From NCBI GenBank assembly GCA_004297985.1, contig SCRA01000038.1:1-64000 (forward strand): a DNA stretch of 64,000 nt, in the 5' to 3' direction. This document shows, in pieces, positions 1 through 64,000 of the stretch. Under the pieces are notes generated by a model. The model searched no databases. It had not been told where the DNA came from and saw nothing but the letters and a program-made list of their open reading frames with translations. Position 1 is the first letter of the stretch, and each line of letters starts with the position of its first letter. Source of the DNA: a bacterium. Its GTDB lineage: Bacteria; Vulcanimicrobiota; Vulcanimicrobiia; Vulcanimicrobiales; SCRA01. Made by a program: the position numbers and the translations under genes.

Positions 1-157
1 CCCCGCTCCGGGGACGTTCGCCTCCGCGTCCTGCTCCGGCTCACTCTCACGCTCACTCGCTCCCTCATCCTGAGTGCGCTCGTTCGCGAGAGCCCCTGCG
101 GGAGATAACCATCCCCGAACTCTCCACATGCGCCGCGCTATACGCGGAGAGGCTGGG

Positions 158-294
158 TTGCGGAGTTGGAGCATCCTGCGGGGTCTCCGAGGTCCGAGCG
201 GAGCCACGGATGGCGAGAGCGAGGACGAGGGAAGTAGGAGCGGCGCAGGAGAGCGCCGCGACGGGCGTCCCCGCAGGATGCTCCAGCTCCGCAA
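158..294. repeat. Long inverted repeat, 26-bp arms
   Basis: Arms at 158-183 and 269-294 are reverse complements at 25 of 26 positions; the single mismatch is a T/C change in the middle of the arm. The arms are 85 bp apart. The transcript could fold into one long stem capped by a GC-rich loop, or the arms could be the ends of a small non-autonomous element. No T-run follows, so it is not an obvious terminator. Confidence 0.75.
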
Positions 295-323
295 ACTGCC
301 AACCTCGCAAACCGTAGGCGTGC

Positions 324-350
324 TAAATTGCACGCAAGCGCCGCCGATAC
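324..350 (+). promoter_or_regulatory. Sigma-28 (FliA) promoter for flgF-flgG-flgA-flgH-flgI-flgJ
   Basis: TAAATTGC, an 11-base spacer, then GCCGATAC. The enteric FliA consensus is TAAAGTTT-N11-GCCGATAA, so the -10 element differs at one base and the TAAA core is exact. Transcription should begin near 357, leaving a leader of about 95 nt before flgF. Confidence 0.85.
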
Positions 351-453
351 ACCAAGAGACAACGGCTGGACTGCCCTCGTGGCGGAAGCCGTCCGGGATC
401 CGATCGATTGAGGATCCCATTGTGGTGACTTTCGCTCAGGAGGGCAGCATCGC

Positions 454-1239
454 GTGATACGCGGGCTCTACTCGGCGGCCAGCGGTATGCTGGTAGCCCA
501 ATCGCAGGTGGACGCCACCGCGAACAACCTTGCCAACGTCGACACCAGCGGCTTCAAGCGCGCGGTGCTTCAGGTCGAGTCTGCCCCGACGCTCGATCTC
601 TACCGTTTCCAGACGGAGCCTGGAAGCGTGCCCGGTAACGGCGCGCCAGGCGCCCGCACGAGCGCGCACGTCGGCACCTTGGGCCTGGGCGCCCAGGTCT
701 ACGATACGCCCACGAGTTTCGAGCAGGGCGCCCTCCAGAAGACGGGCGATGCTCTGGATCTCGCTTTGGTGGGTCCGGGATTCTTCCGCGTAGCCACGCC
801 TGCCGGCGTGCGCTACACGCGCGACGGCGGCTTCGTGCGCAGCGCACAGGGAGAGCTCGTGACGCACGCGGGGCAGCCGGTGCTCTCGACGACGGGGGCA
901 CCGATCGTACTCGCGCAGGGCCCCTTCTCCGTCGACAACGACGGCACGGTGCGCCAGAACGGTGCCGCCGTCGCGCAGCTCTCCATCGCGCGCTTCAGTA
1001 ACCTGCGCAATCTCCGCCCGCAGGGCGACAGCCTCTTCGTGGACGAGGGCGCGGGGGCCGCGCAAGACGCCACCAGCAGCGTCCAGCAAGGCTACCTCGA
1101 GAAGTCGACGGTGAACGTCGTGCGCTCGATGGTCGATCTCATCTCCGCCCAGCGGTTCTTCGACGCGAACAGCAAGGCGGTCACACTCGAGGATCAGGCG
1201 CTGGGTCTGGCCGTGCAATCGGTCGGATCCGTGCACTAG
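454..1239 (+). CDS. flgF: Flagellar basal-body rod protein FlgF
   Basis: Proximal/distal rod protein of the flagellar axis, exported by the flagellar type III apparatus. The 261-residue protein has the N-terminal axial-protein motif (asparagine-rich SNNLANVDT-like stretch, residues about 26-36) and the C-terminal helix with an AQRFFDANSKAV-type motif shared by rod and hook proteins. A central GDALDLALVGPGFFRV segment is typical of FlgF/FlgG. GTG is the start, with AGGAGGG about 8 bases upstream. It is followed after 33 bp by its paralogue flgG, so the pair is assigned flgF then flgG by order and similarity. The split between the two names is less certain than the family. Confidence 0.88.
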   Translation: MIRGLYSAASGMLVAQSQVDATANNLANVDTSGFKRAVLQVESAPTLDLYRFQTEPGSVPGNGAPGARTSAHVGTLGLGAQVYDTPTSFEQGALQKTGDALDLALVGPGFFRVATPAGVRYTRDGGFVRSAQGELVTHAGQPVLSTTGAPIVLAQGPFSVDNDGTVRQNGAAVAQLSIARFSNLRNLRPQGDSLFVDEGAGAAQDATSSVQQGYLEKSTVNVVRSMVDLISAQRFFDANSKAVTLEDQALGLAVQSVGSVH

Positions 1240-1272
1240 GAACCGGCGACAAGAGAGGATGCTTCAGCCATC

Positions 1273-2058
1273 ATGATGAGAGCGCTCTACACCGCGGCTA
1301 CCGGGATGACCGCCCAGCAATACAACATGGACACCATCTCGAACAACCTCGCCAACATCGACACGCAGGGATTCAAGGGAAATCAGGCGCGCTTCCAAGA
1401 CCTCATCTACGAAACGTTGCGCGCTCCCGGCTCTCCCGTTGGTGCATCCGTGGTTCCCACGGGGCAAGACGTCGGCCTCGGCGTGAAGATAGCCTCATCG
1501 GAGAAGACCTTCACGCAAGGCTCGCTCCAGCAGACCGGCAACCCGCTCGATGTGGCGATCGAGGGCGATGGATTCTTTCAGGTCACGCTCCCTGATGGTA
1601 CCGCCGCCTACACGCGCGACGGCTCCTTCAAGCGCGACGCCAACGGCACGCTGGTGACCGCCGATGGCTACCTGCTCTCGCCGCAGATCACCGTTCCGCA
1701 GAACGCGACGCAGGTGAGCGTTGGTGCAGACGGCACCGTGACTTCGCTGATCCCCGGATCGCAACTGCCTCAGACGCTCGGTCAGGTCTCCTTGGTGCGT
1801 TTCACCAATCCGGCCGGGCTTTCGCCGATGGGGAAGAACCTCTTCACGCAGACGGGTGCATCGGGGGCGCCGGTGATCAGCCAGCCCGGGATCAATGGGG
1901 CGGGGACGCTGCAGCAGGGCTTCCTGGAAAACTCCAACGTCCAGGTGGTCAATGAGATCGTCAACATGATCGTGGCGCAACGCGCCTACGAAGCGAACTC
2001 GAAGGCCATCTCCACGAGCGACCAGATGCTCTCCACCGCCGTGAACATCGTCCGCTAG
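1273..2058 (+). CDS. flgG: Flagellar distal rod protein FlgG
   Basis: Distal rod subunit connecting the MS-ring side of the rod to the hook. The 261 residues are the usual FlgG length. The N-terminus (MMRALYTAATGMTAQQ, then NNLANIDTQGFK) and C-terminus (NVQVVNEIVNMIVAQRAYEANSKAI) are near-canonical FlgG signatures that form the D0 coiled-coil. ATG at 1273 or 1276 can serve as start. It sits 4 bp from flgA, in the classic flgG-flgA-flgH-flgI order. Confidence 0.95.
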   Translation: MMRALYTAATGMTAQQYNMDTISNNLANIDTQGFKGNQARFQDLIYETLRAPGSPVGASVVPTGQDVGLGVKIASSEKTFTQGSLQQTGNPLDVAIEGDGFFQVTLPDGTAAYTRDGSFKRDANGTLVTADGYLLSPQITVPQNATQVSVGADGTVTSLIPGSQLPQTLGQVSLVRFTNPAGLSPMGKNLFTQTGASGAPVISQPGINGAGTLQQGFLENSNVQVVNEIVNMIVAQRAYEANSKAISTSDQMLSTAVNIVR

Positions 2059-2062
2059 CGGT

Positions 2063-2806
2063 ATGATGCGCCGCGTGCTCGCAGCCCTCGTGCTGCTCTC
2101 GGTCTGGGCTCTGCAGCTCCCCGCTTCGGCGGCGGTGCTGCAACATCTCGCCGGCGCGAGCATCGCGGCCTTTGCCACGCGCGTCGCGGAGCAGGCGGCC
2201 GGGGGCCCTGACCGCAGGGTCGAGGAGGTCTCTGCCGTCCCGGATCTGGCGATTCCCGCCGGGGCGGTGACCCTATCACGTGGCCCGCTCCCAACGCCCA
2301 CGGCAACCTACGTCTCGGTTCCCGTGGTGGTGAGCGTCAACGGGGCGACAATTCGCACGATCTATGTCGGCTATCGTGTGACCACCTACGTTGCCGTCCC
2401 GGTAGCAGCACGCAGCCTCCCCGCCGGTGCGGTCCTCACCGCCGGCGATCTCCAGATGAAGCGCTTGCCCGCACTGGGGCGCATCCCGTCGACGACCGAT
2501 GAACTACTGGGGCGCCGCACGCTGGCCGGCATCCAAGCTGGGACTCCGGTCTTTCCCGAGATGACGGCGGCGGTGCCGTTGGTCCGCGCGGGGCAGCCCT
2601 GTATGCTGATCGTGGTGGACGACGGGGTACGCGTCACGGCCGAGGCGATCTCGCGCCAGGACGGTGTGCTCGGTCAGACGGTCGCCGTGTACATAGAGCA
2701 AACCAAGCATGCGATGAGCGCGGTTGTCATCGCGCCGGGGCGCGTGGAGTTGGACGTGAGTACCAACGGAGATGCGGGAGGTCAGGATGTGGCAACGGGT
2801 TCGTGA
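2063..2806 (+). CDS. flgA: P-ring assembly chaperone FlgA
   Basis: Periplasmic chaperone that helps FlgI polymerise into the P-ring. The 247-residue product starts with a Sec signal peptide (MMRRVLAALVLLSVWALQLPASA) and ends with an SAF-type domain (residues about 110-240; VAARSLPAGAVLTAGDLQM, then GRRTLAGIQAGTPV). Both match the ChapFlgA family, which is related to the SAF domain of CpaB encoded later in this window. It lies 4 bp behind flgG and its end overlaps flgH. Confidence 0.9.
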   Translation: MMRRVLAALVLLSVWALQLPASAAVLQHLAGASIAAFATRVAEQAAGGPDRRVEEVSAVPDLAIPAGAVTLSRGPLPTPTATYVSVPVVVSVNGATIRTIYVGYRVTTYVAVPVAARSLPAGAVLTAGDLQMKRLPALGRIPSTTDELLGRRTLAGIQAGTPVFPEMTAAVPLVRAGQPCMLIVVDDGVRVTAEAISRQDGVLGQTVAVYIEQTKHAMSAVVIAPGRVELDVSTNGDAGGQDVATGS

Positions 2807-3398
2807 AGTCGCGGCGGCGGCGTTCCTTGCGCTCGCCGCGGCCGTGCTCGCTCTGCCGGCAGCGGGCGACACGCTCTACCAGCCCGGGGCGCAGACGGCG
2901 CCCGCGCGCCCGCTGGATCTCTTCAGCGACCATCGTGCGCGTGCCGTGGGCGACTTGCTCACGATCGTCTTCAACTTCTCCGTGGCGAGCAACTCGGTCA
3001 GCACCCTCTCCGACAAGAAGGACTACGCCCTCAACCTCGGGTCCGGCGTAGGAAACTTGGCGCTAGGGCCGCTGCGCTTCGCCACCGGCACAAGCGGCAA
3101 TACCGCCGCGGATACCAGCCAAAGCCGCGTCGGCCAGCAATCGCTGAACGCGGTGATGGAGGCTACGGTGGTCAACGTGCTCCCCAGCGGTAACCTCGAG
3201 GTCAAGGGGCACCAAGGCGTGGTCGTCAACGGCCAGCCCCAGATGCTGGACATCTCCGGCGTGGTTCGCCCAGAAGATATCGACAGCACCAACTCCGTGG
3301 CCTCGAGCAAGGTCGCGGGCGTCGACGCCAAGTTCGAAGGCCAGTTCCAGGAGCCGCATCGCGGGCTCATCCGCAAGCTGCTCTACGTCCTGTTCTAG
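2787..3398 (+). CDS. flgH: Flagellar L-ring protein FlgH (no lipobox)
   Basis: Outer-membrane ring through which the rod passes. The 203 residues carry FlgH hallmarks: SLFSDHRARAVGDLLTIVF-like segment, then a C-terminal GNLEVKGHQGVVVNGQPQMLDISGVVRPEDI block and a short tail. The start is set at ATG 2787 because GGGAGG lies 5 bases upstream; an in-frame ATG at 2772 lies before that Shine-Dalgarno. The signal peptide ends in ALPAAGD and the mature protein has no cysteine, so it cannot be a lipoprotein as FlgH is in Salmonella. It overlaps the end of flgA by 20 bp. Confidence 0.92.
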   Translation: MWQRVREVAAAAFLALAAAVLALPAAGDTLYQPGAQTAPARPLDLFSDHRARAVGDLLTIVFNFSVASNSVSTLSDKKDYALNLGSGVGNLALGPLRFATGTSGNTAADTSQSRVGQQSLNAVMEATVVNVLPSGNLEVKGHQGVVVNGQPQMLDISGVVRPEDIDSTNSVASSKVAGVDAKFEGQFQEPHRGLIRKLLYVLF

Positions 3399-3405
3399 AA
3401 TCAGT

Positions 3406-4554
3406 GTGATGATGATGCAACGGTTTGAAGCGGTGAAGATATGGATGGTCGCGATGCTCTGCGCCGCGAGCGTGGTAGCGATCGCCGGACTTCCCGCGCA
3501 GGCGCAGACCGTGCGTGTCAAGGACGTCGCGAAGGTACAGGGCGTCGCCAACAACCAGCTCGTGGGTTACGGTCTGGTCACGGGTCTCGCGGGCACGGGC
3601 GACTCCACCTCCGTGGTCTTCACGAGCAAGACCATCCAAAATCTGCTCCAGGCCTTCGGTCTCTCGACCAGCTCGCAGGACGTGCGCACGCGCAACGTCG
3701 CGGCAGTGGTCGTGACCGCCTCGTTGCCGCCCTTCGCACACTCCGGCGATACCGTCGACGTAACGGTGAGCTCGCTAGGCGACTCAACCTCGCTGCAGGG
3801 CGGCACGCTGGTGCTGACGCAGCTCCGCGGTGCCGACAACCAGGCCTACGCGACGGCGCAGGGCGCGGTCTCCATTGGCGGCTTCTCCGTGCAGAACGTC
3901 GGCGCAGGCACGAATTCGGTCACTCAGAACCATCCCGCGGCTGGGCGCATCCCGGCCGGCGCGCTGATCGCCCGTACGGTGACCACGCCCCTGCAGCAGA
4001 ACGACGGCTCGTTCAACTACGCCTTGCTCCAGCCGGATTTCAATACGGCAGCGAACCTCGCGCGCGCGCTCAACCAGCGTTTCGGTGCCGGAACGGCCCA
4101 CGCCGCGGACGAGGGAACGGTACAGGTTCAGCTTCCGCCGGCCTACCGCAGCAACGAGGTAGACTTTCTGGCCCAAGCCGGCGACCTGGACATCCACGCG
4201 GGTCAGGTAGCCAAGGTCGTGCTCAACGAGCGCACGGGGACCGTCGTCATGGGCGGAGACATCACCCTCGCGCCGGTAGCGATCGCCCACGGCAATCTCT
4301 CGATCACGATCACCACCACCAACACCGCCGTGCCATCGGGGCCGTTCTCCAACGCCCCGGGCCAGACGCAGACGAACACCAAGATCACCGTCAACGAGCA
4401 GAAGCGCCGGCTGATCTATCTCAGCGGGGAGCCGACGCTCGCGCGCGTAGTCCGCGCCCTCAATACCCTCGGCGTCTCCCCCCGCGATCTGATCGCCATC
4501 CTGCAGGCGCTTCACGCCTCGGGGGCTCTGCAAGCCGATATTGAGATCATCTGA
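3406..4554 (+). CDS. flgI: Flagellar P-ring protein FlgI
   Basis: Forms the peptidoglycan-level bushing around the rod. The 382-residue precursor begins with a signal peptide (cleavage near GLPAQAQT) and shows canonical FlgI blocks: VRVKDVAKVQGVANNQLVGYGLVTGLAGTGD (shown here as a position range, residues about 35-65), a KNVAAVVVTASLPPFA-type block and the C-terminal LNTLGVSPRDLIAILQALHASGALQADI-type end. Length is usual for the family. The start is a run of GTG-ATG-ATG-ATG, so the exact codon is uncertain. The TGA overlaps the ATG of the next gene. Confidence 0.95.
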   Translation: MMMMQRFEAVKIWMVAMLCAASVVAIAGLPAQAQTVRVKDVAKVQGVANNQLVGYGLVTGLAGTGDSTSVVFTSKTIQNLLQAFGLSTSSQDVRTRNVAAVVVTASLPPFAHSGDTVDVTVSSLGDSTSLQGGTLVLTQLRGADNQAYATAQGAVSIGGFSVQNVGAGTNSVTQNHPAAGRIPAGALIARTVTTPLQQNDGSFNYALLQPDFNTAANLARALNQRFGAGTAHAADEGTVQVQLPPAYRSNEVDFLAQAGDLDIHAGQVAKVVLNERTGTVVMGGDITLAPVAIAHGNLSITITTTNTAVPSGPFSNAPGQTQTNTKITVNEQKRRLIYLSGEPTLARVVRALNTLGVSPRDLIAILQALHASGALQADIEII

Positions 4555-4895
4555 TGGACATCAAGAGTACCGGTCAATCGCCGCCCAAAGCGCTGTCCAC
4601 CGAACAACAGCAGGCGCTATCCCGCCTTCACGGGGCGGCCAAGGCCTTCGAAGGAGTCTTCATGGGGATGCTGATGCGCGAGATGCGCAAGACGGCTCCA
4701 AGCGACGGGATCTTTGGCAAGGCATCGGCCTCCGAGCAGACCTTCTCCGAGATGCTCGACCAGCAGCGGGCAGATCAGATCGCCGACAGCGGGAGCCTAG
4801 GAGTCGCCCGGATCATCGAGCGGGAGCTCCGGGACGCGGTTCTCTCGGATGCCTCCGCCGAGGCGAAGTCAAAGCGCGTGGATGGGGAATTCTAA
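4554..4895 (+). CDS. flgJ: Rod-binding protein FlgJ (N-terminal domain only)
   Basis: Rod cap or scaffold needed for rod assembly. The 113 residues hold only the rod-binding domain (AAKAFEGVFMGMLMREMRK, then FSEMLDQQRADQIADSGSLG). The C-terminal muramidase domain of enteric FlgJ is absent, as in many non-enteric bacteria, so peptidoglycan must be opened by another enzyme. It is translationally coupled to flgI through an ATGA overlap and closes the sigma-28 operon that begins at flgF. Confidence 0.9.
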   Translation: MDIKSTGQSPPKALSTEQQQALSRLHGAAKAFEGVFMGMLMREMRKTAPSDGIFGKASASEQTFSEMLDQQRADQIADSGSLGVARIIERELRDAVLSDASAEAKSKRVDGEF

Positions 4896-4920
4896 TGTCG
4901 AAGAGAGAGTCTCTCCTCCC

Positions 4921-4948
4921 TAAACTGGCCTCGACGGGGAGCCGATGG
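4921..4948 (+). promoter_or_regulatory. Sigma-28 promoter for flgM
   Basis: TAAACTGG, a 12-base spacer, then GCCGATGG. It lies in the 96-bp gap between flgJ and flgM, just after a short palindrome (GAGAGA-G-TCTCTC, 4903-4915). A sigma-28 promoter in front of the gene for the anti-sigma-28 factor would give the negative feedback known from enteric bacteria. Confidence 0.75.
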
Positions 4949-4991
4949 ACCGAAATATGGAGAGGCGGTTCTCGAGAAGGGCGGCGCACCG

Positions 4992-5273
4992 ATGAGGATC
5001 AGCGCTACGGAGCTGCAGAGCGTGATCGCCGTCTACAAGACCGGTGGGCTGCCGCGGTCGCAAGGCGGCGCGACCGTGATGGATGCGGCGGAGATCTCAC
5101 TGGACGGAGCCGCTCTCTTGGCGATCCGCAAAGCCTACGACCGTCTTCCCGACGTGCGAGAGGATCGGGTGCGCGAATTGCGCCGCCGCGTGAGCGAGGG
5201 CAAGTATTACATTCCGACGGAAGAGATCGTCGAGAAGATCTTGGGGCGGCTCACCGTCGACTCCATGTTCTAG
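4992..5273 (+). CDS. flgM: Anti-sigma-28 factor FlgM
   Basis: Binds and holds sigma-28 (FliA) until the hook is finished, then is exported. The 93-residue protein shows the family pattern: an unstructured N-terminus and a C-terminal helical sigma-binding half (DRVRELRRRVSEGKYYIPTEEIVEKILGRL). The same V-x-x-LR-x-x-V-x-x-GxY pattern is typical of FlgM. Placement directly before the flgN chaperone and the flgK-flgL junction genes is the usual flgMN-flgKL order. No sigma-28 gene is in this window. Confidence 0.85.
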   Translation: MRISATELQSVIAVYKTGGLPRSQGGATVMDAAEISLDGAALLAIRKAYDRLPDVREDRVRELRRRVSEGKYYIPTEEIVEKILGRLTVDSMF

Positions 5274-5280
5274 ATCCCGA

Positions 5281-5401
5281 GGGTCCCCACGAATGGAGCG
5301 CAGCGGCGCTGGGGGCTATGGTTTTTCAACCCGGCGCGAGTGCGCCGGAACGGTACAAGGACCGGGGTCCCCACGAATGGAGCGCAGCGCAATGAGTGGG
5401 G
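5281..5401. repeat. Composite repeat (copy 1) in the flgM-flgN gap
   Basis: A 25-bp block at 5281-5305 is repeated exactly at 5365-5389. Between them is an 18-bp hairpin, CCGGCGCGAGTGCGCCGG (5331-5348; 7-bp stem, GAGT loop). The second block continues into AATGAGTGGGG and ends at 5401. The unit hairpin, 16-nt linker, then box recurs at 5909-5980. The box contains GGAG and the ATG (5392) used here as the flgN start. Confidence 0.8.
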
Positions 5402-5877
5402 CCAATGACTCCTGGGAAGTTTTCGTGGGGGCGCTCGACGTCGAGTGCGCCGCCATGGCGACGCTAGCACAGCATGCTCGCGCTCTCACCGAGGCCTTGA
5501 TCGGCAACGATCTGGAGCGTATGGAGACGGCCCGCCGCGCCGTCGAGGAGGCGCGTATCGCGCACCAGAGCGCGCTCGGTCGCAGGCGCGCGATGCAGCA
5601 GCGAGGTTTCGGTTCGCGCACGCTGGCGCAAGTCGTCGGCTACGCTCCGCGGGCGCTGCGCCCCCGCTTGCAGCAACGCGTCTCTGAGCTGGCCGTCGGG
5701 GCCGCGGGGTTGGCCATCAGCAACAACAACAACAAGGCGTTGATCGCGCAGGGGATGCGGCGTTTGGTGCGCATCGCGCAGATCGCACAGGCGGCGCAAG
5801 ACCACGAGTTGGGGACCTACCAGCGGCGTCGCCGGCGTGACTCCGGCGGCTCCTTCCTCGTGAGCAGCAAGGCGTAA
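5392..5877 (+). CDS. flgN: FlgN-family chaperone for hook-filament junction proteins
   Basis: Cytoplasmic export chaperone for FlgK and FlgL. The 161-residue, mostly helical protein follows flgM and precedes flgK-flgL, where flgN is expected. Sequence similarity is modest: acidic, helix-forming N-terminal half (LTEALIGNDLERMETARRAVEEARIAHQSALG) and an Arg-rich C-terminal half. ATG 5392 is chosen because GGAG lies 9 bases upstream. An in-frame ATG at 5293 would translate straight through the repeat, and ATG 5377 has no good Shine-Dalgarno. Start codon and ribosome binding site both lie inside a dispersed repeat, which is odd. Confidence 0.7.
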   Translation: MSGANDSWEVFVGALDVECAAMATLAQHARALTEALIGNDLERMETARRAVEEARIAHQSALGRRRAMQQRGFGSRTLAQVVGYAPRALRPRLQQRVSELAVGAAGLAISNNNNKALIAQGMRRLVRIAQIAQAAQDHELGTYQRRRRRDSGGSFLVSSKA

Positions 5878-5908
5878 GCGATGTATAAAGACGTCGAACG
5901 GTACGTGC

Positions 5909-5980
5909 CCGGCGCGAGTGCGCCGGAACCTTTCAAGAAATGGGGCCCCCGCGAAATGAAGCGTAGCGAAATGAGTGGGG
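5909..5980. repeat. Composite repeat (copy 2) just before flgK
   Basis: The same 18-bp hairpin (5909-5926, identical to 5331-5348) is followed by a 16-nt linker and a diverged box at 5943-5980 that ends in AAATGAGTGGGG. It aligns to 5365-5401 with one gap and several substitutions. With copy 1 it forms direct repeats of about 70 bp that bracket flgN. Confidence 0.8.
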
Positions 5981-5994
5981 AACGAGTGGGATGA
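5971..5994 (+). other. Seven-codon upstream reading frame coupled to flgK
   Basis: The repeat-borne ATG, equivalent to the flgN start in copy 1, opens a frame encoding MSGERVG. Its TGA (5992-5994) overlaps the flgK ATG (5991-5993). Translation of this mini-frame could deliver ribosomes to flgK, whose own Shine-Dalgarno is weak (GTGGG). Whether it is translated is unknown. Confidence 0.35.
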
Positions 5995-8084
5995 GCTTTT
6001 TCGGCATCAATCTTCTCGGGAACGCGCTCGAGAGCGATCAAACCGCGGCGAACGTGACCTCGCAGGATATTAGTAACGCGAATACGCCGGGGGCCTCTCG
6101 ACAGATGGTCCAATTGGTGGAGTCGACGCCCATCGCGCAACCAGGCTTCCCCATGCACTTCGGGCCCGGCATGCTCGGGGAGGGCGTCTCGGTCCAATCG
6201 ATCCAGCGCGTCCATCAGGATTCCTACGATACGCTCTATCGGAACTCGAACTCGATCGGTGGTTTCTTTTCCGCCGAGCAGAGCATCTTGAACGTCACGC
6301 AGACGAGCTTCAGCGAGCCGGGGGGCCTAGGCGTCAACGCCGCCCTCTCTGGCTTCATCTCGTCGCTGCAGCAGCTGGCAGCGCAGCCGACGACCATCGC
6401 GCAGCGCTCCGGCGTGCTCAGCGCGGCGCAGACGCTGACCGATACGCTCAACAGTGCCTCGCAATCGATCCTGACCCAAGAGACGCAGGTCCAGGGCCAG
6501 GCGACCAACGCCGTCACGCAGGTCAACACGATCGTCGATCGGATCGCCTCGCTCAATGGACAGATTCGCGCCTCGACGGCCGTGGGTGATAATCCCAATC
6601 AGTTGCTGGATCAGCGCGATCAGTTGATCGATCAGCTCTCGGGCTTCCTCAACGTGCAGACCTCCGTGCAGGCCAACGGCTCCACGCTGGTGACCGTGGG
6701 CGGACAGGCGCTGGTCAACGACGCGGTGGCATATCATCTTGCCGCGCCCGTCGTGGCCAAGCCGATGGCGCCCGGCACGCCGCTGCAGCTCGTGATCGGC
6801 TTGGCGAACGACCCCAACCCCAACAATCCGGCGCCGGCCCCGATCAGCGGCGGCCAGTTGGGTGGCTTGCTGGACGCGTATAACACCAAATTGGTGCCCT
6901 ACCTCCAGCAACTCGACAACGTTGCCAGCGGCCTCGCGAATGCTGCAAACCGGGTAGCGCAGTCATCCTACGACTCCAACGGCAGCGCCGGTGCTGCGCT
7001 CTTCATTCCCAGCGCCCCAGGCAATCCCGTCACGGCAGCCTCGATTCGCGTGGGCATCACCAGCCCCGCGGCCGTGACCAGCGGCTTGGCCTCCACGGCG
7101 GCCGGAACGCTGGTTACAGCGCTGAACTCGGCCAACAACGTCGTGGCCAGCTCGCAGACGATCGAGGGCAACAGCTCGTATGCCGGCGTCATGCCGGTCG
7201 GCGCATACAACGGCATCATGACCATCAGCGTCGACGGCCAGACGGAGGCGTACAACTATACCGTCAACGCGGCGACGACGCTCGATCAGTTCATCACGCA
7301 GTTCAACGGCGCCCAACTCGGCGTCTCGATGAGCTTCGACGCGACCTCGCAACGCGTGGTCTTTCAGCGTGATCCCACGAACGAGAGCCTCGTGCTGGGT
7401 GGTACCTCGGCCTATGTGCCGACGCCTGGTTTCACCATCGCCGACGCCATCACGGGCGGCGGGCCGCCGCCTGCGTTTCTGAACGTGGTCGGCGCCGCGG
7501 CGATCAACGGCGTGGCGCAGAACGCGGGCAACGCGCTGGGCACCGCCGACAATGCCGGCGCCAACGCCCTGCTCTCCACGCTGCAGGGGGCCGTGCCGAT
7601 CCCGTTCTTCACGCCCACGACCATTGGTACGGCGGTCGCCGGGGCAGGGACGTTCACGGTGACGCCTGGAGTGCTCACCGGGATCCAGCCCGGGGCGACG
7701 CTGACGATCGATGCCGGCACGCCCAATCAGGAGAACGTCGTCGTCCAGAGCGTGAACTATGCCACGGGGTCCTTCACGGCCACGTTTGCCAAACCGCACA
7801 TCGCGGCGGCAACGGTTCAGGCGACGGCAACGACGAGTCTGGGCTCGTACTATACGAACCTCGTCACACAGATCGGCTTCGATGCGCAGACTTCGATCAA
7901 CGGGGCGAAGAGCCAGACGAGCGTAACGCAGCAGATCGACAACGCGCGCCAGAGCGTCGACGGCATCAACGTCGACGAGGAGACGCAGAACCTGATCAAG
8001 TTCCAGAACGCCTATCAGGCGGTGGCCAAGACGCTGGGCGTCATGGAGCAGATGATCCAGACCGTGCTGGACACGGTTCACTAG
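5991..8084 (+). CDS. flgK: Hook-filament junction protein FlgK (HAP1)
   Basis: First junction protein between hook and filament. The N-terminus (MSFFGINLLGNALESDQTAANVTSQDISNANTPGASRQ, residues 1-38, given as a range) and the C-terminus (SVDGINVDEETQNLIKFQNAYQ, then a final ASKT-like helix) are the conserved D0 parts. The middle is long, making 697 residues against about 550 in enterics, with Thr/Ala/Gly-rich beta domains. The low-complexity middle is surface exposed in the family. It is followed by flgL after 12 bp. Confidence 0.92.
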   Translation: MSFFGINLLGNALESDQTAANVTSQDISNANTPGASRQMVQLVESTPIAQPGFPMHFGPGMLGEGVSVQSIQRVHQDSYDTLYRNSNSIGGFFSAEQSILNVTQTSFSEPGGLGVNAALSGFISSLQQLAAQPTTIAQRSGVLSAAQTLTDTLNSASQSILTQETQVQGQATNAVTQVNTIVDRIASLNGQIRASTAVGDNPNQLLDQRDQLIDQLSGFLNVQTSVQANGSTLVTVGGQALVNDAVAYHLAAPVVAKPMAPGTPLQLVIGLANDPNPNNPAPAPISGGQLGGLLDAYNTKLVPYLQQLDNVASGLANAANRVAQSSYDSNGSAGAALFIPSAPGNPVTAASIRVGITSPAAVTSGLASTAAGTLVTALNSANNVVASSQTIEGNSSYAGVMPVGAYNGIMTISVDGQTEAYNYTVNAATTLDQFITQFNGAQLGVSMSFDATSQRVVFQRDPTNESLVLGGTSAYVPTPGFTIADAITGGGPPPAFLNVVGAAAINGVAQNAGNALGTADNAGANALLSTLQGAVPIPFFTPTTIGTAVAGAGTFTVTPGVLTGIQPGATLTIDAGTPNQENVVVQSVNYATGSFTATFAKPHIAAATVQATATTSLGSYYTNLVTQIGFDAQTSINGAKSQTSVTQQIDNARQSVDGINVDEETQNLIKFQNAYQAVAKTLGVMEQMIQTVLDTVH

Positions 8085-8096
8085 GAGGCACACGCG

Positions 8097-9374
8097 ATGC
8101 GCATCTCGACCTCGGAGGTCTACAATCAGCAGACGCTGGCGATCGACGACCTCGCCTCCCAGCAGATGCAGTTCGGCGGGGAGCTCTCGACCGGCAAGCA
8201 GGTGAATCTGCCCTCCGATAGTCCAGCGCAGATCGGTCAGGATCTCCTGGTGCGTGCCACGCAGGCCTACGATCAGACGTTGAGTACCACCCTCTCGAGC
8301 GCGCAGGCGCAGCTCTCCACGCTCGACGGCGCACTCTCAGGGCTCACGAGCGTGCTCCAGAGCGCGCGGCAGATCGCCGTACAAGGCGCCAACGACACGT
8401 TGAGCACACAGCAGCGGGCGAACCTCGCCACGCAGGTGGACAACCTGCTCCAGCAGGCGGTAGGCATCGGAAATACGCAGGTGGGCGGGACGTCTCTCTT
8501 TGCGGGGACGGCGCAGAGCACCGCGCCGTTTCATACCGTGGGCAGCCCCATCACCGCGGTCTCGTTCACCGGAAACCAGCAGGCGACGAAGCAATTCTTC
8601 GTCAATGGCCAGACGTATACGGTCGGCGTCACCGCGCAGCAGGCGTTCAATCTGAGCTCGACCAACGGGTCGCCGGACGTCTTCCAGATGCTGATCACCC
8701 TGCGCGACACGCTCAACGGACAGTCGGTCGTCGATAAGAGTGCGAGCCAGGTCAACGTCCCGGGATCGGTGATCGCTCCGACGACGCTGGCCTCGTCGGC
8801 GGCGTTCGCGACGCCGCTGACCGCCGACTCCTCCGGCTCCGCCAGTGTCCAGATCAACGGCGTGACGGTGACCGTCAATCCGGCCGTCGCAACCGTGGCT
8901 TCCGTGGTGGCGGCGATCAACGCCGTGGCCGCGAGCACCGGCGTGACCGCCGGTTTCGACTACAAGCAGGAGCGGCTGGTGCTGACGTCCACCAACGGCC
9001 AGACGTTCATCGTCAACGACGCCTTGACCCCGGGCGCGGTAGGCAGCCCTGGTAATTTCCTCAATGCCTTCGGGCTCCAGGGGCAGGGCAGCGTGGCCAC
9101 GGATGTCAGTACGCAACTGGGCGACATCGACCACGTCCTCACCACGATGCTGAACTCGCGCGCGTCGGTCGGCTCGACGCTCCAGTCGCTGGCGCAGGTC
9201 GAGACCCTCAATAGCGCCGCCGTCGTTCAGAACACGCAGACTATCTCCGGAATCGAAGATGCCGATATTGCTAAAGTAGCCACGCAGTTTACCCAGACTC
9301 AGGCGGCCCTCCAGGCCGCATACGGGACGACCACGAGGCTCGAGCAGCACTCGCTCTTCGACTATCTCCAGTGA
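8097..9374 (+). CDS. flgL: Hook-filament junction protein FlgL (HAP3)
   Basis: Second junction protein, on which the filament grows. The 425 residues begin with MRISTSEVYNQQTLAIDDLA and the GKQVNLPSDSPAQI motif that corresponds to the flagellin-type SGLRInSAADDP region. They end with a flagellin-like coiled-coil C-terminus (IEDADIAKVATQFTQTQAALQAAYGTTTRL). AGGAGG 8-13 bases upstream supports ATG 8097. It belongs to the flgN-flgK-flgL-fliW-csrA run. Confidence 0.92.
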   Translation: MRISTSEVYNQQTLAIDDLASQQMQFGGELSTGKQVNLPSDSPAQIGQDLLVRATQAYDQTLSTTLSSAQAQLSTLDGALSGLTSVLQSARQIAVQGANDTLSTQQRANLATQVDNLLQQAVGIGNTQVGGTSLFAGTAQSTAPFHTVGSPITAVSFTGNQQATKQFFVNGQTYTVGVTAQQAFNLSSTNGSPDVFQMLITLRDTLNGQSVVDKSASQVNVPGSVIAPTTLASSAAFATPLTADSSGSASVQINGVTVTVNPAVATVASVVAAINAVAASTGVTAGFDYKQERLVLTSTNGQTFIVNDALTPGAVGSPGNFLNAFGLQGQGSVATDVSTQLGDIDHVLTTMLNSRASVGSTLQSLAQVETLNSAAVVQNTQTISGIEDADIAKVATQFTQTQAALQAAYGTTTRLEQHSLFDYLQ

Positions 9375-9389
9375 TGAGGGCTCCCTATC

Positions 9390-9848
9390 GTGCCACACCA
9401 GGTTGATCTGCCCCGCTTCGGAGCCGTGACCTACGCCGACGACGACGTCATCGAGTTCCCTTGGGGACTGCCGGGCTTCGCCGACCACCGGCGCTTCCTG
9501 GTCTTGGCGCTCGAGGAGCAGGCGCCGTATCTCTGGCTCCAGAGCCTCGACGACCCCAAGGTGGCCCTGCCCATCGTCGACCCGTGGCAAGTCTTCGCGG
9601 ACTACAAGCCCACGCTCCCTTACTACGCGCGAGTGGCCTTGGATCTGGAGAACCCCGCCGACTTCGTGGTCTACTGTGTGGTGGTCTGCACCTCTGGGGC
9701 CGAGGAGCTGACCATGAACCTGCTGGCCCCGGTGATCATCAATCTCAAGCAGCGGCGCGCGCGCCAGGTGATGCTGGAGGGCACCTCCTACGCGGTGCGT
9801 CAGCCGATCCCGCGGACCGCGGCTCCCAAGGAGGCCCTCCGCTCGTAA
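9390..9848 (+). CDS. fliW: Flagellar assembly factor FliW
   Basis: FliW binds either flagellin or CsrA. When flagellin is exported, free FliW sequesters CsrA and relieves flagellin mRNA from repression. The 152 residues show family blocks: FGAVTYADDDVIEFPWGLPGF, DDPKVALPIVDPW and the C-terminal LTMNLLAPVIINLKQRRARQV. The start is GTG with GATGAGGG 10-16 bases upstream. It lies directly before csrA and fliC, the usual order where this switch is present. Confidence 0.93.
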   Translation: MPHQVDLPRFGAVTYADDDVIEFPWGLPGFADHRRFLVLALEEQAPYLWLQSLDDPKVALPIVDPWQVFADYKPTLPYYARVALDLENPADFVVYCVVVCTSGAEELTMNLLAPVIINLKQRRARQVMLEGTSYAVRQPIPRTAAPKEALRS

Positions 9849-9908
9849 CCGAAGCCCTCCCCCCTGCCGGTGGAAGGCTGCCGGATACGCGCCAGGGAGG
9901 GCCATGGC

Positions 9909-10202
9909 ATGCTCGTTCTGACGAGGAAGCCAAATCAGGCGATCATGATCGGCGACAACGTCCGCATCGTGGTCGTCGCCATCGACGGTGAGCAGGTCAA
10001 ACTAGGGATCGAGGCACCCCGCGAGATCCCCGTGCACCGCTCCGAAGTCTACGACGAGATCCAGCGGACCAACCGCGCCGCAGCGGGAGAGGTGGCACCT
10101 TCCGTACTTGGACAGAAGGGTCACGCAACTCCGCGGCCCGTGCGCCCTGTCGCTCGCCGCATCGAGCCGGAGAACGCGGCGCCGCCCTCCGACGATACCT
10201 AA
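9909..10202 (+). CDS. csrA: Carbon storage / translation regulator CsrA
   Basis: Dimeric RNA-binding protein that recognises GGA in hairpin loops and blocks ribosome binding. Residues 1-55 are canonical ([20 protein letters not shown], then [22 protein letters not shown]), including the RNA-contacting Arg in the PREIPVHR block. Residues 56-97 are an extra basic, Pro-rich tail, making it longer than the usual 60-75. ATG 9909 is chosen because GGGAGGG lies just upstream. Its stop codon overlaps the -35 element of the flagellin promoter, and fliC carries two candidate CsrA sites. Confidence 0.95.
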
Positions 10203-10226
10203 AGTTCGCCTCGCCGGCGCCGATAT
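10200..10226 (+). promoter_or_regulatory. Sigma-28 promoter of fliC
   Basis: TAAAGTTC, an 11-base spacer, then GCCGATAT; this is the best match to the FliA consensus in the window. The TAA of csrA forms the first three bases of the -35 element. The expected start of transcription is near 10232, a few bases before the CsrA-type hairpin. Confidence 0.9.
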
Positions 10227-10235
10227 TCGAGCCAT

Positions 10236-10258
10236 GGGGGAGACAGGATGTCTTTCCC
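10236..10258 (+). promoter_or_regulatory. Candidate CsrA-binding hairpin in the fliC leader
   Basis: Nine base pairs (10236-10244 with 10250-10258; seven Watson-Crick and two G-U) close a 5-nt AGGAT loop. The core ACAGGATGT closely resembles the known CsrA consensus ACARGGAUGU. A second GGA pair lies in the fliC Shine-Dalgarno (AAGGAGGAT, 10282-10290), 38 nt downstream, so one CsrA dimer could bridge both. Confidence 0.75.
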
Positions 10259-10298
10259 AGCCACACGTGTGTCGAACCATCAAGGAGGATAACAACAC

Positions 10299-11588
10299 AT
10301 GTCCCTCTCGATCGCCAATAACCTTCTGGCGAACACCGCGAACCTCAACCTTTCGCGGAACCAGGATGCTCTCCATACGTCGGTCAGCCGCCTCTCGAGC
10401 GGTCTGCGCATCAACAGCGCCGCCGACGATCCGTCGGGTCTGGCCATCTCCGAAGCGCTGCAGGCGCAGGTCAACGGGTTCCAGCAGGCCGCCCAGAACG
10501 TCCAGAACGCCAACAACGCCGCGCAGGTGGCTGAGGGCGCGCTCCAGACGACCACGGATATTCTCCAGCGCATTCGTTCGTTGGCCGTCGAGGCCGCGAA
10601 CGACACGTCGTCGCCCACCGACAAGCAGAACCTGCAAGTCGAAGTTCAGCAGTTGATCCAAGAGGTCAACACGATCTCCGGCAACACGAACTTCAACGGG
10701 CAGAACTTGCTCGACGGCACGCACTCCGGCTTCCAGCCGGCGCAGGCTGCCACGTCGACGCTGACGGCCGACTCGTTCCTGACGGCCAGCCCCGGCCAGC
10801 TCGTTACGTCGGTTTCGCTCTCCACGGCGGCGCAGTCGTCCGCGGCGGTCGGCGTCTCGGCGAGCGACGGCACCATCGAGCTGCAGGTCGTGACGACCGG
10901 CACCACGCTGGTCACGGTCAATGGTCAGTCGGTCAGCGAGCCGACGATCGCCGTCCAGGTCTCGGAATTCGACTCCTCGACCAATACGACGACAGTCCTC
11001 GGCCTCGTCTCGACTGCCGCGACCAGCAATGTGGTCAATGCGCAGACGATCAAACTGTCGGCCTTCGGCGGCAGCCAGGAGCAGGCGCTCTCCATCAACC
11101 TGAACACGGTCACCTCGGGTGACGTCGGTGCAACGACGTTCGTCAAGGTCGCGCAGTTCGTCGCCGCCTCCAGCAACCCGGTGTTCAACTTCCAGTCGGG
11201 TGCCAGCGAGGGCGACGTCGTTCAGCTCGGTCTCCAGGCCACCAATGCCTCGACGCTGCGCATCGGCAACATCAACCTCGCCTCTGGTACGTCGGTGAAC
11301 CCGTCGATCGGTGCGGAGGACGCGATCGGTCAAGTCGACCACGCGCTCGACTCGCTGCTCTCGCAGCGCGCCTCGCTCGGTGCGACCATCGTTCGCCTCA
11401 ACGAAGACGCGAACAACGACCAGGTTACCCAGACTAACCTCCAGGCCTCGGAGTCGTCGATCCGCGACGTGAACGTCGGTCAGGAGACCACGAACTTCAC
11501 CCGCCTGCAGGTGCTCGTCCAGGTCGGCACGGCCGTCCTGGCGCAGTCGAATCAGCAACCGCAGAGCGTGCTCACGCTGCTCCGCTAA
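10299..11588 (+). CDS. fliC: Flagellin
   Basis: Filament subunit. The 429 residues have the conserved N-terminal D0/D1 (NLNLSRNQDALHTSVSRLSS, GLRINSAADDPSGLAI) and the C-terminal coiled-coil (SLGATIVRLNEDANND, SSIRDVNVGQETTNFTRLQV, ending in SVLTLLR). The middle, about residues 150-350, is Ser/Thr-rich and holds few lysines, a plausible target for O-glycosylation by the sugar genes nearby. A strong AAGGAGG precedes ATG 10299. It has its own sigma-28 promoter and a terminator, so it is a single-gene unit with a predicted CsrA/FliW switch. Confidence 0.96.
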   Translation: MSLSIANNLLANTANLNLSRNQDALHTSVSRLSSGLRINSAADDPSGLAISEALQAQVNGFQQAAQNVQNANNAAQVAEGALQTTTDILQRIRSLAVEAANDTSSPTDKQNLQVEVQQLIQEVNTISGNTNFNGQNLLDGTHSGFQPAQAATSTLTADSFLTASPGQLVTSVSLSTAAQSSAAVGVSASDGTIELQVVTTGTTLVTVNGQSVSEPTIAVQVSEFDSSTNTTTVLGLVSTAATSNVVNAQTIKLSAFGGSQEQALSINLNTVTSGDVGATTFVKVAQFVAASSNPVFNFQSGASEGDVVQLGLQATNASTLRIGNINLASGTSVNPSIGAEDAIGQVDHALDSLLSQRASLGATIVRLNEDANNDQVTQTNLQASESSIRDVNVGQETTNFTRLQVLVQVGTAVLAQSNQQPQSVLTLLR

Positions 11589-11618
11589 GCAACTCGTCCG
11601 AATCCCCTCCAGTAAAGG

Positions 11619-11640
11619 GGGCCGCTCCGGCGGCCCTCTC
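11619..11640 (+). terminator. Intrinsic terminator after fliC
   Basis: GGGCCGC (11619-11625) pairs with GCGGCCC (11630-11636) around a TCCG loop. A pyrimidine run with TTTT (11637-11648) follows. It would insulate the abundant flagellin message from the glycosyltransferases downstream. Confidence 0.8.
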
Positions 11641-11648
11641 CTCTTTTC

Positions 11649-11676
11649 TAACATGGGCGGCGGCGCTAGCCGAATA
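11649..11676 (+). promoter_or_regulatory. Possible weak sigma-28 promoter for the glycosyltransferase pair
   Basis: TAACATGG, a 12-base spacer, then GCCGAATA. The -35 resembles that of the pse promoter and the -10 deviates from GCCGATAA at positions 6-7. It ends only 8 bases before ATG 11685, so a transcript from it would be leaderless or nearly so. Confidence 0.35.
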
Positions 11677-11684
11677 TCCAAGAG

Positions 11685-13487
11685 ATGCCGATCCACATCG
11701 TCGGCGGAGGCCGTCCCGCGCCGGCGGGATCGCGCCGGCATCCGCAGCCCGGTCTCAGTCTCTGCATGATCGTTCGCGACGAAGAGGCGCTGCTCGACAC
11801 CTGCCTTACCAGCGCCTGCGCCGTCGTCGACGAGATCTGCATCGTAGACACCGGCTCTCTCGACCGAACGCTGGAGATCGCGCGCGCCTACGGCGCGAAG
11901 GTTCGAGAGATCCCGTGGACTGACGACTTCTCCGAGGCACGCAATGCGTCGCTCGAGATGGCGACGCGCCGCTGGGTGCTCTTCCTCGATGCCGATGAGG
12001 TGCTGAAACCGGAGAGCATCCCGCTGATCCGCTCGATCGTGGCGAGCGAGCCGCAGCGGGTTGGCTTCAACTTTCACTGCATCAACGAGGTCGACGATCA
12101 CGGCAGTCTCGGACAGACCTCGCATCTGGTCCTGCGCCTCTTTCCCAACGACCCAGAGATTCGCTTCGTCCAACCGCTCCACGAATACGTGAGCGACCCT
12201 CAGAGCACGCTGCCGGGAAAGGTGCTGCGCTCGGCAACAGTCGAGGCGTATATCCTCCACCGCGGCTATCTCGACGCGATCGTCCGTCAGAAAAAGAAAC
12301 CCGAGCGCAACCTGGCTATCGCGCTGTCCGCCGTGGAGAAGTATCCGGACGATCCTTTTCATTGGTACGGGCTGGGGCAGACCTACGCGTTCATGGGGCG
12401 GCGTGCCGACGCGAAGGAACCCTTCGAGCGCATGCGTTCCTGTGCGTCGCCCGACGACAAACGAGGGATCATCGCTCACGGTCTGGCTGTGCTCGCGGAG
12501 ATCTACAGCCAGGAGGAGCAGTACGAGCTCGCCGAGCAGCGCGCACGCGAGTCGTTGGAGCGCTCTCCGGGGTATCCCAACGCCTACTTCTCGCTCGGGC
12601 AGGCACTGCGCAAGGCGGGGCGTGCCGAGGAGGCCATCGCGGCGTTCCGTGCCGCCTGCGCCGACGGTATCGATCCCAAGAACTTCGCCGTCGTCGACGA
12701 TCAGGTGTATCAGTGGAAGGCGCGCTGTGAGCTGGGCGTCTATCTTTCGTCGCTGCAGCGCCACGACGCGGCGATCGCTGCGATGGAGGAGGGGATCGCA
12801 CGGGCTCCGGGGGCTCCCGCCTTGCGCATCAACTACGCGCACGTCTTGGAGCAGGCGGGTCAGATCGATGCCGCCGAGCGCGCCTTCGGAGAGGCATTCG
12901 CCCGGCATCCCGCCGCCGACACCGCGCTGCAGAACGTCAACTACCTCTTGCGTCGCGGGCGGCGCAACGAGGCGATGAGTCTGCTCGAGCAGGCGATCGG
13001 ACGCGTGGAGAGCGAGAGCGAACGTGGCACGTTGCTGGATGCGCAGGTGCAGCTCTCCGCGCAAGTGGCGGCGGCGGAGCTGGCACGGCAGGCGGCCGAT
13101 GTTGCGAGCTCGGTCGCCCATCTTTCTCCCGAAGCACAGTTGCGCCAACGGATCGGTCACGCGCTGCAAGGCGACGACTGGGCGCAGGCAGCCGGCCTCC
13201 TGCTCATGCTCAGCGCCGACGGCGTGGAGGAGGATCGATTGCGCGTGCTGTGCGCGTATCGCCTTGGCGAGAGCGATACGCGTGCAGCGGGGCTCCTGGC
13301 CGCCGTCGTTGCGCGGAGCGGATCGCACCTCGAAGCGGTGGTGGAGGCCATCTGTCTGGGCGGTCACGCTGACACGGCTGCCGACCTTCAGGGCGCGGTC
13401 GCCGTTCTGGCCGGGCGCCTGCTGGCGTACGGCCGCAGCGACGAAGCGCGGCGCGTCGTCGACGTGGCACTGGCGGTGCCGCGATGA
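11685..13487 (+). CDS. Glycosyltransferase family 2 fused to TPR repeats
   Basis: Residues about 20-200 form a GT2 (GT-A) domain: LSLCMIVRDEEALLDTCL, EICIVDTGSLDRTLEIA and the nucleotide-sugar/metal motif LFLDADEVL. Residues about 210-600 are helical TPR-like repeats (LGQTYAFMGRRADAKEPFERM, YFSLGQALRKAGRAEEAIAAFRAA). This GT2-TPR design is common in protein and flagellin glycosylation. No Shine-Dalgarno precedes ATG 11685, and the message may be leaderless. It overlaps the next glycosyltransferase by 4 bp (ATGA). The acceptor is presumably flagellin, inferred only from position between fliC and flaG-fliD. Confidence 0.85.
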   Translation: MPIHIVGGGRPAPAGSRRHPQPGLSLCMIVRDEEALLDTCLTSACAVVDEICIVDTGSLDRTLEIARAYGAKVREIPWTDDFSEARNASLEMATRRWVLFLDADEVLKPESIPLIRSIVASEPQRVGFNFHCINEVDDHGSLGQTSHLVLRLFPNDPEIRFVQPLHEYVSDPQSTLPGKVLRSATVEAYILHRGYLDAIVRQKKKPERNLAIALSAVEKYPDDPFHWYGLGQTYAFMGRRADAKEPFERMRSCASPDDKRGIIAHGLAVLAEIYSQEEQYELAEQRARESLERSPGYPNAYFSLGQALRKAGRAEEAIAAFRAACADGIDPKNFAVVDDQVYQWKARCELGVYLSSLQRHDAAIAAMEEGIARAPGAPALRINYAHVLEQAGQIDAAERAFGEAFARHPAADTALQNVNYLLRRGRRNEAMSLLEQAIGRVESESERGTLLDAQVQLSAQVAAAELARQAADVASSVAHLSPEAQLRQRIGHALQGDDWAQAAGLLLMLSADGVEEDRLRVLCAYRLGESDTRAAGLLAAVVARSGSHLEAVVEAICLGGHADTAADLQGAVAVLAGRLLAYGRSDEARRVVDVALAVPR

Positions 13488-14710
13488 TTCCCTTGGTGAG
13501 CCTGGTGCTTCTGACGTGGAACGCGCTGGAGTACACGCGGATCACCATCGAGAGCGTGCGCCGGTTCACCACGTCGCCGTGCGAGCTGATCATCGTCGAC
13601 AACGGCAGCGATGCACCGACGGTCGACTATCTGCGTACGCTGAACGATGCGACGGTGATCTACAATCCCGAGAATCGCGGCTTCGCCGGCGGCTGCAACC
13701 AAGGAATCGCGGCCAGTCACGGCCGTTACGTGATGCTGCTGAACAACGACGTGGTGGTGACGGAGCACTGGCTCGAAGACATGGTGGCCGCCGCTCAGCG
13801 CGACGTGGAGATCGGCATCGTCGGCCCGCGCAGCAACAAGGTCGCGGGCGTCCAACAGTTGGATGCCGGCTACCAGACGATCGAGGAGATGCACCGCTTT
13901 TCCGCCCAGCGCCGCGCCGCGTTCCACGGGCGGGGCACGTTGCTCGACCGCGTCATCGGCTTCTGCATGCTGATCGACCGCCGAGTCATCGATGCGATCG
14001 GCGGTTTGGACGAGAATTTCGGTACCGGCAACTTCGAGGACGACGATTACTGCATGCGCACGCGCCTGGCCGGCTACAAGATCTGGATGGCCGACGACGT
14101 CTTCATCCATCATTACGGCCACCGAACGTTTGCCGCTGCGAAGATCGATTATGCGGCGACGATGGAGCGCAACTGGGGCATCTTCGCGGCCAAGTATGGC
14201 CTCGATCCCGTGAACCGCGGCGGGTACCAGATCGCGCACGTGCTGGCACGCCCCTTCGATCCCCTGCGCCATCGCGTCTCGCTCGAGCGTTACGCCTCGT
14301 CCGCGTTGGCCGAGCTCCCTCCGCGGCGCACGGGACGCCTCCACTCGGTTCTGCCGGACGAGTCGGCGTGGCAGCCGCTCACCGCGTTCATCCGGCGGTA
14401 CGCCAAGGCCTTTTCCGCGGATGACCCCGTCGATCTGGTGATTTGGGATCGGGCGGGCCTTGGCGGAGCGGCCGTGCAGCGGAGGATCGAGCGGCTTATC
14501 GAGCGTGAGGGGATATCGAGCGACCGCACCGGCGAGATCTTCGTGAGCGAGGCCGGTGAGCCGCCGCATGCCGCCGAGCTTCCGCTGGGAGAGGCGCTGG
14601 TGGGACCGGCCGCAGGGGGAGCAGACCGGCTCCTCCGAGCCTCCCGCGGGGAGCTTCGCGGCTGGCTGACCACCCTCAAGGACGGGGGGCAAGCGGCCGA
14701 TATCGAGTAG
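13484..14710 (+). CDS. Glycosyltransferase family 2
   Basis: The 408-residue protein has a GT2 domain in residues 1-250: VSLVLLTWNALEYTRITIES, CELIIVDNGSDAPTVDYL, NRGFAGGCNQGIAASHGRYV, MLLNNDVVV (the metal-binding DxD variant) and the acceptor-side block FGTGNFEDDDYCMRTRLAGY. This pattern resembles rhamnosyl/GlcNAc-type transferases acting on protein or polysaccharide. The C-terminal 150 residues are unassigned. It overlaps the preceding gene by 4 bp, so both are made together, probably to modify the filament. Confidence 0.85.
   Translation: MIPLVSLVLLTWNALEYTRITIESVRRFTTSPCELIIVDNGSDAPTVDYLRTLNDATVIYNPENRGFAGGCNQGIAASHGRYVMLLNNDVVVTEHWLEDMVAAAQRDVEIGIVGPRSNKVAGVQQLDAGYQTIEEMHRFSAQRRAAFHGRGTLLDRVIGFCMLIDRRVIDAIGGLDENFGTGNFEDDDYCMRTRLAGYKIWMADDVFIHHYGHRTFAAAKIDYAATMERNWGIFAAKYGLDPVNRGGYQIAHVLARPFDPLRHRVSLERYASSALAELPPRRTGRLHSVLPDESAWQPLTAFIRRYAKAFSADDPVDLVIWDRAGLGGAAVQRRIERLIEREGISSDRTGEIFVSEAGEPPHAAELPLGEALVGPAAGGADRLLRASRGELRGWLTTLKDGGQAADIE
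14676..14703 (+). promoter_or_regulatory. Possible sigma-28 promoter for flaG-fliD-fliS
   Basis: TCAAGGAC, a 12-base spacer, then GCCGATAT, located inside the last codons of the glycosyltransferase. The -10 core is excellent but the -35 is poor, and the site also encodes the protein, so chance is a real alternative. Confidence 0.35.
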
Positions 14711-14728
14711 GTAAGGAGCACCTGATAC

Positions 14729-15070
14729 ATGGATGTACAAGCGTTGCTCGCTGCGGCGGTCGTCGCGCGAGCCCCCGATCCCGCCTTCGCGCAAGGATTG
14801 ACGAATCTGCTCCCGACCCCGGGCTTGGGGGGCGCACCCCCGGCGAACGGCCAGTTGCAGTTGCCGGCTGCCTTCGCGCAGATTTTCACGGGTGTCGCTC
14901 AGGCGATGAACGTGAGCTTCCAGATCGTTCACCATCCCGATGAGATCGTCTACACGTTCTTCGATTCGGCCACCGGCCAGGAGCTCTTCTCCGTGCCTCC
15001 GCCGATCATTCAGCAGCTCGCGGAGATGTTCGATTCGCCGCAAGGAGTCGTACTCGACGGTCATGCGTAG
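14729..15070 (+). CDS. flaG: FlaG-family flagellar protein
   Basis: FlaG proteins are small and usually sit just before fliD; they influence filament length. The 113 residues show the family's C-terminal core: MNVSFQIVHHPDEIVYTFFDSATGQELFSVPPPIIQQLAEMF, residues about 63-104, ending in GVVLDGHA, which matches the G-x-hhD-x-x-A end of FlaG. The N-terminal half is Pro/Ala-rich and unstructured. AAGGAG lies 11 bases before ATG. A 40-bp gap leads to fliD. Confidence 0.8.
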   Translation: MDVQALLAAAVVARAPDPAFAQGLTNLLPTPGLGGAPPANGQLQLPAAFAQIFTGVAQAMNVSFQIVHHPDEIVYTFFDSATGQELFSVPPPIIQQLAEMFDSPQGVVLDGHA

Positions 15071-15110
15071 TCTGGAAGCGTAGACGAGCAAGGTCTGTAA
15101 GGAGCATACG

Positions 15111-17105
15111 ATGGCAGGAATTGGATCGACCAGCGGAAGCACGAACGGGTTACCGCCCGTCCAGTTCTCGGGTCTGGTCAGCGGAATCGACTGGCAGGGC
15201 ATCCTCCAAAAGCTGACGCAAGTCGCGCAGATTCCAGGCGTTCAGATCCAAGGACAGATCGCCAACCTCACGGGGCAGAACACGGCGTATACGACGCTGC
15301 TCTCCGATTTCCAGACGCTGCAGGGCTCCTTAGCCGGACTGGCGACGTCGTCCAATTTCTTCGCACAGAGCGCCACCAGCTCGCAGACCTCGATCCTCAC
15401 CGCGCAGCAGACGTCGGGGCAGACGGCCGCTCCGGGTACGACGACGATTCAAAGCGTCCAGCTCGCCACGTCGACGACGGCGACGAGCGGGAGCGCGCTT
15501 GGGACCTCATTCTCCGCTTACTACAACACGGCGCCGCTCTCGCAGCAGCCGACGGGCGTCACGGCCAACAACGGCACGAGCGCGCAGGGCCTGCCAAACG
15601 CACAGGGATCGGTAACTATCAACGGCGTCTCCGTCTCGTACGATGTGACCACCCAGTCGATGGCGACGATCGTCACCAACCTCACCAACGCGCTGCACGC
15701 CGCCGGCGACACGAACTTCAGCCTGACGTATAACGCCGGCAGCGACTCCTTCACCATGACGGATACCAAGCAGATCACGCTTGGCAGCCCATCCGATCAA
15801 GGGAACATCCTTCAGGTGATGGAGCTGACCAACTCCCCCATCACGGGAAGCGGCCCTTACACGCTGAACGGGACGAAGGTCGGCAGTCTCCAGCAGAACA
15901 CGGCACTGAATAAGACCAACTTCGCCGCCGGCCCGATCAACGCTGGAACGACGTTCTCCATCAACGGCGTCACGATCACGATCAACCCGACCTCCGACTC
16001 CGTAGCCAACGTGCTCACGAAGATCAACCAGTCGAACGCCGGTGTCGTCGCGACCTACAATCAAACCACCGATACCATCTCGCTCACCTCTGCTACCCCC
16101 GGGCCGCAGAGTATCGTGCTGGGCTCACCCTCGGATACCAGCAACTTCCTCAGCGTGGTGAAGTTGACGCCTTCGACCGCGACCATGGCCGCTGGAAAGC
16201 AGGCGGTCGTCCAAGTCGGCGGCCAGTTCTACTACAGCAACTCGAACACGGTCACCAATGTCATCTCCGGCGTGACGCTCAACCTGCTCGCTCCGACGAC
16301 TACGCCGTTCACCGTCACGGTGGGCTCGAATGCGCAGCCGGCGACGGCCGCCATGCAAAGCTTCGTGACGGCCTTCAATCAGGTCGTGGACGACATCAAC
16401 AAGGACACCGTCCCGGCAAACTTCTCGACGGGGAGCGCTCCTGGGTCGACGGCCCAACAGACGTCGAACGGCGGGCCGCTGGCCTCGAACTTCGGCGTCT
16501 CGGACCTGCGCGATCAGCTCGACCAGCTCGTGCAGCAGATCGTCGGCAGCGGCGCCTTTCAATCACTTGCGGCGATCGGCTTGACGCTCGACTCGGCGTC
16601 GCTCGGCGCGAGCAGCTCTTCGAGCTCGAGCTCCTCGTCCGGCTCGTCGGGCAGCAGTTCCGGTACTCCGAGCTCTACGTTCACGGGAACGACCGGTAAA
16701 CTCGCCTTCGATGCCGGCGCATTTGCGACGGCGCTCCAGCAGAACCCGCAGGCGGTCAACAATCTGCTCAACGGTCTGCAAGGACAACTGGGCATCGTCC
16801 AGCAGATCGCCAGCTTCGCGCAGACCGTGACCGGGCTGCCTACCAGCCTTCCGTTCATCAGCGGGCAGCCGTTGCTGCCGCTGCCGCCCGCGAAGGGGAT
16901 CCTGCAATCGTACGTCGACAACAACAACACCCAGATCTCGTTCCTCAACCAGAATCTCGACGTGGTCAATCAGTCGGTGCAGTTGCAGCAGAAGCAACTG
17001 GAGTACGAGTTCAACCAGGCCGAGTCGCAGATCGCGTTGCTCCAGAGCACCGGGAATGCCGCGCTCTCACAACTCGGTGTCCAGCTCACAGCGAGCGGCC
17101 ATTAG
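15111..17105 (+). CDS. fliD: Flagellar filament cap protein FliD (HAP2)
   Basis: Caps the growing filament and folds flagellin at the tip. The 664-residue protein has the N-terminal FliD signature (FSGLVSGIDWQGILQKLTQVAQIPG) and C-terminal coiled-coil (NNNTQISFLNQNLDVVNQSVQLQQKQLEYEFNQAESQIALLQS, residues about 605-647). An unusual serine-rich linker (S/G run, residues about 501-525) interrupts the D2/D3 region. TAAGGAGC precedes ATG 15111. fliS and a fliT-like gene follow, the standard fliDST order. Confidence 0.93.
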   Translation: MAGIGSTSGSTNGLPPVQFSGLVSGIDWQGILQKLTQVAQIPGVQIQGQIANLTGQNTAYTTLLSDFQTLQGSLAGLATSSNFFAQSATSSQTSILTAQQTSGQTAAPGTTTIQSVQLATSTTATSGSALGTSFSAYYNTAPLSQQPTGVTANNGTSAQGLPNAQGSVTINGVSVSYDVTTQSMATIVTNLTNALHAAGDTNFSLTYNAGSDSFTMTDTKQITLGSPSDQGNILQVMELTNSPITGSGPYTLNGTKVGSLQQNTALNKTNFAAGPINAGTTFSINGVTITINPTSDSVANVLTKINQSNAGVVATYNQTTDTISLTSATPGPQSIVLGSPSDTSNFLSVVKLTPSTATMAAGKQAVVQVGGQFYYSNSNTVTNVISGVTLNLLAPTTTPFTVTVGSNAQPATAAMQSFVTAFNQVVDDINKDTVPANFSTGSAPGSTAQQTSNGGPLASNFGVSDLRDQLDQLVQQIVGSGAFQSLAAIGLTLDSASLGASSSSSSSSSSGSSGSSSGTPSSTFTGTTGKLAFDAGAFATALQQNPQAVNNLLNGLQGQLGIVQQIASFAQTVTGLPTSLPFISGQPLLPLPPAKGILQSYVDNNNTQISFLNQNLDVVNQSVQLQQKQLEYEFNQAESQIALLQSTGNAALSQLGVQLTASGH

Positions 17106-17134
17106 CCTCAAGCGATCGCAAAGGAAGATCCTTC

Positions 17135-17590
17135 GTGAAAGCATCCATCGGCGATGGACAGTACAAGTACCTCGAGACCTCGATTCTCTCGTCGTCGCCA
17201 GAAGAATTGATCGTCAAGTGCATGGATATCGCCATCCTCTTCGCTAAGAAGGGACTGGAGAAGATTCGCACCAGCGGTGAGAGTTACGCGACGATGGATA
17301 TCGCCGGCGTCAGCGACGCGCTGATTCGTTCGCAGAAGGCGCTCGCGCTGCTGATGGGTTCCTTGAACTTCGAGATCGGCGGCGAGTTGGCGCATAACCT
17401 CTTCCGGCTCTACGAGTGGTGGCACCACGAGCTGGTGATGGCCAATATGGAGAAGAAGGCTACGCGCATCGAGACGGTTCTTCCCCATATGGTGACGATG
17501 CGCGAGACGTGGGCGGAGGCCGTGCAGAAGTTCCGCCTCGAGCGGCGCCAACAGCGCGACGCGTCGGCCGTAGCGGGTCTCTCGGCGTAG
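17135..17590 (+). CDS. fliS: Flagellin export chaperone FliS
   Basis: Binds the flagellin C-terminus in the cytoplasm and prevents premature polymerisation. The 151 residues match the four-helix FliS fold: YKYLETSILSSSPEELIVKCMDIAI, the QKALALLMGSLNFEIGGELAHNLFRLYEWWHHELVMANMEK block (residues about 69-110, normally LNxxxGGEIAxNLxxLYxY) and a C-terminal TWAEA motif. The start is GTG with AAGGAAG upstream. Confidence 0.92.
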   Translation: MKASIGDGQYKYLETSILSSSPEELIVKCMDIAILFAKKGLEKIRTSGESYATMDIAGVSDALIRSQKALALLMGSLNFEIGGELAHNLFRLYEWWHHELVMANMEKKATRIETVLPHMVTMRETWAEAVQKFRLERRQQRDASAVAGLSA

Positions 17591-17592
17591 CC

Positions 17593-17952
17593 GTGTTGAT
17601 TCCAGAAGGCCTTGCCGCACAACTTGATGCCTTGGACGAGCTCGGGCGCATGAGCGAGGCGGCGATCGCGGAACGGCGCCACGAAGGCGTCGCCGCTATC
17701 GTCTCCGACATGCGGCAAGTGCTGGCGGCCATCGGCTGGTCGCTCGAGGGCGCCGACGAACGGACCCGAACGATGGCCACGCAGCGCGTTGTTGCCTTCG
17801 AGAGAGAGAACCGGCGCCGTCAGCGGATGCTGATCGCGCGGCGTGAGACCCTTGGACGCGAGATCGCGCAGGCTAAGCGCGTACGCCGTATGATCGCCGC
17901 GCGGATGCGCGGGCGGGAGACGCGCGCCTCAGTCCTCGACACGCGCCGCTAG
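17593..17952 (+). CDS. Small helical protein in fliT position
   Basis: A 119-residue, Arg/Glu/Ala-rich protein predicted to be all helix. It starts at GTG 17593, two bases after the fliS stop. Position after fliD-fliS suggests a FliT-type export chaperone or regulator, but I recognise no diagnostic motif and FliT sequences are very variable. Its end overlaps the convergent glycosyltransferase by 4 bp (CTAG shared by both stop codons). Confidence 0.55.
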   Translation: MLIPEGLAAQLDALDELGRMSEAAIAERRHEGVAAIVSDMRQVLAAIGWSLEGADERTRTMATQRVVAFERENRRRQRMLIARRETLGREIAQAKRVRRMIAARMRGRETRASVLDTRR

Positions 17953-18725
17953 CGCGGCTGCGACCCGGCCCACAGATACTCCACCGAACAACGTTCCGAA
18001 CGTTCGTCGGCTTCGGGGAACGAGTCGTCGTAGGGAACCAGCGCCATGGACCCGTCGCTCCGCCTCACGAGCATGCGCTCGATGCCCGTAACCTCGCTTG
18101 GCTCCCAGCGCTCCGGTTGCAGCCGCTGCGATGCGCGGTCGTAGTGGCCGCAGCGCACGCCCGCGTGGAGCATGACCGCGCCACCCGCGTTGCGCACGCG
18201 CTCGCAGAAGAGGTAGTCCTCGTTGCAGAGGCGGACGCGTCGCGCCGTGGGCTCGAGGTAGATCTGCGCGGAGAAGAGCGGAGCCTCCAGACGCCGCAGC
18301 CACGCAGTGGGAATAGCCACGCAGCCGAAGCCGACGCCGTCGACGGCGACGGGCGCGTGGTCGAAGGCGGGGATGCTGCCGGACGTCGTCCGCTGTGAGC
18401 TCCAGCGCGAGACGGCCAACGGCTTCGCTCCGTCGCGCGTATAGTAGAGTGCGCCTACCACGCCGACGTTGGGTGCGGCGGCAGCGCGCTCGAGCTCCAG
18501 CAGCGCCTCCGGCGGCAACACCATGTCGTCGTCGAGATAGACGAGCAGATCGCTGCCCGCGTCGAGCGCCATGCGCGCCAACAGCTCGCGTTGGGCCGGC
18601 ACGAAGTCGCCCACGACGGTCGCGTGATCCATCTCCCACGTTGGATCGGTCGCCAGGTGTTTGAGACTCTCGACGAACGCGGGGACGGGGTTTCCCCGTG
18701 AGGGGACGGCGATGAAGATCTTCAT
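17949..18725 (-). CDS. Glycosyltransferase (GT-A fold)
   Basis: The 258-residue protein begins MKIFIAVPSRGNPVPAFVES and has a GT-A core: DLLVYLDDDMVLPPEALLEL (metal-binding DDD, about residue 69-71), GVVGALYYTRDG and an NEDYLFCERVRNAGG acceptor block. It is the last gene of a minus-strand run and shares 4 bp with the gene upstream of it (18722-18725). Substrate and acceptor are unknown. The location between the filament genes and the pse operon suggests surface or flagellin glycosylation. Confidence 0.75.
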   Translation of the reverse strand: MKIFIAVPSRGNPVPAFVESLKHLATDPTWEMDHATVVGDFVPAQRELLARMALDAGSDLLVYLDDDMVLPPEALLELERAAAAPNVGVVGALYYTRDGAKPLAVSRWSSQRTTSGSIPAFDHAPVAVDGVGFGCVAIPTAWLRRLEAPLFSAQIYLEPTARRVRLCNEDYLFCERVRNAGGAVMLHAGVRCGHYDRASQRLQPERWEPSEVTGIERMLVRRSDGSMALVPYDDSFPEADERSERCSVEYLWAGSQPR

Positions 18726-20326
18726 GCGCCCCCTTGAAGCGCTTCGTCGAAGCCCGCCAGAAGCGACGCAGCAGCGCGCTCGAGCTCTTCGTCGCGGATC
18801 GTTGTCGGCAGCAGTGAGGGCGTGAGGCGCAGTTGCACGAAGAAGCGCGTGATCGCTGCAAGGCTTGCTTCGGCATAGGCCGCCAGAAGGCTGCTGACGC
18901 TCTCGACGTTGCCGTCCGCCGAGCGGGCATGGCGGGGAAGCAGCGCGGCGGTGATCTGCCGGTTTCGCACGAACGGTGGTGTCTTCTCCGCCGAGGCCGT
19001 TCGCTGGAGAAACGCAAGGTCGGATGCGCCCAGCGTGGCGTAGAGGACGAGCGATCCCGCCTGCGCAGGCGGGATCGCCGTCTCGAGCGCGGTGGCGTCG
19101 ACGCGCTGGAGAGCGTCGATCTGCTGGAGGCGGTCGACGGGTGGAGGTGTCGCGTAGTGCTCGAGCGAGGTGGCACGCTTCATGCGGGCTTGCAGCATCA
19201 GGCGATTGAGCAGCCCGGCCTGCTCGGCGGAGAACTTGCTGAGGCCCAGCGAGTCTCCGCTGCCCAGGCCTTGCGGGGCGAAGCGCGCGATGAGCCCGTT
19301 GGCTACCATGAAGTGGCCGAGCAGGCCCAGCGAGGAGCCGTCTTTGAGCACGCGGCCGAGGAAGCGCACCGTGGAGGCGTCGATCGTGTTCCACAGCAGC
19401 GACGTCGCGGCACCGTCGTTGCGGGTGGGCGGTGCCAGCGGCTCGGGCACGGGGGGTTCGGGCGCCAGGGGACCCGGCTCCGGCTGTGGCTCCGGTTGTT
19501 CCGGTTCGGGCGGCTCCGGCGCCGGCCGCTCCGGTTCTGGCGGCTCCGGTACGGGCGGCGCCCAGGTGATCGCCGGCTCGCGCGCGGGTTGGGGCTCGAT
19601 CTTTGGCGAGCTCGCGAGCGCAGCGTCGGCCGCCTCGTAGACCAGCTCTTCCTCGGGCTCGAGCTCGTATGGCGGCAACTCGTCGGCGGGAGCGGCCGGC
19701 GGCTGCGCAGGACGGCTGGGCGACTCCGTGTCGGCTAGATGTTGGGCAACCGCTTGGGCGAAGGCACCAATCCCGCTACGCTCGACTTCGAGCGGTGCAA
19801 TCCCCAGCGTGGCCGCGCCGCCGGCGTCGAGTGCGCCCGTGACGCGCAGGGGCTCGCGAGCGACGCCCAACTTGGCCACCAACGCCAGGCGGCGACGCTC
19901 CCCGGGAGCGATGGCTCCAAGATCGGCCCCCGCCTCGCCGAGCGCTACGCTGCCTTCGTCGGCATCGGGCAATTCGCGGCCGTCGAGCGTGGTGGTACCC
20001 GGGCGGTATCCCGCATCGAGCGAGAGCGTGAGGCGTGCGCGTACCGAAGCGGGAGCGCCGCCCGCGTTCTCTACGACCAGCGCCACCGTCACCAGCGCAC
20101 CGGGAATCAGGCCGCGCGAAGGCGAGACGTGAAGCGAGCCGAGGATAACCGCCTCTTGCAGCTCGGGCGTTTCGAGATCGATGCGCGCCGCGCCGCTGAA
20201 GCTCTCCTCTATGGCTTGGGGACCTTGGGCCCAGCGCCGTGGGCGTTCGGGCAGGTCCAGGCGGCTGCGCTGCAGCTCCACCAACCGCATATCGGCGCTT
20301 TGCAGCTCATTGTATTCTCGGCTCAT
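18722..20326 (-). CDS. Pro/Glu-rich two-domain protein of unknown function
   Basis: The 534-residue protein has three parts. Residues about 50-185 look like an Ig-type beta domain of the DUF11 kind (IPGALVTVALVVENAGGAP, then LGAIAPGERRRLALV). Residues about 203-300 form a Pro/Glu-rich, extended linker built of PEPPEPE-like units. Residues about 305-534 are helical and unassigned. There is no signal peptide or membrane segment. ATG 20326 is chosen as the first start giving a plausible N-terminus; a weak GAGTGGG precedes it. It lies 28 bp after an ExeA-like ATPase, so the two may work together. Confidence 0.6.
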   Translation of the reverse strand: MSREYNELQSADMRLVELQRSRLDLPERPRRWAQGPQAIEESFSGAARIDLETPELQEAVILGSLHVSPSRGLIPGALVTVALVVENAGGAPASVRARLTLSLDAGYRPGTTTLDGRELPDADEGSVALGEAGADLGAIAPGERRRLALVAKLGVAREPLRVTGALDAGGAATLGIAPLEVERSGIGAFAQAVAQHLADTESPSRPAQPPAAPADELPPYELEPEEELVYEAADAALASSPKIEPQPAREPAITWAPPVPEPPEPERPAPEPPEPEQPEPQPEPGPLAPEPPVPEPLAPPTRNDGAATSLLWNTIDASTVRFLGRVLKDGSSLGLLGHFMVANGLIARFAPQGLGSGDSLGLSKFSAEQAGLLNRLMLQARMKRATSLEHYATPPPVDRLQQIDALQRVDATALETAIPPAQAGSLVLYATLGASDLAFLQRTASAEKTPPFVRNRQITAALLPRHARSADGNVESVSSLLAAYAEASLAAITRFFVQLRLTPSLLPTTIRDEELERAAASLLAGFDEALQGGA

Positions 20327-20354
20327 CCCACTCGCTCGCGCGAGGCGCGAATGC

Positions 20355-21344
20355 TCATCTCCGCTCGCCGGCCGCACTTGGGAAGAGCCGCTGCAGCATG
20401 CTCGCCCACCATCCGCGCCGGGGTTCCGCCGGAGAGCCGTCTACCGGAGGCTCCGGTAGCTCAGGCGACAGTGGGGCAATGCCAACCGCAGGCGCGGCGG
20501 CCTCCGCCGTGACGAATGGCAATGGCTGCGACCCGGTGCGCCGCAACGCTTCGTCCAGGTGCTCGCTGAAGACCCCGCCGGCACCGGACTCGGCCGCGGC
20601 GACCATCGCCGCATGTCCCAGTACGATCGCGCGACGCGGGTAGCCGCCGCTCGCCCGAACCAGACCATTCATCGCCTCGTCGCTGAAGATGCGCTGGCCT
20701 TCGGGGAGTCCAGCGCGGTGGAGGCGGTGCGCAAGCAGGACCGCGAGCTCTCCCGGATCGAGCGGGCGCAGCTCGATCCATTGGTCGACTCGATCGGCCA
20801 CGTTTTGCCTGGCGCGGATCCTCTCGCCCAACTCCGGCTGACCGAAGAGCAGCACGTTGAGCAGCTTCTTCTCGGGCACCTGGTAGTTGAGCAAGAGGCG
20901 CAGGACCTCGAGGCCGAAGGGTTCCAGGGACTGTGCCTCGTCGATGATCAGGACGATGGCGCGGTTCTCCAGAACGCCCATGTCGAAGAAAAGGTTCTTC
21001 AGCGCGTTCTTGAGCGATGCGCTCGAGCGCGGCGGCAAATTGAGTCCGAAGACACGGCCGATCGCGATCAGCATCTCCGTCTCGCTGCCGAACGCGGGAT
21101 CGAGAATCTTTCCGAAGGCGACGCTCTCGTCTTTGAGGCAAGAGAGTTCGAGCGCGCCCGAGAGCGAGGTCTTGCCGGCACCGACGGGACCGGTCACGAT
21201 GACGAGCCCGCGGCCGTCGGCGATGGACGACTCCAGCCGCGTCATGGATTCGCGAACGCGCGGCGTCTCGCAGAAGAACTCGGGGTCGGCCGTATCGAGG
21301 AACGGGTCTCGGGCCAAGCCGAAATGCGTGAAGTAGCGGCGCAT
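20355..21344 (-). CDS. ExeA/GspA-like AAA ATPase
   Basis: The 329-residue protein is a typical ExeA-family ATPase: start MRRYFTHFGLARDPF, Walker A GPVGAGKTSL (Gly52 to Thr59), Walker B AIVLIIDEAQSL, then FGQPELGERIRARQNVADRV and a C-terminal winged-helix-like lid. In Aeromonas ExeA helps insert the type II secretin through peptidoglycan; MshM and similar proteins serve type IV pili. Here it lies among glycosyltransferases and beside a Pro/Glu-rich protein, so the client is unclear. It lacks the peptidoglycan-binding domain and transmembrane helix of ExeA itself. Confidence 0.8.
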   Translation of the reverse strand: MRRYFTHFGLARDPFLDTADPEFFCETPRVRESMTRLESSIADGRGLVIVTGPVGAGKTSLSGALELSCLKDESVAFGKILDPAFGSETEMLIAIGRVFGLNLPPRSSASLKNALKNLFFDMGVLENRAIVLIIDEAQSLEPFGLEVLRLLLNYQVPEKKLLNVLLFGQPELGERIRARQNVADRVDQWIELRPLDPGELAVLLAHRLHRAGLPEGQRIFSDEAMNGLVRASGGYPRRAIVLGHAAMVAAAESGAGGVFSEHLDEALRRTGSQPLPFVTAEAAAPAVGIAPLSPELPEPPVDGSPAEPRRGWWASMLQRLFPSAAGERR

Positions 21345-21393
21345 CGTCGAGGGCCCTGTTCGCCGCCGTGCAGAGGTTTCCCCGGCGTTTCGC

Positions 21394-22362
21394 TTAGCGG
21401 ATGACGGACCTCTTGGCGTGGTGCGCGAGGACGTCTTCGCGCCACGGAGACGGCAGAGCCGACGGCATGGGGCCGAACATCGCTCCGTACGGCTGGTGGG
21501 ACCAACGTTTGGCGACGTGCGCATGCGCGGCGAAGTAGGCGGCATCGGGCGACCAACCCGAGCTGTCGGAACGGTGCTCGCACTCGGCGAGCGCGGCATA
21601 GTTGCGCAGGCCCCGCGCTCGTGCCGACAGTGAAATCTGCGCTCCGTACGCGTGGAACCCGGAGAGCGTCTCGTCGAAGCGCAGCCCGGATTCGCGGCGA
21701 ATGATCAGCAACAGCTCGTCGAGCGTATCCACATCGGCGGGAAGATTCCATGGAAAACCCCACCGTCGGCGCGCCGTCCCGTCGAACAGCGAGCCGGTAT
21801 ACTGCAGACGCGCGCCATCTAATCGCGCGCCCGCGCAGCCGAGTACGCCCCACTCAGGGTCGCGCTGGTCGAGGTTCTGCAGCGTCCCCTCGAGCTGACT
21901 CTCCCACCATGACGGCAGATAGACGTCGTGATGAACGAACGCGACGATCCCGTGCTCGGCTCGTTCCAGGCCTTGATTGAGACCGCTCGTCGCCGACGCC
22001 GGGTTGGTGATGATGATCAGTTGATGCCGGCGCGAGGCAAAGATTTCCGAGGAAGCTAAATCCCGCTCGAGGATCTCGGGCCGATGCGTGATGGCGACGA
22101 AGCTGATCGGCCGAGCCGCGCAAAAAGGGATCGTCGTACACTCGACGGTTGCCATCTGCCCGAGCGCTCCGGCCATCCAGCGGAACGGGTACTCTGGAGG
22201 AAGGGATGCCGGGACCGTTCCCGGCAAGGCGCTCACCCGCACGATCGCGCGCCGTTCGTGGGCGAGCCGCCTCGCCGTCTCGTCGTATGACGTGGCGAAC
22301 GATAGCGTATCCGCTGCGCGCGAAAACGTGAACGGAATCCTGAGTCGCTCTTCCACTCTCAT
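21394..22362 (-). CDS. Glycosyltransferase family 2-like protein
   Basis: A 322-residue protein. Its first 95 residues are unassigned. Residues about 105-300 contain GT-A features: ITHRPEILERDLASSEIF, QLIIITNPASATSGLNQGLERA, IVAFVHHDVYLPSWW (HHD in place of the usual DxD) and a GFHAYGAQISLSARARGL block. Similar proteins occur beside polysaccharide and flagellin-glycosylation genes. It is divergent from pseB with a 113-bp gap and is the first gene of the minus-strand run. GAAGGCGCC precedes its ATG. Confidence 0.65.
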   Translation of the reverse strand: MRVEERLRIPFTFSRAADTLSFATSYDETARRLAHERRAIVRVSALPGTVPASLPPEYPFRWMAGALGQMATVECTTIPFCAARPISFVAITHRPEILERDLASSEIFASRRHQLIIITNPASATSGLNQGLERAEHGIVAFVHHDVYLPSWWESQLEGTLQNLDQRDPEWGVLGCAGARLDGARLQYTGSLFDGTARRRWGFPWNLPADVDTLDELLLIIRRESGLRFDETLSGFHAYGAQISLSARARGLRNYAALAECEHRSDSSGWSPDAAYFAAHAHVAKRWSHQPYGAMFGPMPSALPSPWREDVLAHHAKRSVIR

Positions 22363-22402
22363 GGCGCCTTCTCAGCAGCCAAAGGGGTATCCTCTTCGAC
22401 CG

Positions 22403-22430
22403 TAACGTCGCCGCAACGTTATGCCGATAA
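22403..22430 (+). promoter_or_regulatory. Sigma-28 promoter of the pse operon
   Basis: TAACGTCG, a 12-base spacer, then GCCGATAA, an exact FliA -10 element. The spacing equals that of the flgM promoter. Predicted start near 22437, about 39 nt before the pseB start codon. It lies in the 113-bp intergenic gap, not in coding DNA. Confidence 0.75.
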
Positions 22431-24621
<2,191 letters not shown>

Positions 24622-24634
<13 letters not shown>

Positions 24635-25359
24635 CGATCATCCAAGCGCGCACGGGCTCGATGCGCCTGCCGGGAAAGGTGCTCAAGCGGCTCTGCGGGC
24701 TCACCGTCTTGGAGCACGTGGTACGCCGCGTTCGCGCGTGCGAAGACCTCGACGCCGTGGTCGTAGCCACCAGCGAGGCGCCCAACGACGACCCCGTCTC
24801 CGACATGGCGCAGCGATGCGGGGCGGGAGTCTTCCGCGGCAGCGAGGACGACGTTCTCGACCGATTCCACGGTGCCGCTCGCGAGGCTCGAGCCGACGTA
24901 ATCGTTCGGATCACTGCCGACTGCCCGCTGCTCGATCCGCAGGTGCTGGGGCAGGTCTACCGGCGGTTCCGCGAGAGCGACGGGGTCGACTACGTGAGCA
25001 ACACGCTCGAGCGAACGTACCCGAGAGGCTTGGACGTCGAGGTGATGAGCGCTGTCGCGCTCGAGCGAGCGCATGCTGAGGCTCGAAAGCCCTACGAGCG
25101 CGAGCATGTGACGCCCTTCATCTACGGCCACCCGGAGCTCTTCACACTCGCAAACGTCGCCTGGGACCGCGGAGACTTCGCTTTTCATCGCTGGACGCTC
25201 GACACGAGCGAGGACTTCGCGTTCATCACGGCCGTCTACGAAGCGCTCTATCGAGAAGGCGCCATCTTCGGTGCGCCAGACGTTCTCGCGCTGCTCGACC
25301 GTAGGCCGGAGCTTGTGGGGATCAACAGCGCCGTCCGCCAGAAGGCTCTCGACGAGTAG
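24622..25359 (+). CDS. pseF: CMP-pseudaminic acid synthetase PseF (SpsF-like)
   Basis: Activates pseudaminic acid with CTP. From ATT 24622 the product is 245 residues beginning (M)RSVAIIQARTGSMRLPGKVL, the signature of this cytidylyltransferase family, with IIQARxGSxRLPGK binding the nucleotide. DVIVRITADCPLLDP and RTYPRGLDVEVMS follow. Starting at ATG 24661 would remove most of that motif, so it is rejected. The gene overlaps pseC by 13 bp. AUU starts are rare (known for infC and pcnB), so an ATT-for-ATG sequence difference is an alternative. Confidence 0.85.
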
Positions 25360-25361
25360 CC

Positions 25362-26429
25362 ATGCGACTGTACATCCGAGCGGATTCATCACTGCGCATC
25401 GGCACGGGGCATATCGTGCGCTGCATGACCGTGGCGACCGCGCTCCGGGGTCACGGGTTCGAGGCCGTTTTTATCTGCCGTACGCTTCCCGGCGACATCA
25501 GCTCGCTCGTCGAGCAGCGCGGGTTCGATGTACGGCGTCTACCCCCACCCGTGGCGGGAGATGCCCCCGGCAGCGATGACGCATCGCTGACGCGTTCGGC
25601 GATCGGCGGCGAAGTGGGATGGCTTATCGTCGATCACTATGCGCTGGACGCGCGCTGGGAGCGTGCCGTGCGTCCGTGCGTCGAGGGTATCGTGGCCATC
25701 GACGATCTCGCCGACCGGCCGCACGCGTGCGACGCGCTGTTGGATCAGGGCCTGCATGCCGATGCGGCGACACGCTACGGATCGCTGGTCGAACCCGCCA
25801 CACGCCTGTGGCTGGGGCCTGCGTACGCGCTGCTGCGCGACGAGTTCGTGAACGTTGAGCACCATATGCGAGCGCGTGACGGCCGGGTTCGGCGACTGTT
25901 GATCTCTCTTGGTGGCAGCGATCCTCGGGGCTTCACGTCCATGGCGCTTGAGGCAGTACGCGCCGTCGACGGGTTCGAGGTCCCGGTAGATGTGGTCGTG
26001 CCGGCTTCGAACCCGCATCGGGCGAGGATCGCGGCGCTGGCGGCCGATGCCCCCAACGTGACGGTGCATGGCTACGTCGAGCGCATTTCGGATCTCATGC
26101 GTGCCGCGGATCTCGCCATCGGCGCCGGTGGGACGACGACCTGGGAGCGTTGCGCCGTGGGTCTGCCGACGATCCTGCTGGTGCTCGCCGAGAACCAGGC
26201 GAGCGTGGCAGGCAGTGTGGAGGAAGCAGGAGCGGCCTGGAACTTGGGCGATGCCGGCGCCTTGAAGCGAGAACAGCTCGGCGCCGCTCTCGCGCGGGCG
26301 CTGCGCTCTCCGGAGGAGCTGCGGCGAATGTCGGCGGCGGCTCTAGCGCTGATGCGTGGAGCCGGCACGCAGTGGCTGGCGTCGATGCTCGAGCTCGTCG
26401 GCGGAACGGCGGCACGTGATTCGGCGTGA
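25362..26429 (+). CDS. pseG: UDP-2,4-diacetamido-2,4,6-trideoxy-altropyranose hydrolase PseG
   Basis: GT-B-fold hydrolase that removes UDP from the sugar before condensation. The 355 residues begin MRLYIRADSSLRIGTGHIVRCMTVATALR (the RxDxSxxIGxGHxxRC motif, residues 5-21, contains the catalytic His) and end with the UDP-binding block AIGAGGTTTWERCAVGLPTILLVLAENQ. It follows pseF after 2 bp and overlaps the next gene by 14 bp. Confidence 0.93.
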   Translation: MRLYIRADSSLRIGTGHIVRCMTVATALRGHGFEAVFICRTLPGDISSLVEQRGFDVRRLPPPVAGDAPGSDDASLTRSAIGGEVGWLIVDHYALDARWERAVRPCVEGIVAIDDLADRPHACDALLDQGLHADAATRYGSLVEPATRLWLGPAYALLRDEFVNVEHHMRARDGRVRRLLISLGGSDPRGFTSMALEAVRAVDGFEVPVDVVVPASNPHRARIAALAADAPNVTVHGYVERISDLMRAADLAIGAGGTTTWERCAVGLPTILLVLAENQASVAGSVEEAGAAWNLGDAGALKREQLGAALARALRSPEELRRMSAAALALMRGAGTQWLASMLELVGGTAARDSA

Positions 26430-26976
26430 GGCCTACCGGCTGCGGCCGGTGATGAGCGGCGATCTGGAGATGCTGTTGACGTGGCGCAACGCCCCGCACG
26501 TACGCCGCTGGATGTTCACTACGCACCTCATTTCTCGTGAGGAGCACCAGGCCTGGCACGAACAACTGCAAGGGTCGGAGAGCACGCAGGTGCTGATCTT
26601 CGAGTGTAGCGGCGAGCCGCTGGGCGTCGTCCAGTTTGCAGACATACGCCGCGATCTCGGATGCTGCTCGTGGGGATTCTATCTCGCGGCGGCGGAGCCG
26701 CCGCGCGGAACGGGCACGAAGCTCGGTGTCCTAGCGCTCGACTATGCGTTTGACGGGCTCGATGTGCGCGCGCTGCGCGCGCAAGTCTTGATAGGCAACG
26801 AGCGGAGCCTCGCGTTCCATCGCAAACTCGGATTTCGGGAGGAGGAAGCCCTCGTTCAGCGCGTCTTGGAGGACGGCCGCCGCGAAAACGTCAAAGTGCT
26901 GGAGCTCTTGCGCGATCACTGGCACCGGTCAAAGGAACGGGTTGAGCGATCCGCGTTCGGCAAGGAGGGTCGATGA
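26416..26976 (+). CDS. pseH: UDP-4-amino-sugar N-acetyltransferase PseH
   Basis: GNAT-family enzyme that acetylates the C4 amino group, the step between PseC and PseG. The 186 residues show RLRPVMSGDLEMLLTWRNAPHVRRWMFT and the C-terminal LRAQVLIGNERSLAFHRKLGFREE acetyl-CoA region. GTG 26416 is the start that retains the whole first strand; the Shine-Dalgarno is weak, and coupling to pseG through a 14-bp overlap is likely. It overlaps pseI by 4 bp. Confidence 0.88.
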   Translation: MIRREAYRLRPVMSGDLEMLLTWRNAPHVRRWMFTTHLISREEHQAWHEQLQGSESTQVLIFECSGEPLGVVQFADIRRDLGCCSWGFYLAAAEPPRGTGTKLGVLALDYAFDGLDVRALRAQVLIGNERSLAFHRKLGFREEEALVQRVLEDGRRENVKVLELLRDHWHRSKERVERSAFGKEGR

Positions 26977-28025
26977 GGGAGTTCAAGCTGGAAGGGCGCC
27001 TGGTGGGGCCACATGCGCCGCCTTTCATCGTCGCCGAGATGTCCGGGAATCATAACCAGTCGTTGGAGCGTGCGCTGGCACTCGTCGATGCGGCGGCCGC
27101 GGCGGGCGCGCATGCTATCAAGCTGCAGACGTACACGGCGGATACGCTGACGATCGACTGCGATCGGCCTGAATTCCGCATCTCCGACCCGAGCAGCCTG
27201 TGGCATGGACGGACGCTCTACGACCTCTATCGAGAGGCGTACACGCCCTGGGAGTGGCACGAGCCGATCTTCGCGCGTGCCCGCGCGCGTGGACTGGTTC
27301 CTCTCAGCACGCCGTTCGACGAGAGTGCCGTCGAGCTGCTCGAAAGCCTCGCTGCGCCGTGCTATAAGATCGCCTCGTTCGAGAACGCCGATCTCTCATT
27401 GATCCGTCTGGTTGCGAGAAAGAGAAAGCCCGTCATCGTCTCGGTGGGGATGGCTACGGTGGCCGAGATCGACGACTTGGTGCGCGCAATGCGCGCCGAA
27501 GGCGGCGAGGACATCGCGCTGCTCAAGTGTACCAGCACCTACCCCGCAAGCCCCGACGACTCGAACTTGCGGACCATCCCCCATCTGCGCGAGCTCTTCG
27601 GCGTACAGGTGGGCCTCTCGGATCATACGATGGGAATCGGCGTGGCCGTCGCAGGCGTGGCATTCGGGGCAACGGTCATCGAGAAGCACTTTACGTTGCG
27701 CCGCGCCGACGGGGGCGTCGACGCGGCCTTCTCGCTCGAGCCGGAGGAGCTCGCAGCATTGGTCAGAGAGACGGAGCAGGCGTGGCGGGCGCTGGGCGCG
27801 GTCCGCTATGGCCCGACGGCGGCGGAGCGGCCGTCACTGGCATTCCGCCGATCCATCTTCGTCACGCGCGATTTGCGAGCCGGTGAACCGTTGACGCGCG
27901 AGAACGTGCGGGTCATCCGCCCGGGGCATGGGCTCGCGCCGCGACACTACGACGGGGTGCTGGGGCGCCGGGTTCGGCGGGACGTCGAGCGGGGAACCCC
28001 GCTTGCCTGGGGGCTCCTCGAATGA
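26973..28025 (+). CDS. pseI: Pseudaminic acid synthase PseI
   Basis: NeuB-family enzyme that condenses the hexose with phosphoenolpyruvate to give pseudaminic acid. The 350 residues contain the TIM-barrel motifs FIVAEMSGNHNQSLERAL, GAHAIKLQTYTADTLT, LSTPFDESAVELLE, YKIASFENADL, STYPASPDDSNL and GLSDHTMGIGVAVAGVAFGA. A C-terminal SAF (antifreeze-like) domain follows (RSIFVTRDLRAGEPLTRENV). It is the sixth of six contiguous Pse enzymes, so the pathway is complete within one operon. Confidence 0.94.
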   Translation: MREFKLEGRLVGPHAPPFIVAEMSGNHNQSLERALALVDAAAAAGAHAIKLQTYTADTLTIDCDRPEFRISDPSSLWHGRTLYDLYREAYTPWEWHEPIFARARARGLVPLSTPFDESAVELLESLAAPCYKIASFENADLSLIRLVARKRKPVIVSVGMATVAEIDDLVRAMRAEGGEDIALLKCTSTYPASPDDSNLRTIPHLRELFGVQVGLSDHTMGIGVAVAGVAFGATVIEKHFTLRRADGGVDAAFSLEPEELAALVRETEQAWRALGAVRYGPTAAERPSLAFRRSIFVTRDLRAGEPLTRENVRVIRPGHGLAPRHYDGVLGRRVRRDVERGTPLAWGLLE

Positions 28026-28086
28026 GGCCGGCCTCAAGGACGCTCGCGCGGCGGGCGATATCGTAAAGATGAGCGGAGCTATGCCG

Positions 28087-29343
28087 ATGGGACCCGAGGA
28101 GTCGCTGATCGCTTGGAAGACCCAAGCTTGGACCAACCCTCAGACAGTGGCTTGGTACGCTCAGCGGATGAACGAGAACAAGGGTACCAACCGGCTGAAG
28201 AATCTCGTCGAAGTCGAGCTCTGCCGGCGCTGCGCCGCCGGCGATCGCGTGCTCGACGTCGGCATCGGCACGGGCCGCGGCAGCATACCGCTCCTCTCCA
28301 AGGGTTTCCACGTCACCGGCGTCGACAGTTCGCAGGCGATGCTCGACCAGTGCCGGCGGGAGGCCGGGGAGTCACCGATCGAGTTGCTGCGCGCGGATAT
28401 CGCCAGCCTGCCATTCCCGGACGCGTCGTTCGACACGCTGATCTCGCTCAACGTCCTCGTGCACTTCCCGCACTGGCGCGACGTCTTGCGGGAGTGGGCC
28501 CGGGTCGTGCGCCCCGACGGCCGCCTCATCTTCGACGTGCACTCGCTGGACCACGTGCAGGCCGTTTCGCGCGCGCACGGCGTGCCTACCGAGGAACTGC
28601 TCGCGCCGGAGAGGCGGACGGAGCTCTATGCGTTGCGCGTGCGCGCCGAAGACCTGGTACACGAGGCCGAAGCACTCGGCCTCTCCGTCGTCGCGATCGT
28701 TCCCTATGCCGCCGTGCTCGGCGGAGGGAACCGCAACTTCTGGCTCGACAACTCGCGTGCGTCGGGCTACTTGTGGGAACGCCTCCTATCGTGGATGGCG
28801 TTGGATGAGCCGCTATTCCAGTTTGGCCGATTCCTCGAGCAGTCGCTCTTCGCGCACCTGACCACGGAGGCAACGGGTCGATTCATGGCCGTGCTCTGCC
28901 GCACTTCCGACCCTGCCGCCAATCGATCCTGGCTGCAACGCAACCAGCAAATCAACGAGGCGCTGGCGCACGGCCTCTCCGCTCGCGTGCTGTCCGATGT
29001 CGTTCCCGGTGATTTCGCCGCTTGGCAAACCGAGCTGAACGGGCACTTGAATGATCGCCGCAACGAGCTCATGCTCTCCTTTCTCTGCACGGCGTTCGCC
29101 CCGTTCCTCGACTCCGGGTGCGGTGAGGACATCCTGGCTCAGGAGCATTTCGCCGCGCTGCGGCGTTACGTCAGGAAGTGGCGCATCGACGGAGCAACCC
29201 GGCACTTCGTGAAGTCCTGGCATCGCACGCCCTCTGTCCAGGAGGCGCTGACATGCGCCGGCGTGTCACTGGGAGCGGGCCTCGAGTACGAGCTTACACG
29301 CGAGCTGCTCGACGCGGTTGGCGCGTTCGACGAGGGAGGGTAG
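28087..29343 (+). CDS. SAM-dependent methyltransferase with long C-terminal extension
   Basis: Residues about 30-240 are a class I methyltransferase: VLDVGIGTGRGSIPLLSKGF (SAM motif I), VTGVDSSQAMLDQC and a FDTLISLNVLVHFPHW block. Residues about 240-418 match no family I recognise. ATG 28087 is preferred because GGAG lies 8 bases upstream; ATG 28069 is also in frame but has no Shine-Dalgarno. It follows pseI in the same operon and is only 2 bp from the next gene. The likely role is O-methylation of the nonulosonic sugar or glycan, inferred from context. Confidence 0.8.
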   Translation: MGPEESLIAWKTQAWTNPQTVAWYAQRMNENKGTNRLKNLVEVELCRRCAAGDRVLDVGIGTGRGSIPLLSKGFHVTGVDSSQAMLDQCRREAGESPIELLRADIASLPFPDASFDTLISLNVLVHFPHWRDVLREWARVVRPDGRLIFDVHSLDHVQAVSRAHGVPTEELLAPERRTELYALRVRAEDLVHEAEALGLSVVAIVPYAAVLGGGNRNFWLDNSRASGYLWERLLSWMALDEPLFQFGRFLEQSLFAHLTTEATGRFMAVLCRTSDPAANRSWLQRNQQINEALAHGLSARVLSDVVPGDFAAWQTELNGHLNDRRNELMLSFLCTAFAPFLDSGCGEDILAQEHFAALRRYVRKWRIDGATRHFVKSWHRTPSVQEALTCAGVSLGAGLEYELTRELLDAVGAFDEGG

Positions 29344-29345
29344 CG

Positions 29346-31403
29346 GTGGAGGCCATCGTCTCGCTGTTGTGGGGCAAGAACACCGAGGTACTGCGGCACT
29401 ACCTGGCACGCCGGCGCCGCATCGTCTTGGCGCCGGCAGGCTTCGCGGGGACCGACGCCGCCTCCGCGCGAGCCGTCCAGGAGGCCGGAGGCGCCGTTCA
29501 GGTGCTCGAGCATCTGGTTCCGGAGGGGCGGCTGGACGAGATCCGTGCCGATGCCGCACGCCGCGCGCACACCGTGGCGCAGGCTGTCGAAAGCGAGCGC
29601 TGGCCGGAATTCTGCGGCGTTACGGCGTGTAGCGTCGAGCGCGTTCGTGAGGTGCTGACGCAGCGGTTGGCCGACAAGCTTCTGCCTGAGCTGGTGCTCG
29701 TCGAGGCACTCGAGGTCGCGCGACGCATGCACGCGATCGAGCTTGTGGTCGTCAACGAGGACGTGACGAGCGTCGGCAAGACGGCGGCATTGTGGGCGCG
29801 CGCCAGGAAAATCCCAGTGGTCCATCTCGCGCACAGCGAGATTCTCGGTGAGCTCTATACCGTTCACCGTGAGTTTCACGCTGACGCCATGGTGGCGTTC
29901 GGACCCCGCGGGACGGAGCCGTACCGCGACTTCGGCATCGAGGAGCAGCGCCTGCCGGCGATCGGAAACCCGGCGTGGGACCGGTACGATGCGCTGATCG
30001 CCCAGCGCGCGGCTCTGCGAAGCGAAGTCTTTCGGCAGCTTGGCTTGAGCGAGCGGGCGCCCCTGGTGCTCTTTGGCACGACGTGGTCGGCACGCCTGAG
30101 CGCACACGACGTGCCGGATCTGTATGAGCGTAGCACACGGGCCTTCCTCATGGCGGTCCGTATCGTCCGTGCCGCTGGAATCGAACTCAACGTCGTCGTC
30201 AAAGATCGCCCCGCCAATGCGAGCTTCGGCAGACCGCTGCTGGATAGACTTGCCGGCGAGACCGGCATCGGCACCGATGCGTACCGTTACGCGACGAATG
30301 AGACCGAGGCACTGATCGTCGCGAGCGACGTGGTGGTCTCCGCCGACTCGAACCTCTCCATCGAGGCGATGATCGCCAACATCCCCGCACTCAACCTCTG
30401 GGACGAGCGGAGCTGGACCTTGGGACCGTGTTTCAGTGCCGATGACGGCATCGTGCAAACGACCAGCTCGGACCTCGCGGCGGCGATCGCCGGCGTGATC
30501 ACCAATCCGGGCTTTCGAAACGCTCTCCTTGCGGGCATGAGTGCCCGGCGCTCTCGCTACTACGTGGGAGGCGGAGCCGCTCTTCGAGTCGCCGAGGCGC
30601 TCATCGGCTACGCTCGTGCTCCTGAACCGGCGCCGTCGAGCAGCGCTCCCATCTATCCGTGGCAATTGTTGTCGATGGAGCAGGGGAACGATCTGCACGA
30701 AGGTTATATCGACCAGCCACGCAGCGAGCTCTTCGCACTCTTCGAGCATCAGCCGCGCTGCGTGCTGGATGTCGGCTGTTTTACCGGTGCCACCGGCCAA
30801 GCGATCAAGCAGCGGTATCGCGGCGCGCAGGTCTTGGGCATCGAGTTGAACCACGCGGCCGCGCAGGTAGCAGCCGAACGTATCGACCGCGTCTTCGAGC
30901 GGAAGATCGAAGAGCTGGACTTCATCGCCGAGGGCATCCAACCGGGGAGCATCGATACCGTGATCCTCGCCGACGTGCTCGAGCACATCTACGATCCCTG
31001 GGCCATGATGCTCCAACTCCGGCCGTGGCTCACGGAGGATGCGCAAATCGTCGCAAGCATTCCCAATTCGCGAAACCTCTTGCTGATCATGGATCTGGTC
31101 GGCGGCCGCTGGAGGTATGAGCCGGCGGGACTGCTGGACGTGACGCACATTCGCTTCTTCACCAAGGACGAGATCGTTCGATTCTTCTACGAAACCGGCT
31201 TTAACGTCGCGAAGATGGCCAGTGCGCCGGACGTGCGGCTCAACTCCGTGGTGGGCCCGGCTGGTGCCGCAACGGATATCGATCTGGGGAAGATGGTACT
31301 CAAAGGAGTCTCTCCCGAGGAGCTCGTGGAGCTCAAGACGTTGCAGTTTCTGGTGTTGGCACACCCGAACGGCCGCACAGACGGTTCGAGAATGGAGGCC
31401 TGA
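29346..31403 (+). CDS. Glycosyltransferase (GT-B-like) fused to a SAM methyltransferase
   Basis: A 685-residue two-domain protein. Residues about 1-430 look like a GT-B-fold protein related to CDP-glycerol transferases and UDP-sugar epimerases: PVVHLAHSEILGELY, MVAFGPRGTEPYRDFGI, APLVLFGTTWSARLS and ASDVVVSADSNLSIEAMIANIPALNL, where Ser/Glu of SNLSIEA corresponds to the nucleotide-sugar site. Residues about 450-680 are a class I methyltransferase (CVLDVGCFTGATGQAIKQRY, IDTVILADVLEHIYDPW). The start is GTG 29346. As no Maf-type transferase is present, this is a candidate for attaching and methylating the pseudaminic acid product. Confidence 0.72.
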   Translation: MEAIVSLLWGKNTEVLRHYLARRRRIVLAPAGFAGTDAASARAVQEAGGAVQVLEHLVPEGRLDEIRADAARRAHTVAQAVESERWPEFCGVTACSVERVREVLTQRLADKLLPELVLVEALEVARRMHAIELVVVNEDVTSVGKTAALWARARKIPVVHLAHSEILGELYTVHREFHADAMVAFGPRGTEPYRDFGIEEQRLPAIGNPAWDRYDALIAQRAALRSEVFRQLGLSERAPLVLFGTTWSARLSAHDVPDLYERSTRAFLMAVRIVRAAGIELNVVVKDRPANASFGRPLLDRLAGETGIGTDAYRYATNETEALIVASDVVVSADSNLSIEAMIANIPALNLWDERSWTLGPCFSADDGIVQTTSSDLAAAIAGVITNPGFRNALLAGMSARRSRYYVGGGAALRVAEALIGYARAPEPAPSSSAPIYPWQLLSMEQGNDLHEGYIDQPRSELFALFEHQPRCVLDVGCFTGATGQAIKQRYRGAQVLGIELNHAAAQVAAERIDRVFERKIEELDFIAEGIQPGSIDTVILADVLEHIYDPWAMMLQLRPWLTEDAQIVASIPNSRNLLLIMDLVGGRWRYEPAGLLDVTHIRFFTKDEIVRFFYETGFNVAKMASAPDVRLNSVVGPAGAATDIDLGKMVLKGVSPEELVELKTLQFLVLAHPNGRTDGSRMEA

Positions 31404-31407
31404 CACC

Positions 31408-32043
31408 ATGGAACAACGTTTTGAGACAGCGCAGGAGAGCTTCTGGAGCGGCGCTTTTGGCACCGAGTATGCTTCACGCAACGCCGGCGCGGCGTTGTTG
31501 GCATCCAATCGAGCGTTCTTCTCGAAGATGCTTGCGCCCACGCGCGGCGTGAAGTCGGTCCTCGAGTTGGGCGCGAACATAGGCCTCAACCTCGTAGCTC
31601 TGCGGCAGCTCTTCCCGCAGGCAGAGCTCGCGGCAGTGGAGATCAATGCCGCGGCCGTGAATGAGCTGCGCAAACTCCCGGACGTTGAGGTACATCATCG
31701 GTCCGTGCTGGAGTTCGCTCCCGAGCGTCGATGGGATCTCGTGTTCACGAAGGGCGTCTTGATCCACATCGCCCCGGAAGCGCTGCCGCGCGCCTACGAT
31801 CTCATGGTTCGCAGTTCGAGGCGCTACGTCTGCATCTGCGAATACTACAACCCCACGCCGGTCTCGATACCCTACCGAGGCCATGCCGAGAGGTTGTTCA
31901 AGCGGGACTTCGCCGGCGAACTGCTCGACCGCCATTCCGAGCTGGAACTCGTCCGGTACGGGTTCGTCTATCACCGAGACATCAATTTCCCGCAGGATGA
32001 CCTGACGTGGTTCCTGCTCGAGAAGCGGGCCACCGGCGGCTAG
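31408..32043 (+). CDS. Pseudaminic-acid-associated methylase
   Basis: A 211-residue class I methyltransferase resembling the family often encoded with pse genes. Features are [14 protein letters not shown] at the start, the SAM motif [38 protein letters not shown] and [22 protein letters not shown], plus [17 protein letters not shown] near the end. GGAGG precedes ATG 31408 by about 9 bases. It is the last gene of the pse operon. The exact methyl acceptor is unknown. Confidence 0.85.
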
Positions 32044-32069
32044 TCCAAGCCGGGACCCCTGGACGGGCG

Positions 32070-32078
32070 TGCTATACT
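32070..32078 (+). promoter_or_regulatory. Extended -10 promoter for rpsB
   Basis: TGC-TATACT (32070-32078) fits an extended -10 element; no good -35 lies at the usual distance. Transcription from here would give a leader of about 100 nt before rpsB. That leader holds a CACCC/GGGTG stem and several G-runs, and could be a ribosomal-protein-type leader, which I cannot confirm by eye. Confidence 0.5.
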
Positions 32079-32186
32079 CAAACGGCTGATTTCCCATCTC
32101 ACCCACCATGGACGGAGGGTGCTATGGTCCCAAAACGGGGAGTCCATGAGGGGCGAACCGGGGTCCAGAAAGGTGAACCCACCCTT

Positions 32187-32975
32187 ATGCCCGCCAACGT
32201 TTCGATGAAGGCCTTGCTCGAGGCCGGCGTCCACTTCGGCCACCAGACCCGCCGCTGGAACCCGCGGATGAAACCGTTTATCTTCCAGGAGCGCAACGGC
32301 ATCCACATCCTCGATCTCTCCAAGACCGTCGTCATGCTCCGCCAGGTCTACGACGCCGTCTACCAGATGGCCGCGGCCGGTAAAGTCATCCTCTTCGTCG
32401 GCACCAAGAAGCAGGCACAGGACGTGATCAAGGAGGAGGCGTTGCGCGCCGGGACCTTCTTTATCAACCAGCGCTGGCTCGGTGGCACGCTGACCAACTT
32501 CTCGACGATGCAGAAGCGCATCGCGCGCCTGCGCGAGCTCGAGGGGCTGAAGGAGCAGGGCACGTTCGACCTGCTTCCCAAGAAGGAAGTAGCCAAGCTC
32601 GAAGACGAGATGGAGCGCCTGGAGAAGTTCTTCGGCGGCATCAAGGATATGCACCGCCTGCCGGACGCCGTCTTCATCATCGACCCGAAGAAAGAGCGGA
32701 TCGCCGTGCTGGAGGCGCGCAAGCTCCACGTCCCGATCATCGCCGTGATCGACACGAACTGCGACCCCGACGAGATCGACTACCCCGTGCCTGGCAACGA
32801 CGACGCGATCCGCTCGGTCCGCTACATGGCCGGCAAGATCGCGGACGCGATCATCGAGGGCAAGACGGAGACGGAGAGCGCCTACGCTTATGCCGCCGAG
32901 GCGGGCGAGGGCGAGTACGCCGAGACGGCCGAGACGATCGGCGAGCCGGCCGCCGAGGAGCCCGCGCAGGCATAA
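32187..32975 (+). CDS. rpsB: 30S ribosomal protein S2
   Basis: Small-subunit protein. The 262 residues carry S2 signatures: [56 protein letters not shown] and the [21 protein letters not shown] block. The C-terminus has an acidic Ala/Glu-rich tail. ATG 32187 ([12 protein letters not shown]) is used, with AGGTG about 11 bases upstream. First gene of the conserved rpsB-tsf-pyrH-frr cluster, with its own promoter. Confidence 0.97.
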
Positions 32976-33006
32976 GCGCGGCGAATCGCCAACGAACATA
33001 CGCTCG

Positions 33007-33033
33007 AAGAGAGGCTGATGCAAGGCCTCTCTT
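33007..33033 (+). terminator. Hairpin between rpsB and tsf (attenuator-like)
   Basis: AAGAGAGGC (33007-33015) pairs with GCCTCTCTT (33025-33033), nine perfect pairs around a 9-nt loop, followed by TTC-rich sequence. It looks like a partial terminator or attenuator. A terminator-like element in this gap is known from E. coli and sets the ratio of S2 to EF-Ts. Confidence 0.6.
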
Positions 33034-33069
33034 TCGTGCAACGCATAACGGATACAGGTAGAACGCGCG

Positions 33070-33681
33070 ATGAGCAGTCAGACCACCTACAAGCCCCGTG
33101 CCGAGGAGGTGAAGAACCTCCGTGAGGCCACCCAGGCCGGCATGATCGAGTGTCGCGACGCACTCGTCGAGGCGAGTGGTGACTTCCAGAAGGCCAAGGC
33201 CAAGCTGGCGGCCGGCGGTGCCGCGAAGCTGGCCAAGAAGGCCGAGCGGGCGGCGAACCAGGGTTTGATCGAGTCGTACGTTCACGCGGGCGGAAAGATC
33301 GCCTCGCTGGTGGAGGTCAACTGCGAGACCGACTTCGTTGCGCGCGGTGAGAAGTTCGCCGGTTTGGCGAAAGATGTCGCGATGCAGATCGTGGCGATGA
33401 GCCCGCTCTACGTGGACCGCTCAGCGATCCCCGAGTCGGTGATCGCGGAGAAGAAGGCCGAGTTCGAGAGTCAGGCCCCGGCCGGCAAGCCCCTCGAGGT
33501 CAGGGAGAAGATCATCAAGGGCAAGCTGGAGAAGTGGTTCGGTGACGTCTGCCTGATCGATCAGCCATTCGTCAAGAGCGACTCCGGTCAGACGGTGGCG
33601 GAGCTGATCGCCGGCGTTGCGGGCGTGCTGGGGGAGAACATCAAGGTCAAGCGTTTCGCTCGTTTCGCGCTGGGCGAGTAG
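33070..33681 (+). CDS. tsf: Elongation factor Ts
   Basis: Guanine-nucleotide exchange factor for EF-Tu. The 203 residues include an N-terminal UBA-like domain (VKNLREATQAGMIECRDALVEASGDFQKA), and the catalytic TDFVAR motif within LVEVNCETDFVARGEKF. It belongs to the short EF-Ts type (about 200 residues, one core subdomain reduced) found in many non-enteric bacteria. Confidence 0.96.
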   Translation: MSSQTTYKPRAEEVKNLREATQAGMIECRDALVEASGDFQKAKAKLAAGGAAKLAKKAERAANQGLIESYVHAGGKIASLVEVNCETDFVARGEKFAGLAKDVAMQIVAMSPLYVDRSAIPESVIAEKKAEFESQAPAGKPLEVREKIIKGKLEKWFGDVCLIDQPFVKSDSGQTVAELIAGVAGVLGENIKVKRFARFALGE

Positions 33682-35002
<1,321 letters not shown>

Positions 35003-35007
35003 GTGGA

Positions 35008-35220
35008 GTGCACGAGAACGCGGTCGATGGACAATCGTTGCTCGCCCCGTTGCGGGAGGCGCGCGGGAGCCTTGGTCCAATCGGTCGGCTGATCGTGCTC
35101 GCTCCACCGCACCCCGCGATCGGTATCGGTGAGTTGCGCGTCCTGCGGGTCGATCCCGCGGATGCCGAGGGGAGGCCTACGGTGATCGTCTCCTACGAAG
35201 GCTACGAGCGTCTCGCGTGA
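35008..35220 (+). CDS. Small hypothetical protein between frr and cdsA
   Basis: A 70-residue frame starting at GTG 35008, five bases after frr, and ending in a TGA that overlaps the GTG of cdsA. It is in the place where uppS (undecaprenyl diphosphate synthase) lies in many genomes, but has no resemblance to it. The product (GRLIVLAPPHPAIGIGELRVLRVDPADAEG, then VIVSYEGYERLA) has no motif I recognise. Tight spacing at both ends supports it being real. Confidence 0.55.
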   Translation: MHENAVDGQSLLAPLREARGSLGPIGRLIVLAPPHPAIGIGELRVLRVDPADAEGRPTVIVSYEGYERLA

Positions 35221-36068
35221 CCGCGACCGACGAGTTGGCAAAGCCCAGCGCGGCAACGCGCGGCTTCAAACGTCGCGCGCTGATCGGCGTGGCGCTGGCG
35301 GTCGTTGGGATCGGATCGATCTTTTACCAGCCAGCCTTCGACGTCTTGGTCTACGTCATCGCGGTGGGGGCTCTCTGGGAGCTGCATAAGCTCGACGAGC
35401 GCAAGGGATCGCCGCTCCACTGGCCCGTGGCGTTGGCCGCCGTCAGCGGCTACGTGCTGCTGGCCGCCTTCGGGAAGCTGCCGCACTACGAGCGTGACCT
35501 GATTGGGCTCACCATCCTCGCGTCGTTCATCTACGGGCTTCTGCGTGCCGGCAGCGGCTATCTCTTGCGTACGGCGGTGACGGTGATCGCCGTGCTCTAC
35601 ATCGGTAAGCTCATCACCTACTACATCGTGCTGCGTAATATGCTCCCCGATGGGCTTGCGCTCACCGTTTATGCCGTGGTGCTGGTGGCCGTCACCGATA
35701 CGGCGAGCATGCTGGTGGGGATTCGCCTCGGGCGCCACCGGCTGACGCCTATATCGCCGCGCAAGACCGTCGAGGGGGCTGCGGGCGGCTTTGCCGCCGC
35801 CATAGCCATCGGCGTGCTGGCAGGGACGCAGGCGCCGTTGGGATTCGCGCCTTGGCAGGCGGCGCTGATCTCGGCCGTCACTTCGCTGGCAGCGATCCTC
35901 GGCGATCTCGTGGAGTCGGCACTCAAACGCGACGCGCGCGTCAAGGACGCCGGATCGGCAATCGGCAGCCACGGCGGCGTGCTCGATCGCTTCGACTCCT
36001 ATCTGTTCAGCGGGATCGCCTACTACTGGATGCTCCACCTGCTGCGCGGCATCCCGTTCGCACGATGA
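35217..36068 (+). CDS. cdsA: Phosphatidate cytidylyltransferase
   Basis: Makes CDP-diacylglycerol from phosphatidate and CTP. The 283-residue membrane protein has about 6-7 hydrophobic helices and the C-terminal family signature SALKRDARVKDAGSAIGSHGGVLDRFDS (residues about 239-266), including the Lys-Asp and Asp-Arg-x-Asp catalytic residues. The start GTG overlaps the preceding stop and the TGA overlaps the dxr ATG, so three genes are translationally linked. Confidence 0.93.
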   Translation: MTATDELAKPSAATRGFKRRALIGVALAVVGIGSIFYQPAFDVLVYVIAVGALWELHKLDERKGSPLHWPVALAAVSGYVLLAAFGKLPHYERDLIGLTILASFIYGLLRAGSGYLLRTAVTVIAVLYIGKLITYYIVLRNMLPDGLALTVYAVVLVAVTDTASMLVGIRLGRHRLTPISPRKTVEGAAGGFAAAIAIGVLAGTQAPLGFAPWQAALISAVTSLAAILGDLVESALKRDARVKDAGSAIGSHGGVLDRFDSYLFSGIAYYWMLHLLRGIPFAR

Positions 36069-37249
36069 ACCGGCCTCTCCTCAAGCGAGTTGCGATTCTG
36101 GGGAGTACCGGCTCCGTCGGGACCCAAGCCCTCGACGTCATCGCCGCGAACCCCGAGCGCTTCAAGGTGGTTGCGCTGGCCGCAGGGCGCCGGGTTGACG
36201 AGCTCCTAGCCCAGGCCCGTGCCTTCGGACCAGCGATCGTCTCGGCCGCCGAGGGAGAGGGCGCAGGCTGTCTGCGCGCCGGTCTTCCCGGCGTTCGCGT
36301 GGAGTGTGGGGAAGCGGGCCTCTTCGCCTGCGCCCTCGAGTCGCAGGCTGACGTCGTGCTGGCCGCCACCGACGGCGCCGTCGCCATGGAGGCGATCTTC
36401 GCCGCGGTGCGCGCCGGGATCGATGTCGCCCTGGCCAACAAGGAGGTCATCGTCTCGCTGGGCGAGGCCTTGATGGACCAGGCGGCTCACTCGGGTGCGC
36501 GCATTCTCCCCGTCGACTCCGAGCATAGCGCGATCTTCCAGTGCCTGGAGGGCGAGCCGGCGGCGGCGGTGCACAGCATCGTCCTGACGGCCAGCGGCGG
36601 CCCGTTCTGGGGGCATCGGCGTGAAGATCTCGAGCACGTTACCGTCGCCGACGCCCTGCGCCATCCCACGTGGCAGATGGGGACGAAGAACACGATCGAT
36701 TCCGCCACGATGATGAATAAGGGTCTGGAAGTGATCGAGGCCTGCCGGCTCTTTGCCCTTCCGCCGGAGCGCGTGCGCGTCCTGGTCCACCGGCAGAGCG
36801 TGGTTCATGGGCTGGCGATCTTCTCCGACGGCAACGTGAAGGCACAGGTGGCGGTTCCGGACATGCGCCTACCGATCGGCTACGCGCTGGCGTATCCGAA
36901 TCGCCTCGAGCGCTCCCCGCTGCCCTTCGAGCCCCTCGCTTTGCTAGGCGGGAGCGGGCAAGCCACGCTCACGTTCGAAGAACCGGACGAGGAGCGCTTT
37001 CCTTGCTTGGGCTTGGCCTATCGCGCTTTGCGCGAGGGTGGTACGGCCACGGCGGTGCTCTCCGCCGCCAACGAGGTGGCGGTGCGCGCCTTCGTCGACG
37101 GTGCGATCGGCTTCACGGAGATAGCGCGCTTGGTGGGAGCCGTGCTCGACGCACACGAAGCGGGGAGTGCGACGCTGGAGGCCGTGCGCCGGGCGGATGC
37201 CTGGGCGCGAGCTTTCGCGGAACAATCCGCTCGGACGCTCCACCGGTAG
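36065..37249 (+). CDS. dxr: 1-deoxy-D-xylulose 5-phosphate reductoisomerase
   Basis: NADPH-dependent MEP-pathway enzyme that converts DXP to MEP. The 394 residues start with the cofactor motif VAILGSTGSVGTQALDVI, then have DVALANKEVIVSLGEALM, LPVDSEHSAIFQCLEG (metal site) and SATMMNKGLEVIEACRLF. Together with ispG two genes downstream it shows that isoprenoids are made by the MEP route. Confidence 0.97.
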   Translation: MNRPLLKRVAILGSTGSVGTQALDVIAANPERFKVVALAAGRRVDELLAQARAFGPAIVSAAEGEGAGCLRAGLPGVRVECGEAGLFACALESQADVVLAATDGAVAMEAIFAAVRAGIDVALANKEVIVSLGEALMDQAAHSGARILPVDSEHSAIFQCLEGEPAAAVHSIVLTASGGPFWGHRREDLEHVTVADALRHPTWQMGTKNTIDSATMMNKGLEVIEACRLFALPPERVRVLVHRQSVVHGLAIFSDGNVKAQVAVPDMRLPIGYALAYPNRLERSPLPFEPLALLGGSGQATLTFEEPDEERFPCLGLAYRALREGGTATAVLSAANEVAVRAFVDGAIGFTEIARLVGAVLDAHEAGSATLEAVRRADAWARAFAEQSARTLHR

Positions 37250-37269
37250 AGGATCATAGAGAAGACCGC

Positions 37270-38391
37270 ATGCACGTCGACCTCGGACTCACTTTTCGCA
37301 TCATTACGTTCCTGATCACGCTCAGCGTGCTGATCGTGCTCCACGAGTGGGGGCATTTCATCGTCGCCAAGCTCTCACGAGTACGCGTGACGGACTTCGC
37401 GATCGGCTTCGGCCCATCGTTGATCTGCATTCGCTACAACGGCACCAACTACCGCATCAACCCGTTCCTGGTGGGCGGCTACTGTCTGATGCTCGGTGAA
37501 GACGGGCGCAAGGCGGAGCAGTCCGGAGTGACGGCAACGCCGGTCGACCTCGATCAGGAGGCGGGGCGCTACGGCACGGACTTCCAGGGAAAGCCCGTCC
37601 TCGCGCGGCTAGCCATCGTGCTGGCCGGCCCCGTCATGAACTTCATCTTGGGCTTCGCGATCTTCGTGGTCGCCCTCGCGGGTGTCGGCCGTCAGGTGGC
37701 CACCACCACCATCGCCTCGCTCAGCTCACCGACCATGCCCGCGGCGATGGCCGGCCTGCGACCCGGCGATACGATCACGGCGATCGACGGCAAGCCGGTG
37801 AAAGACGGCGCCGCCATGGTCGGTCTGATCAACCGTTCGGCGGGTATCCCGCTGGCGCTGAGCGTACGCCGCAGCGCCGCGGTTCTGACCATTAGAGTTA
37901 CGCCGGTCGCCACGGATGTCAATGGGCGGCGCATCGGTTTGACGGGCTTCTCGCCCGCGTTTACCAGCGTGCCCGAGCCTCTCACGAGAGCGGTGCCCGA
38001 GGCATGGGATCAGACGACGCTCGTGCTCGCCTCGACCGTCGGCTCGCTCGTGCAGCTCGCAACGCACTTCACGCATACCGCTCCTCAGCTCTCCGGCATC
38101 ATCGGCATCGGGCAGGTGGCCACGCAAGTTCAGCAGGAGGGATGGGGGCCGTACCTCGTCTTCGCGGGATCGATCTCCATTCTCTTGGGCTTCTTCAACC
38201 TGCTGCCGCTGCCCGCACTCGACGGTGGGCGCGCCGCGTTCTTCGTTGCGGAGATATTGCGGGGAAAGCCGGTGGACCCAGAGAAGGAAGGCTTGGTGCA
38301 TGTCGTCGGCTTCGTGGTGCTGATGGCGCTGATGGTAGTCATCGCATTCCACGACGTCCAACGTCTGTTGCTGCACCAAAGCATTCTGTAA
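37270..38391 (+). CDS. rseP: RseP-like site-2 zinc metalloprotease
   Basis: Intramembrane protease of the M50 family that cleaves anti-sigma factors and signal peptides. The 373 residues have the zinc motif HEWGH (His25, Glu26, His29) in the first membrane helix. A PDZ domain follows (residues about 150-235; AGLRPGDTITAIDGKPVKD), and the second active-site helix motif NLLPLPALDGGRA lies near residue 315. It has one PDZ domain where E. coli RseP has two. Confidence 0.93.
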   Translation: MHVDLGLTFRIITFLITLSVLIVLHEWGHFIVAKLSRVRVTDFAIGFGPSLICIRYNGTNYRINPFLVGGYCLMLGEDGRKAEQSGVTATPVDLDQEAGRYGTDFQGKPVLARLAIVLAGPVMNFILGFAIFVVALAGVGRQVATTTIASLSSPTMPAAMAGLRPGDTITAIDGKPVKDGAAMVGLINRSAGIPLALSVRRSAAVLTIRVTPVATDVNGRRIGLTGFSPAFTSVPEPLTRAVPEAWDQTTLVLASTVGSLVQLATHFTHTAPQLSGIIGIGQVATQVQQEGWGPYLVFAGSISILLGFFNLLPLPALDGGRAAFFVAEILRGKPVDPEKEGLVHVVGFVVLMALMVVIAFHDVQRLLLHQSIL

Positions 38392-38402
38392 CTCGAGATA
38401 GC

Positions 38403-39542
38403 ATGATTCATTTACGTCGTAAATCGAAGCCCATCGTTCTCAAGAATCGTACGGCTAGCACCAATACCACCTCGGTCACCATCGGCGGGGACGCTCCGAT
38501 CGCTGTCCAGTCGATGACCACGACGGATACCGCCGACGTCGAGAAAACGCTCGAACAGATCTACGGCTTGAAAATGGCGGGTTGCGAGGTGGTCCGCTGC
38601 ACCGTCCAGGATCCCAAGGACGCCGCTGGTCTACCGGCGATCGTGTCCCGCTCGCCGGTGCCCATCGTGGCCGACGTCCACTTCGATTACCGCATGGCCC
38701 TGGCCGCCATCGAGGCAGGTGTCGCGAAACTCCGTCTCAACCCCGGAAATATCCGCGATGAGAAGAAGATCCGCGAAGTCGTCAAGGCAGCGATCGACGC
38801 GAAGTGTCCGATTCGCGTAGGCGTGAATATGGGCTCGCTCGACCCGGATCTCGAGAAGCGCTTGGGCCACACGCCGGAGGCGATGGTCGAGTCGGCGATG
38901 CGTCACGTCACGATCCTCGAGGACCTCGGCCACACGGATATCATCATCTCCGTCAAGGCGCACGACGTCCGCTCGACCGTCGAGGCGTACCGGTTGATGG
39001 CCAAGCGCGTGGCGTACCCGTTGCACTTGGGTGTCACCGAGGCGGGTCTGCCGCGCGAGGGGACGATCAAGTCGTCGATCGCCATCGGCATGCTGCTGGC
39101 CGAGGGCATCGGTGATACCGTACGCGTCTCCCTCGCCGCCGAGCCTGTGGAAGAGGTGCCCGTCGTGTGGGGCATCCTGCGCGCCCTGGGATTGCGCGAG
39201 AAGGGATTGGACATCACGGCCTGCCCCTCGTGCGGACGTGCCGAAATCGCCGTCGTCGAGCTGGCACGCTCCGTCGAGGCGATCGCCAAGGCCTATACGG
39301 CGCCGGTCAAGGTAGCTGTGATGGGCTGCGTGGTGAACGGTCCCGGTGAGAGCAAGATGGCCGATGTCGGCGTGGCGGGCGGCAAGGGCAAGGGAGCGAT
39401 CTACCGAAAAGGCGCGCTGGTCGGCACGTTCCCTGAGGCGGAGTTGCTAGGGGCACTGCGCTTGGAGATCGAGCGCGTCATCGACGAGCAGTACCCCGCA
39501 TACCGCAACGAGCTCACGCTGTTGACGCCGAGCTCCACGTGA
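38403..39542 (+). CDS. ispG: 4-hydroxy-3-methylbut-2-en-1-yl diphosphate synthase
   Basis: MEP-pathway iron-sulfur enzyme (GcpE). The 379 residues include IAVQSMTTTDTADVEKTLEQI, VADVHFDYRMALAAIEAGVAKLRLNPGN and the [4Fe-4S] ligands Cys274, Cys277 and Cys309 in ACPSCGR and MGCVVNGPGE. Length is that of the bacterial two-domain type. It closes the rpsB-to-ispG cluster; the next gene's GTG overlaps its TGA. Confidence 0.97.
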   Translation: MIHLRRKSKPIVLKNRTASTNTTSVTIGGDAPIAVQSMTTTDTADVEKTLEQIYGLKMAGCEVVRCTVQDPKDAAGLPAIVSRSPVPIVADVHFDYRMALAAIEAGVAKLRLNPGNIRDEKKIREVVKAAIDAKCPIRVGVNMGSLDPDLEKRLGHTPEAMVESAMRHVTILEDLGHTDIIISVKAHDVRSTVEAYRLMAKRVAYPLHLGVTEAGLPREGTIKSSIAIGMLLAEGIGDTVRVSLAAEPVEEVPVVWGILRALGLREKGLDITACPSCGRAEIAVVELARSVEAIAKAYTAPVKVAVMGCVVNGPGESKMADVGVAGGKGKGAIYRKGALVGTFPEAELLGALRLEIERVIDEQYPAYRNELTLLTPSST

Positions 39543-40015
39543 CCATGGCGCTGCGTTTGCCTTCGAAACGCTACGTCTGCGTGACGCTGCTCGTCAGCTC
39601 GGCACTCTCGCTGATGATGGCGTTCGGGCGTCCGGTCGAGATGACGGTCGACGGGCGGAGCGTGCCGCTAGACGTGCCGCCGGTAACGGCATGGCACGAG
39701 ACATTCGTGCCGGCGCGCGCCCTCCTCAGAGAACTGGGTGCGCAGACGAGCTTCGACCCCCACAAGCAGCGTTTGGTTGCCGTCAGCAGCAATGATACCG
39801 TCATCTTCCGCGCCGGTCTGCCCATCGCGAAGATCGACGGTAAGCGCGTCGGTTTGACGCATGCCCCGTTCATCGAGCAAGGGCGGATGATGATTCCTGT
39901 CAGCTTCGTGGAACGCGAGCTGGGGGCGCGGGTCTCCTTCGACTCGCAGCACTACCGGCTCGACTTCGCCGTCCCCGGGATGGTGGAAGCCGGGGCTCAA
40001 GGGCTCGATCGCTAG
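39539..40015 (+). CDS. Secreted protein with copper-amine-oxidase-N-like domain
   Basis: A 158-residue protein with an N-terminal hydrophobic signal (LLVSSALSLMMAFG). Two repeats of the copper amine oxidase N-terminal-like fold follow: VEMTVDGRSVPLDVPPV with TFVPARALLRELGAQTSFD, and PIAKIDGKRVGLTHAPF with MMIPVSFVERELGARVSFD. Such domains occur in secreted or wall-associated proteins and bind no known ligand in most cases. GTG 39539 or ATG 39545 may be the start. No function can be assigned. Confidence 0.7.
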   Translation: MTMALRLPSKRYVCVTLLVSSALSLMMAFGRPVEMTVDGRSVPLDVPPVTAWHETFVPARALLRELGAQTSFDPHKQRLVAVSSNDTVIFRAGLPIAKIDGKRVGLTHAPFIEQGRMMIPVSFVERELGARVSFDSQHYRLDFAVPGMVEAGAQGLDR

Positions 40016-40051
40016 CAACGTAACTCGTAACACTGGGAGGCTCTCCGCGAG

Positions 40052-40612
40052 ATGGTTGAGCAGGATCGCCGCGGTCCCTGGACGACGGTTGAGCGCGAGC
40101 GACTCTATCGCAATCCTTGGGGCGCGCTCGAGCGCCATATGGTGATCCGCCCCGACGGCACGCCCGGAGAACACCTCTTCGTCGACCTTCCGCCGGCAGT
40201 GGGAGTGTTGGCGGCCGACGGCCGCGACGTGTTGCTGGTACGGCAGCCGCGCTACGGGATCGGCCGCGACGTGCTCGAGATCGTCAAGGGCGGGCGTCAC
40301 GAAGGGGAGACGGCGGAGGCGGCGGCGCGGCGCGAGTTGCGAGAGGAGGCAGGCATCGATGCCAAGCGCCTTCTGCCGCTAGGCGAGCGCGTGGCGCTGC
40401 CCAGCATTACCAACGAGCGCGCGACGCTTTACGCCGCCACCGGGCTCAAGGAGATCGAGCCGGAACCCGACGGCAGCGAGGTGATCGAAGTCGTGCGTAT
40501 GACGCTCGACGAAGCTCTCAACTCCGCCCTCGAGGGCGGGATCGAGGACGCCGACACGGTCGTGGCACTGGCGCGCTACGCCTTCGCCATCAACATCCTT
40601 CGCATCGAGTAG
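40052..40612 (+). CDS. NUDIX hydrolase, ADP-ribose pyrophosphatase type
   Basis: The 186-residue protein carries a full Nudix box, GGRHEGETAEAAARRELREEAGI (residues about 80-102, in the pattern GX5EX7REUXEEXGU). Flanking sequence resembles ADP-sugar pyrophosphatases: AVGVLAADGRDVLLVRQPRYGIGRDVLEIVKG, then TLYAATGLKEIEPEPDGSEVIEV. ATG 40052 with GGGAGG about 13 bases upstream is used. The gene ends 8 bp from the convergent adenosyltransferase. Confidence 0.88.
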   Translation: MVEQDRRGPWTTVERERLYRNPWGALERHMVIRPDGTPGEHLFVDLPPAVGVLAADGRDVLLVRQPRYGIGRDVLEIVKGGRHEGETAEAAARRELREEAGIDAKRLLPLGERVALPSITNERATLYAATGLKEIEPEPDGSEVIEVVRMTLDEALNSALEGGIEDADTVVALARYAFAINILRIE

Positions 40613-40620
40613 CTCTCACG

Positions 40621-41223
40621 CTACGCGGGGATCTCCGGCGGGGCGGGATGGTGATTCCAGAGGTGCTCGGGCTCGCCGAGCTCGTTGTTGATCCAACGTG
40701 CCCAGACGAAGAGCGCATCCGAGAGCCGGTTGAGGAATTTTCCGGCGATGGCTTCGGCCTCTCCGTCGCGTTGCAGGCGTACCAGGAGACGCTCGGCGCG
40801 GCGGCAGACCGTGCGGGCCATGTGCAGATAGCCGCCGGCGTAGGAGCCGCCGGGGTGGATGAAATTGGCGAGCGGCTCGAGATCCCGTTGACAGCGGTCG
40901 ATGGCATGTTCGAGAAAGTCGATATCGGCCTGCTCGATCTTGGGCATCGCCTCGCTGCGCTTCTCCAAAGGCGTGGCGAGGTCGGAGCCGAGGTTGAACA
41001 GCGAGTCCTGCGTCCAAGCAAGCCATCGATCGAGCGTTTGCGCACGCGGGCGTTTCGCGTGCTCGGCAAGCGCGCGGCGTGCCAGGCCGATCATCGACGA
41101 GCACTCGTCGACGGTTCCATAGCACTCGATGCGCTGCGCGTCTTTGGGAACGCGCGCTCCGCCGACCAGTCCCGTCATCCCGGCGTCGCCGGTGCGCGTA
41201 TAGATGCGTGTCAACTTCGGCAT
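40621..41223 (-). CDS. PduO-type cob(I)alamin adenosyltransferase
   Basis: Transfers the adenosyl group of ATP to cob(I)alamin. The 200 residues begin MPKLTRIYTRTGDAGMTGLVGG, the ATP-binding signature, and continue with ECYGTVDECSSMIGLARR and WARWINNELGE, typical of the PduO trimer. ATG 41223 is chosen because this is the family N-terminus. It diverges from an IclR-type regulator with a 118-bp shared region. No B12-dependent mutase is in the window. Confidence 0.92.
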   Translation of the reverse strand: MPKLTRIYTRTGDAGMTGLVGGARVPKDAQRIECYGTVDECSSMIGLARRALAEHAKRPRAQTLDRWLAWTQDSLFNLGSDLATPLEKRSEAMPKIEQADIDFLEHAIDRCQRDLEPLANFIHPGGSYAGGYLHMARTVCRRAERLLVRLQRDGEAEAIAGKFLNRLSDALFVWARWINNELGEPEHLWNHHPAPPEIPA

Positions 41224-41256
41224 ACGCGAGGATTCGCCACACGTGCCACCCATTCA

Positions 41257-41284
41257 TTGACAGCGCGCTAGGCGCGGTGATACT
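41257..41284 (+). promoter_or_regulatory. Sigma-70 promoter for the IclR-type gene
   Basis: An exact TTGACA (41257-41262), a 16-base spacer, then GATACT (41279-41284). Transcription should start near 41291, leaving about 50 nt before the ATG at 41342. The IclR-like operator lies just downstream of the start point. Confidence 0.7.
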
Positions 41285-41301
41285 CTGCCACGGAAGGTGT
41301 G

Positions 41302-41315
41302 TGAAATGTATTTCA
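41302..41315. promoter_or_regulatory. IclR-type operator
   Basis: TGAAAT-GT-ATTTCA, a perfect 6-bp inverted repeat, closely resembles the AT-rich palindrome (TGGAAATNATTTCCA) bound by E. coli IclR. It lies at about +11 to +24 relative to the predicted start, where a bound repressor would block transcription, so autorepression is likely. Confidence 0.7.
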
Positions 41316-41341
41316 GATGAAGAATACGGGGCTAGCAGCCG

Positions 41342-42136
41342 ATGGCGAAACAGCTAAAGAAGGATCTGCTCGGCACGATTGTTCGTGGATTACGTGCCCT
41401 CGACTACCTCGCGACCCAACCGCACGGGGCGACGCCTAAAGAGCTCTCTCGCGCTTTGCGCTGGAACATCTCGACTTGCTACCACGTGCTCAACACCTTG
41501 GAGTCGGAGCGCTACGCCGTGCGCGATGCGGCGACCACCGCCTTTCGGCTCGGGCCCAGCGTCGGCCGGCTGGCCCAGGGCTACTCCGCGCGCTTTGCGC
41601 TTCTGCCCGCGCTGCGCCCGGTCATCGTCGAGCTCTCGCGCGCAACCTCCGAGAATGCGTACTTGGCGGTGTATGAGGATCGCGAGATCGCCATTGCCGA
41701 GATCGTCGAGAGCACACAGCGCGTGCGGGTCGAGAAACTGCACCCCGGCTACATGGAGAACCTCCACGCTCGGGCCCTCGGGAAGGCCGTGCTGGCCCAC
41801 CTGCCGTGGCCGGAGGTGCGTGCGCGATACCTCGCGAGTGATCCCGCGAGGCTGACGCGCTCGACCAAGACCGAACTCGAGGCGATCCACGCAGAGCTCG
41901 AGACCACGCGCGCCCGGGGCTATAGCCTCGATCTCGAAGAATTCTGCGAAGGCGTTTGCTGTGTCGGCGCCCCGATCTTCGATGCGCGGGGCGCGGTTGT
42001 TGCCTCGCTCTCCGTCTCCATGCCCACCTACCGCTTCGAGCCGGCGCAGGCGACGTGTATCCGCGTCGTCCGCGAGGCGGCACGCCAAGCGACCAGACTC
42101 TTGGGAGGTGACGTTGCGGCGCTCGCCCTCGCCTGA
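41342..42136 (+). CDS. IclR-family transcriptional regulator
   Basis: The 264 residues have an N-terminal winged helix (ALDYLATQPHGATPKELSRALRWNISTCYHVLNTLESERYAVRD, residues about 18-61) and a C-terminal IclR effector domain (residues about 85-255; RATSENAYLAVYEDREIAIAEIVES, GYSLDLEEFCEGVCCVGAPIFDARGAVVASLSVSMP). Such regulators usually sense small aromatic or organic acids. It likely represses itself through the palindrome upstream. The divergent adenosyltransferase gene may be a further target. Confidence 0.92.
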   Translation: MAKQLKKDLLGTIVRGLRALDYLATQPHGATPKELSRALRWNISTCYHVLNTLESERYAVRDAATTAFRLGPSVGRLAQGYSARFALLPALRPVIVELSRATSENAYLAVYEDREIAIAEIVESTQRVRVEKLHPGYMENLHARALGKAVLAHLPWPEVRARYLASDPARLTRSTKTELEAIHAELETTRARGYSLDLEEFCEGVCCVGAPIFDARGAVVASLSVSMPTYRFEPAQATCIRVVREAARQATRLLGGDVAALALA

Positions 42137-42203
42137 CCCCACGGCTGTCGCATTTCCTGCAGCAGCGATAAGAGCGACGGCACACTTGCTAGGGCCGATT
42201 CTT

Positions 42204-42233
42204 TTGTAAAGATATCGTTTCATCACGTAATGT
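42204..42233 (+). promoter_or_regulatory. Possible promoter of the BTAD regulator
   Basis: TTGTAA (42204-42209), an 18-base spacer, then TAATGT (42228-42233) in an AT-rich stretch of an otherwise GC-rich 180-bp gap. A second -35-like TTGACC at 42241 has no fitting -10. Low confidence. Confidence 0.3.
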
Positions 42234-42316
42234 GGGTCTATTGACCTGCATCACATTTGCATGCTTTGGGTAGACTGAAGGCCCCCAGTATTCGCGCGTA
42301 CCGGAGGTTGGTCTGT

Positions 42317-43939
42317 ATGCCTAGCATATCAGCCGAAACACCCCTCCCTCGCTTGGCTCCTCATCTCATTTCGAGGCCGAAGATCGAGTCGTGGCTCAAG
42401 AGGCACGCCGACGTGCCCGTTCGCCTCTTCGCCGCGCCGTCGGGATCGGGAAAGCTCACTTCGATCGTGACGTACATGCAGGCGCGAGGGGGAGGCGCCT
42501 ACTTGCGGCTCCAGCGCGCCGAGCCTCCGCGGGCGATGCGCCAGCGTCTGGCGCGAGCGTTGAACCTTGCCAAGGCGCCAGCATCGTTCGACGAGCTGCT
42601 CGTTGCGCTGCGCCGGCGCGCTCCCGTAGAGATCGCCTTTTTCGACGTGGTGATGGCGGCGGAGGAGACGCTCGAGGAGATCGATCGGCTGGTCGACGAG
42701 GCCCCGGCCGGCGTGAACTTGATCGTGGGGACGCGTTCGCGCGCCATCGTCGACGTCAGCCGCATGCTGGCCAGCGGCTGCGCTGTGCTCTGCGATGCGG
42801 AGATGCTGGCGTTCGATGCCTACGAGACGACGCGGTTGGCGGAGGCGTTAGGAGTTGCGTCCACTCCAAGCGACATCGCGTACCTGCTTCACGAGAGCGA
42901 AGGCTGGGCCGCCGTGACGACCGGCGTGCTCCGTCACGCAGCCACTACCGGCCGCCCGCTGAGCGGAGCGTTCGAGGATTGGGTCCGCAGGCAAGGGCGC
43001 CTCTTCAGCGAGTTCATCGCACGCGAGCTCGAGTTCGCAACCGAACGAGAGCGCACGGCGTTCCATCGCTTGATCGCGGGCGCCCAAAGCGCGCTTCCCG
43101 AGCTCGAGACGACGGGCCTCTTCGTGCGCTACGACGAGAGCGGCTACCGCCCGTATCGCGTCGTCGCGCGCCTGTGCGGCGCAGAGCCTCGCCTCGCCGC
43201 CGACGAGAGTGTGCCGGCTCTGCCGATGACGGTGAAGATGTTCGGCCGCTTCGAGGCGGAGATCGGCGGTCGACCGATCCCGTGGGTGCGGCGGCGCGAT
43301 CAGGATCTCTTCAAGTATCTGCTGCTCAAGGGGAATTCCAGCGCCTCGCGCGGCGAGCTCATCGAAACGTTCTGGCCGCAGGCCGATCCGCATCTCGCGG
43401 GTCAATCCTTGCGCACGGCATGCGCGAACGTGCGAAAGGCAATCGGAACGCTGGTCGGGAGCGAGGGTGCCGAGCGGTATATCAGCACCAACGGCGCGAT
43501 CTGCCTCAACCTCGCGCACATCGTCGTGGATGTCCGCCGGTTCAAGGCGCACATCACCGACGGCGACGAGGAGTACGAGCGCGGACACCATGACGAGGCG
43601 ATCGCGCACTACCGCGCGGCCGACGCGCTCTATCGCGGTCCCCTGCTGCAGGAGGATGCGTCCGCGCCATGGTTCGCCCCGCGTGTCGCGATGTACCAAG
43701 AACTCTACGTTCATAGTCTGGAGCGGCAGGGAGAGTGTTGGATCGCCAAGGGTGAGCCGATCCTCGCCCGCCAGTGCGCCTATCGCGTGCTTGCGCTCAA
43801 GCCGGATGCCGTCGAAGGGCGCCGCCTGGTTCGACTGGCGCTCTCGTCGCCGGGACCGAGCGAGGATGCCGATCAGAAGAGGCGCGCGATAGGACTGCAG
43901 CAACTGCCGGAGCGGGCGGAGATCGCCCTCGAGCACTGA
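42317..43939 (+). CDS. BTAD/SARP-type regulator with degenerate NTPase domain
   Basis: The 540 residues split into an N-terminal MalT-like NTPase region (residues about 15-250) and a C-terminal DNA-binding plus BTAD region. The P-loop is degenerate: APSGSGKLTS has Leu where Ser/Thr is expected after GK; a Walker-B-like IAFFDVV follows. The OmpR-type winged helix is at about 300-375 (KMFGRFEAEIGG, RDQDLFKYLLLKGN, SRGELIETFWP), followed by helical BTAD repeats to 510. ATG 42317 is chosen because GGAGG lies 9 bases upstream. Target unknown. Confidence 0.75.
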   Translation: MPSISAETPLPRLAPHLISRPKIESWLKRHADVPVRLFAAPSGSGKLTSIVTYMQARGGGAYLRLQRAEPPRAMRQRLARALNLAKAPASFDELLVALRRRAPVEIAFFDVVMAAEETLEEIDRLVDEAPAGVNLIVGTRSRAIVDVSRMLASGCAVLCDAEMLAFDAYETTRLAEALGVASTPSDIAYLLHESEGWAAVTTGVLRHAATTGRPLSGAFEDWVRRQGRLFSEFIARELEFATERERTAFHRLIAGAQSALPELETTGLFVRYDESGYRPYRVVARLCGAEPRLAADESVPALPMTVKMFGRFEAEIGGRPIPWVRRRDQDLFKYLLLKGNSSASRGELIETFWPQADPHLAGQSLRTACANVRKAIGTLVGSEGAERYISTNGAICLNLAHIVVDVRRFKAHITDGDEEYERGHHDEAIAHYRAADALYRGPLLQEDASAPWFAPRVAMYQELYVHSLERQGECWIAKGEPILARQCAYRVLALKPDAVEGRRLVRLALSSPGPSEDADQKRRAIGLQQLPERAEIALEH

Positions 43940-43977
43940 CTAGGAGAACCGCCGCTCCCTTCGAATCTAGGCTGGTC

Positions 43978-45468
43978 ATGGCAGAGGAGAGCTCGGTTCA
44001 GGAGTACGGCGAAGAGGCGCTGGTCAAGGAGATCCCGCCCAAGGCGGCCGATCTCTCGAAGTGGTACACGGCGGCCTGCTGGAAGGCCGAGCTCTTCGAT
44101 TACACGCCGGTGCGCGGCTCGATCGCGCTGCGGCCGTACGGCTATGCGCTCTGGGAGAACCTGCAGCGGCAGATGGACGATCGCTTCAAAGCCACCGGCC
44201 ACGTGAACGCGTACTTTCCGCTCTTCATCCCCGAATCGCTGCTGATGCGCGAGGCCGCCCACGTGGAGGGCTTCGCCCCCGAAGTGGCGTGGGTCACGCA
44301 CGGCGGCAACGAGAAGTTGACGGAGCGCCTGGCCGTGCGGCCGACCTCCGAGGTCATCATCGGCGTCATGTACGCGCGCTGGGTGCAGAGCTACCGCGAC
44401 CTGCCGGTCCTCATCAACTGCTGGAACAACGTGGTGCGCTGGGAGAAGGCTACGCGTCCGTTCCTGCGTACGATGGAGTTCCTCTGGCAGGAGGGGCATA
44501 CGGCGCACGCCAGCCACGAAGAATCGACGGAAGAAGTTGCGCGCATGCTCGAGGTCTATCGCGAGGTGGCCGAGGACGTCTGCGCGATGCCCGTGGTGAC
44601 GGGCGAGAAGTCCGCCGGTGAACGCTTCGCGGGGGCGCTCCATACGTTCTCGATCGAGGCCCTGATGCCGGACGGTAAGGCGCTTCAGGCGGGTACCTCG
44701 CATGACTTGGGTCAGAACTTCGCCAAGGCCTACGATATCGAGTTCGTCGATAAGGACCAGCAGGTCAAGCACGCTTGGACGACTTCTTGGGGCGTTTCTT
44801 GGCGTATGCTCGGGGGGCTCATCATGACGCACGGCGATGATCGCGGCCTGCGTCTCCCGCCGGCGCTGGCCCCCTATCAAGTCGTGATCGTCCCCATTCC
44901 GAAGAAGGGGAGCGGCGAGTCCGTCACTGCCGTGGCACGCCAGGTGCGTGACCGGCTGGTGAAGGCCGGCGTGCGCGTGCGCCTCGACGATCGCGACGAG
45001 CACAAGCCAGGCTGGAAATTCAGCGAGTGGGAGATGCGCGGCGTACCCTTGCGCATCGAGATCGGTGCGCGCGACGTGGAGCAGAATCAGGTCACGGCGG
45101 TGCGCCGCGACTGCGAGAAGGGCGACGCCGGCGCGAAGACGGGACTCGCTCTCGCGCGCTTGGAGTCCGGCGTGTGCGAGCTCCTCGACGCCGTTCAGCA
45201 CGGCCTCCACGAGCAGGCGCGCGCATATCTCGGCCAGCACCGATTCGAGGCGCAGACGCGGGAGGAGTTCTTCGATCTCTTGCGCCGCCAAGCCGGGCTC
45301 GTGCGCATCCCCTGGTGCGACGATGCGGTCTGCGAGGCCGAGATAAAGGCGCAGACGTCGGCCACGACGCGCAATCAGGTTCCGCTGGAAGGCGAAGCAG
45401 GTCCGGTGAGCTGCGTGGCCTGCGGGAATCCGGCGAAGACGCGCGCCTACTTCGCGCGCTCCTACTGA
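43978..45468 (+). CDS. proS: Prolyl-tRNA synthetase, archaeal/eukaryotic type
   Basis: Charges tRNA-Pro. The 496-residue form lacks the bacterial INS editing insertion and has the ProS type 3 layout. It shows class II motif 1 (TGHVNAYFPLFIPESLL), motif 2 (NCWNNVVRWEKATRPFLRTMEFLWQEGHTAHAS, residues about 144-176), motif 3 (GLIMTHGDDRGLRLPP), an anticodon-binding domain (VVIVPIPKKGSGES) and a C-terminal Zn-type domain with CVACGNPAKTRAYFARSY. In many bacteria proS follows ispG; here six genes intervene. Confidence 0.96.
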   Translation: MAEESSVQEYGEEALVKEIPPKAADLSKWYTAACWKAELFDYTPVRGSIALRPYGYALWENLQRQMDDRFKATGHVNAYFPLFIPESLLMREAAHVEGFAPEVAWVTHGGNEKLTERLAVRPTSEVIIGVMYARWVQSYRDLPVLINCWNNVVRWEKATRPFLRTMEFLWQEGHTAHASHEESTEEVARMLEVYREVAEDVCAMPVVTGEKSAGERFAGALHTFSIEALMPDGKALQAGTSHDLGQNFAKAYDIEFVDKDQQVKHAWTTSWGVSWRMLGGLIMTHGDDRGLRLPPALAPYQVVIVPIPKKGSGESVTAVARQVRDRLVKAGVRVRLDDRDEHKPGWKFSEWEMRGVPLRIEIGARDVEQNQVTAVRRDCEKGDAGAKTGLALARLESGVCELLDAVQHGLHEQARAYLGQHRFEAQTREEFFDLLRRQAGLVRIPWCDDAVCEAEIKAQTSATTRNQVPLEGEAGPVSCVACGNPAKTRAYFARSY

Positions 45469-45959
45469 TGCTCGCAGCGCTGGTGCTGGCGCTTGCCACG
45501 GCGACGCCTTCGCCGGCGGTGATCTACGAGGCCGCCGCGCGCAGCGCCGGCAATCGCCGCACGGAGGCGGTCTCGGTGGCGCGGGCGCTCCTGATTCGCC
45601 CGCATCTGGCTTCGATCACCAAGGTCCGGGTCGACGGTGCCGCCGGGATCGCCCCGGTCGCCGGCATCGTGCTCTCGGGTACCAAGTTCCACGCCCACGA
45701 TCTGAGTTGGGAGGCGATGCTGCGCGAGGGCGAGCGCCTGGCGGCCTTGTCCTTTGCCGCCGACCCGCGCCTGGCAGAGGTCGACATCTGGGCGACCGTG
45801 CCGCTGAACCTCGCCGTAGGAACGCCTTTCGTCTCCGGCGACTTGGCCGTTCCCGATAGCGCCGTGGTCTTCACGAGGACCCAGCGTCGGGGCGAGGCTC
45901 CCGTGCTATGGTGGGACCGGGTATGGCGAGCGAAGGCGTTCCCCGCTCGCGCGACGTAG
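45468..45959 (+). CDS. Hypothetical secreted protein
   Basis: A 163-residue product with a short N-terminal signal (MLAALVLALATATPSPAVIYE). It is translationally coupled to proS by an ATGA overlap and lies 10 bp before an M16 protease gene. The sequence contains no catalytic motif I recognise. It reads as a small alpha/beta domain (SITKVRVDGAAGIAPVAGIVLSG, ADPRLAEVDIWATVPL). It may be a partner of the downstream protease, but this rests only on position. Confidence 0.6.
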   Translation: MLAALVLALATATPSPAVIYEAAARSAGNRRTEAVSVARALLIRPHLASITKVRVDGAAGIAPVAGIVLSGTKFHAHDLSWEAMLREGERLAALSFAADPRLAEVDIWATVPLNLAVGTPFVSGDLAVPDSAVVFTRTQRRGEAPVLWWDRVWRAKAFPARAT

Positions 45960-45969
45960 AAGGGGCGCG

Positions 45970-47232
45970 ATGTATCTGAAGACGACGCTGCCTAACGGTC
46001 TGCGTATCGTGACCGAGCAGTTGGCGCATGTCCACTCCGCTTCGATCGGCATCTGGGCCGATGTCGGCTCCTCCGCCGAGCGGGCCGAGCAGCGAGGCAT
46101 TTCGCACTTGATCGAGCACATGCTGTTCAAGGGGACGACCCGGCGCAGCACGCGCGAGATCGCCGAGACCATGGACGGCGTCGGCGCGCAGATGAACGCC
46201 TTTACGGACAAGGAGCAGACGTGCTACTACGCGCGCGTCATCGACACGCACGTGGAGCTGGCGATCGACGTGCTGGCCGATATGTACCAGCATCCGCTCT
46301 TCCAGCCCGATGACCTCGGTCGCGAGCAGTCGGTGGTGCTCGAAGAGATCAAGATGTACGACGACTCGCCCGACGAGATGATCCACGATCTCTTCATCCA
46401 GACGATGTGGGAGGGCTCGAAGCTCGGTGCACCGACCATCGGCTACGCCGAGACGGTGGGCGCGCAGGGGCCCGACGAGCTGCGCTCCTACATGCATCAG
46501 CGGTATGCTCCCAACACCACACTCGTGGCCGTGGCCGGAAATGTCAGCCACGAGCGCGTCGTCTCCCTCGTGCGCGAGCACTTCGCGGAGTTCGCCGGCG
46601 GCGTCATCCCTCCGGAGGCGGACGTTCCGGCGCTCAAGCCGGCACAGGTCGTGCGCACCAAGGACTCCGAGCAGGCCTATCTCTGCCTCGGCACGCGCGG
46701 TCTGCCGATGGGCGATGAGCGCAAGTACGTACTGGCGGTGCTCGACACGATCTTGGGCGGGGGGATGTCGAGTCGTCTCTTCCAGGAGATTCGCGAGAAG
46801 CGCGGCCTGGTGTATAGCGTCTACAGTTTCCAGCAGTCGTATCGTGGGGCGGGTCTCTTCGGCGTGTACGCCGGCACGAGCCCGGCCAAAGCGCCGGAGT
46901 GCGTCAAAGTCATCCGCGAGCAGCTCGACGAGATGGCGGCCAACGGGCCCACGGACGGCGAGTTGACGCGCTCCAAGGAGCATCTGAAGGGCTCGCTGAC
47001 GCTCTCTTTGGAGTCGTCCTCGGGACGGATGATTCGCTTGGGGCGCGATGAGCTCGCCATCGGGCACCGCATCGATCCGCAGGAGATCATGGAACGCATC
47101 GACGCCGTCCAGCGCGATGAGGTGACCGCCTTGGCGCGCGAACTCTTCGTGCCCGAGCAGCTCGGGCTCTGCGTGCTCGGTCCCGTGGACGCCGAAGGCA
47201 TGCGCTTCGATTCGCAGGCCGCAGTCGCGTAG
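45970..47232 (+). CDS. M16-family zinc peptidase
   Basis: The 420-residue protein has the inverted zinc motif HLIEH (His46, Glu49, His50) in RGISHLIEHMLFKGT, and the distal Glu in REQSVVLEEIKMYDD. The second M16 domain carries the REKRGLVYSVYSF block. This is the processing-peptidase-like type (PqqL/YmxG group) found in most bacteria, often beside housekeeping genes. The substrate is unknown. Confidence 0.93.
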   Translation: MYLKTTLPNGLRIVTEQLAHVHSASIGIWADVGSSAERAEQRGISHLIEHMLFKGTTRRSTREIAETMDGVGAQMNAFTDKEQTCYYARVIDTHVELAIDVLADMYQHPLFQPDDLGREQSVVLEEIKMYDDSPDEMIHDLFIQTMWEGSKLGAPTIGYAETVGAQGPDELRSYMHQRYAPNTTLVAVAGNVSHERVVSLVREHFAEFAGGVIPPEADVPALKPAQVVRTKDSEQAYLCLGTRGLPMGDERKYVLAVLDTILGGGMSSRLFQEIREKRGLVYSVYSFQQSYRGAGLFGVYAGTSPAKAPECVKVIREQLDEMAANGPTDGELTRSKEHLKGSLTLSLESSSGRMIRLGRDELAIGHRIDPQEIMERIDAVQRDEVTALARELFVPEQLGLCVLGPVDAEGMRFDSQAAVA

Positions 47233-47241
47233 GCGCGGCGG

Positions 47242-48138
47242 ATGACGCACGTGATCGCCACGCAGGCGGCGGTCTGTGCGGTTGCTCCGCCGTTGCCGCT
47301 CTTTCCTTGGCAGCTGTGGGTCGCGCTAGGGCTGAACCTGGTGGTGACGGCCATCCAGTTGGGCGCCTACGGGGCACGGCTGGCGGGCGTCATCACGGGG
47401 CGCGTCGCCATCTCGATCAGCCTCTTCAACCTCTTCGTGACGGCGAGCCGTTTGGCGAACCTGGTCTATACGCCGATGTTCGCCTCGCTCTCCGATCATG
47501 CGCGCTGCATCATGGAGCACGCTCCGCCGGCCGATCACGCGCAGGCACTCGGCGCCTTCGACGCACAGTCGCGCATGATTCTGCTCTCGGCGACCTTCGG
47601 CGCGCTGATCGGCACGGCGCTGCTCCCGGTCTTCATTCATCTGTACCTGCGGGGTATCTCGGTCTACGAGCGTTTGGGTTCCATCCCACGCGCGTTGCTG
47701 CGTTTGGCCGACCCCGCCGTGCTCGTGAGAATCGCCCGCAGCGCGCGCGTCCCGCGCCTCACGATGGTGCGCAGCCTCAAACCCGAGGCGGTTCCGATGA
47801 AACTGCTGGTCTCCAACGTCATCGTGACCGCCGTCTATACGGCGGGTGTGGTCGCCGCGTACTATGCCGGCGTGATGCGCCCGGCCGCGGCGGGCACGGC
47901 GTTCGGCCTCTCGGGCCTCATCAACGGCATCGGCACCGTCGCCTTCACGCTGGTGGTCGACCCTACGTCGTCCTTCATCGTCGACCAGGCGGTGAAGGGT
48001 GAGCGGAGCGTCGAAGACGTCAAGTCGATGGTGCTCTGGCTGGCCTTGACGATGGTGGTGGGGACGCTGCTCTCGCAACTCGTTCTCATTCCGGCGACCG
48101 ATCTCATCGCCTATGTCGCCCATCTGCTCACGAGGTAG
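47242..48138 (+). CDS. Amj-like lipid II flippase (DUF2837)
   Basis: The 298-residue integral membrane protein has about 6-7 helices. The region LNLVVTAIQLGAYGARLAGVITGRVAISISLFNLFVTASRLANLV (residues about 29-73) resembles Amj, the alternate MurJ of Bacillus subtilis. Amj moves lipid II across the inner membrane. The assignment rests on that block and overall topology from memory, so it is moderate. Neighbours give no further clue. Confidence 0.65.
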   Translation: MTHVIATQAAVCAVAPPLPLFPWQLWVALGLNLVVTAIQLGAYGARLAGVITGRVAISISLFNLFVTASRLANLVYTPMFASLSDHARCIMEHAPPADHAQALGAFDAQSRMILLSATFGALIGTALLPVFIHLYLRGISVYERLGSIPRALLRLADPAVLVRIARSARVPRLTMVRSLKPEAVPMKLLVSNVIVTAVYTAGVVAAYYAGVMRPAAAGTAFGLSGLINGIGTVAFTLVVDPTSSFIVDQAVKGERSVEDVKSMVLWLALTMVVGTLLSQLVLIPATDLIAYVAHLLTR

Positions 48139-48143
48139 TCTCC

Positions 48144-48803
48144 ATGCTGCGTCCGTTGCTGGCCGTTGTGCTCGTCGCCGTGCTCGCTTCGACGGCGGGC
48201 TGCGCCTCCTCGATTCAGCGCTGGGTCGTGCGGACGCGCATCTCGCAGGGGCAGCAGTCGCTGCGTGACGGGAACCTCCCCGACGCCGCGCGCGAGTACC
48301 AGCTTGCGCTACGCCTGGCCCCCGGCGATAAGACGGCGCGCGAGGGGCTGGCCCAAGTGCAGACCGAGCTGGCGCAGAAGTATTTCGAGGAGAGCCAGCT
48401 CGGTGAGGCGCTCGATGCGCTCGACGCCGCATTGAAGGCGGACCCGGAGAGCGTGCGCGTCCAAGAGTTGAGGCAGAAGATCGAGCAGGCGTCGATTCAG
48501 AAACAGATCATCGCCACGAACTTCCCCACCTACGCGCAGGCCGGGGCGCAGATCACGCAGTCGTATCGCGCGCTGGATCTGCTCAACAAGCGGATCCAGA
48601 GAGAGCTGCACACGTTCCGCTACGACTACGATACGGCCCACCTCGATAGTGCGATCCGCGACTCCTATGCCCTGATCGCCGAGGCCAATCGTGGGACCAA
48701 CCGGTTATTGGCCTACCGCCAAGTCGTGCAGTCGGGTCTGCCGGAGTCCAGCAGCGGTGCCGCCGCGCCCGCCACCGGGGGCTCGCTGCTCCCGTTGCCG
48801 TAA
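48144..48803 (+). CDS. TPR-containing lipoprotein
   Basis: A 219-residue protein with a signal peptide and lipobox STAGC (Cys20). Two to three TPR-like repeats follow (RDGNLPDAAREYQLALRLAPGDKTAREGL, GEALDALDAALKADPESVRVQEL, residues about 42-115), then a helical region and a low-complexity Ser/Ala/Gly tail. It is coupled to the next gene, whose ATG is shared with its TAA. Likely an outer-membrane or periplasmic assembly factor. Confidence 0.8.
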   Translation: MLRPLLAVVLVAVLASTAGCASSIQRWVVRTRISQGQQSLRDGNLPDAAREYQLALRLAPGDKTAREGLAQVQTELAQKYFEESQLGEALDALDAALKADPESVRVQELRQKIEQASIQKQIIATNFPTYAQAGAQITQSYRALDLLNKRIQRELHTFRYDYDTAHLDSAIRDSYALIAEANRGTNRLLAYRQVVQSGLPESSSGAAAPATGGSLLPLP

Positions 48804-51163
48804 TGCGAACGCTGCGCGCCATCGGTTTGGGGCTGGGCGCGCTGGTCCTGCTCGTTGCGCTCGCGCTGGGTGCGTGGGTCCTCTCGTGGAGCGTCTTCGC
48901 TGCGCGCCCGCAAGCGGTGGGACGACTGGCGCTGCCGGGGCTCGCGTCGACGGTAACCGTGGTGCGCGACACGCGCGGTATTCCATACGTGCGCGCGGGC
49001 TCGCTGCACGACGCATACGAGACGCAGGGCTACCTCGAGGCTCAAGCGCGCCTCTTTCAGATGGACATCCTGCGGCGTTTCGTCGGCGGACGCCTGGCTG
49101 AAGTCTTCGGGGGCAGCGCGCTCGGCGTGGATGTCGTGCACCGCCAGATCGGCGGCGAGCAATTGGCTCAGACCATCTACCGCCATGCCGCGGCGAGCGA
49201 GCGCCTCGTGCTCGACGCCTACGCTCAGGGGGTCAACGCCGCTATCGCTCGAGGGCCGCTGCCGCCGGAGTTTCGCGTCCTGTTCTATCGCCCGGAGCCG
49301 TGGCGCCCCGAAGATTCGATCCTCTGCGGATTGGCCACCGTCATCGACCTCACCCACACGTGGAATCAGATCGCGCTGCGCCAAGCGATCGACGATCGCC
49401 TTGGGGCCCACGTTGCCGAGGCGCTCTATCCCATCACCGACCCTGCGTATGATGCGCCGCTGGAGGGGCGAGAGGCTCCTGTGGCGGCGATGCCGCCTCT
49501 GCACCGCGCACATCACGCGCGGGACGACGCCGTTGCCCTGCCGGTTGCTCTGACGCTGCCTCGCGGTGCAGACCGGGAGGCCAGCAACGAATGGGCCGTG
49601 GGGGGCGCCCACACGCGCAGCGGGCGCGCGCTGTTGGCGAACGATCCGCATCTCGACTATACGGTGCCGATGGTCTGGTACGCTATCGCGCTCCACGCGC
49701 CGGGGCTCGACGTGATCGGCGCCTCGCTCCCCGGTACGCCGGGCGTGATCTTGGGTCACAATGCCCACATCGCCTGGGGAGCCACCAACGGCACGGTCTC
49801 GACGGTGACGCTCTACCGTGAGCGCGTCGGGCGCGACTCCAGCGGCCACGACACCTATCTCGATCCGAAGACGCATCGCTGGACGCCGATGACGGTGCAG
49901 CTCGAACGGATCGTCGTCCGCGGCCGGCACAACGTCGCTTTCAAACGCCTCTCGACTTCGCACGGATTCGTCGTGCTCGATCGAAACGGCAATCTCACGC
50001 CCTACGCGGCGGCGTGGGTCGCGGAGCGCGACCCGCGTTCGCCGCTCGATCCCTTCCTGCGTCTCGACCGCGCCGCCACGCTCGGAGAGGCGCTGGCGGT
50101 CTTGCGCCGCTACCCGGGGCCGCCGCAGAACTTCGTGCTTGCCGATGATCGCGGGCGCGTCGCCTACCATCTGGCGGGCTTCATACCCGATGACGGCATC
50201 TGGGGCATGCATGCCGTCGACGGTGCGCACGTGATCGACGCGTGGCACGGCTACGTCCCCTTCGACGCGCTCCCGCACGTCGCGCCCTCGCGCGATGCCG
50301 TCGTCTTTACGGCCAACAACCGTACGTATGGCGCAGGCTATCGCTATCGCTTGACCGACGCCTTCGGGCCGCCCTACCGCGCTGCGCGCATTCGCTCGCT
50401 CTTGACCGAACGTACCGCCTCTACCGCCGAGGAGATGGTGCGTCTCCAACTCGACGACCGCTCGCCGGCGGAACGCGAGCTCGTACGCGATGTGCTGGCG
50501 GCCGTGCGCCGTCATCCAGGGGAGAGCGGCGATGCGCGGGATCTCCAGCTCCTAGAACGGTGGGACGGGAGATTCGACGGCAACTCGCGTGCCGCGACGT
50601 TGGTCTACGCGCTGCGCGTCGACGCGGAGCACGCCTTCGCCAACGCCGTGCTGGGCGCGGGGTTGGACGCGGCGTGGCTGGACGACGCCGGCGCGCTCGC
50701 GCTGACGCCGCTGCTGCGAGCCTTGCGCGAGCGCCCCGCGGGGTGGTTCTCCGACGGCAGCGGTGATCGACTCCTCTTGCACGCGCTAAGCCAGGCCGAA
50801 GCCGGCGAGGGGGCATCGCCGCAGGCGTGGCGCACCGCCGGCGCCACGCATCTTCACCATCCGCTCGCGAGGCTAGGGATGACGCTTTTCGATCCCGGTC
50901 TGATCCCCGGCTGGGGCGATGCGTTCTCCGTCAAAGTGCAGACGCAGGCATACGGTCAGAGCTTCCGTGCCGTTTGGGAGCCCGGGGCGTGGAGTCGCGG
51001 CGGCATGGCCTTTCCGCTCGGCGAGAGCGGGCGCCCCAATATGCCGCACTACCGCGATTTGCTGCCTTCCTGGGCGGCAGGTACGATCGGGCCGCTTCCG
51101 CTCGATGGGCCGGATGCCGCGGTCGGCGCGTCGGCTGCCTTGCTCCTCGTCCCGGCTCGCTAG
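48803..51163 (+). CDS. Penicillin acylase-type N-terminal nucleophile hydrolase
   Basis: The 786-residue protein has an N-terminal membrane anchor (IGLGLGALVLLVALALGAWVL) and the penicillin-acylase fold. An alpha-chain region starts TVVRDTRGIPYVRAGSLHDAY. After a linker comes the beta-chain start with nucleophile Ser261 (SNEWAVGG). GHNAHIAWGATNG and LTPYAAAWVAERDPRS follow. Such enzymes act on penicillins, acyl-homoserine lactones or related amides; the native substrate here cannot be told. Self-cleavage before Ser261 is expected. Confidence 0.93.
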   Translation: MRTLRAIGLGLGALVLLVALALGAWVLSWSVFAARPQAVGRLALPGLASTVTVVRDTRGIPYVRAGSLHDAYETQGYLEAQARLFQMDILRRFVGGRLAEVFGGSALGVDVVHRQIGGEQLAQTIYRHAAASERLVLDAYAQGVNAAIARGPLPPEFRVLFYRPEPWRPEDSILCGLATVIDLTHTWNQIALRQAIDDRLGAHVAEALYPITDPAYDAPLEGREAPVAAMPPLHRAHHARDDAVALPVALTLPRGADREASNEWAVGGAHTRSGRALLANDPHLDYTVPMVWYAIALHAPGLDVIGASLPGTPGVILGHNAHIAWGATNGTVSTVTLYRERVGRDSSGHDTYLDPKTHRWTPMTVQLERIVVRGRHNVAFKRLSTSHGFVVLDRNGNLTPYAAAWVAERDPRSPLDPFLRLDRAATLGEALAVLRRYPGPPQNFVLADDRGRVAYHLAGFIPDDGIWGMHAVDGAHVIDAWHGYVPFDALPHVAPSRDAVVFTANNRTYGAGYRYRLTDAFGPPYRAARIRSLLTERTASTAEEMVRLQLDDRSPAERELVRDVLAAVRRHPGESGDARDLQLLERWDGRFDGNSRAATLVYALRVDAEHAFANAVLGAGLDAAWLDDAGALALTPLLRALRERPAGWFSDGSGDRLLLHALSQAEAGEGASPQAWRTAGATHLHHPLARLGMTLFDPGLIPGWGDAFSVKVQTQAYGQSFRAVWEPGAWSRGGMAFPLGESGRPNMPHYRDLLPSWAAGTIGPLPLDGPDAAVGASAALLLVPAR

Positions 51164-51250
51164 GCTCGCGCGCCGCGCAGACGTTCAGCGTCTGGTCAGG
51201 AGTTGGTGCGACTGTGTGCCGAAGAGCGAACGGTGAAGGGGGGCGTCGCC

Positions 51251-51937
51251 ATGATGCGCCTGGTGGCGCGCGAGTTGATCGACGACCCCGACGTCGATCG
51301 AGCCGCGCTCGTCGCATCGGCGAGGGGTATCGAGGCATCGAACCGCCGCTTCGGCGGCCATGCCGTCGTGCTTCGCGAGCTCGATCGGCTACGCCGTGCG
51401 GGCGTTCCGGTGGAGCGGCTGGTGGATGTCGGCGCGGGCTTCGGCGATCTGGCTGAGGCGGTTGTCTCATGGGGACGCCGGTACGGATGTTCCGTCGAGG
51501 TGCTCTGCATCGACCACCACCCCACGATCCTCGACCTCGCACGCAAGCAGCGAGGCACGATTCCGGGAGTCACGTTCATCGCCGGCGAGGGATGCTCACT
51601 CCCTCTCCAGGAGCACGGCGCCGACGTCGCGCTCTCCACGTTGACGCTCCATCACTTGGAGCCGTGCGATGCTGTAGTCATGCTACGTGAGCTGCGCCGC
51701 GTCTCGCGCGCGACGCCGATCGTCGCCGACCTGGTGCGAGGTGTCGTTCCGTACGTACTGGTATGGCTGTGGTCGCGTTTACTGGCTCGCGACCGGCTGA
51801 ACCGTCACGACGGCCCGCTCTCGGTCCGGCGGGCCTACACGCCGCGCGAGGCTCTTGCGCTCGCGCGCGAAGCCGGTTGGCACGAGCCGCGCGTTCGCGT
51901 CACGGGCGTTCTGCGCATGGTGCTCACCGATGGCTGA
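51251..51937 (+). CDS. SAM-dependent methyltransferase
   Basis: A 228-residue class I methyltransferase (LVDVGAGFGDLAEAVVSWG motif I; LCIDHHPTILDLARKQ; ADVALSTLTLHHLEPCDAV). ATG 51251 is used, with AAGGGGGG about 8 bases upstream. It overlaps the following FAD enzyme by 8 bp. In other bacteria such a methyltransferase/flavoprotein pair accompanies a type III polyketide synthase (SrsB/SrsC-like); no such synthase is in this window, so the substrate is unknown. Confidence 0.85.
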   Translation: MMRLVARELIDDPDVDRAALVASARGIEASNRRFGGHAVVLRELDRLRRAGVPVERLVDVGAGFGDLAEAVVSWGRRYGCSVEVLCIDHHPTILDLARKQRGTIPGVTFIAGEGCSLPLQEHGADVALSTLTLHHLEPCDAVVMLRELRRVSRATPIVADLVRGVVPYVLVWLWSRLLARDRLNRHDGPLSVRRAYTPREALALAREAGWHEPRVRVTGVLRMVLTDG

Positions 51938-53090
51938 CGACGTCGTCATCGCGGGGGCCGGCCCTGCGGGAAGCGCCCTTGCGCTGCGCCTGGCGCGCGC
52001 CGGCGTGGCGGTGCGAGTGATAGAGCGCACTGCCTTTCCGCGCACGAAAGTCTGTGGTGAATATCTCAGTCCCGGTGCGGTGCGGGAGTTGAACATGCTG
52101 GGCGTGGGAACGCGGATCGCGCCTCTCGCCGTGCCGTGCCACGGTATCCGGATCTACGCAGCGCGCGGCGGTCCGTTGGCGCTGGCCTTCGACGGCAGTG
52201 AGGCTTTGGCGCTGGAGCGCTGCGTCCTGGATGCTGTGCTCCTTGAGGCCGCGCGTACGACGGGAGCGTTCCACGAGCGGGCGCGCGTGGTCGGCGTGAT
52301 CATCGAGCGTGGACGCGCCGTTGGTCTACGGGTGCGCGACCCGTCCGGAGCGCTTGGTGAGCGGCGAGGGCGGGTGGTGGTCGGCGCCGACGGCATCGGC
52401 TCGGTGGTGGCTCGGCGGCTGGGCCTCGCCGGTGAGGTGCGTGCCGCGGACGAGCGTTTCGCGTTGGGCGGCCACATACGCTCCGCCGCTCTCGATGGAT
52501 GGATCTCGATGTTCGCCGGTGCGGGCGCCTACTTTGCCGTCAACCCGCTGGGAGGCGAGCTCGCCAACGCGATGCTCGTGCTTCGTCAACGGGAGATCGC
52601 CGCATGGGGCGGACGGATCGATGCCTGCGCACGCCAACGCATCGCCCGTCTCGTCGGCGGGCGTGCTTCGCTCGCGCTCTTCCCCGCGGATGGCGAACGC
52701 ATAGCCGTTGGGCCGTTGCGCCAGCGCGTGCGCCGCCCTTATGCGCCCGGCGCGCTGTTAGTGGGCGATGCTGCAGGCTTTCTGGATCCGTTCACGGGTC
52801 AAGGCGTATGGATGGCGCTGGAGGGCGCGCGCAACGCAGCGGATGCCGTTCTCGGCGTCCTACGCGGCGATGCCCGGGAGGCATCGGCGTGGCGTGGATA
52901 CGCGCGGGCGTGCCGGCGCTCGTGGCTCCCACGGTGGATGCTCAGCACCGGCATCGGACTCTTGCGCAGCCGCGACGGGTTGGCGATTCGAGCCCTCGAG
53001 CGCGCGTGTATCCATCGCAAAGTGGCGGCGAGCCTTTTCGGTGCCTGTGCTGGAACGAGCTCTGCTCTACGGCGGCCGCCAGAACAGTAG
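51930..53090 (+). CDS. FAD-dependent oxidoreductase (geranylgeranyl-reductase/hydroxylase type)
   Basis: The 386-residue flavoprotein begins with a Rossmann motif VVIAGAGPAGSALALRLARAG, followed by FPRTKVCGEYLSPGA and the second FAD motif LLVGDAAGFLDPFTGQGVWMALEGA. This resembles the geranylgeranyl reductase and p-hydroxybenzoate hydroxylase superfamily. It overlaps the methyltransferase start-to-end and runs 24 bp into the convergent TetR gene. A small modified polyketide or quinone-like lipid is a plausible substrate. Confidence 0.85.
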   Translation: MADDVVIAGAGPAGSALALRLARAGVAVRVIERTAFPRTKVCGEYLSPGAVRELNMLGVGTRIAPLAVPCHGIRIYAARGGPLALAFDGSEALALERCVLDAVLLEAARTTGAFHERARVVGVIIERGRAVGLRVRDPSGALGERRGRVVVGADGIGSVVARRLGLAGEVRAADERFALGGHIRSAALDGWISMFAGAGAYFAVNPLGGELANAMLVLRQREIAAWGGRIDACARQRIARLVGGRASLALFPADGERIAVGPLRQRVRRPYAPGALLVGDAAGFLDPFTGQGVWMALEGARNAADAVLGVLRGDAREASAWRGYARACRRSWLPRWMLSTGIGLLRSRDGLAIRALERACIHRKVAASLFGACAGTSSALRRPPEQ

Positions 53091-53789
53091 CCGGTCGAAG
53101 GTCTCGGCGGCGGCGGTGTACTCATCTTCCGAGAGCAGCGCCTGCTCGTGCGCGGTGCGCCTGGAAAGCATCTCGAGCTGGAAGGTCAATGCGATTGCCA
53201 GTGGGCGCGGCTCCCCGAGCGCTATGGCGTAGCCGCTCTCGCGCAGCGCTGCGATGTATGCGGAGAAGGCCCCGATGCGCGCGCGGCGCCGCGTCCTGCG
53301 CAGCGAGGCCAGGGCCAGCTCGGCCCAGGTGCGCATCAGCCCCGCCGGTGCCACCGGGCGTCGCATCAGGTCCACTACCCATGCGCGCAGCCGCGTACGC
53401 TCCTGGTCGACGGTAGGCGCGATTGCCGTCAACTCGACCAAGCGCGCGTCCAGCATCTCGTTCGCCCGGCGCGTGCAGTACTCGAGCAGTTCTCGGCGAT
53501 CGTGAAAGTAGCGATAGAACGTCCCGTGCGCCACACCGGCCTCCGCAGCGATGGCACCTGCCGTGAGCTCGCCCCAGGGCATGCGGTCGATCAACCGGAG
53601 AAAGGCATCGATGAGCAGATTGCGCGTCTGCACCGCCGGCCGGCGCCGCTTGACGACCGGTGCCTCATCACCTGCCTTTCCGGCGTAGGTCCAACGGTTA
53701 CGCACGCGTCCCGTTTCTGGGTCGCGATAGCTCTCGACGCGGTAGCGATACTCGCGCCCGCCGATCTTTTTCAATACGTCGTAGGCCAA
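53067..53789 (-). CDS. TetR-family regulator with N-terminal extension
   Basis: The 240 residues contain a TetR HTH at about 52-98 (NLLIDAFLRLIDRMPWGELTAGAIAAEAGVAHGTFYRYFHDRRELLEY) and a C-terminal ligand domain. The first 45 residues are unusual: they read GREYRYRVESYRDPETGRVRNRW, resembling the N-terminal segment of some IS1634-type transposases. It diverges from an efflux pump 23 bp away, so it likely represses that gene and itself. Confidence 0.88.
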   Translation of the reverse strand: MAYDVLKKIGGREYRYRVESYRDPETGRVRNRWTYAGKAGDEAPVVKRRRPAVQTRNLLIDAFLRLIDRMPWGELTAGAIAAEAGVAHGTFYRYFHDRRELLEYCTRRANEMLDARLVELTAIAPTVDQERTRLRAWVVDLMRRPVAPAGLMRTWAELALASLRRTRRRARIGAFSAYIAALRESGYAIALGEPRPLAIALTFQLEMLSRRTAHEQALLSEDEYTAAAETFDRLLFWRPP

Positions 53790-53798
53790 CGTGGTATT

Positions 53799-53814
53799 AT
53801 GATACGACTGTCAT
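53799..53814. promoter_or_regulatory. Candidate TetR operator between regulator and pump
   Basis: ATGATA (53799-53804), CGAC, TGTCAT (53809-53814). The half-sites match at 5 of 6 positions as an inverted repeat. The site lies between the tetR start codon and the pump gene and touches the pump's ATG (53813). TATGAT at 53798-53803 could be a -10 element for a downstream GTG start (53846). Confidence 0.5.
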
Positions 53815-55396
53815 GGAACATTTACCTACTACGGGACACCGGACCGTGAGACTGTCTCGAAACGGGGTAACGGCCGCTCCGCCGGCGGCGCACACGCCCT
53901 ACCTCATCATCGTGGTGGTGATGTTGGGAAACTTCATGGGGCCGCTCTACTCCAGCAGCGCCAACGTGGCACTCCCCAACCTCATCGCTTCGTTCGGCGC
54001 CAACGTCGATACCATGGAGTGGGTCATCACCGGCTACATGCTGGGCTATTCCATCGCGATGCCGCTTGCAGGCTGGCTGGCCGACACGTATGGGCGCCGG
54101 CGCATCTATCTCTTGGGTCTGGCGATCTTCGCGGCGGCTTCCGTCTGTGCGTCGTTAGCGTGGAGCTCGTCAAGCCTGATTGGCTTTCGCATCGCGCAGG
54201 CGATCGGCGGCGGCATCATCTCGCCGACCGGCATGGCCATCATCATGGACGTGGTCCCGCTCGCGCAACGCGGCAAGGCGCTAGGCCTCTGGGGCATGGG
54301 CATGATGCTCGCGCCCGCGTTCGCGCCATGGATCAGCGGGCTCATCCTCGATAACACGGGCGATTGGCGCCCGATCTTCTTGATGGGCGTACCGATCGGC
54401 CTCGCGGGCCTGGTGATGTCGTACGTCTTTCTGCCCAAAAGCGAGGACAGCCGCCACACGCGCGCGGCGTTCGATCTCTTCGGCTTCGCATCGCTCACCG
54501 GCGCGCTGGCGCTCTTCCTGGTGCCGCTTACCCAGGGTAACCGCATCGGCTGGGACGATAGCTCGATCCGTAGCTCCTTCGTTTGCTCGGCTGTTCTCTT
54601 CGCCGCGTTCTTGTGGTGGGAGCTGCGCAGCGAGGAGCCGATGATCGATCTTGGGCTCTTCCGCGATCGCGCGTTCGCCGTAGCGATCGCGCTGCGCGGC
54701 GTGCTCGGTATGGGGTACTATTTCGCGATCTTTCTTTTGCCGCTCTTCACGCAGGACGTCTTGCAATGGGATGCCACGGAGTCCGGGCTCGTGCTGATTC
54801 CCGGCGGCGTGGCAATGGCCTTCCTCATGCCTGTGTCCGGAACGCTAGCCGATCGCATCGGCCCGCGTCCACTGGTCGTCACCGGCATGGCGATTGCCGC
54901 CTTGGGTACCTATCTCTTCGCCACCATCGATACCACCTGGGGGCCTAACGCGATCGCGCTCGATAACTTGGTGCGAACGGCCGCGCTCGGCCTCATGTTC
55001 ACACCGCTAACCATCGCGGCGCTCACGAACGTGCCGAGGTCGCGCACCGGGCGGGCCTCGGGCGTGCTCAATACCATCTGGCAGGTCGGCGGAAGTCTGG
55101 GCATCGCGGTCAGCTCGACGTTCCTCACCGCACGCACAGCGGCACATTACAATGCGCTGCGCGAAACCCTCGTGCTGTCACGGGTACCGATTCGCGAGAT
55201 GCTGCACCACGTTACGCACCTTGCCGCGGCGAACGGCATGCCGGCGCGCGCCGCCTACGCGATGGTCTATCAGCTTTACGTGGGAGTTGCCGCCGTGCGC
55301 GCCTACGGAGACACGTTCATGTTGGGAGCCATCATTACGGCAGCAAGCGTGCCCATCGCGTTCCTGCTGGCCGGCAAGCACCGCGCGACGCGTTAG
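53813..55396 (+). CDS. MFS drug-efflux transporter (EmrB/QacA, DHA2 type)
   Basis: The 527-residue, 14-helix transporter has the A motif GWLADTYGRRRIYLLG, the C motif SPTGMAIIMDVVPLAQRGKALGLWGMGMMLAPAFAP (residues about 139-174) and the DHA2-type first helix MGPLYSSSANVALPNLIASF. ATG 53813 is the longest clear start; GTG 53846 would give a normal N-terminus too and allow a leader. It is divergent from TetR. No EmrA-type fusion protein is adjacent. Confidence 0.92.
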   Translation: MEHLPTTGHRTVRLSRNGVTAAPPAAHTPYLIIVVVMLGNFMGPLYSSSANVALPNLIASFGANVDTMEWVITGYMLGYSIAMPLAGWLADTYGRRRIYLLGLAIFAAASVCASLAWSSSSLIGFRIAQAIGGGIISPTGMAIIMDVVPLAQRGKALGLWGMGMMLAPAFAPWISGLILDNTGDWRPIFLMGVPIGLAGLVMSYVFLPKSEDSRHTRAAFDLFGFASLTGALALFLVPLTQGNRIGWDDSSIRSSFVCSAVLFAAFLWWELRSEEPMIDLGLFRDRAFAVAIALRGVLGMGYYFAIFLLPLFTQDVLQWDATESGLVLIPGGVAMAFLMPVSGTLADRIGPRPLVVTGMAIAALGTYLFATIDTTWGPNAIALDNLVRTAALGLMFTPLTIAALTNVPRSRTGRASGVLNTIWQVGGSLGIAVSSTFLTARTAAHYNALRETLVLSRVPIREMLHHVTHLAAANGMPARAAYAMVYQLYVGVAAVRAYGDTFMLGAIITAASVPIAFLLAGKHRATR

Positions 55397-56841
55397 GGAG
55401 CCGGCGTGACCACGAGCTTGCGCACGACGCTGGCCTGCGAGACGCCGCTGGTGATCGAGGCCACCACGTAGAAAGCCGACGGTGCGTTCACGGCCGGTGC
55501 CGTGAGCGTGATCCCGCGCTCCTGACCCGAAACGTCACCCTGTTCGATGACCTGCCCCCTGGCGTCGGTGAGCGTGACCAACGCATCGCTATGCGGGCCC
55601 GTGATGCGCACGTGCACGCTCTGCCCCGCCACGACGCTGCTCTGCGAGAGCTCGATACCGGCGGACATCGTCTGGCGTGGTGGTGCCGCCTCGCCCGTGG
55701 TTGGAGACTGCGCCGGCGTGCTCTGGGCAATGGTCGCAGCGGGGTGTGCCGCGTTATTAGGCTCGACGACGATGCCCACGCTCGACATCGCGCGCTGCGG
55801 CCCGCGCTCAACCTGGAGCACGACGCGCATCTCCCGCCCGGCGGCCGCCGCCGGTATGCGCAAAAGGCTCGTGCCGTCGGAGGAGTAGGGGGCGCTCGCC
55901 CAGGCCTTGCCGCTGAGATCGAGCAGCCAGATCTTTCCGCTCGTTGCGTCCGCCACGTAGTTGACGTGCACGTCGCGCCCGGCCTGCGCGGGCGCCGGCG
56001 TTACGTTGAGCTCGCCGATCAGGGTCGCGTCATCCGGCGATGAGATGCCGGGCTTCGCAAGCGTGTTTGCCTGCTGCGGAGGAGCGAGCATGGCGACGGA
56101 TGCGGTCCGGACGTCGGTACCGAGGGGGCCGACAGCGCGCAGCCGCAGCCGATAGCTCCCGTGCGCGCCGTCATTCGGGAGTGCGATGCGCAAGATGCCG
56201 ACGCGCGCTTCGACGGTATCGGCGGCGATCGTGCGGCCGTCGTCCGTGGCCAGGTCGTACTGCAGTGATCCGACCCCGCCGAAGGCATAGGGTACCTCGA
56301 GCGGCGTGCCCGCGACGACGCTGGTTGGCGGCTCGAAGACGGTGAGGCGAGGGATCGACGCGATGACCGCTGCGCCGGCGGCTGCGAGGAGGAGCAGCAG
56401 CGAGAGCCCCCAGCCGAGCAGTGCGAGGACATGCGGCGCACGTTTGGCGGGCGCGGGAGCCTCGACGCGCAGCGCCGCTCCGCGGCCGGCGACGTCGACC
56501 ACGAAACGGCTCAGCGCGTCGGGGTGGTCGGTACGCACGAAGACGAAGGTATCCATGACGCCGTTAGGCGCGGCCACCAACGGCATCGGGTACACCTCTA
56601 CCGGAACCTCACCGCCGCGGATCTCGAAACAGCGGCAGAGGACCGTCTCGCTCGTTCCATTGACGACGCGCAGCGCGTAGGCGGCCACGCCCTTGTGCCG
56701 ATCGTGCCACGCCAATGCCACGAAGGCGAAGACGCCCTGGTCGGCGAGTCGTATGCCGCCATGCGCCGAAAACGGTGCCCCGTTGGGCTGGAGCGCCTCC
56801 GGACCGGGGAGAGGAACGAGTGTGCCCCCATGAACGCTCAT
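55393..56841 (-). CDS. Membrane-anchored protein with Ig-like repeats, unknown function
   Basis: A 482-residue protein. The first 130 residues are a cytoplasmic beta-rich domain (FAFVALAWHDRHKGVAAYALRVV). A single membrane helix follows (HVLALLGWGLSLLLLLAAAGAAVIASIPRL, residues about 135-165). Then about 300 extracytoplasmic residues form three or more Ig-like beta domains (VVAGTPLEVPYAFGGVG, VTPAPAQAGRDVHVNYVA, SVVAGQSVHVRITGPHSDALVTLTD). It overlaps the MFS gene by 4 bp at its 3' end. I cannot assign a function. Confidence 0.65.
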   Translation of the reverse strand: MSVHGGTLVPLPGPEALQPNGAPFSAHGGIRLADQGVFAFVALAWHDRHKGVAAYALRVVNGTSETVLCRCFEIRGGEVPVEVYPMPLVAAPNGVMDTFVFVRTDHPDALSRFVVDVAGRGAALRVEAPAPAKRAPHVLALLGWGLSLLLLLAAAGAAVIASIPRLTVFEPPTSVVAGTPLEVPYAFGGVGSLQYDLATDDGRTIAADTVEARVGILRIALPNDGAHGSYRLRLRAVGPLGTDVRTASVAMLAPPQQANTLAKPGISSPDDATLIGELNVTPAPAQAGRDVHVNYVADATSGKIWLLDLSGKAWASAPYSSDGTSLLRIPAAAAGREMRVVLQVERGPQRAMSSVGIVVEPNNAAHPAATIAQSTPAQSPTTGEAAPPRQTMSAGIELSQSSVVAGQSVHVRITGPHSDALVTLTDARGQVIEQGDVSGQERGITLTAPAVNAPSAFYVVASITSGVSQASVVRKLVVTPAP

Positions 56842-56917
56842 CGCGTGCGGGCCGGCTCAGAAGGCGGCGTACCTGAAGCCATATCTTGCTCCCATCACCT
56901 TAGCGGTACTATCGCGA

Positions 56918-57382
56918 CTACTGCGAGATGATCATTTGGGACGTGCTCGTCAGGTTCAAGGTCGTGGAGGGAAGATACGGCGTCAAGAACTGGAACGGGT
57001 ACTGCACTTGTACCGTTACCAGGCAGCCTGCACCCTGATAGGGCGCGCTCGCGCAGCTTGCGGTGCCTGACCACGTGGTGGCCACGGTCATCGCGTTTTG
57101 ATCGATTCCTGGCGAGACGCTCCGAAGGTAGGTCTGAATGTCGGACGGCGCCGCCGGGCATCCGGGCGCCCCGCACGACGAGCCCCGCACGATCGCGTAC
57201 CGCGTTCCTAAACGCGCGGCGTTCGTTACGAGGTGGTAGGTGTAGAGGGCGCGGCCGCATTCGATGATTCCGAACACTATTGGCAGCGCGACCGCCATGA
57301 CGATTGCGAATTCGACCGTGCTGCTGCCCCGCTGGCTTCTCCGCGAGGAACGGGCCTCATTGGGCGACTTGCATGATTGCAT
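56918..57382 (-). CDS. TadE-like pseudopilin
   Basis: A 154-residue membrane-anchored protein of the tight-adherence system. It has the pseudopilin motif G-SSTVEFA (RGSSTVEFAIVMAVALPIVF), with Glu at position +5 after the Gly as required by the prepilin peptidase. A C-terminal beta domain with paired cysteines follows. ATG 57382 is preferred; AGGG lies about 9 bases upstream, and GTG 57388 is the alternative. It overlaps the next tadE-like gene by 26 bp. Confidence 0.82.
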   Translation of the reverse strand: MQSCKSPNEARSSRRSQRGSSTVEFAIVMAVALPIVFGIIECGRALYTYHLVTNAARLGTRYAIVRGSSCGAPGCPAAPSDIQTYLRSVSPGIDQNAMTVATTWSGTASCASAPYQGAGCLVTVQVQYPFQFLTPYLPSTTLNLTSTSQMIISQ

Positions 57383-57791
57383 TGTCACTTACCCTGACAG
57401 ACGTAGGAAGACCGGGGTAATGGAACAGCGACTGGAAGGTCCCCGTCGTGGTGACCTGCACGTAGACGATCCGCCGGCCCACCGGTGGCACCGCGCACGA
57501 GGGCGTACACCAGTACGAGGCCTGTGCGGTCATCCCGGCAAGGCCCTGAGCATCGCTCAGTGCCGCATTCTGCATCCCGACGGTGTCCGAAGCCGTGCCG
57601 ATGGTCTGCGCACCGTATTGGACGCCTGCCCGTGCGGCATTTGTAACGACGTCGGCGATCTGCATGTAGCGCCCGAAATCGATCACCCCTAACAGCAGCA
57701 GCGCGAGCAATGGAGCTACGATCGCAAACTCGACGAGGCTGGCCCCCGTCTCCGAGCGGCAAAAGTCGGCAAGAATCGTTGCGCGTTGCAC
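57357..57791 (-). CDS. TadE/TadF-like pseudopilin
   Basis: A 144-residue pseudopilin with the motif G-ASLVEFA (ETGASLVEFAIVAPLLALLLLGVIDFGRYMQI). GTG 57791 is chosen, with GGAG 10 bases upstream, because a longer frame would start inside the preceding gene. TadE and TadF are minor pilins or assembly factors of Flp pili. It sits between two other tad genes on the minus strand. Confidence 0.8.
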   Translation of the reverse strand: MQRATILADFCRSETGASLVEFAIVAPLLALLLLGVIDFGRYMQIADVVTNAARAGVQYGAQTIGTASDTVGMQNAALSDAQGLAGMTAQASYWCTPSCAVPPVGRRIVYVQVTTTGTFQSLFHYPGLPTSVRVSDNAIMQVAQ

Positions 57792-57798
57792 GTGTCGT

Positions 57799-58947
57799 CT
57801 ACTCCGCAAGTACCGGTGGGAACAGGGCAGAGTCGGCACTCGTCGCAGCGGGTATCGTCAGCCCGCCCGTATTGCTCTCCATTTCGCGTGTCACCAGTTT
57901 GAAGTACTCGCGGCTCGAGGCATTGATATTGACCTTGGCATTCGGGAAATACAGCATGCCGCCCAACGTCAAACTCGATGCGTTGACGTTGACCGGCTGC
58001 GTCGTCGCCGCGTCGTAGAACAGCATTCCGGCATAGGGCCCGGAGGTCGGGGCCGTAAGGTCCATGGTGGCGCCATTGGCCATGAGACGTCCCGTGACAT
58101 AGATCGTCACGCCGCTGCCGGTGAGGGTCATGCCGGTTTCGCTGAAGTTTCCATCGATGACGTACAGGCCCGGGCTGAACATCATCGGTCCGGATGCGTT
58201 GATTCCGCTGTAGCATCCGGGTATGACCTGCGTGCCCGTCAGTGCCGGGGCGCCTGGGCACCGCGGCGGGGGGTTATTGGTCAAGTTGCGGCAGGAGGTG
58301 ATCGTGAGGCACGGATCGGTCGGCGGGATTGGAGAATTCTGCTGCGGCGTCGCCAACGTGAATGTACCGCCTATGACAGAGCCCGTTGCCACGATCGAAG
58401 ACATCGTCACGGTCGAGTTATTGAAATGCGCATCACCGTTTACGGTAATGCCGCACGTGGGCGCATCGATGTTTTGGCTGTTCATGATGACGTGGCCATT
58501 GAGAATATAGATGCAAGGTCCGCCGGCGTACCCGTGCGCGAGCGCCACGGCCCGCGTGGTGACCCAGTTTACCGATCTGCCGAAAATGGCCGAGAAGAAG
58601 GCCGGGTGAGATGCCTTGACCAGAACCTCGACCGAACCCGCGTTCCCGGCGTACGAACCCGTCGTGGACGGCGTGTTGACCGTCACGATGGTATTCACGC
58701 CGTCGTTCGTGAAATTATTCTTGGCTGCATCGGCCTGGGCGGCTGTCGTGACGTTCGTCGTGTTGCCGTCGTAGGCAAGCTGCGAGGCGCCGGCAAAGGC
58801 TGCGGCGTCGGCCGCGGTCTGCTGGATTCGCTGGTCGTAGCGCAGGTAGCCCGCGTCGACGGCCAACGCGGCGACCCCGAGGAGAACTGCGATGATGATC
58901 GCCACAAAGGGCAGAACCTGGCCGGCCTCTCTTACACGTCGCGTCAT
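57799..58947 (-). CDS. TadG-like pilus assembly protein
   Basis: A 382-residue protein with the TadG-type N-terminus (GQVLPFVAIIIAVLLGVAALAVDAGYLRYDQRIQQTAADAAAFAGASQL, residues about 9-58). This is a membrane helix followed by a helix that becomes periplasmic. A long extracytoplasmic domain follows, rich in Asn/Thr/Gly with several cysteines and repeated beta turns. ATG 58947 is used, with AAGGGAAG about 7 bases upstream. TadG is a minor component that supports Flp pilus assembly. Confidence 0.82.
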   Translation of the reverse strand: MTRRVREAGQVLPFVAIIIAVLLGVAALAVDAGYLRYDQRIQQTAADAAAFAGASQLAYDGNTTNVTTAAQADAAKNNFTNDGVNTIVTVNTPSTTGSYAGNAGSVEVLVKASHPAFFSAIFGRSVNWVTTRAVALAHGYAGGPCIYILNGHVIMNSQNIDAPTCGITVNGDAHFNNSTVTMSSIVATGSVIGGTFTLATPQQNSPIPPTDPCLTITSCRNLTNNPPPRCPGAPALTGTQVIPGCYSGINASGPMMFSPGLYVIDGNFSETGMTLTGSGVTIYVTGRLMANGATMDLTAPTSGPYAGMLFYDAATTQPVNVNASSLTLGGMLYFPNAKVNINASSREYFKLVTREMESNTGGLTIPAATSADSALFPPVLAE

Positions 58948-58995
58948 GGCAATACGCTTCCCTTGTTCAATCGAGCTGAGAACGACATTCCTCAC

Positions 58996-60429
58996 TTACC
59001 GGGTGACGATCTCCGGCGTCATCACGAAGACGACATCGCTTTGATTGTTCTGATAGTTCGTGGACCGGAAGAGCTTGCCCAGGATGGGAATGTCGCCGAG
59101 GATGGGGACCTTCTGTAGATTGCGCTGCTCGACGTGGCGCAGCATCCCGCCCATGATGATCGACTCGCCCGACTGCGTGATGATGTCCGTCGAGAGGCGG
59201 CTGGTCTTGAGCGCCGGGATGAGAAAGCCGTTGATCTGGACGGCGTCTTGGAAGTCGAGGTCGGAGACCTCCGGCGCGATCTTCGTCTCCACGCTGCCGT
59301 CGCCCAGCAGGGTCGGCGTGATGTTGAGCTGCACGCCGAATTGCTTGTAGATGATGCTCACTTGGCCCAGGCCGGTAGCGTACGGAATCGGAATCTCTCC
59401 GCCTACGAGAAACGTGGCCGGCGACCCGGGCATGGTGACCAGATCCGGCGCGGAGAGCATCCGGGCGTGCCCCTCCTGCATGAGCAGGTCGATCGTGGGT
59501 GCGAGCCGGGTCGTACGGAAGAACGGGCCGACAGTAAAGGGCTTGCCGTCGCCGCGTCCCTCTTCGATAATCGGGAAGAACGGTGGTCCCAGAACGATCT
59601 CATTGGGGTTGTTAGGGTTGGGCGTACCCGACTGGAAGCGCAGGCCGAGCTGACTGGAGGCCGTGCGGTCGATCTCGAGGATGTAGACTTTGACGTCGAC
59701 TTGGCTCGTGGTATCCGTGCTGATGCGGTCGATCAGTTTGCCGTCGGCTGCCAAGTAGGGCCCGGCCAGTCCGCGCGTGCGCTCGAGGATCCCCTGTTCG
59801 GTGACCGCGTCGTGCACGTGGCCGCTCACGATGACGTTACCCTTGCCGTCGAGATCGAGCCGCACGTCGTCTGCACCCGGAACGCTGCTGAGCTGTTTCT
59901 GGAGGTCGCCGATCGGATGCGCAACGGTCACGGCATTGACGATCGTGTACTTCTGCGCTTTCGCCAGCGCATCGAAGCGTGAGAGAATATCGCTCAAGAG
60001 CTGGAAGTGCGCGCCGTCTGCGACGGTGCCTTTGACGACCACCGCGTCGTCGAAGTTCACGACCTGCACGCCGGAATCGGCAATGGACGTACGCAGCATC
60101 TGCGCGATGTCGTCGAGCTGCTGCTGAGTTACGGTGATGTCGTAGACCGAGCGTTTGTCCCCGGCCCAGACGTAGAGCGTCGTGTGACCGGGCGACTTGC
60201 CGTTCACGACGACCTGAGATCCCGCCACGGGAACCACGCCTGCGATGCGCCCGTCGCCGACGGCAACGCGTGAGACGCCTTGCGCCGCGAGAACCACGGA
60301 GTGCCCACTTTGCAGAGAGAGCATCGTGATGCTCTGCGCGTTGGCCGGTGAGCTCGAGGCGATGATGACAGCGAATGCGCCGGCAACGAGGCCGCCGATT
60401 GCGCGAGAGAGAGCTGAATGTGTAGGCAA
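58996..60429 (-). CDS. cpaC: Tad secretin (CpaC/RcpA)
   Basis: Outer-membrane secretin of the Tad pilus. The 477 residues have a signal peptide (ending SSPANAQ), a BON-like/N-domain region (VQVVNFDDAVVVKGTVADGAHF) and a C-terminal secretin core. The core has PTIDLLMQEGHARMLSAPDLVTMPGSPATFLVGGEIPIP, residues about 310-348, then SGESIIMGGMLRHVEQ and VPILGDIPILGKLFRS, the secretin signature. TTG 60429 is the start, with GGGAGG 8 bases upstream. First gene of the minus-strand tad operon. Confidence 0.92.
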   Translation of the reverse strand: MPTHSALSRAIGGLVAGAFAVIIASSSPANAQSITMLSLQSGHSVVLAAQGVSRVAVGDGRIAGVVPVAGSQVVVNGKSPGHTTLYVWAGDKRSVYDITVTQQQLDDIAQMLRTSIADSGVQVVNFDDAVVVKGTVADGAHFQLLSDILSRFDALAKAQKYTIVNAVTVAHPIGDLQKQLSSVPGADDVRLDLDGKGNVIVSGHVHDAVTEQGILERTRGLAGPYLAADGKLIDRISTDTTSQVDVKVYILEIDRTASSQLGLRFQSGTPNPNNPNEIVLGPPFFPIIEEGRGDGKPFTVGPFFRTTRLAPTIDLLMQEGHARMLSAPDLVTMPGSPATFLVGGEIPIPYATGLGQVSIIYKQFGVQLNITPTLLGDGSVETKIAPEVSDLDFQDAVQINGFLIPALKTSRLSTDIITQSGESIIMGGMLRHVEQRNLQKVPILGDIPILGKLFRSTNYQNNQSDVVFVMTPEIVTR

Positions 60430-60449
60430 AGTCGTGACCTCCCGCGGTC

Positions 60450-60455
60450 ATTATG
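60450..60455 (-). promoter_or_regulatory. -10 element of the secretin promoter
   Basis: CATAAT on the minus strand, about 20 nt before the Shine-Dalgarno. No recognisable -35 is present at 16-18 bases; that region is occupied by the 8-bp repeats at 60462-60485. This fits a promoter that needs an activator. Confidence 0.5.
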
Positions 60456-60461
60456 CCACGC

Positions 60462-60485
60462 TTTTACGCGTTTACGCGTTAACGC
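60462..60485. repeat. Three 8-bp tandem repeats in the divergent tad promoter region
   Basis: TTTTACGC, GTTTACGC and GTTAACGC follow each other head to tail (60462-60469, 60470-60477, 60478-60485). The consensus is GTTTACGC. They cover the -35 region of the secretin operon and lie upstream of the plus-strand genes, so a DNA-binding regulator is the likely user. Confidence 0.7.
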
Positions 60486-60531
60486 AACGTCCACGCCGGC
60501 TAAAACTTTGCGCGCGCATCCCTCGCGGCTC

Positions 60532-60560
60532 TTGCATCTGCAGTATTGCGGTGACATGAT
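60532..60560 (+). promoter_or_regulatory. Sigma-70-type promoter for the plus-strand tad operon
   Basis: TTGCAT (60532-60537), a 17-base spacer, then CATGAT (60555-60560). Transcription would start near 60567, about 20 nt before the secreted-protein gene and upstream of the flp pilins. Confidence 0.5.
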
Positions 60561-60589
60561 GCACGCAACCGTCACGCGGAGGATGGATG

Positions 60590-61315
60590 ATGCGAAAGTT
60601 GGTCTGGCCGGTTGGTATCGCGGTTGCGCTGCTCGTCATGCCGTTCGCGGCATCGAGCGCGCAGGGAGATCTTCCGCTTGCGCGCGTAGCGCATCAATCT
60701 GGAATGAGCTACGCGTGGTTGGGCGTGGAGCGCGCGGTTTCGCTGACACGCAAAGGCCTCGTGATCGTCGTCCGCCCGGGTGCGAACGAGTACGAAGTCA
60801 ACGACCGCGTCGAGGTGGCGGCACAGGCGCCGCGCTACGCCGCGGGCGATCTCTATGTATCGCCGGTGTTAGCGAAGCGGATCGAAACGCTTGCTCGTTC
60901 GGCCGCGAAGTTCGCCGCATCGGCGCCTAGGGTTCGTGAAGCGGGCGCTGCCATGCCGCGGACGGGTCCGCTGAGCGGTCAGCTCGCCATCGAGGCACAG
61001 CCTCTCGCGGGGCGGGAGGCCATCGTGGTCAACGGTCAGGCACCGCAAGGGGCTCCCGTGACGATCACGCTGTTCGGCACCCTCTCGTCGGACCTTCCCA
61101 CCGTGGTGCTCAGCCGCCACGATGTGCAGGCGGACGTGAACGGGAGATTCCAAGCGGTCATCCCGATCGCCAGCGACTACGTGCGGGGCAGCATCCTGCA
61201 CGTGGTGGCGACGTCGGCTCCCGGGGTGAGCCCCGCGTCGGCGCAGTTGATCGTCGGCCCACCGAACCCGCAGGTCTCGGTTCCGGCCGAGCAAGCCTCA
61301 CATGAGGTATGGTAA
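60590..61315 (+). CDS. Secreted protein with copper-amine-oxidase-N-like domain, tad locus
   Basis: A 241-residue protein with a signal peptide (MRKLVWPVGIAVALLVMPFAASSAQG). One copper-amine-oxidase-N-like repeat follows (residues about 40-100; VERAVSLTRKGLVIVVRPGANEYEVNDRVEVAAQAPRYAAGDLYVS). An Ig-like C-terminal domain comes next (EAIVVNGQAPQGAPVTITL). ATG 60590 is preferred because GGAGG lies 7 bases upstream; ATG 60587 is the alternative. It begins the plus-strand tad operon and may be a pilus-associated surface protein, by position only. Confidence 0.65.
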   Translation: MRKLVWPVGIAVALLVMPFAASSAQGDLPLARVAHQSGMSYAWLGVERAVSLTRKGLVIVVRPGANEYEVNDRVEVAAQAPRYAAGDLYVSPVLAKRIETLARSAAKFAASAPRVREAGAAMPRTGPLSGQLAIEAQPLAGREAIVVNGQAPQGAPVTITLFGTLSSDLPTVVLSRHDVQADVNGRFQAVIPIASDYVRGSILHVVATSAPGVSPASAQLIVGPPNPQVSVPAEQASHEVW

Positions 61316-61358
61316 CCACCTTCTCACACACCCGCTCAATGATAGAGAGGAACTCAAA

Positions 61359-61520
61359 ATGCTCAATCACGTTACGGCTCTGCTGCGCGATGACGAAGGC
61401 GTCACCATGGTGGAGTACGGCCTGATGCTGGCCCTGGTCGCGGTCGTTGCGATCACAGCCGTTAAGCTCCTCGGCACGAATGTGTCGACGCTGTTCAACA
61501 CCATCGCCACGGACGTCTAG
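61359..61520 (+). CDS. flp: Flp pilin 1
   Basis: Major tight-adherence pilin, 53 residues. The short prepilin leader ends in Gly14, and the mature part begins VTMVEYGLMLALVAVV, with the Flp-defining Glu-Tyr pair at +5/+6. AGAGAGG precedes ATG 61359. A second pilin of identical length and leader lies 98 bp downstream, separated by a strong hairpin. Confidence 0.93.
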   Translation: MLNHVTALLRDDEGVTMVEYGLMLALVAVVAITAVKLLGTNVSTLFNTIATDV

Positions 61521-61564
61521 GTCCGGCGGCGCGAGCCGTGCACCTCAGAAGAGAAGCACCCGAA

Positions 61565-61598
61565 GCCCGCTCGCGAGGCAGGCGCCCCGCGAGCGGGC
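61565..61598 (+). promoter_or_regulatory. 11-bp-stem hairpin between the two pilin genes
   Basis: GCCCGCTCGCG (61565-61575) pairs perfectly with CGCGAGCGGGC (61588-61598) around a 12-nt loop. No T-run follows, so it is more likely an mRNA-stabilising or processing hairpin that protects the upstream pilin message than a terminator. Confidence 0.7.
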
Positions 61599-61618
61599 CC
61601 GTCCCAGAGGAGAATGAC

Positions 61619-61780
61619 ATGTTGAGAAGTGCGGCCCCACTGCTGCGAGACGAGAGCGGAACATCGATGGTCGAGTACGGCATTCTCCTGGGCTTCATCG
61701 CGATCGTCGCTCTGGTCGCCGTGCAGACGTTCGGGCTCGCCGTCCGCGCTCTGTTCACCTCCGACGCGAGCGCGGTATAG
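61619..61780 (+). CDS. flp: Flp pilin 2
   Basis: 53 residues, a paralogue of the pilin 98 bp upstream: leader ends in Gly14, then TSMVEYGILLGFIAIVAL. The Glu-Tyr pair is conserved. The C-terminal ten residues differ. AGAGGAG precedes ATG 61619. It may be a minor pilin or a backup major subunit, with expression tuned by the hairpin before it. Confidence 0.9.
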   Translation: MLRSAAPLLRDESGTSMVEYGILLGFIAIVALVAVQTFGLAVRALFTSDASAV

Positions 61781-61784
61781 CCTC

Positions 61785-62318
61785 ATGGCAGGGCTGACCA
61801 TGCCGCTCGCGTTGATTGTTGTCTTGTTGGTTTCTTTGGCAGCCGCCGCCACCGACGTGGCGACGCGCCGCATCCCAAATGCCTTGACGGTGCCGCTGGC
61901 GGTCGTGGGTCTCGGGGTGAACGCCGCGCAGGGCTGGCACGCGTTGGCGGCCTCCGCCGGGATCATGGCCGCAGTGCTGGCGGTCGGCATCGTCGCCCAT
62001 GCAAGCGGGTGGATGGGCGGCGGTGACGTGAAGCTGCTGGCGGCAGGCGCCGGCACGCTCAACTACCCCGATGGATTCTCCTTCGTCCTCTACACCTGCC
62101 TCGCGGGTGGAGTCGTGGCGCTGATCGCTGGTGTCTTCGCCGGGCGCTTGACCCGCGTCGTGCACTCCGCGCTGGCGATGACCTCGTCACTAGCGGCCGG
62201 CGCCGCACCGCCGCATCCCGTCTCCGGCGTCAAGGTGCCCTATGGCATCGCCATCGCCGCCGGCGCCGTACTCGTTCCGCTTTCACATTTGGCTCCCGCC
62301 TTGAGGCTCCTACGATGA
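61785..62318 (+). CDS. cpaA: Prepilin peptidase CpaA/TadV
   Basis: Aspartic membrane protease that cleaves the Flp and TadE/TadF leaders. The 177 residues have an A24-family layout: the first catalytic Asp is in AATDVATRRIPNALT and the second in WMGGGDVKLLAAG (the GxGDxK motif). No N-terminal methylase domain, as expected for CpaA. It follows pilin 2 by 4 bp and overlaps cpaB by 4 bp. Confidence 0.93.
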   Translation: MAGLTMPLALIVVLLVSLAAAATDVATRRIPNALTVPLAVVGLGVNAAQGWHALAASAGIMAAVLAVGIVAHASGWMGGGDVKLLAAGAGTLNYPDGFSFVLYTCLAGGVVALIAGVFAGRLTRVVHSALAMTSSLAAGAAPPHPVSGVKVPYGIAIAAGAVLVPLSHLAPALRLLR

Positions 62319-63166
62319 ATACTCGCCGAACGACACTCCTGATCGCCCTCGTCCTCGCCCTTGGTACCGGGCTGTTGATGCTCAACTACGTGCGCACCGT
62401 GCAGCAGAACGCGGCGCGCACGAACGAGCCGCGTACCGTTGTCGTGGCGACACAGGACATCCCGGCCCGTGCGCCGATCACCGCGCAGATGCTCCAGCGC
62501 CAGACGCGGCCGGCGTCGGCGGTGGATCCCGACGCGATCGGTGACGAGTCCAAGGCCGTCGGCGCCTTGGCGCTGATCACTATTCCGGCCGGCTCGACGC
62601 TGACGGCCTCGAAGATCGGGCGGCCGGCGGAGCTCGCGCTTCCGGTTCGTCTGACGCCGGGCATGCGCGCCGTCAGCATCCAGGTCGACCGCGTGAAGGA
62701 CGTCTCGGGCTTGATCCAGCCAGGCGATCGTGTCGACGTGATCGCCGTCCCGCCGCGAACTGGGAATGCGCCGCCATCCGCCGCTTCGATTTTGCGTGGA
62801 TTGCGCGTCCTGGCCATCGGCGCGGTCCTGGAGTCTCCCTCCGCGACGCCACCGCCGCAGGAGAGTGACCGCACGACCGTCACGCTGGAAGTGACGCCGA
62901 AGCAGGCCGACCTGCTCACGATGGCCGACATAAACACGACCTTGCGCTTAGCCTTGCGCTCGCCGCGCGAGCCCGTTGCCTCGTTGGATACCGAGCCGCT
63001 GCACTTCGCCTCCGCGGGTGCGACGGCGGTTGCCGCGGCACGCGTTGCGGACCCGCCGGCAGCGCGCCCAGCTCAACGCTCGTTGCCGCCGGGCGTGATG
63101 ATCATCGACGGCGACCGGATCACCAGTCTCTCTACCTCGGGCACGAGCGGCGCGGGTGCGCCATGA
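62315..63166 (+). CDS. cpaB: Flp pilus assembly protein CpaB/RcpC
   Basis: Periplasmic membrane-anchored protein with a SAF domain that binds peptidoglycan and helps the secretin. The 283 residues have an N-terminal anchor (LLIALVLALGTGLLMLNYV). The SAF domain is at about 42-105 (VVVATQDIPARAPITAQML, then ITIPAGSTLTASKIG), followed by the RcpC-type block GMRAVSIQVDRVKDVSGLIQPGDRVDVIAV (residues about 114-143). Confidence 0.92.
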   Translation: MNTRRTTLLIALVLALGTGLLMLNYVRTVQQNAARTNEPRTVVVATQDIPARAPITAQMLQRQTRPASAVDPDAIGDESKAVGALALITIPAGSTLTASKIGRPAELALPVRLTPGMRAVSIQVDRVKDVSGLIQPGDRVDVIAVPPRTGNAPPSAASILRGLRVLAIGAVLESPSATPPPQESDRTTVTLEVTPKQADLLTMADINTTLRLALRSPREPVASLDTEPLHFASAGATAVAAARVADPPAARPAQRSLPPGVMIIDGDRITSLSTSGTSGAGAP

Positions 63167-64000
63167 ATGCCGTTCATTGTCTCTTCGTCGGCGCAAAGGG
63201 CGGCAGCGGCGTCACGTCGATCGTTCGGGAGGTAACCAAGGCTCTCCAAGCCGGCCGCTCCACGGCCGTCGTGGACGGAGACTTGACCGGGCGGCGAAGC
63301 ATCGGCATCCTCTTCGACGCCCTGAAGGACCTGGATGGTGCGCGTCTGGGCTCCGCGGTTGCCATCGCACGAACCGGCGGCCTGACCGTCGCCGAAATCG
63401 CCTCGTCGTACGGCGCCGGCTTCGCCATCTCCGTTGGCGAAGTGGAGCGAGTCGCATCGTCCCTCGACAGCCTCGATATCGTGCTGATCGACGCGCCGCA
63501 ACCGTTCGCCGCGGCCGTCCGCCCCTTCGCGGCACGTGCCTCGCGCTTCTTCCTGGTTACCGAGCCGACGCTCCTAGGCATTGCCGGGGCCCGCGCGCTC
63601 ATCGCGGAGCTGCAGACCTTCGGTGTGCCACTCTCGCGCATCGCCGTCCTGGTGAACAATCGCGGCGAAGAGGCGTTAGCGACGCGCGACGATATCGAGC
63701 GCGCTCTTGGCCTGCGGGTGCTCGTCGAGTTCCCACTGGCCACAGATCGCAACTTCCCGCGCAGCGTGGCGGCGCTCAAGAAAGTCGTTGAGGGTACCCG
63801 CCGAGAGCCGCTGCTCGACGATCTGCGCCCCTCCAGCCGGCTCCCCGTAGGCGACCGCAGACAGAAGCAGCGCGGCATCGAGTTGTCCGCCAACGGCCAC
63901 GGGGACGAGGCCGCTCCCACCCCTGAACCGTCCGTGGGCGAGCAGCCAACGTCCCACGAGCAGCTCAAGCTGCGCATCCACGAGGCGCTCTCCGAGCGTG
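63163..64000 (+). CDS. cpaE: CpaE-like ATPase, 3' end beyond the window (possible fusion with CpaF)
   Basis: A MinD/ParA-like P-loop protein of the Tad system, 279 residues visible and still open. The deviant Walker A is KGGSGVTS, with Val replacing the second Lys of KGGxGKT, as CpaE proteins often have. DIVLIDAPQ is the Walker B/switch region. No response-regulator receiver domain precedes it, unlike classic CpaE. After an acidic, Pro-containing linker the sequence reads SHEQLKLRIHEALSER, which resembles the beginning of the CpaF secretion ATPase, so this may be a CpaE-CpaF fusion. Confidence 0.8.
   Translation, partial: MNAVHCLFVGAKGGSGVTSIVREVTKALQAGRSTAVVDGDLTGRRSIGILFDALKDLDGARLGSAVAIARTGGLTVAEIASSYGAGFAISVGEVERVASSLDSLDIVLIDAPQPFAAAVRPFAARASRFFLVTEPTLLGIAGARALIAELQTFGVPLSRIAVLVNNRGEEALATRDDIERALGLRVLVEFPLATDRNFPRSVAALKKVVEGTRREPLLDDLRPSSRLPVGDRRQKQRGIELSANGHGDEAAPTPEPSVGEQPTSHEQLKLRIHEALSER

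Follow-up and report, generated by a model that had tools for sequence, protein, structure and literature searches.

The window analysed here, a 64,000-nt stretch of DNA, comes from a genome of 3.19 Mb (G000; 90 contigs, 96% complete) that we compared with three congeners (G001, G002 and G003). Among its genes are flagellar genes whose products, FlgM, FlgN, FlgK and FlgJ-type neighbours, are confirmed by Pfam, and two copies of a short repeat unit accompany flgN, one overlapping its start and the other lying in the gap between flgN and flgK. The features of this region are as follows.

4992-5273, plus strand: flgM, the gene upstream of copy 1 (Pfam PF04316, E = 2.5e-11)
5281-5305, plus strand: half unit, the 5′ part of the box (GGGTCCCCACGAATGGAGCGCAGCG) without RTG (exact 25-nt repeat)
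5330-5401, plus strand: copy 1 of the repeat unit, which precedes flgN and overlaps its start (model R2, 94.7 bits)
5331-5348, plus strand: hairpin 1 of copy 1, CCGGCGC GAGT GCGCCGG (covariation; folds as RNA)
5369-5401, plus strand: box of copy 1 (outer stem CCCCAC/GTGGGG, GA/GA, inner 2-bp stem AT/AT, GNA/GNA, GC-GCA-GC core)
5392-5877, plus strand: flgN, start ATG 5392-5394 inside the copy 1 box (Pfam FlgN PF05130, E = 2.9e-8)
5908-5980, plus strand: copy 2 of the repeat unit, in the flgN-flgK gap (model R2, 89.4 bits)
5909-5926, plus strand: hairpin 1 of copy 2, same sequence as the copy 1 hairpin
5971-5994, plus strand: 7-codon frame ATGAGTGGGGAACGAGTGGGATGA in copy 2, opened by ATG 5971-5973, with its TGA (5992-5994) overlapping the flgK ATG (5991-5993)
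5991-8084, plus strand: flgK, the gene downstream of copy 2 (Pfam PF22638, E = 8.5e-58)

The first-pass annotation of this DNA had described two copies with an identical hairpin and a common box, and this description is borne out: the longest exact stretch common to copies 1 and 2 is 22 nt (CCCGGCGCGAGTGCGCCGGAAC), and each repeat pattern has two matches in the window compared with 0.00-0.01 in shuffled sequence. The part of the box that it had noted at 5281-5305 is indeed an exact 25-nt repeat; on refinement, it is no separate feature but the box left over from a second, eroded unit that stood upstream in tandem. This half unit is situated 84 nt from the next box, intact arrays having a period of ~73-80 nt, and it is missing in the relative G001. 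The assignment of the copy 1 ATG to flgN agrees with the Pfam match and with a start shared by four species (see below), and the coordinates confirm that the copy 2 ATG opens a 7-codon frame whose stop lies on the flgK ATG.

A genome-wide search clearly recovered the unit elsewhere. The 72-nt query identified about 30 significant places in G000, a degenerate pattern identified 22 places versus none for a reversed control, and a covariance model with the box stem in the correct register (R2) returned about 62 matches with E under about 0.06, for a family size of ~60 copies. Model R2 gave 24, 24 and 46 matches in the three congeners, and the degenerate pattern gave 22, 18, 10 and 9 matches in the four genomes of the genus. 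Extension of the pattern search to 149 genomes of the phylum, probably Eremiobacterota/Vulcanimicrobiota, yielded counts above control in only these four, as the other 145 mostly contained 0-1 matches, and at most 2, similar to the reversed control. As judged from these searches, the repeat family is restricted to one genus of uncultured bacteria.

The unit measures about 70-80 bp and has three parts: a perfect 7-bp hairpin (hairpin 1), a linker (..TTCAAG..GGGG) and, as a second hairpin, a folded box of 33 nt. Its consensus is (TR)CAANCCGG..GAGT..CCGGAAC-N-TTCAAG-N-GGGG(T/C)CCCCRCGANNGNAGCNNAGCGNANNGAGTGGGG. The hairpin 1 stem occurs as CCGGGCC, CCGGGGC, CCGGCGC, CCGCGCC or CCGAGGC, each with its own complement, and these variants are exchanged as blocks. 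Across 139 copies, in an alignment that was fitted to the tested structure and so favours it, two-sided changes were found for 13 of 13 tested pairs (GC/CG swaps in hairpin 1), and an unfitted 13-copy alignment agrees. The two-sided changes amount to 161 cells versus 48 in shuffles, a score reached by none of 500 shuffles, and the signal collapses when the pairings are slid. The inner 2-bp stem of the box has the variants AC/GT, AT/AT, GC/GC, GC/GT and GT/AC; its pairing holds in 135 of 144 cells, compared with an average of 113 and a highest value of 121 over 2000 shuffles. It contains RTGAGT(GGGG), often with GGAG about 9 nt before, and RNA folding places the RTG within a stem of the box hairpin. 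In a second subfamily, the upstream part is of the CGCYCCCGGAGGGRCTTC type and the end is GAGTGGGATGAGC, with the gene's ATG at the edge of the element; members of a third, whose box hairpin is perfect, are found near RNA genes or between divergent genes. The repeat thus displays the dispersed copies with compensatory stem changes that mark structured interspersed repeats in general. An Rfam covariance-model search returned no match to the repeat and one chance-level match (E 2.4) away from it, on which basis a known RNA family was rejected; a box encoding a conserved peptide was likewise rejected, because the differences among copies are not limited to third codon positions.

No copy was found inside a gene. 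The repeat occupies intergenic gaps, mostly between co-directional genes, and the core genes at its junctions include fusA, rpsG, rpsC, rplN, rplO, rnc and lysS. About 29 of 30 copies at co-directional junctions are oriented with the genes (a hand count; the binomial p of about 3e-8 was computed as 30/31), with the box end meeting the next start codon, which is usually in the box or 20-50 nt away at most. Of the 33 junctions where a coding start lies no more than 60 nt away, 27 have an RTG in their box, compared with 0 of 6 (or 1 of 7) junctions lacking such a start (Fisher p 0.0003-0.001, for junctions classified by hand). Boxes not near a coding start keep the pairing and carry ACG, GCG or ACT instead of RTG; at these non-coding sites the inner pair is reversed (GT/AC, giving ACG) or is GC/GC (giving GCG), such that the structure is retained and the start codon is not. 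Several boxes lack RTG despite a following coding start, at hisF (ACG) and on contigs C27 (GCG), C53 (GGG) and C83 (GTA). GGAG is not universal, occurring with 7 of 8 in-box starts versus 8 of 23 others (p = 0.015, hand-classified).

Several repeat arrays adjoin the 3′ ends of RNA genes in antisense, namely those for tRNA-Cys, tRNA-Leu and RNase P RNA (L134:2687-3206, L119:1507-1857 and L114:1474-2019). The 3′ end of tRNA-Ser(gga) (CGAATCCCTCCCTCTCCGCCA) recurs just past the element that follows that tRNA, like an attachment-site duplication (L070:1404-1640).

The earlier proposal that the unit carries a start site is upheld at flgN. Copy 1 is kept at the same junction in G001, G002 and G003, and the proteins of the four species begin MSGANDSWE, MSGDSWE, MSGDSWE and MSGVDSWE from an RTG-AGT-GGG start. 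Copy 1 also has an in-frame ATG further upstream (5377), which two of the three relatives have not conserved. On this comparative evidence, the box RTG is the flgN start in all four species. The flgN of the source genome additionally contains a 6-bp insertion (codons AN) at window positions 5402-5407, directly after the element-encoded MSG, that is not present in its two closest relatives.

Domain models provide a second line of evidence. Counting from the box RTG, model TIGR03692 begins at residue 8 of hslV and the domain of an EVE-domain gene begins at residue 6, the next in-frame start being residue 20 in both; for rnc, the match to the RNase III model opens at residue 14, the next in-frame start is residue 16, and no alternative was found within 70 nt upstream. 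Because the domain begins before the next in-frame start in all three genes, a later start would cut into the domain or to its edge. These three box starts recur in G003, and the box RTG is almost certainly the start of rnc, hslV and the EVE-domain gene. The box start is also in frame with fliG, DHH, mreD-like and ferredoxin-type genes, for which other starts are possible; in G001 fliG, the hairpin is lost and GGAGCGCAGCGTCATGAGTGGG is kept at the start. We consider the box RTG to be the probable start of fliG, DHH, mreD-like and other genes. A MacB-like ATPase gene seems to read through a whole element, with ~25 element-encoded residues added (L015:1400-1580, G000 C83); its stop overlaps the next ATG in G000, and the versions in the congeners end without the element.

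At flgK, sucD, rplN and rpsC, the box RTG instead opens a frame of 4-7 codons that ends at or overlaps the next ATG. The 7-codon frame and TGA/ATG overlap at flgK are found also in G002 (ATGAGTGGGGAGCGAGTGGAATGA), and a like geometry is seen at rplN (three species), sucD, rpsC (TAA one base before the ATG, two species) and several other genes. The boxes at fusA and rpsG hold 4-codon frames that end upstream, and the frame opened by the box RTG of glmS, leuC and a small number of other genes enters the gene out of frame, which argues against strong initiation at those sites. A test of frame coupling over the junctions, among which orthologues are not independent, gave a trend only. Translational coupling at the box mini-frames is plausible from this geometry.

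The first-pass annotation also called the repeat mobile. Its presence does vary among congeners at several junctions, but the analysis revealed neither a transposase nor target-site duplications of a consistent kind. Elements in G000 correspond to empty sites in one or both congeners at sucC-sucD and at rfaE-like, MacB-like and ammonia-lyase genes, the empty sites sometimes having overlapping stop and start codons. The array of at least 6 units at glmS in G000 is represented by 0 units in G001 and a remnant in G003. Individual sites carry short duplications: ATGAGC is doubled at the ammonia-lyase gene, (A)TGAGC is repeated at the rfaE-like gene and mutL shows one of 13 bp, and none was seen at sucD. 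The two ends of the repeat (CAANCCGG... and ...GTGGGGA) do not form an inverted pair, and there are no terminal inverted repeats. A RAYT gene (Y1_Tnp, PF01797) was not found in G000, although control families were detected and the genome is 96% complete, nor was a reverse transcriptase (RVT_1) gene; mobilization from G000 by either enzyme was rejected, as the genes are missing. Upstream of greA-lysS (L211:595-1794; G000 C81:68.0-69.2 kb) lies the frame of an IS607-like serine recombinase with a TnpB remnant behind it; this pair is near one copy only and was not retained as the probable source of the repeat.

Copy 2 is present at flgN-flgK in G000 and G002, whose 10-base spacers beyond the element agree at 8 positions, and is cleanly absent in G001 and G003, where the G003 junction is consistent with deletion between two ATGAG repeats. 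As G002 is the most distant congener, the simplest reading of this distribution is that copy 2 is probably an old, ancestral copy that was lost twice. A fresh insertion was rejected because G002 carries this copy too, along with its locus-specific spacer and mini-frame. Recombination between the copies, predicted earlier to delete flgN, was not supported: they share at most 22 identical bases, and flgN is kept in all four species, including the two without copy 2.

The explanation that we favour, with reasonable though far from full confidence, is that of a genus-restricted, structured, non-coding interspersed unit, with hairpin 1, a conserved linker and a hairpin-folding box, whose box doubles as a translation-initiation region. 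Arriving at an operon junction, the repeat would bring a start codon, often together with a weak ribosome-binding sequence, such that both neighbouring reading frames could survive. Some genes (flgN, rnc, hslV, EVE; probably fliG, DHH and mreD-like) would have adopted the box start, and at flgK, sucD, rplN and rpsC the short box frame would permit coupled re-initiation. We infer the initiation of ribosomes at the RTG, their re-initiation, and dispersal by transposition-like copying with a putative, possibly lost, enzyme. A bolder version, in which the repeat is a portable translation-initiation module and the box hairpin a working ribosome entry site and coupler, can be advanced only tentatively. 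If it were true, the repeat could insert between essential operon genes, even at an overlapping stop and start, without loss of expression, and would have become the start of conserved genes throughout a genus.

Alternatively, the repeat may be neutral or selfish, with copies staying where they are harmless. Start proximity would then reflect tiny operon gaps, the orientation bias would arise because reversed copies block translation, and the RTG would matter only at the few genes that captured it. Elements abutting tRNA-Cys, tRNA-Leu, tRNA-Ser and RNase P RNA, where a start is unneeded, fit such a reading, as do the clean losses at flgN-flgK in G001 and G003, the tandem arrays and the contig-end breaks; however, the choice of RTG over ACG/GCG follows coding context, G001 fliG retained the start part after loss of the hairpin, and the flgN start is the same in four species. 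We regard this reading as rather unlikely.

It is improbable that the repeat is a cis-regulatory RNA, whose hairpins would be bound by a regulator or nuclease acting on operon mRNAs (translation, ribosomal and flagellar genes), either to control or to segment them, and whose box hairpin would gate the start codon. The strong covariation of both stems, the RTG within a stem and the many core genes are in keeping with this role, but the genes concerned form no coherent regulon, the junctions vary among congeners while orthologous genes work without the element, arrays reach 6 or more units at one gene, and an Rfam match is lacking. Quasi-palindrome correction by strand switching, which would keep the hairpins of an otherwise inert repeat perfect and would suit the near-identical units within arrays and the blockwise swapping of stem variants, is similarly improbable, explaining neither RTG near coding starts versus ACG/GCG elsewhere nor the orientation bias.

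Among known systems, REP/BIME elements resemble the present repeat as GC-rich hairpin repeats in operon gaps, with mosaic arrays, tens of copies and a species-restricted distribution; the many-copy intergenic hairpin of REP-RAYT systems is found here, and the cognate RAYT is not found in G000. To our knowledge, REP elements have not been described as carrying the start codon of the next gene. ERIC sequences (~127 bp, different in sequence) are likewise intergenic and transcribed, with orientation-dependent effects on operon mRNA, but their known effect is RNase E cleavage rather than start supply. The pneumococcal BOX (boxA-boxB-boxC) shares a short modular intergenic organization, variable tandem units, conserved RNA structure and co-transcription with operons, and boxC can encode the start codon of a frame ending beyond the element (PMC3049150). 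BOX starts nevertheless serve BOX-encoded frames, not conserved housekeeping genes, and no strict next-start placement was reported (PMC3049150); the sequences are probably unrelated and the likeness is one of analogy. MITEs such as MITEAba12 and Correia elements are also non-autonomous, intergenic and structured (PMC6382973, PMC10969869), and in three cases MITEAba12 is able to provide a neighbouring gene with its first four residues, MQQS (PMC6382973). The present repeat differs from MITEs in lacking terminal inverted repeats and a consistent target duplication, and in that its start supply is recurrent, oriented and conserved between species. A stem-loop survey of 40 genomes, which predates the genomes of this genus, describes seven families that span coding/non-coding borders and mentions 'start codon' 0 times (PMC2267715). 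Our literature search for Eremiobacterota repeats and for start-donating repeats found nothing specific. The repeat therefore behaves as a REP/BOX/MITE-type intergenic repeat yet lacks the RAYT of REP-RAYT systems and the terminal inverted repeats of MITEs. Its earlier description as unusual is fair but needs qualifying, given the precedents in boxC (PMC3049150) and MITEAba12 (PMC6382973); what is new is the recurrence, orientation, between-species conservation and covarying hairpin around the start.

Repeats are already known as donors of promoters, terminators and nuclease sites to adjacent genes. A review of prokaryotic MITEs lists promoters, IHF sites, RNase sites, inactivation and sRNAs as roles; start codons are not mentioned, and systematic start-codon donation to conserved genes is absent from these roles (PMC10969869). 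The family described here suggests that dispersed repeats can turn into working parts of gene starts and, if initiation at the box is true, it would show how insertions can spread among the closely spaced genes of operons and leave them intact. It is also a warning that automated start calls need to be checked in genomes of this kind. The repeat also bears on assembly, as it makes short tandem arrays whose units are almost identical: the G000 contig ends C14/C51, C61/C55, C17/C72, C86/C27 and C62/C13 lie inside arrays with matching units, and these arrays therefore probably broke the assembly, the paired contigs being probably adjacent (glmS, fliF-fliG and others).

Follow-up and report, generated by a model that had tools for sequence, protein, structure and literature searches.

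A candidate CsrA/FliW translation switch at the flagellin gene of an uncultured bacterium, with a probable self-repression arm at csrA

The known CsrA/FliW brake on flagellin overproduction is very probably at work in an uncultured bacterium, to judge from a 64,000-nucleotide stretch of its genome (the window) and from the matching loci of its relatives. We put the probability at about 0.87 that the leader of its flagellin gene, fliC, is a CsrA-operated translation switch relieved by FliW, a reading drawn from sequence and from analogy with characterised systems. Gene order, two CsrA-type sites, the conservation and covariation of these sites, and the conservation of FliW-contact residues are all observed here. 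The switch is ordinary in kind and new in its lineage: covariation evidence now places the CsrA/FliW/flagellin feedback loop in this phylum too, together with a likely, and possibly new, arm by which CsrA represses itself.

The fliW–csrA–fliC locus and its promoter

The window holds a flagellar run with flgM at 4992, followed by flgN, flgK, flgL and then fliW, csrA and fliC. Pfam confirms flgM, flgN, fliW, csrA and fliC; the names flgK and flgL come solely from where these genes lie and from their reading frames. The arrangement fliW–csrA–fliC, recognised in the first-pass annotation, is thus backed by Pfam for all three genes and is general among the flagellin-bearing genomes of the order. 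No second copy of csrA was found in the genome. The features referred to below are as follows.

4992–5273, + strand: flgM, anti-sigma-28 factor (PF04316, 44 bits)
9390–9848, + strand: fliW, CsrA antagonist and flagellin-binding assembly factor (PF02623, 123.5 bits; resembles solved FliW 5dmb and 2aj7)
9891–9902, + strand: CsrA-type hairpin over the csrA Shine-Dalgarno, GCC[AGGGAG]GGC (motif CANGGANG in csrA leaders of the order)
9909–10202, + strand: csrA, with a C-terminal tail and R44, I51 and N55 (PF02599; residues; PDB relatives)
10200–10226, + strand: sigma-28 promoter, TAAAGTTC-N11-GCCGATAT (sequence and pattern search)
10235–10259, + strand: hairpin H1, the upstream CsrA-type site, with GGA at 10246–10248 (fold, conservation, covariation)
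10262–10271, + strand: palindrome CACACGTGTG between the two CsrA-type sites (comparison of leaders)
10279–10290, + strand: second CsrA-type site over the fliC Shine-Dalgarno, AUC[AAGGAG]GAU within UCANGGAGGA (CANGGAGGA conservation)
10299–11588, + strand: fliC, flagellin (PF00669 and PF00700)
17135–17590, + strand: fliS, flagellin chaperone (PF02561, 83 bits)

FlgM would serve as a transcriptional checkpoint alongside the switch. A published relative of FliS is reported to form a FliS/flagellin/FliW heterotrimer (PMC6070490). Two family-2 glycosyltransferase genes, one with TPR repeats, lie directly 3' of fliC (window 11685–14710), and flagellin glycosylation is a possible role for them.

The sigma-28 promoter claimed upstream of fliC is indeed a perfect one and lies between csrA and fliC. 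The csrA stop codon TAA supplies the first three bases of its -35 element TAAAGTTC, and the -10 element GCCGATAT ends at 10226; the csrA stop falls within a TAAAGT/TAAACT motif in 18 of 39 leaders. When the window was searched with TAAAGTT-N12-GCCGAT, the fliC promoter was the single match with zero mismatches, and allowing up to two mismatches gave 4 matches vs 0.46 expected. Outside the window, the genome encodes a sigma factor of the FliA type (G000:C61, 256.8 bits; cut-off 189.6). The csrA frame of one genus (g5, L061–L063) crosses the fliC sigma-28 promoter and H1 and ends at the TAG in GACTAG, so that the csrA coding sequence there contains a CsrA-type site.

Two CsrA-type sites in the fliC leader

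A 9-bp hairpin with AGGAT in its loop had been proposed near the predicted transcript start, and the computed fold places a stable hairpin at 10235–10259, beginning within about 3 nt of that start. The minimum-energy form is slightly larger than proposed, with 11 pairs (10235–10245 with 10249–10259) closing a loop that is exactly GGA (10246–10248). Folded as RNA from 10232, H1 reaches -15.2 kcal/mol (z -2.65), with 4 of 200 shuffles equally good. When the leader of the window was shuffled 300 times as far as its Shine-Dalgarno, no shuffle gave an equal hairpin with GGA unpaired in the loop. Its core GACAGGAUGUC is near the CsrA SELEX consensus RUACARGGAUGU (PMC7652899), one base shorter.

Since H1 is a GC-rich hairpin right after csrA, it could be taken for an intrinsic terminator or attenuator at the csrA end. 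We rejected this reading as extremely unlikely, because the stem has no U run on its 3' side and H1 lies downstream of the perfect sigma-28 promoter, within the predicted fliC transcript; the conservation of the loop also speaks against it.

Loci around csrA were gathered from 60 relatives and from 149 genomes of the phylum by searches with the fliC N-terminus and CsrA. For the first-pass annotation, the absence of the hairpin and of compensatory changes from the leaders of close relatives would have refuted the switch; the comparison, run here, favours it, as the stem covaries and an H1-type hairpin with an unpaired GGA in its loop is kept in 38 of 39 fliW–csrA–fliC leaders of the order. The exception, L073 (G116), has an H1 loop of AUGAU, without GGA. 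Most loops are pentaloops (AGGAN), one base below the SELEX/RsmE consensus. For 22 representative leaders tested against shuffles, the combined p is near 1e-21, a figure that overstates their independence because the leaders are related.

Covariation was measured on a 30-sequence MAFFT alignment, in which 77.6% of H1 stem pairs are standard vs 66.1% after shuffling, 32 cells are changed on both sides vs 14.8, and the covariation score is 0.459 vs 0.256, each observed value being reached by 0 of 500 shuffles. The true register beats every slid register on the pairing, double-change and covariation measures. RNAalifold agrees, and five of its six consensus pairs are changed on both sides in some sequence. 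When the 3' arms of H1 were exchanged between sequences the pairing dropped, with none of 20,000 permutations reaching the observed value, and the outcome holds with about one leader per genus. This answers the worry that a G-rich and a C-rich arm would pair through composition.

Beyond the order, GGA-loop hairpins were found in flagellin leaders of the distant families f8 (G070, three leaders), f9 (G071) and f14 (G136 and G139), as well as in one G068 leader of family f6 (1 of 5 f6 leaders); for none of them did more than 5 of 300 shuffles do as well. The same shuffle test gave no significant upstream hairpin in the flagellin leaders of G133, G066 and most of G068.

The second GGA, which had been placed in the Shine-Dalgarno 38 nt further on, is at 10284–10286 and starts exactly that distance after the first; a third GGA (10287–10289) lies within the same Shine-Dalgarno, which reads CAAGGAGGA, also given as UCAAGGAGGA. 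Written as AUC[AAGGAG]GAU, the sequence forms a short hairpin whose hexaloop belongs to the CANGGANG type, described as the high-affinity CsrA/RsmE target (PMC4894983). All 39 leaders carry CANGGAGGA at the ribosome site, with the N position varying among A, C and T. For a baseline, about 0.4 Mb of this genome was sampled with simple gene calls and approximate starts; of 50 genes there that have GGAGG as Shine-Dalgarno, 4 carry CANGGAGG, one of the four being fliC, which leaves 3 of 49 others. The second flagellin of the genus has ACC[AUGGAG]GGU, likewise a CsrA-type Shine-Dalgarno hairpin.

Across leaders the two sites lie 30–62 nt apart, wider than the optimum of 18 nt cited in PMC4894983; this spacing counts against the switch reading, as do the short H1 loops, the L073 exception and the distant leaders with no significant hairpin. 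In the whole genome CAGGANG-N(15-45)-CANGGAGG matches 4 places, and its reversed control 3. By itself, then, the pair of motifs is not unusual, and it is the hairpin, the promoter and the position that distinguish the fliC leader. Pattern searches for further CsrA targets in the same genome yielded no convincing additional double site.

The stability of H1 and its place within about 3 nt of the predicted start would also suit a hairpin that mainly protects the 5' end of an abundant fliC mRNA against decay, the GGA loop being incidental, and stems that vary freely yet remain paired are what such a role would leave. A stabiliser needs no fixed loop, yet the loop keeps its GGA in 38 of 39 leaders; the retention of CANGGAGGA at the ribosome site and the tracking of FliW by N55 of CsrA (see below) also argue for the switch, and we regard protection from decay as the main role of H1 as highly unlikely.

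Between the two sites, a palindrome GACTAGTC just 3' of H1 is conserved in many genera (L010, L012, L018, L061, L067 and others). The window, g2 and g37 have CACACGTGTG in its place, a form common to some genera, and elsewhere other palindromes or hairpins occur instead. A pairing of GACTAGTC with the first fliC codons, seen by eye, was dropped since 4–5 bp amounts to chance. Many genera also have a predicted hairpin, H2, in this interval, but it exceeds shuffles only weakly (combined p 0.017) and is not predicted in the window; we do not claim it. A further leader hairpin at the start codon, CGUGUG/CACAUG, is good in g2 and the window and is not kept elsewhere.

CsrA, FliW and the csrA leader

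The CsrA of the window is a protein of 97 aa with the RNA-binding residue R44 and the FliW-contact residues I51 and N55. In C. jejuni, I/V51 and N55 are needed for FliW binding, and N55 also in B. subtilis (PMC7829508). Within the phylum, all 48 CsrAs beside FliW have N55 and carry I or V at position 51; among the 31 whose locus lacks FliW, 7 have N55. Of solved structures, the two closest to CsrA are 1t3o and the CsrA chain of 5dmb. FliW likewise aligns to the FliW chain of 5dmb, an entry identified as the Geobacillus CsrA–FliW complex (PMC7829508). The match to the CsrA/FliW/flagellin mechanism seen by the first-pass annotation is therefore supported at the sequence level by R44, I51 and N55, by the FliW-type pair and by the conserved sites.

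From homologues we infer CsrA binding, fliC repression and relief by FliW, which would fit together as follows. Sigma-28 would start the fliC mRNA a few bases before H1. A CsrA dimer would then place one RNA-binding face on the GGA loop of H1 and the other on the CANGGAG site over the Shine-Dalgarno, and this two-site grip would keep ribosomes off fliC. FliW, binding CsrA around I51/N55, would cause it to leave the RNA, and unexported flagellin, binding FliW, would free CsrA again. Flagellin would thus be translated only at the pace of its export. CsrA probably also limits its own synthesis via a similar hairpin at the csrA Shine-Dalgarno.

The earlier reading of CsrA-type sites held for fliC and missed this last, conserved hairpin. 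All 43 csrA genes of the order that lie beside fliW have CANGGANG as their Shine-Dalgarno, nearly always as GCC[ANGGAG]GGC with N free, and csrA genes without FliW have the compensated stems ACC/GGU and GCG/CGC. A conserved CsrA-type hairpin in this position leads us to infer self-repression, and we consider it somewhat probable, on sequence grounds, that CsrA represses its own translation through GCC[ANGGAG]GGC as a conserved extra arm of the switch. If so, this arm would contribute to the balance of FliW and CsrA that the flagellin loop relies on. It would also answer the prediction of Oshiro et al. (2019) that further, unidentified controls of FliW–CsrA levels exist in B. subtilis (PMC6529632).

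The csrA Shine-Dalgarno also falls inside a longer predicted hairpin with an upstream CCCUCCC. A Hammerhead_II (Rfam) hit across fliW–csrA (9847–9935) scores 24.4 bits, below the gathering score of 37, has no CUGAUGA core and is probably chance. Within the window, no Rfam-recognisable CsrA-sequestering sRNA of the CsrB/RsmZ type matched at the gathering score.

CsrA-type Shine-Dalgarno hairpins at csrA and the second flagellin also bear on whether the leader is chiefly a sponge, through which abundant fliC mRNA titrates CsrA off other targets and fliC control is secondary. The C. jejuni flaA leader does titrate CsrA besides being repressed (PMC4894983). The second site here covers fliC's own ribosome site, which is best explained by repression, and sponge action is compatible with a translation switch at fliC; as the chief function of the leader we find titration very unlikely.

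Known systems and natural uncoupling

The two-site layout with demonstrated CsrA repression is known from C. jejuni flaA and B. subtilis hag (PMC4894983; PMC7652899). The first-pass annotation had stressed that the mechanism here occurs in a diderm, which is not novel, since flaA of the diderm Campylobacter jejuni is already published (PMC4894983). The flaA system shares with ours a sigma-28 promoter, FliW as CsrA antagonist, two GGA-bearing stem-loops with the second over the ribosome site, and compensatory stem changes among relatives. The flaA leader is 45 nt long and its two sites, separated by 21 nt, are both ANGGA hexaloops (PMC4894983), whereas here H1 is mostly a pentaloop, the spacing of 30–62 nt accommodates a palindrome or a further hairpin, and fliW, csrA and fliC are neighbours.

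The published B. subtilis work describes two CsrA sites on hag, one over the Shine-Dalgarno, with fliW and csrA adjacent and a flagellin–FliW–CsrA partner switch of the kind we propose (Yakhnin 2007 and Mukherjee 2011, via PMC7652899; Oshiro 2019, PMC6529632). In those accounts fliW contains the Shine-Dalgarno of csrA, and translation of the two genes is coupled; here, by contrast, a fliW–csrA spacer carries the conserved CsrA-type hairpin over the csrA Shine-Dalgarno. E. coli csrA autoregulation, as summarised in PMC7652899 (Yakhnin 2011), likewise involves CsrA sites in the csrA leader with one over the Shine-Dalgarno, but with four sites and sRNA antagonists rather than a single short hairpin and FliW.

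The loop has come apart naturally in several lineages, which offer cases for studying its gain and loss, both as csrA without fliW and flagellin and as fliW without csrA. Many genomes of the order have csrA without fliW or flagellin (L075–L114), and their CsrAs are shorter and mostly without N55. In genus g23 (G042, G108; loci L152, L153, L115, L155) fliW lies directly before fliC, and no csrA was detected at E<=1 in the two genomes, which may reflect a recent loss of csrA or an undetected CsrA. The fliW-linked fliC genes of g23 are without the hairpin and have a plain AAAGGAGUG site, and other G042 flagellins keep the GGA hairpin or CANGGAGGA; we regard this combination of site loss and retention as mixed evidence. 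Flagellin is present in 50 of 52 FliW-bearing genomes. Locus L054 (G004) retains fliW and a csrA with N55, with no flagellin match in the genome, and a neighbouring opposite-strand frame resembles, by eye, a glycosyltransferase.
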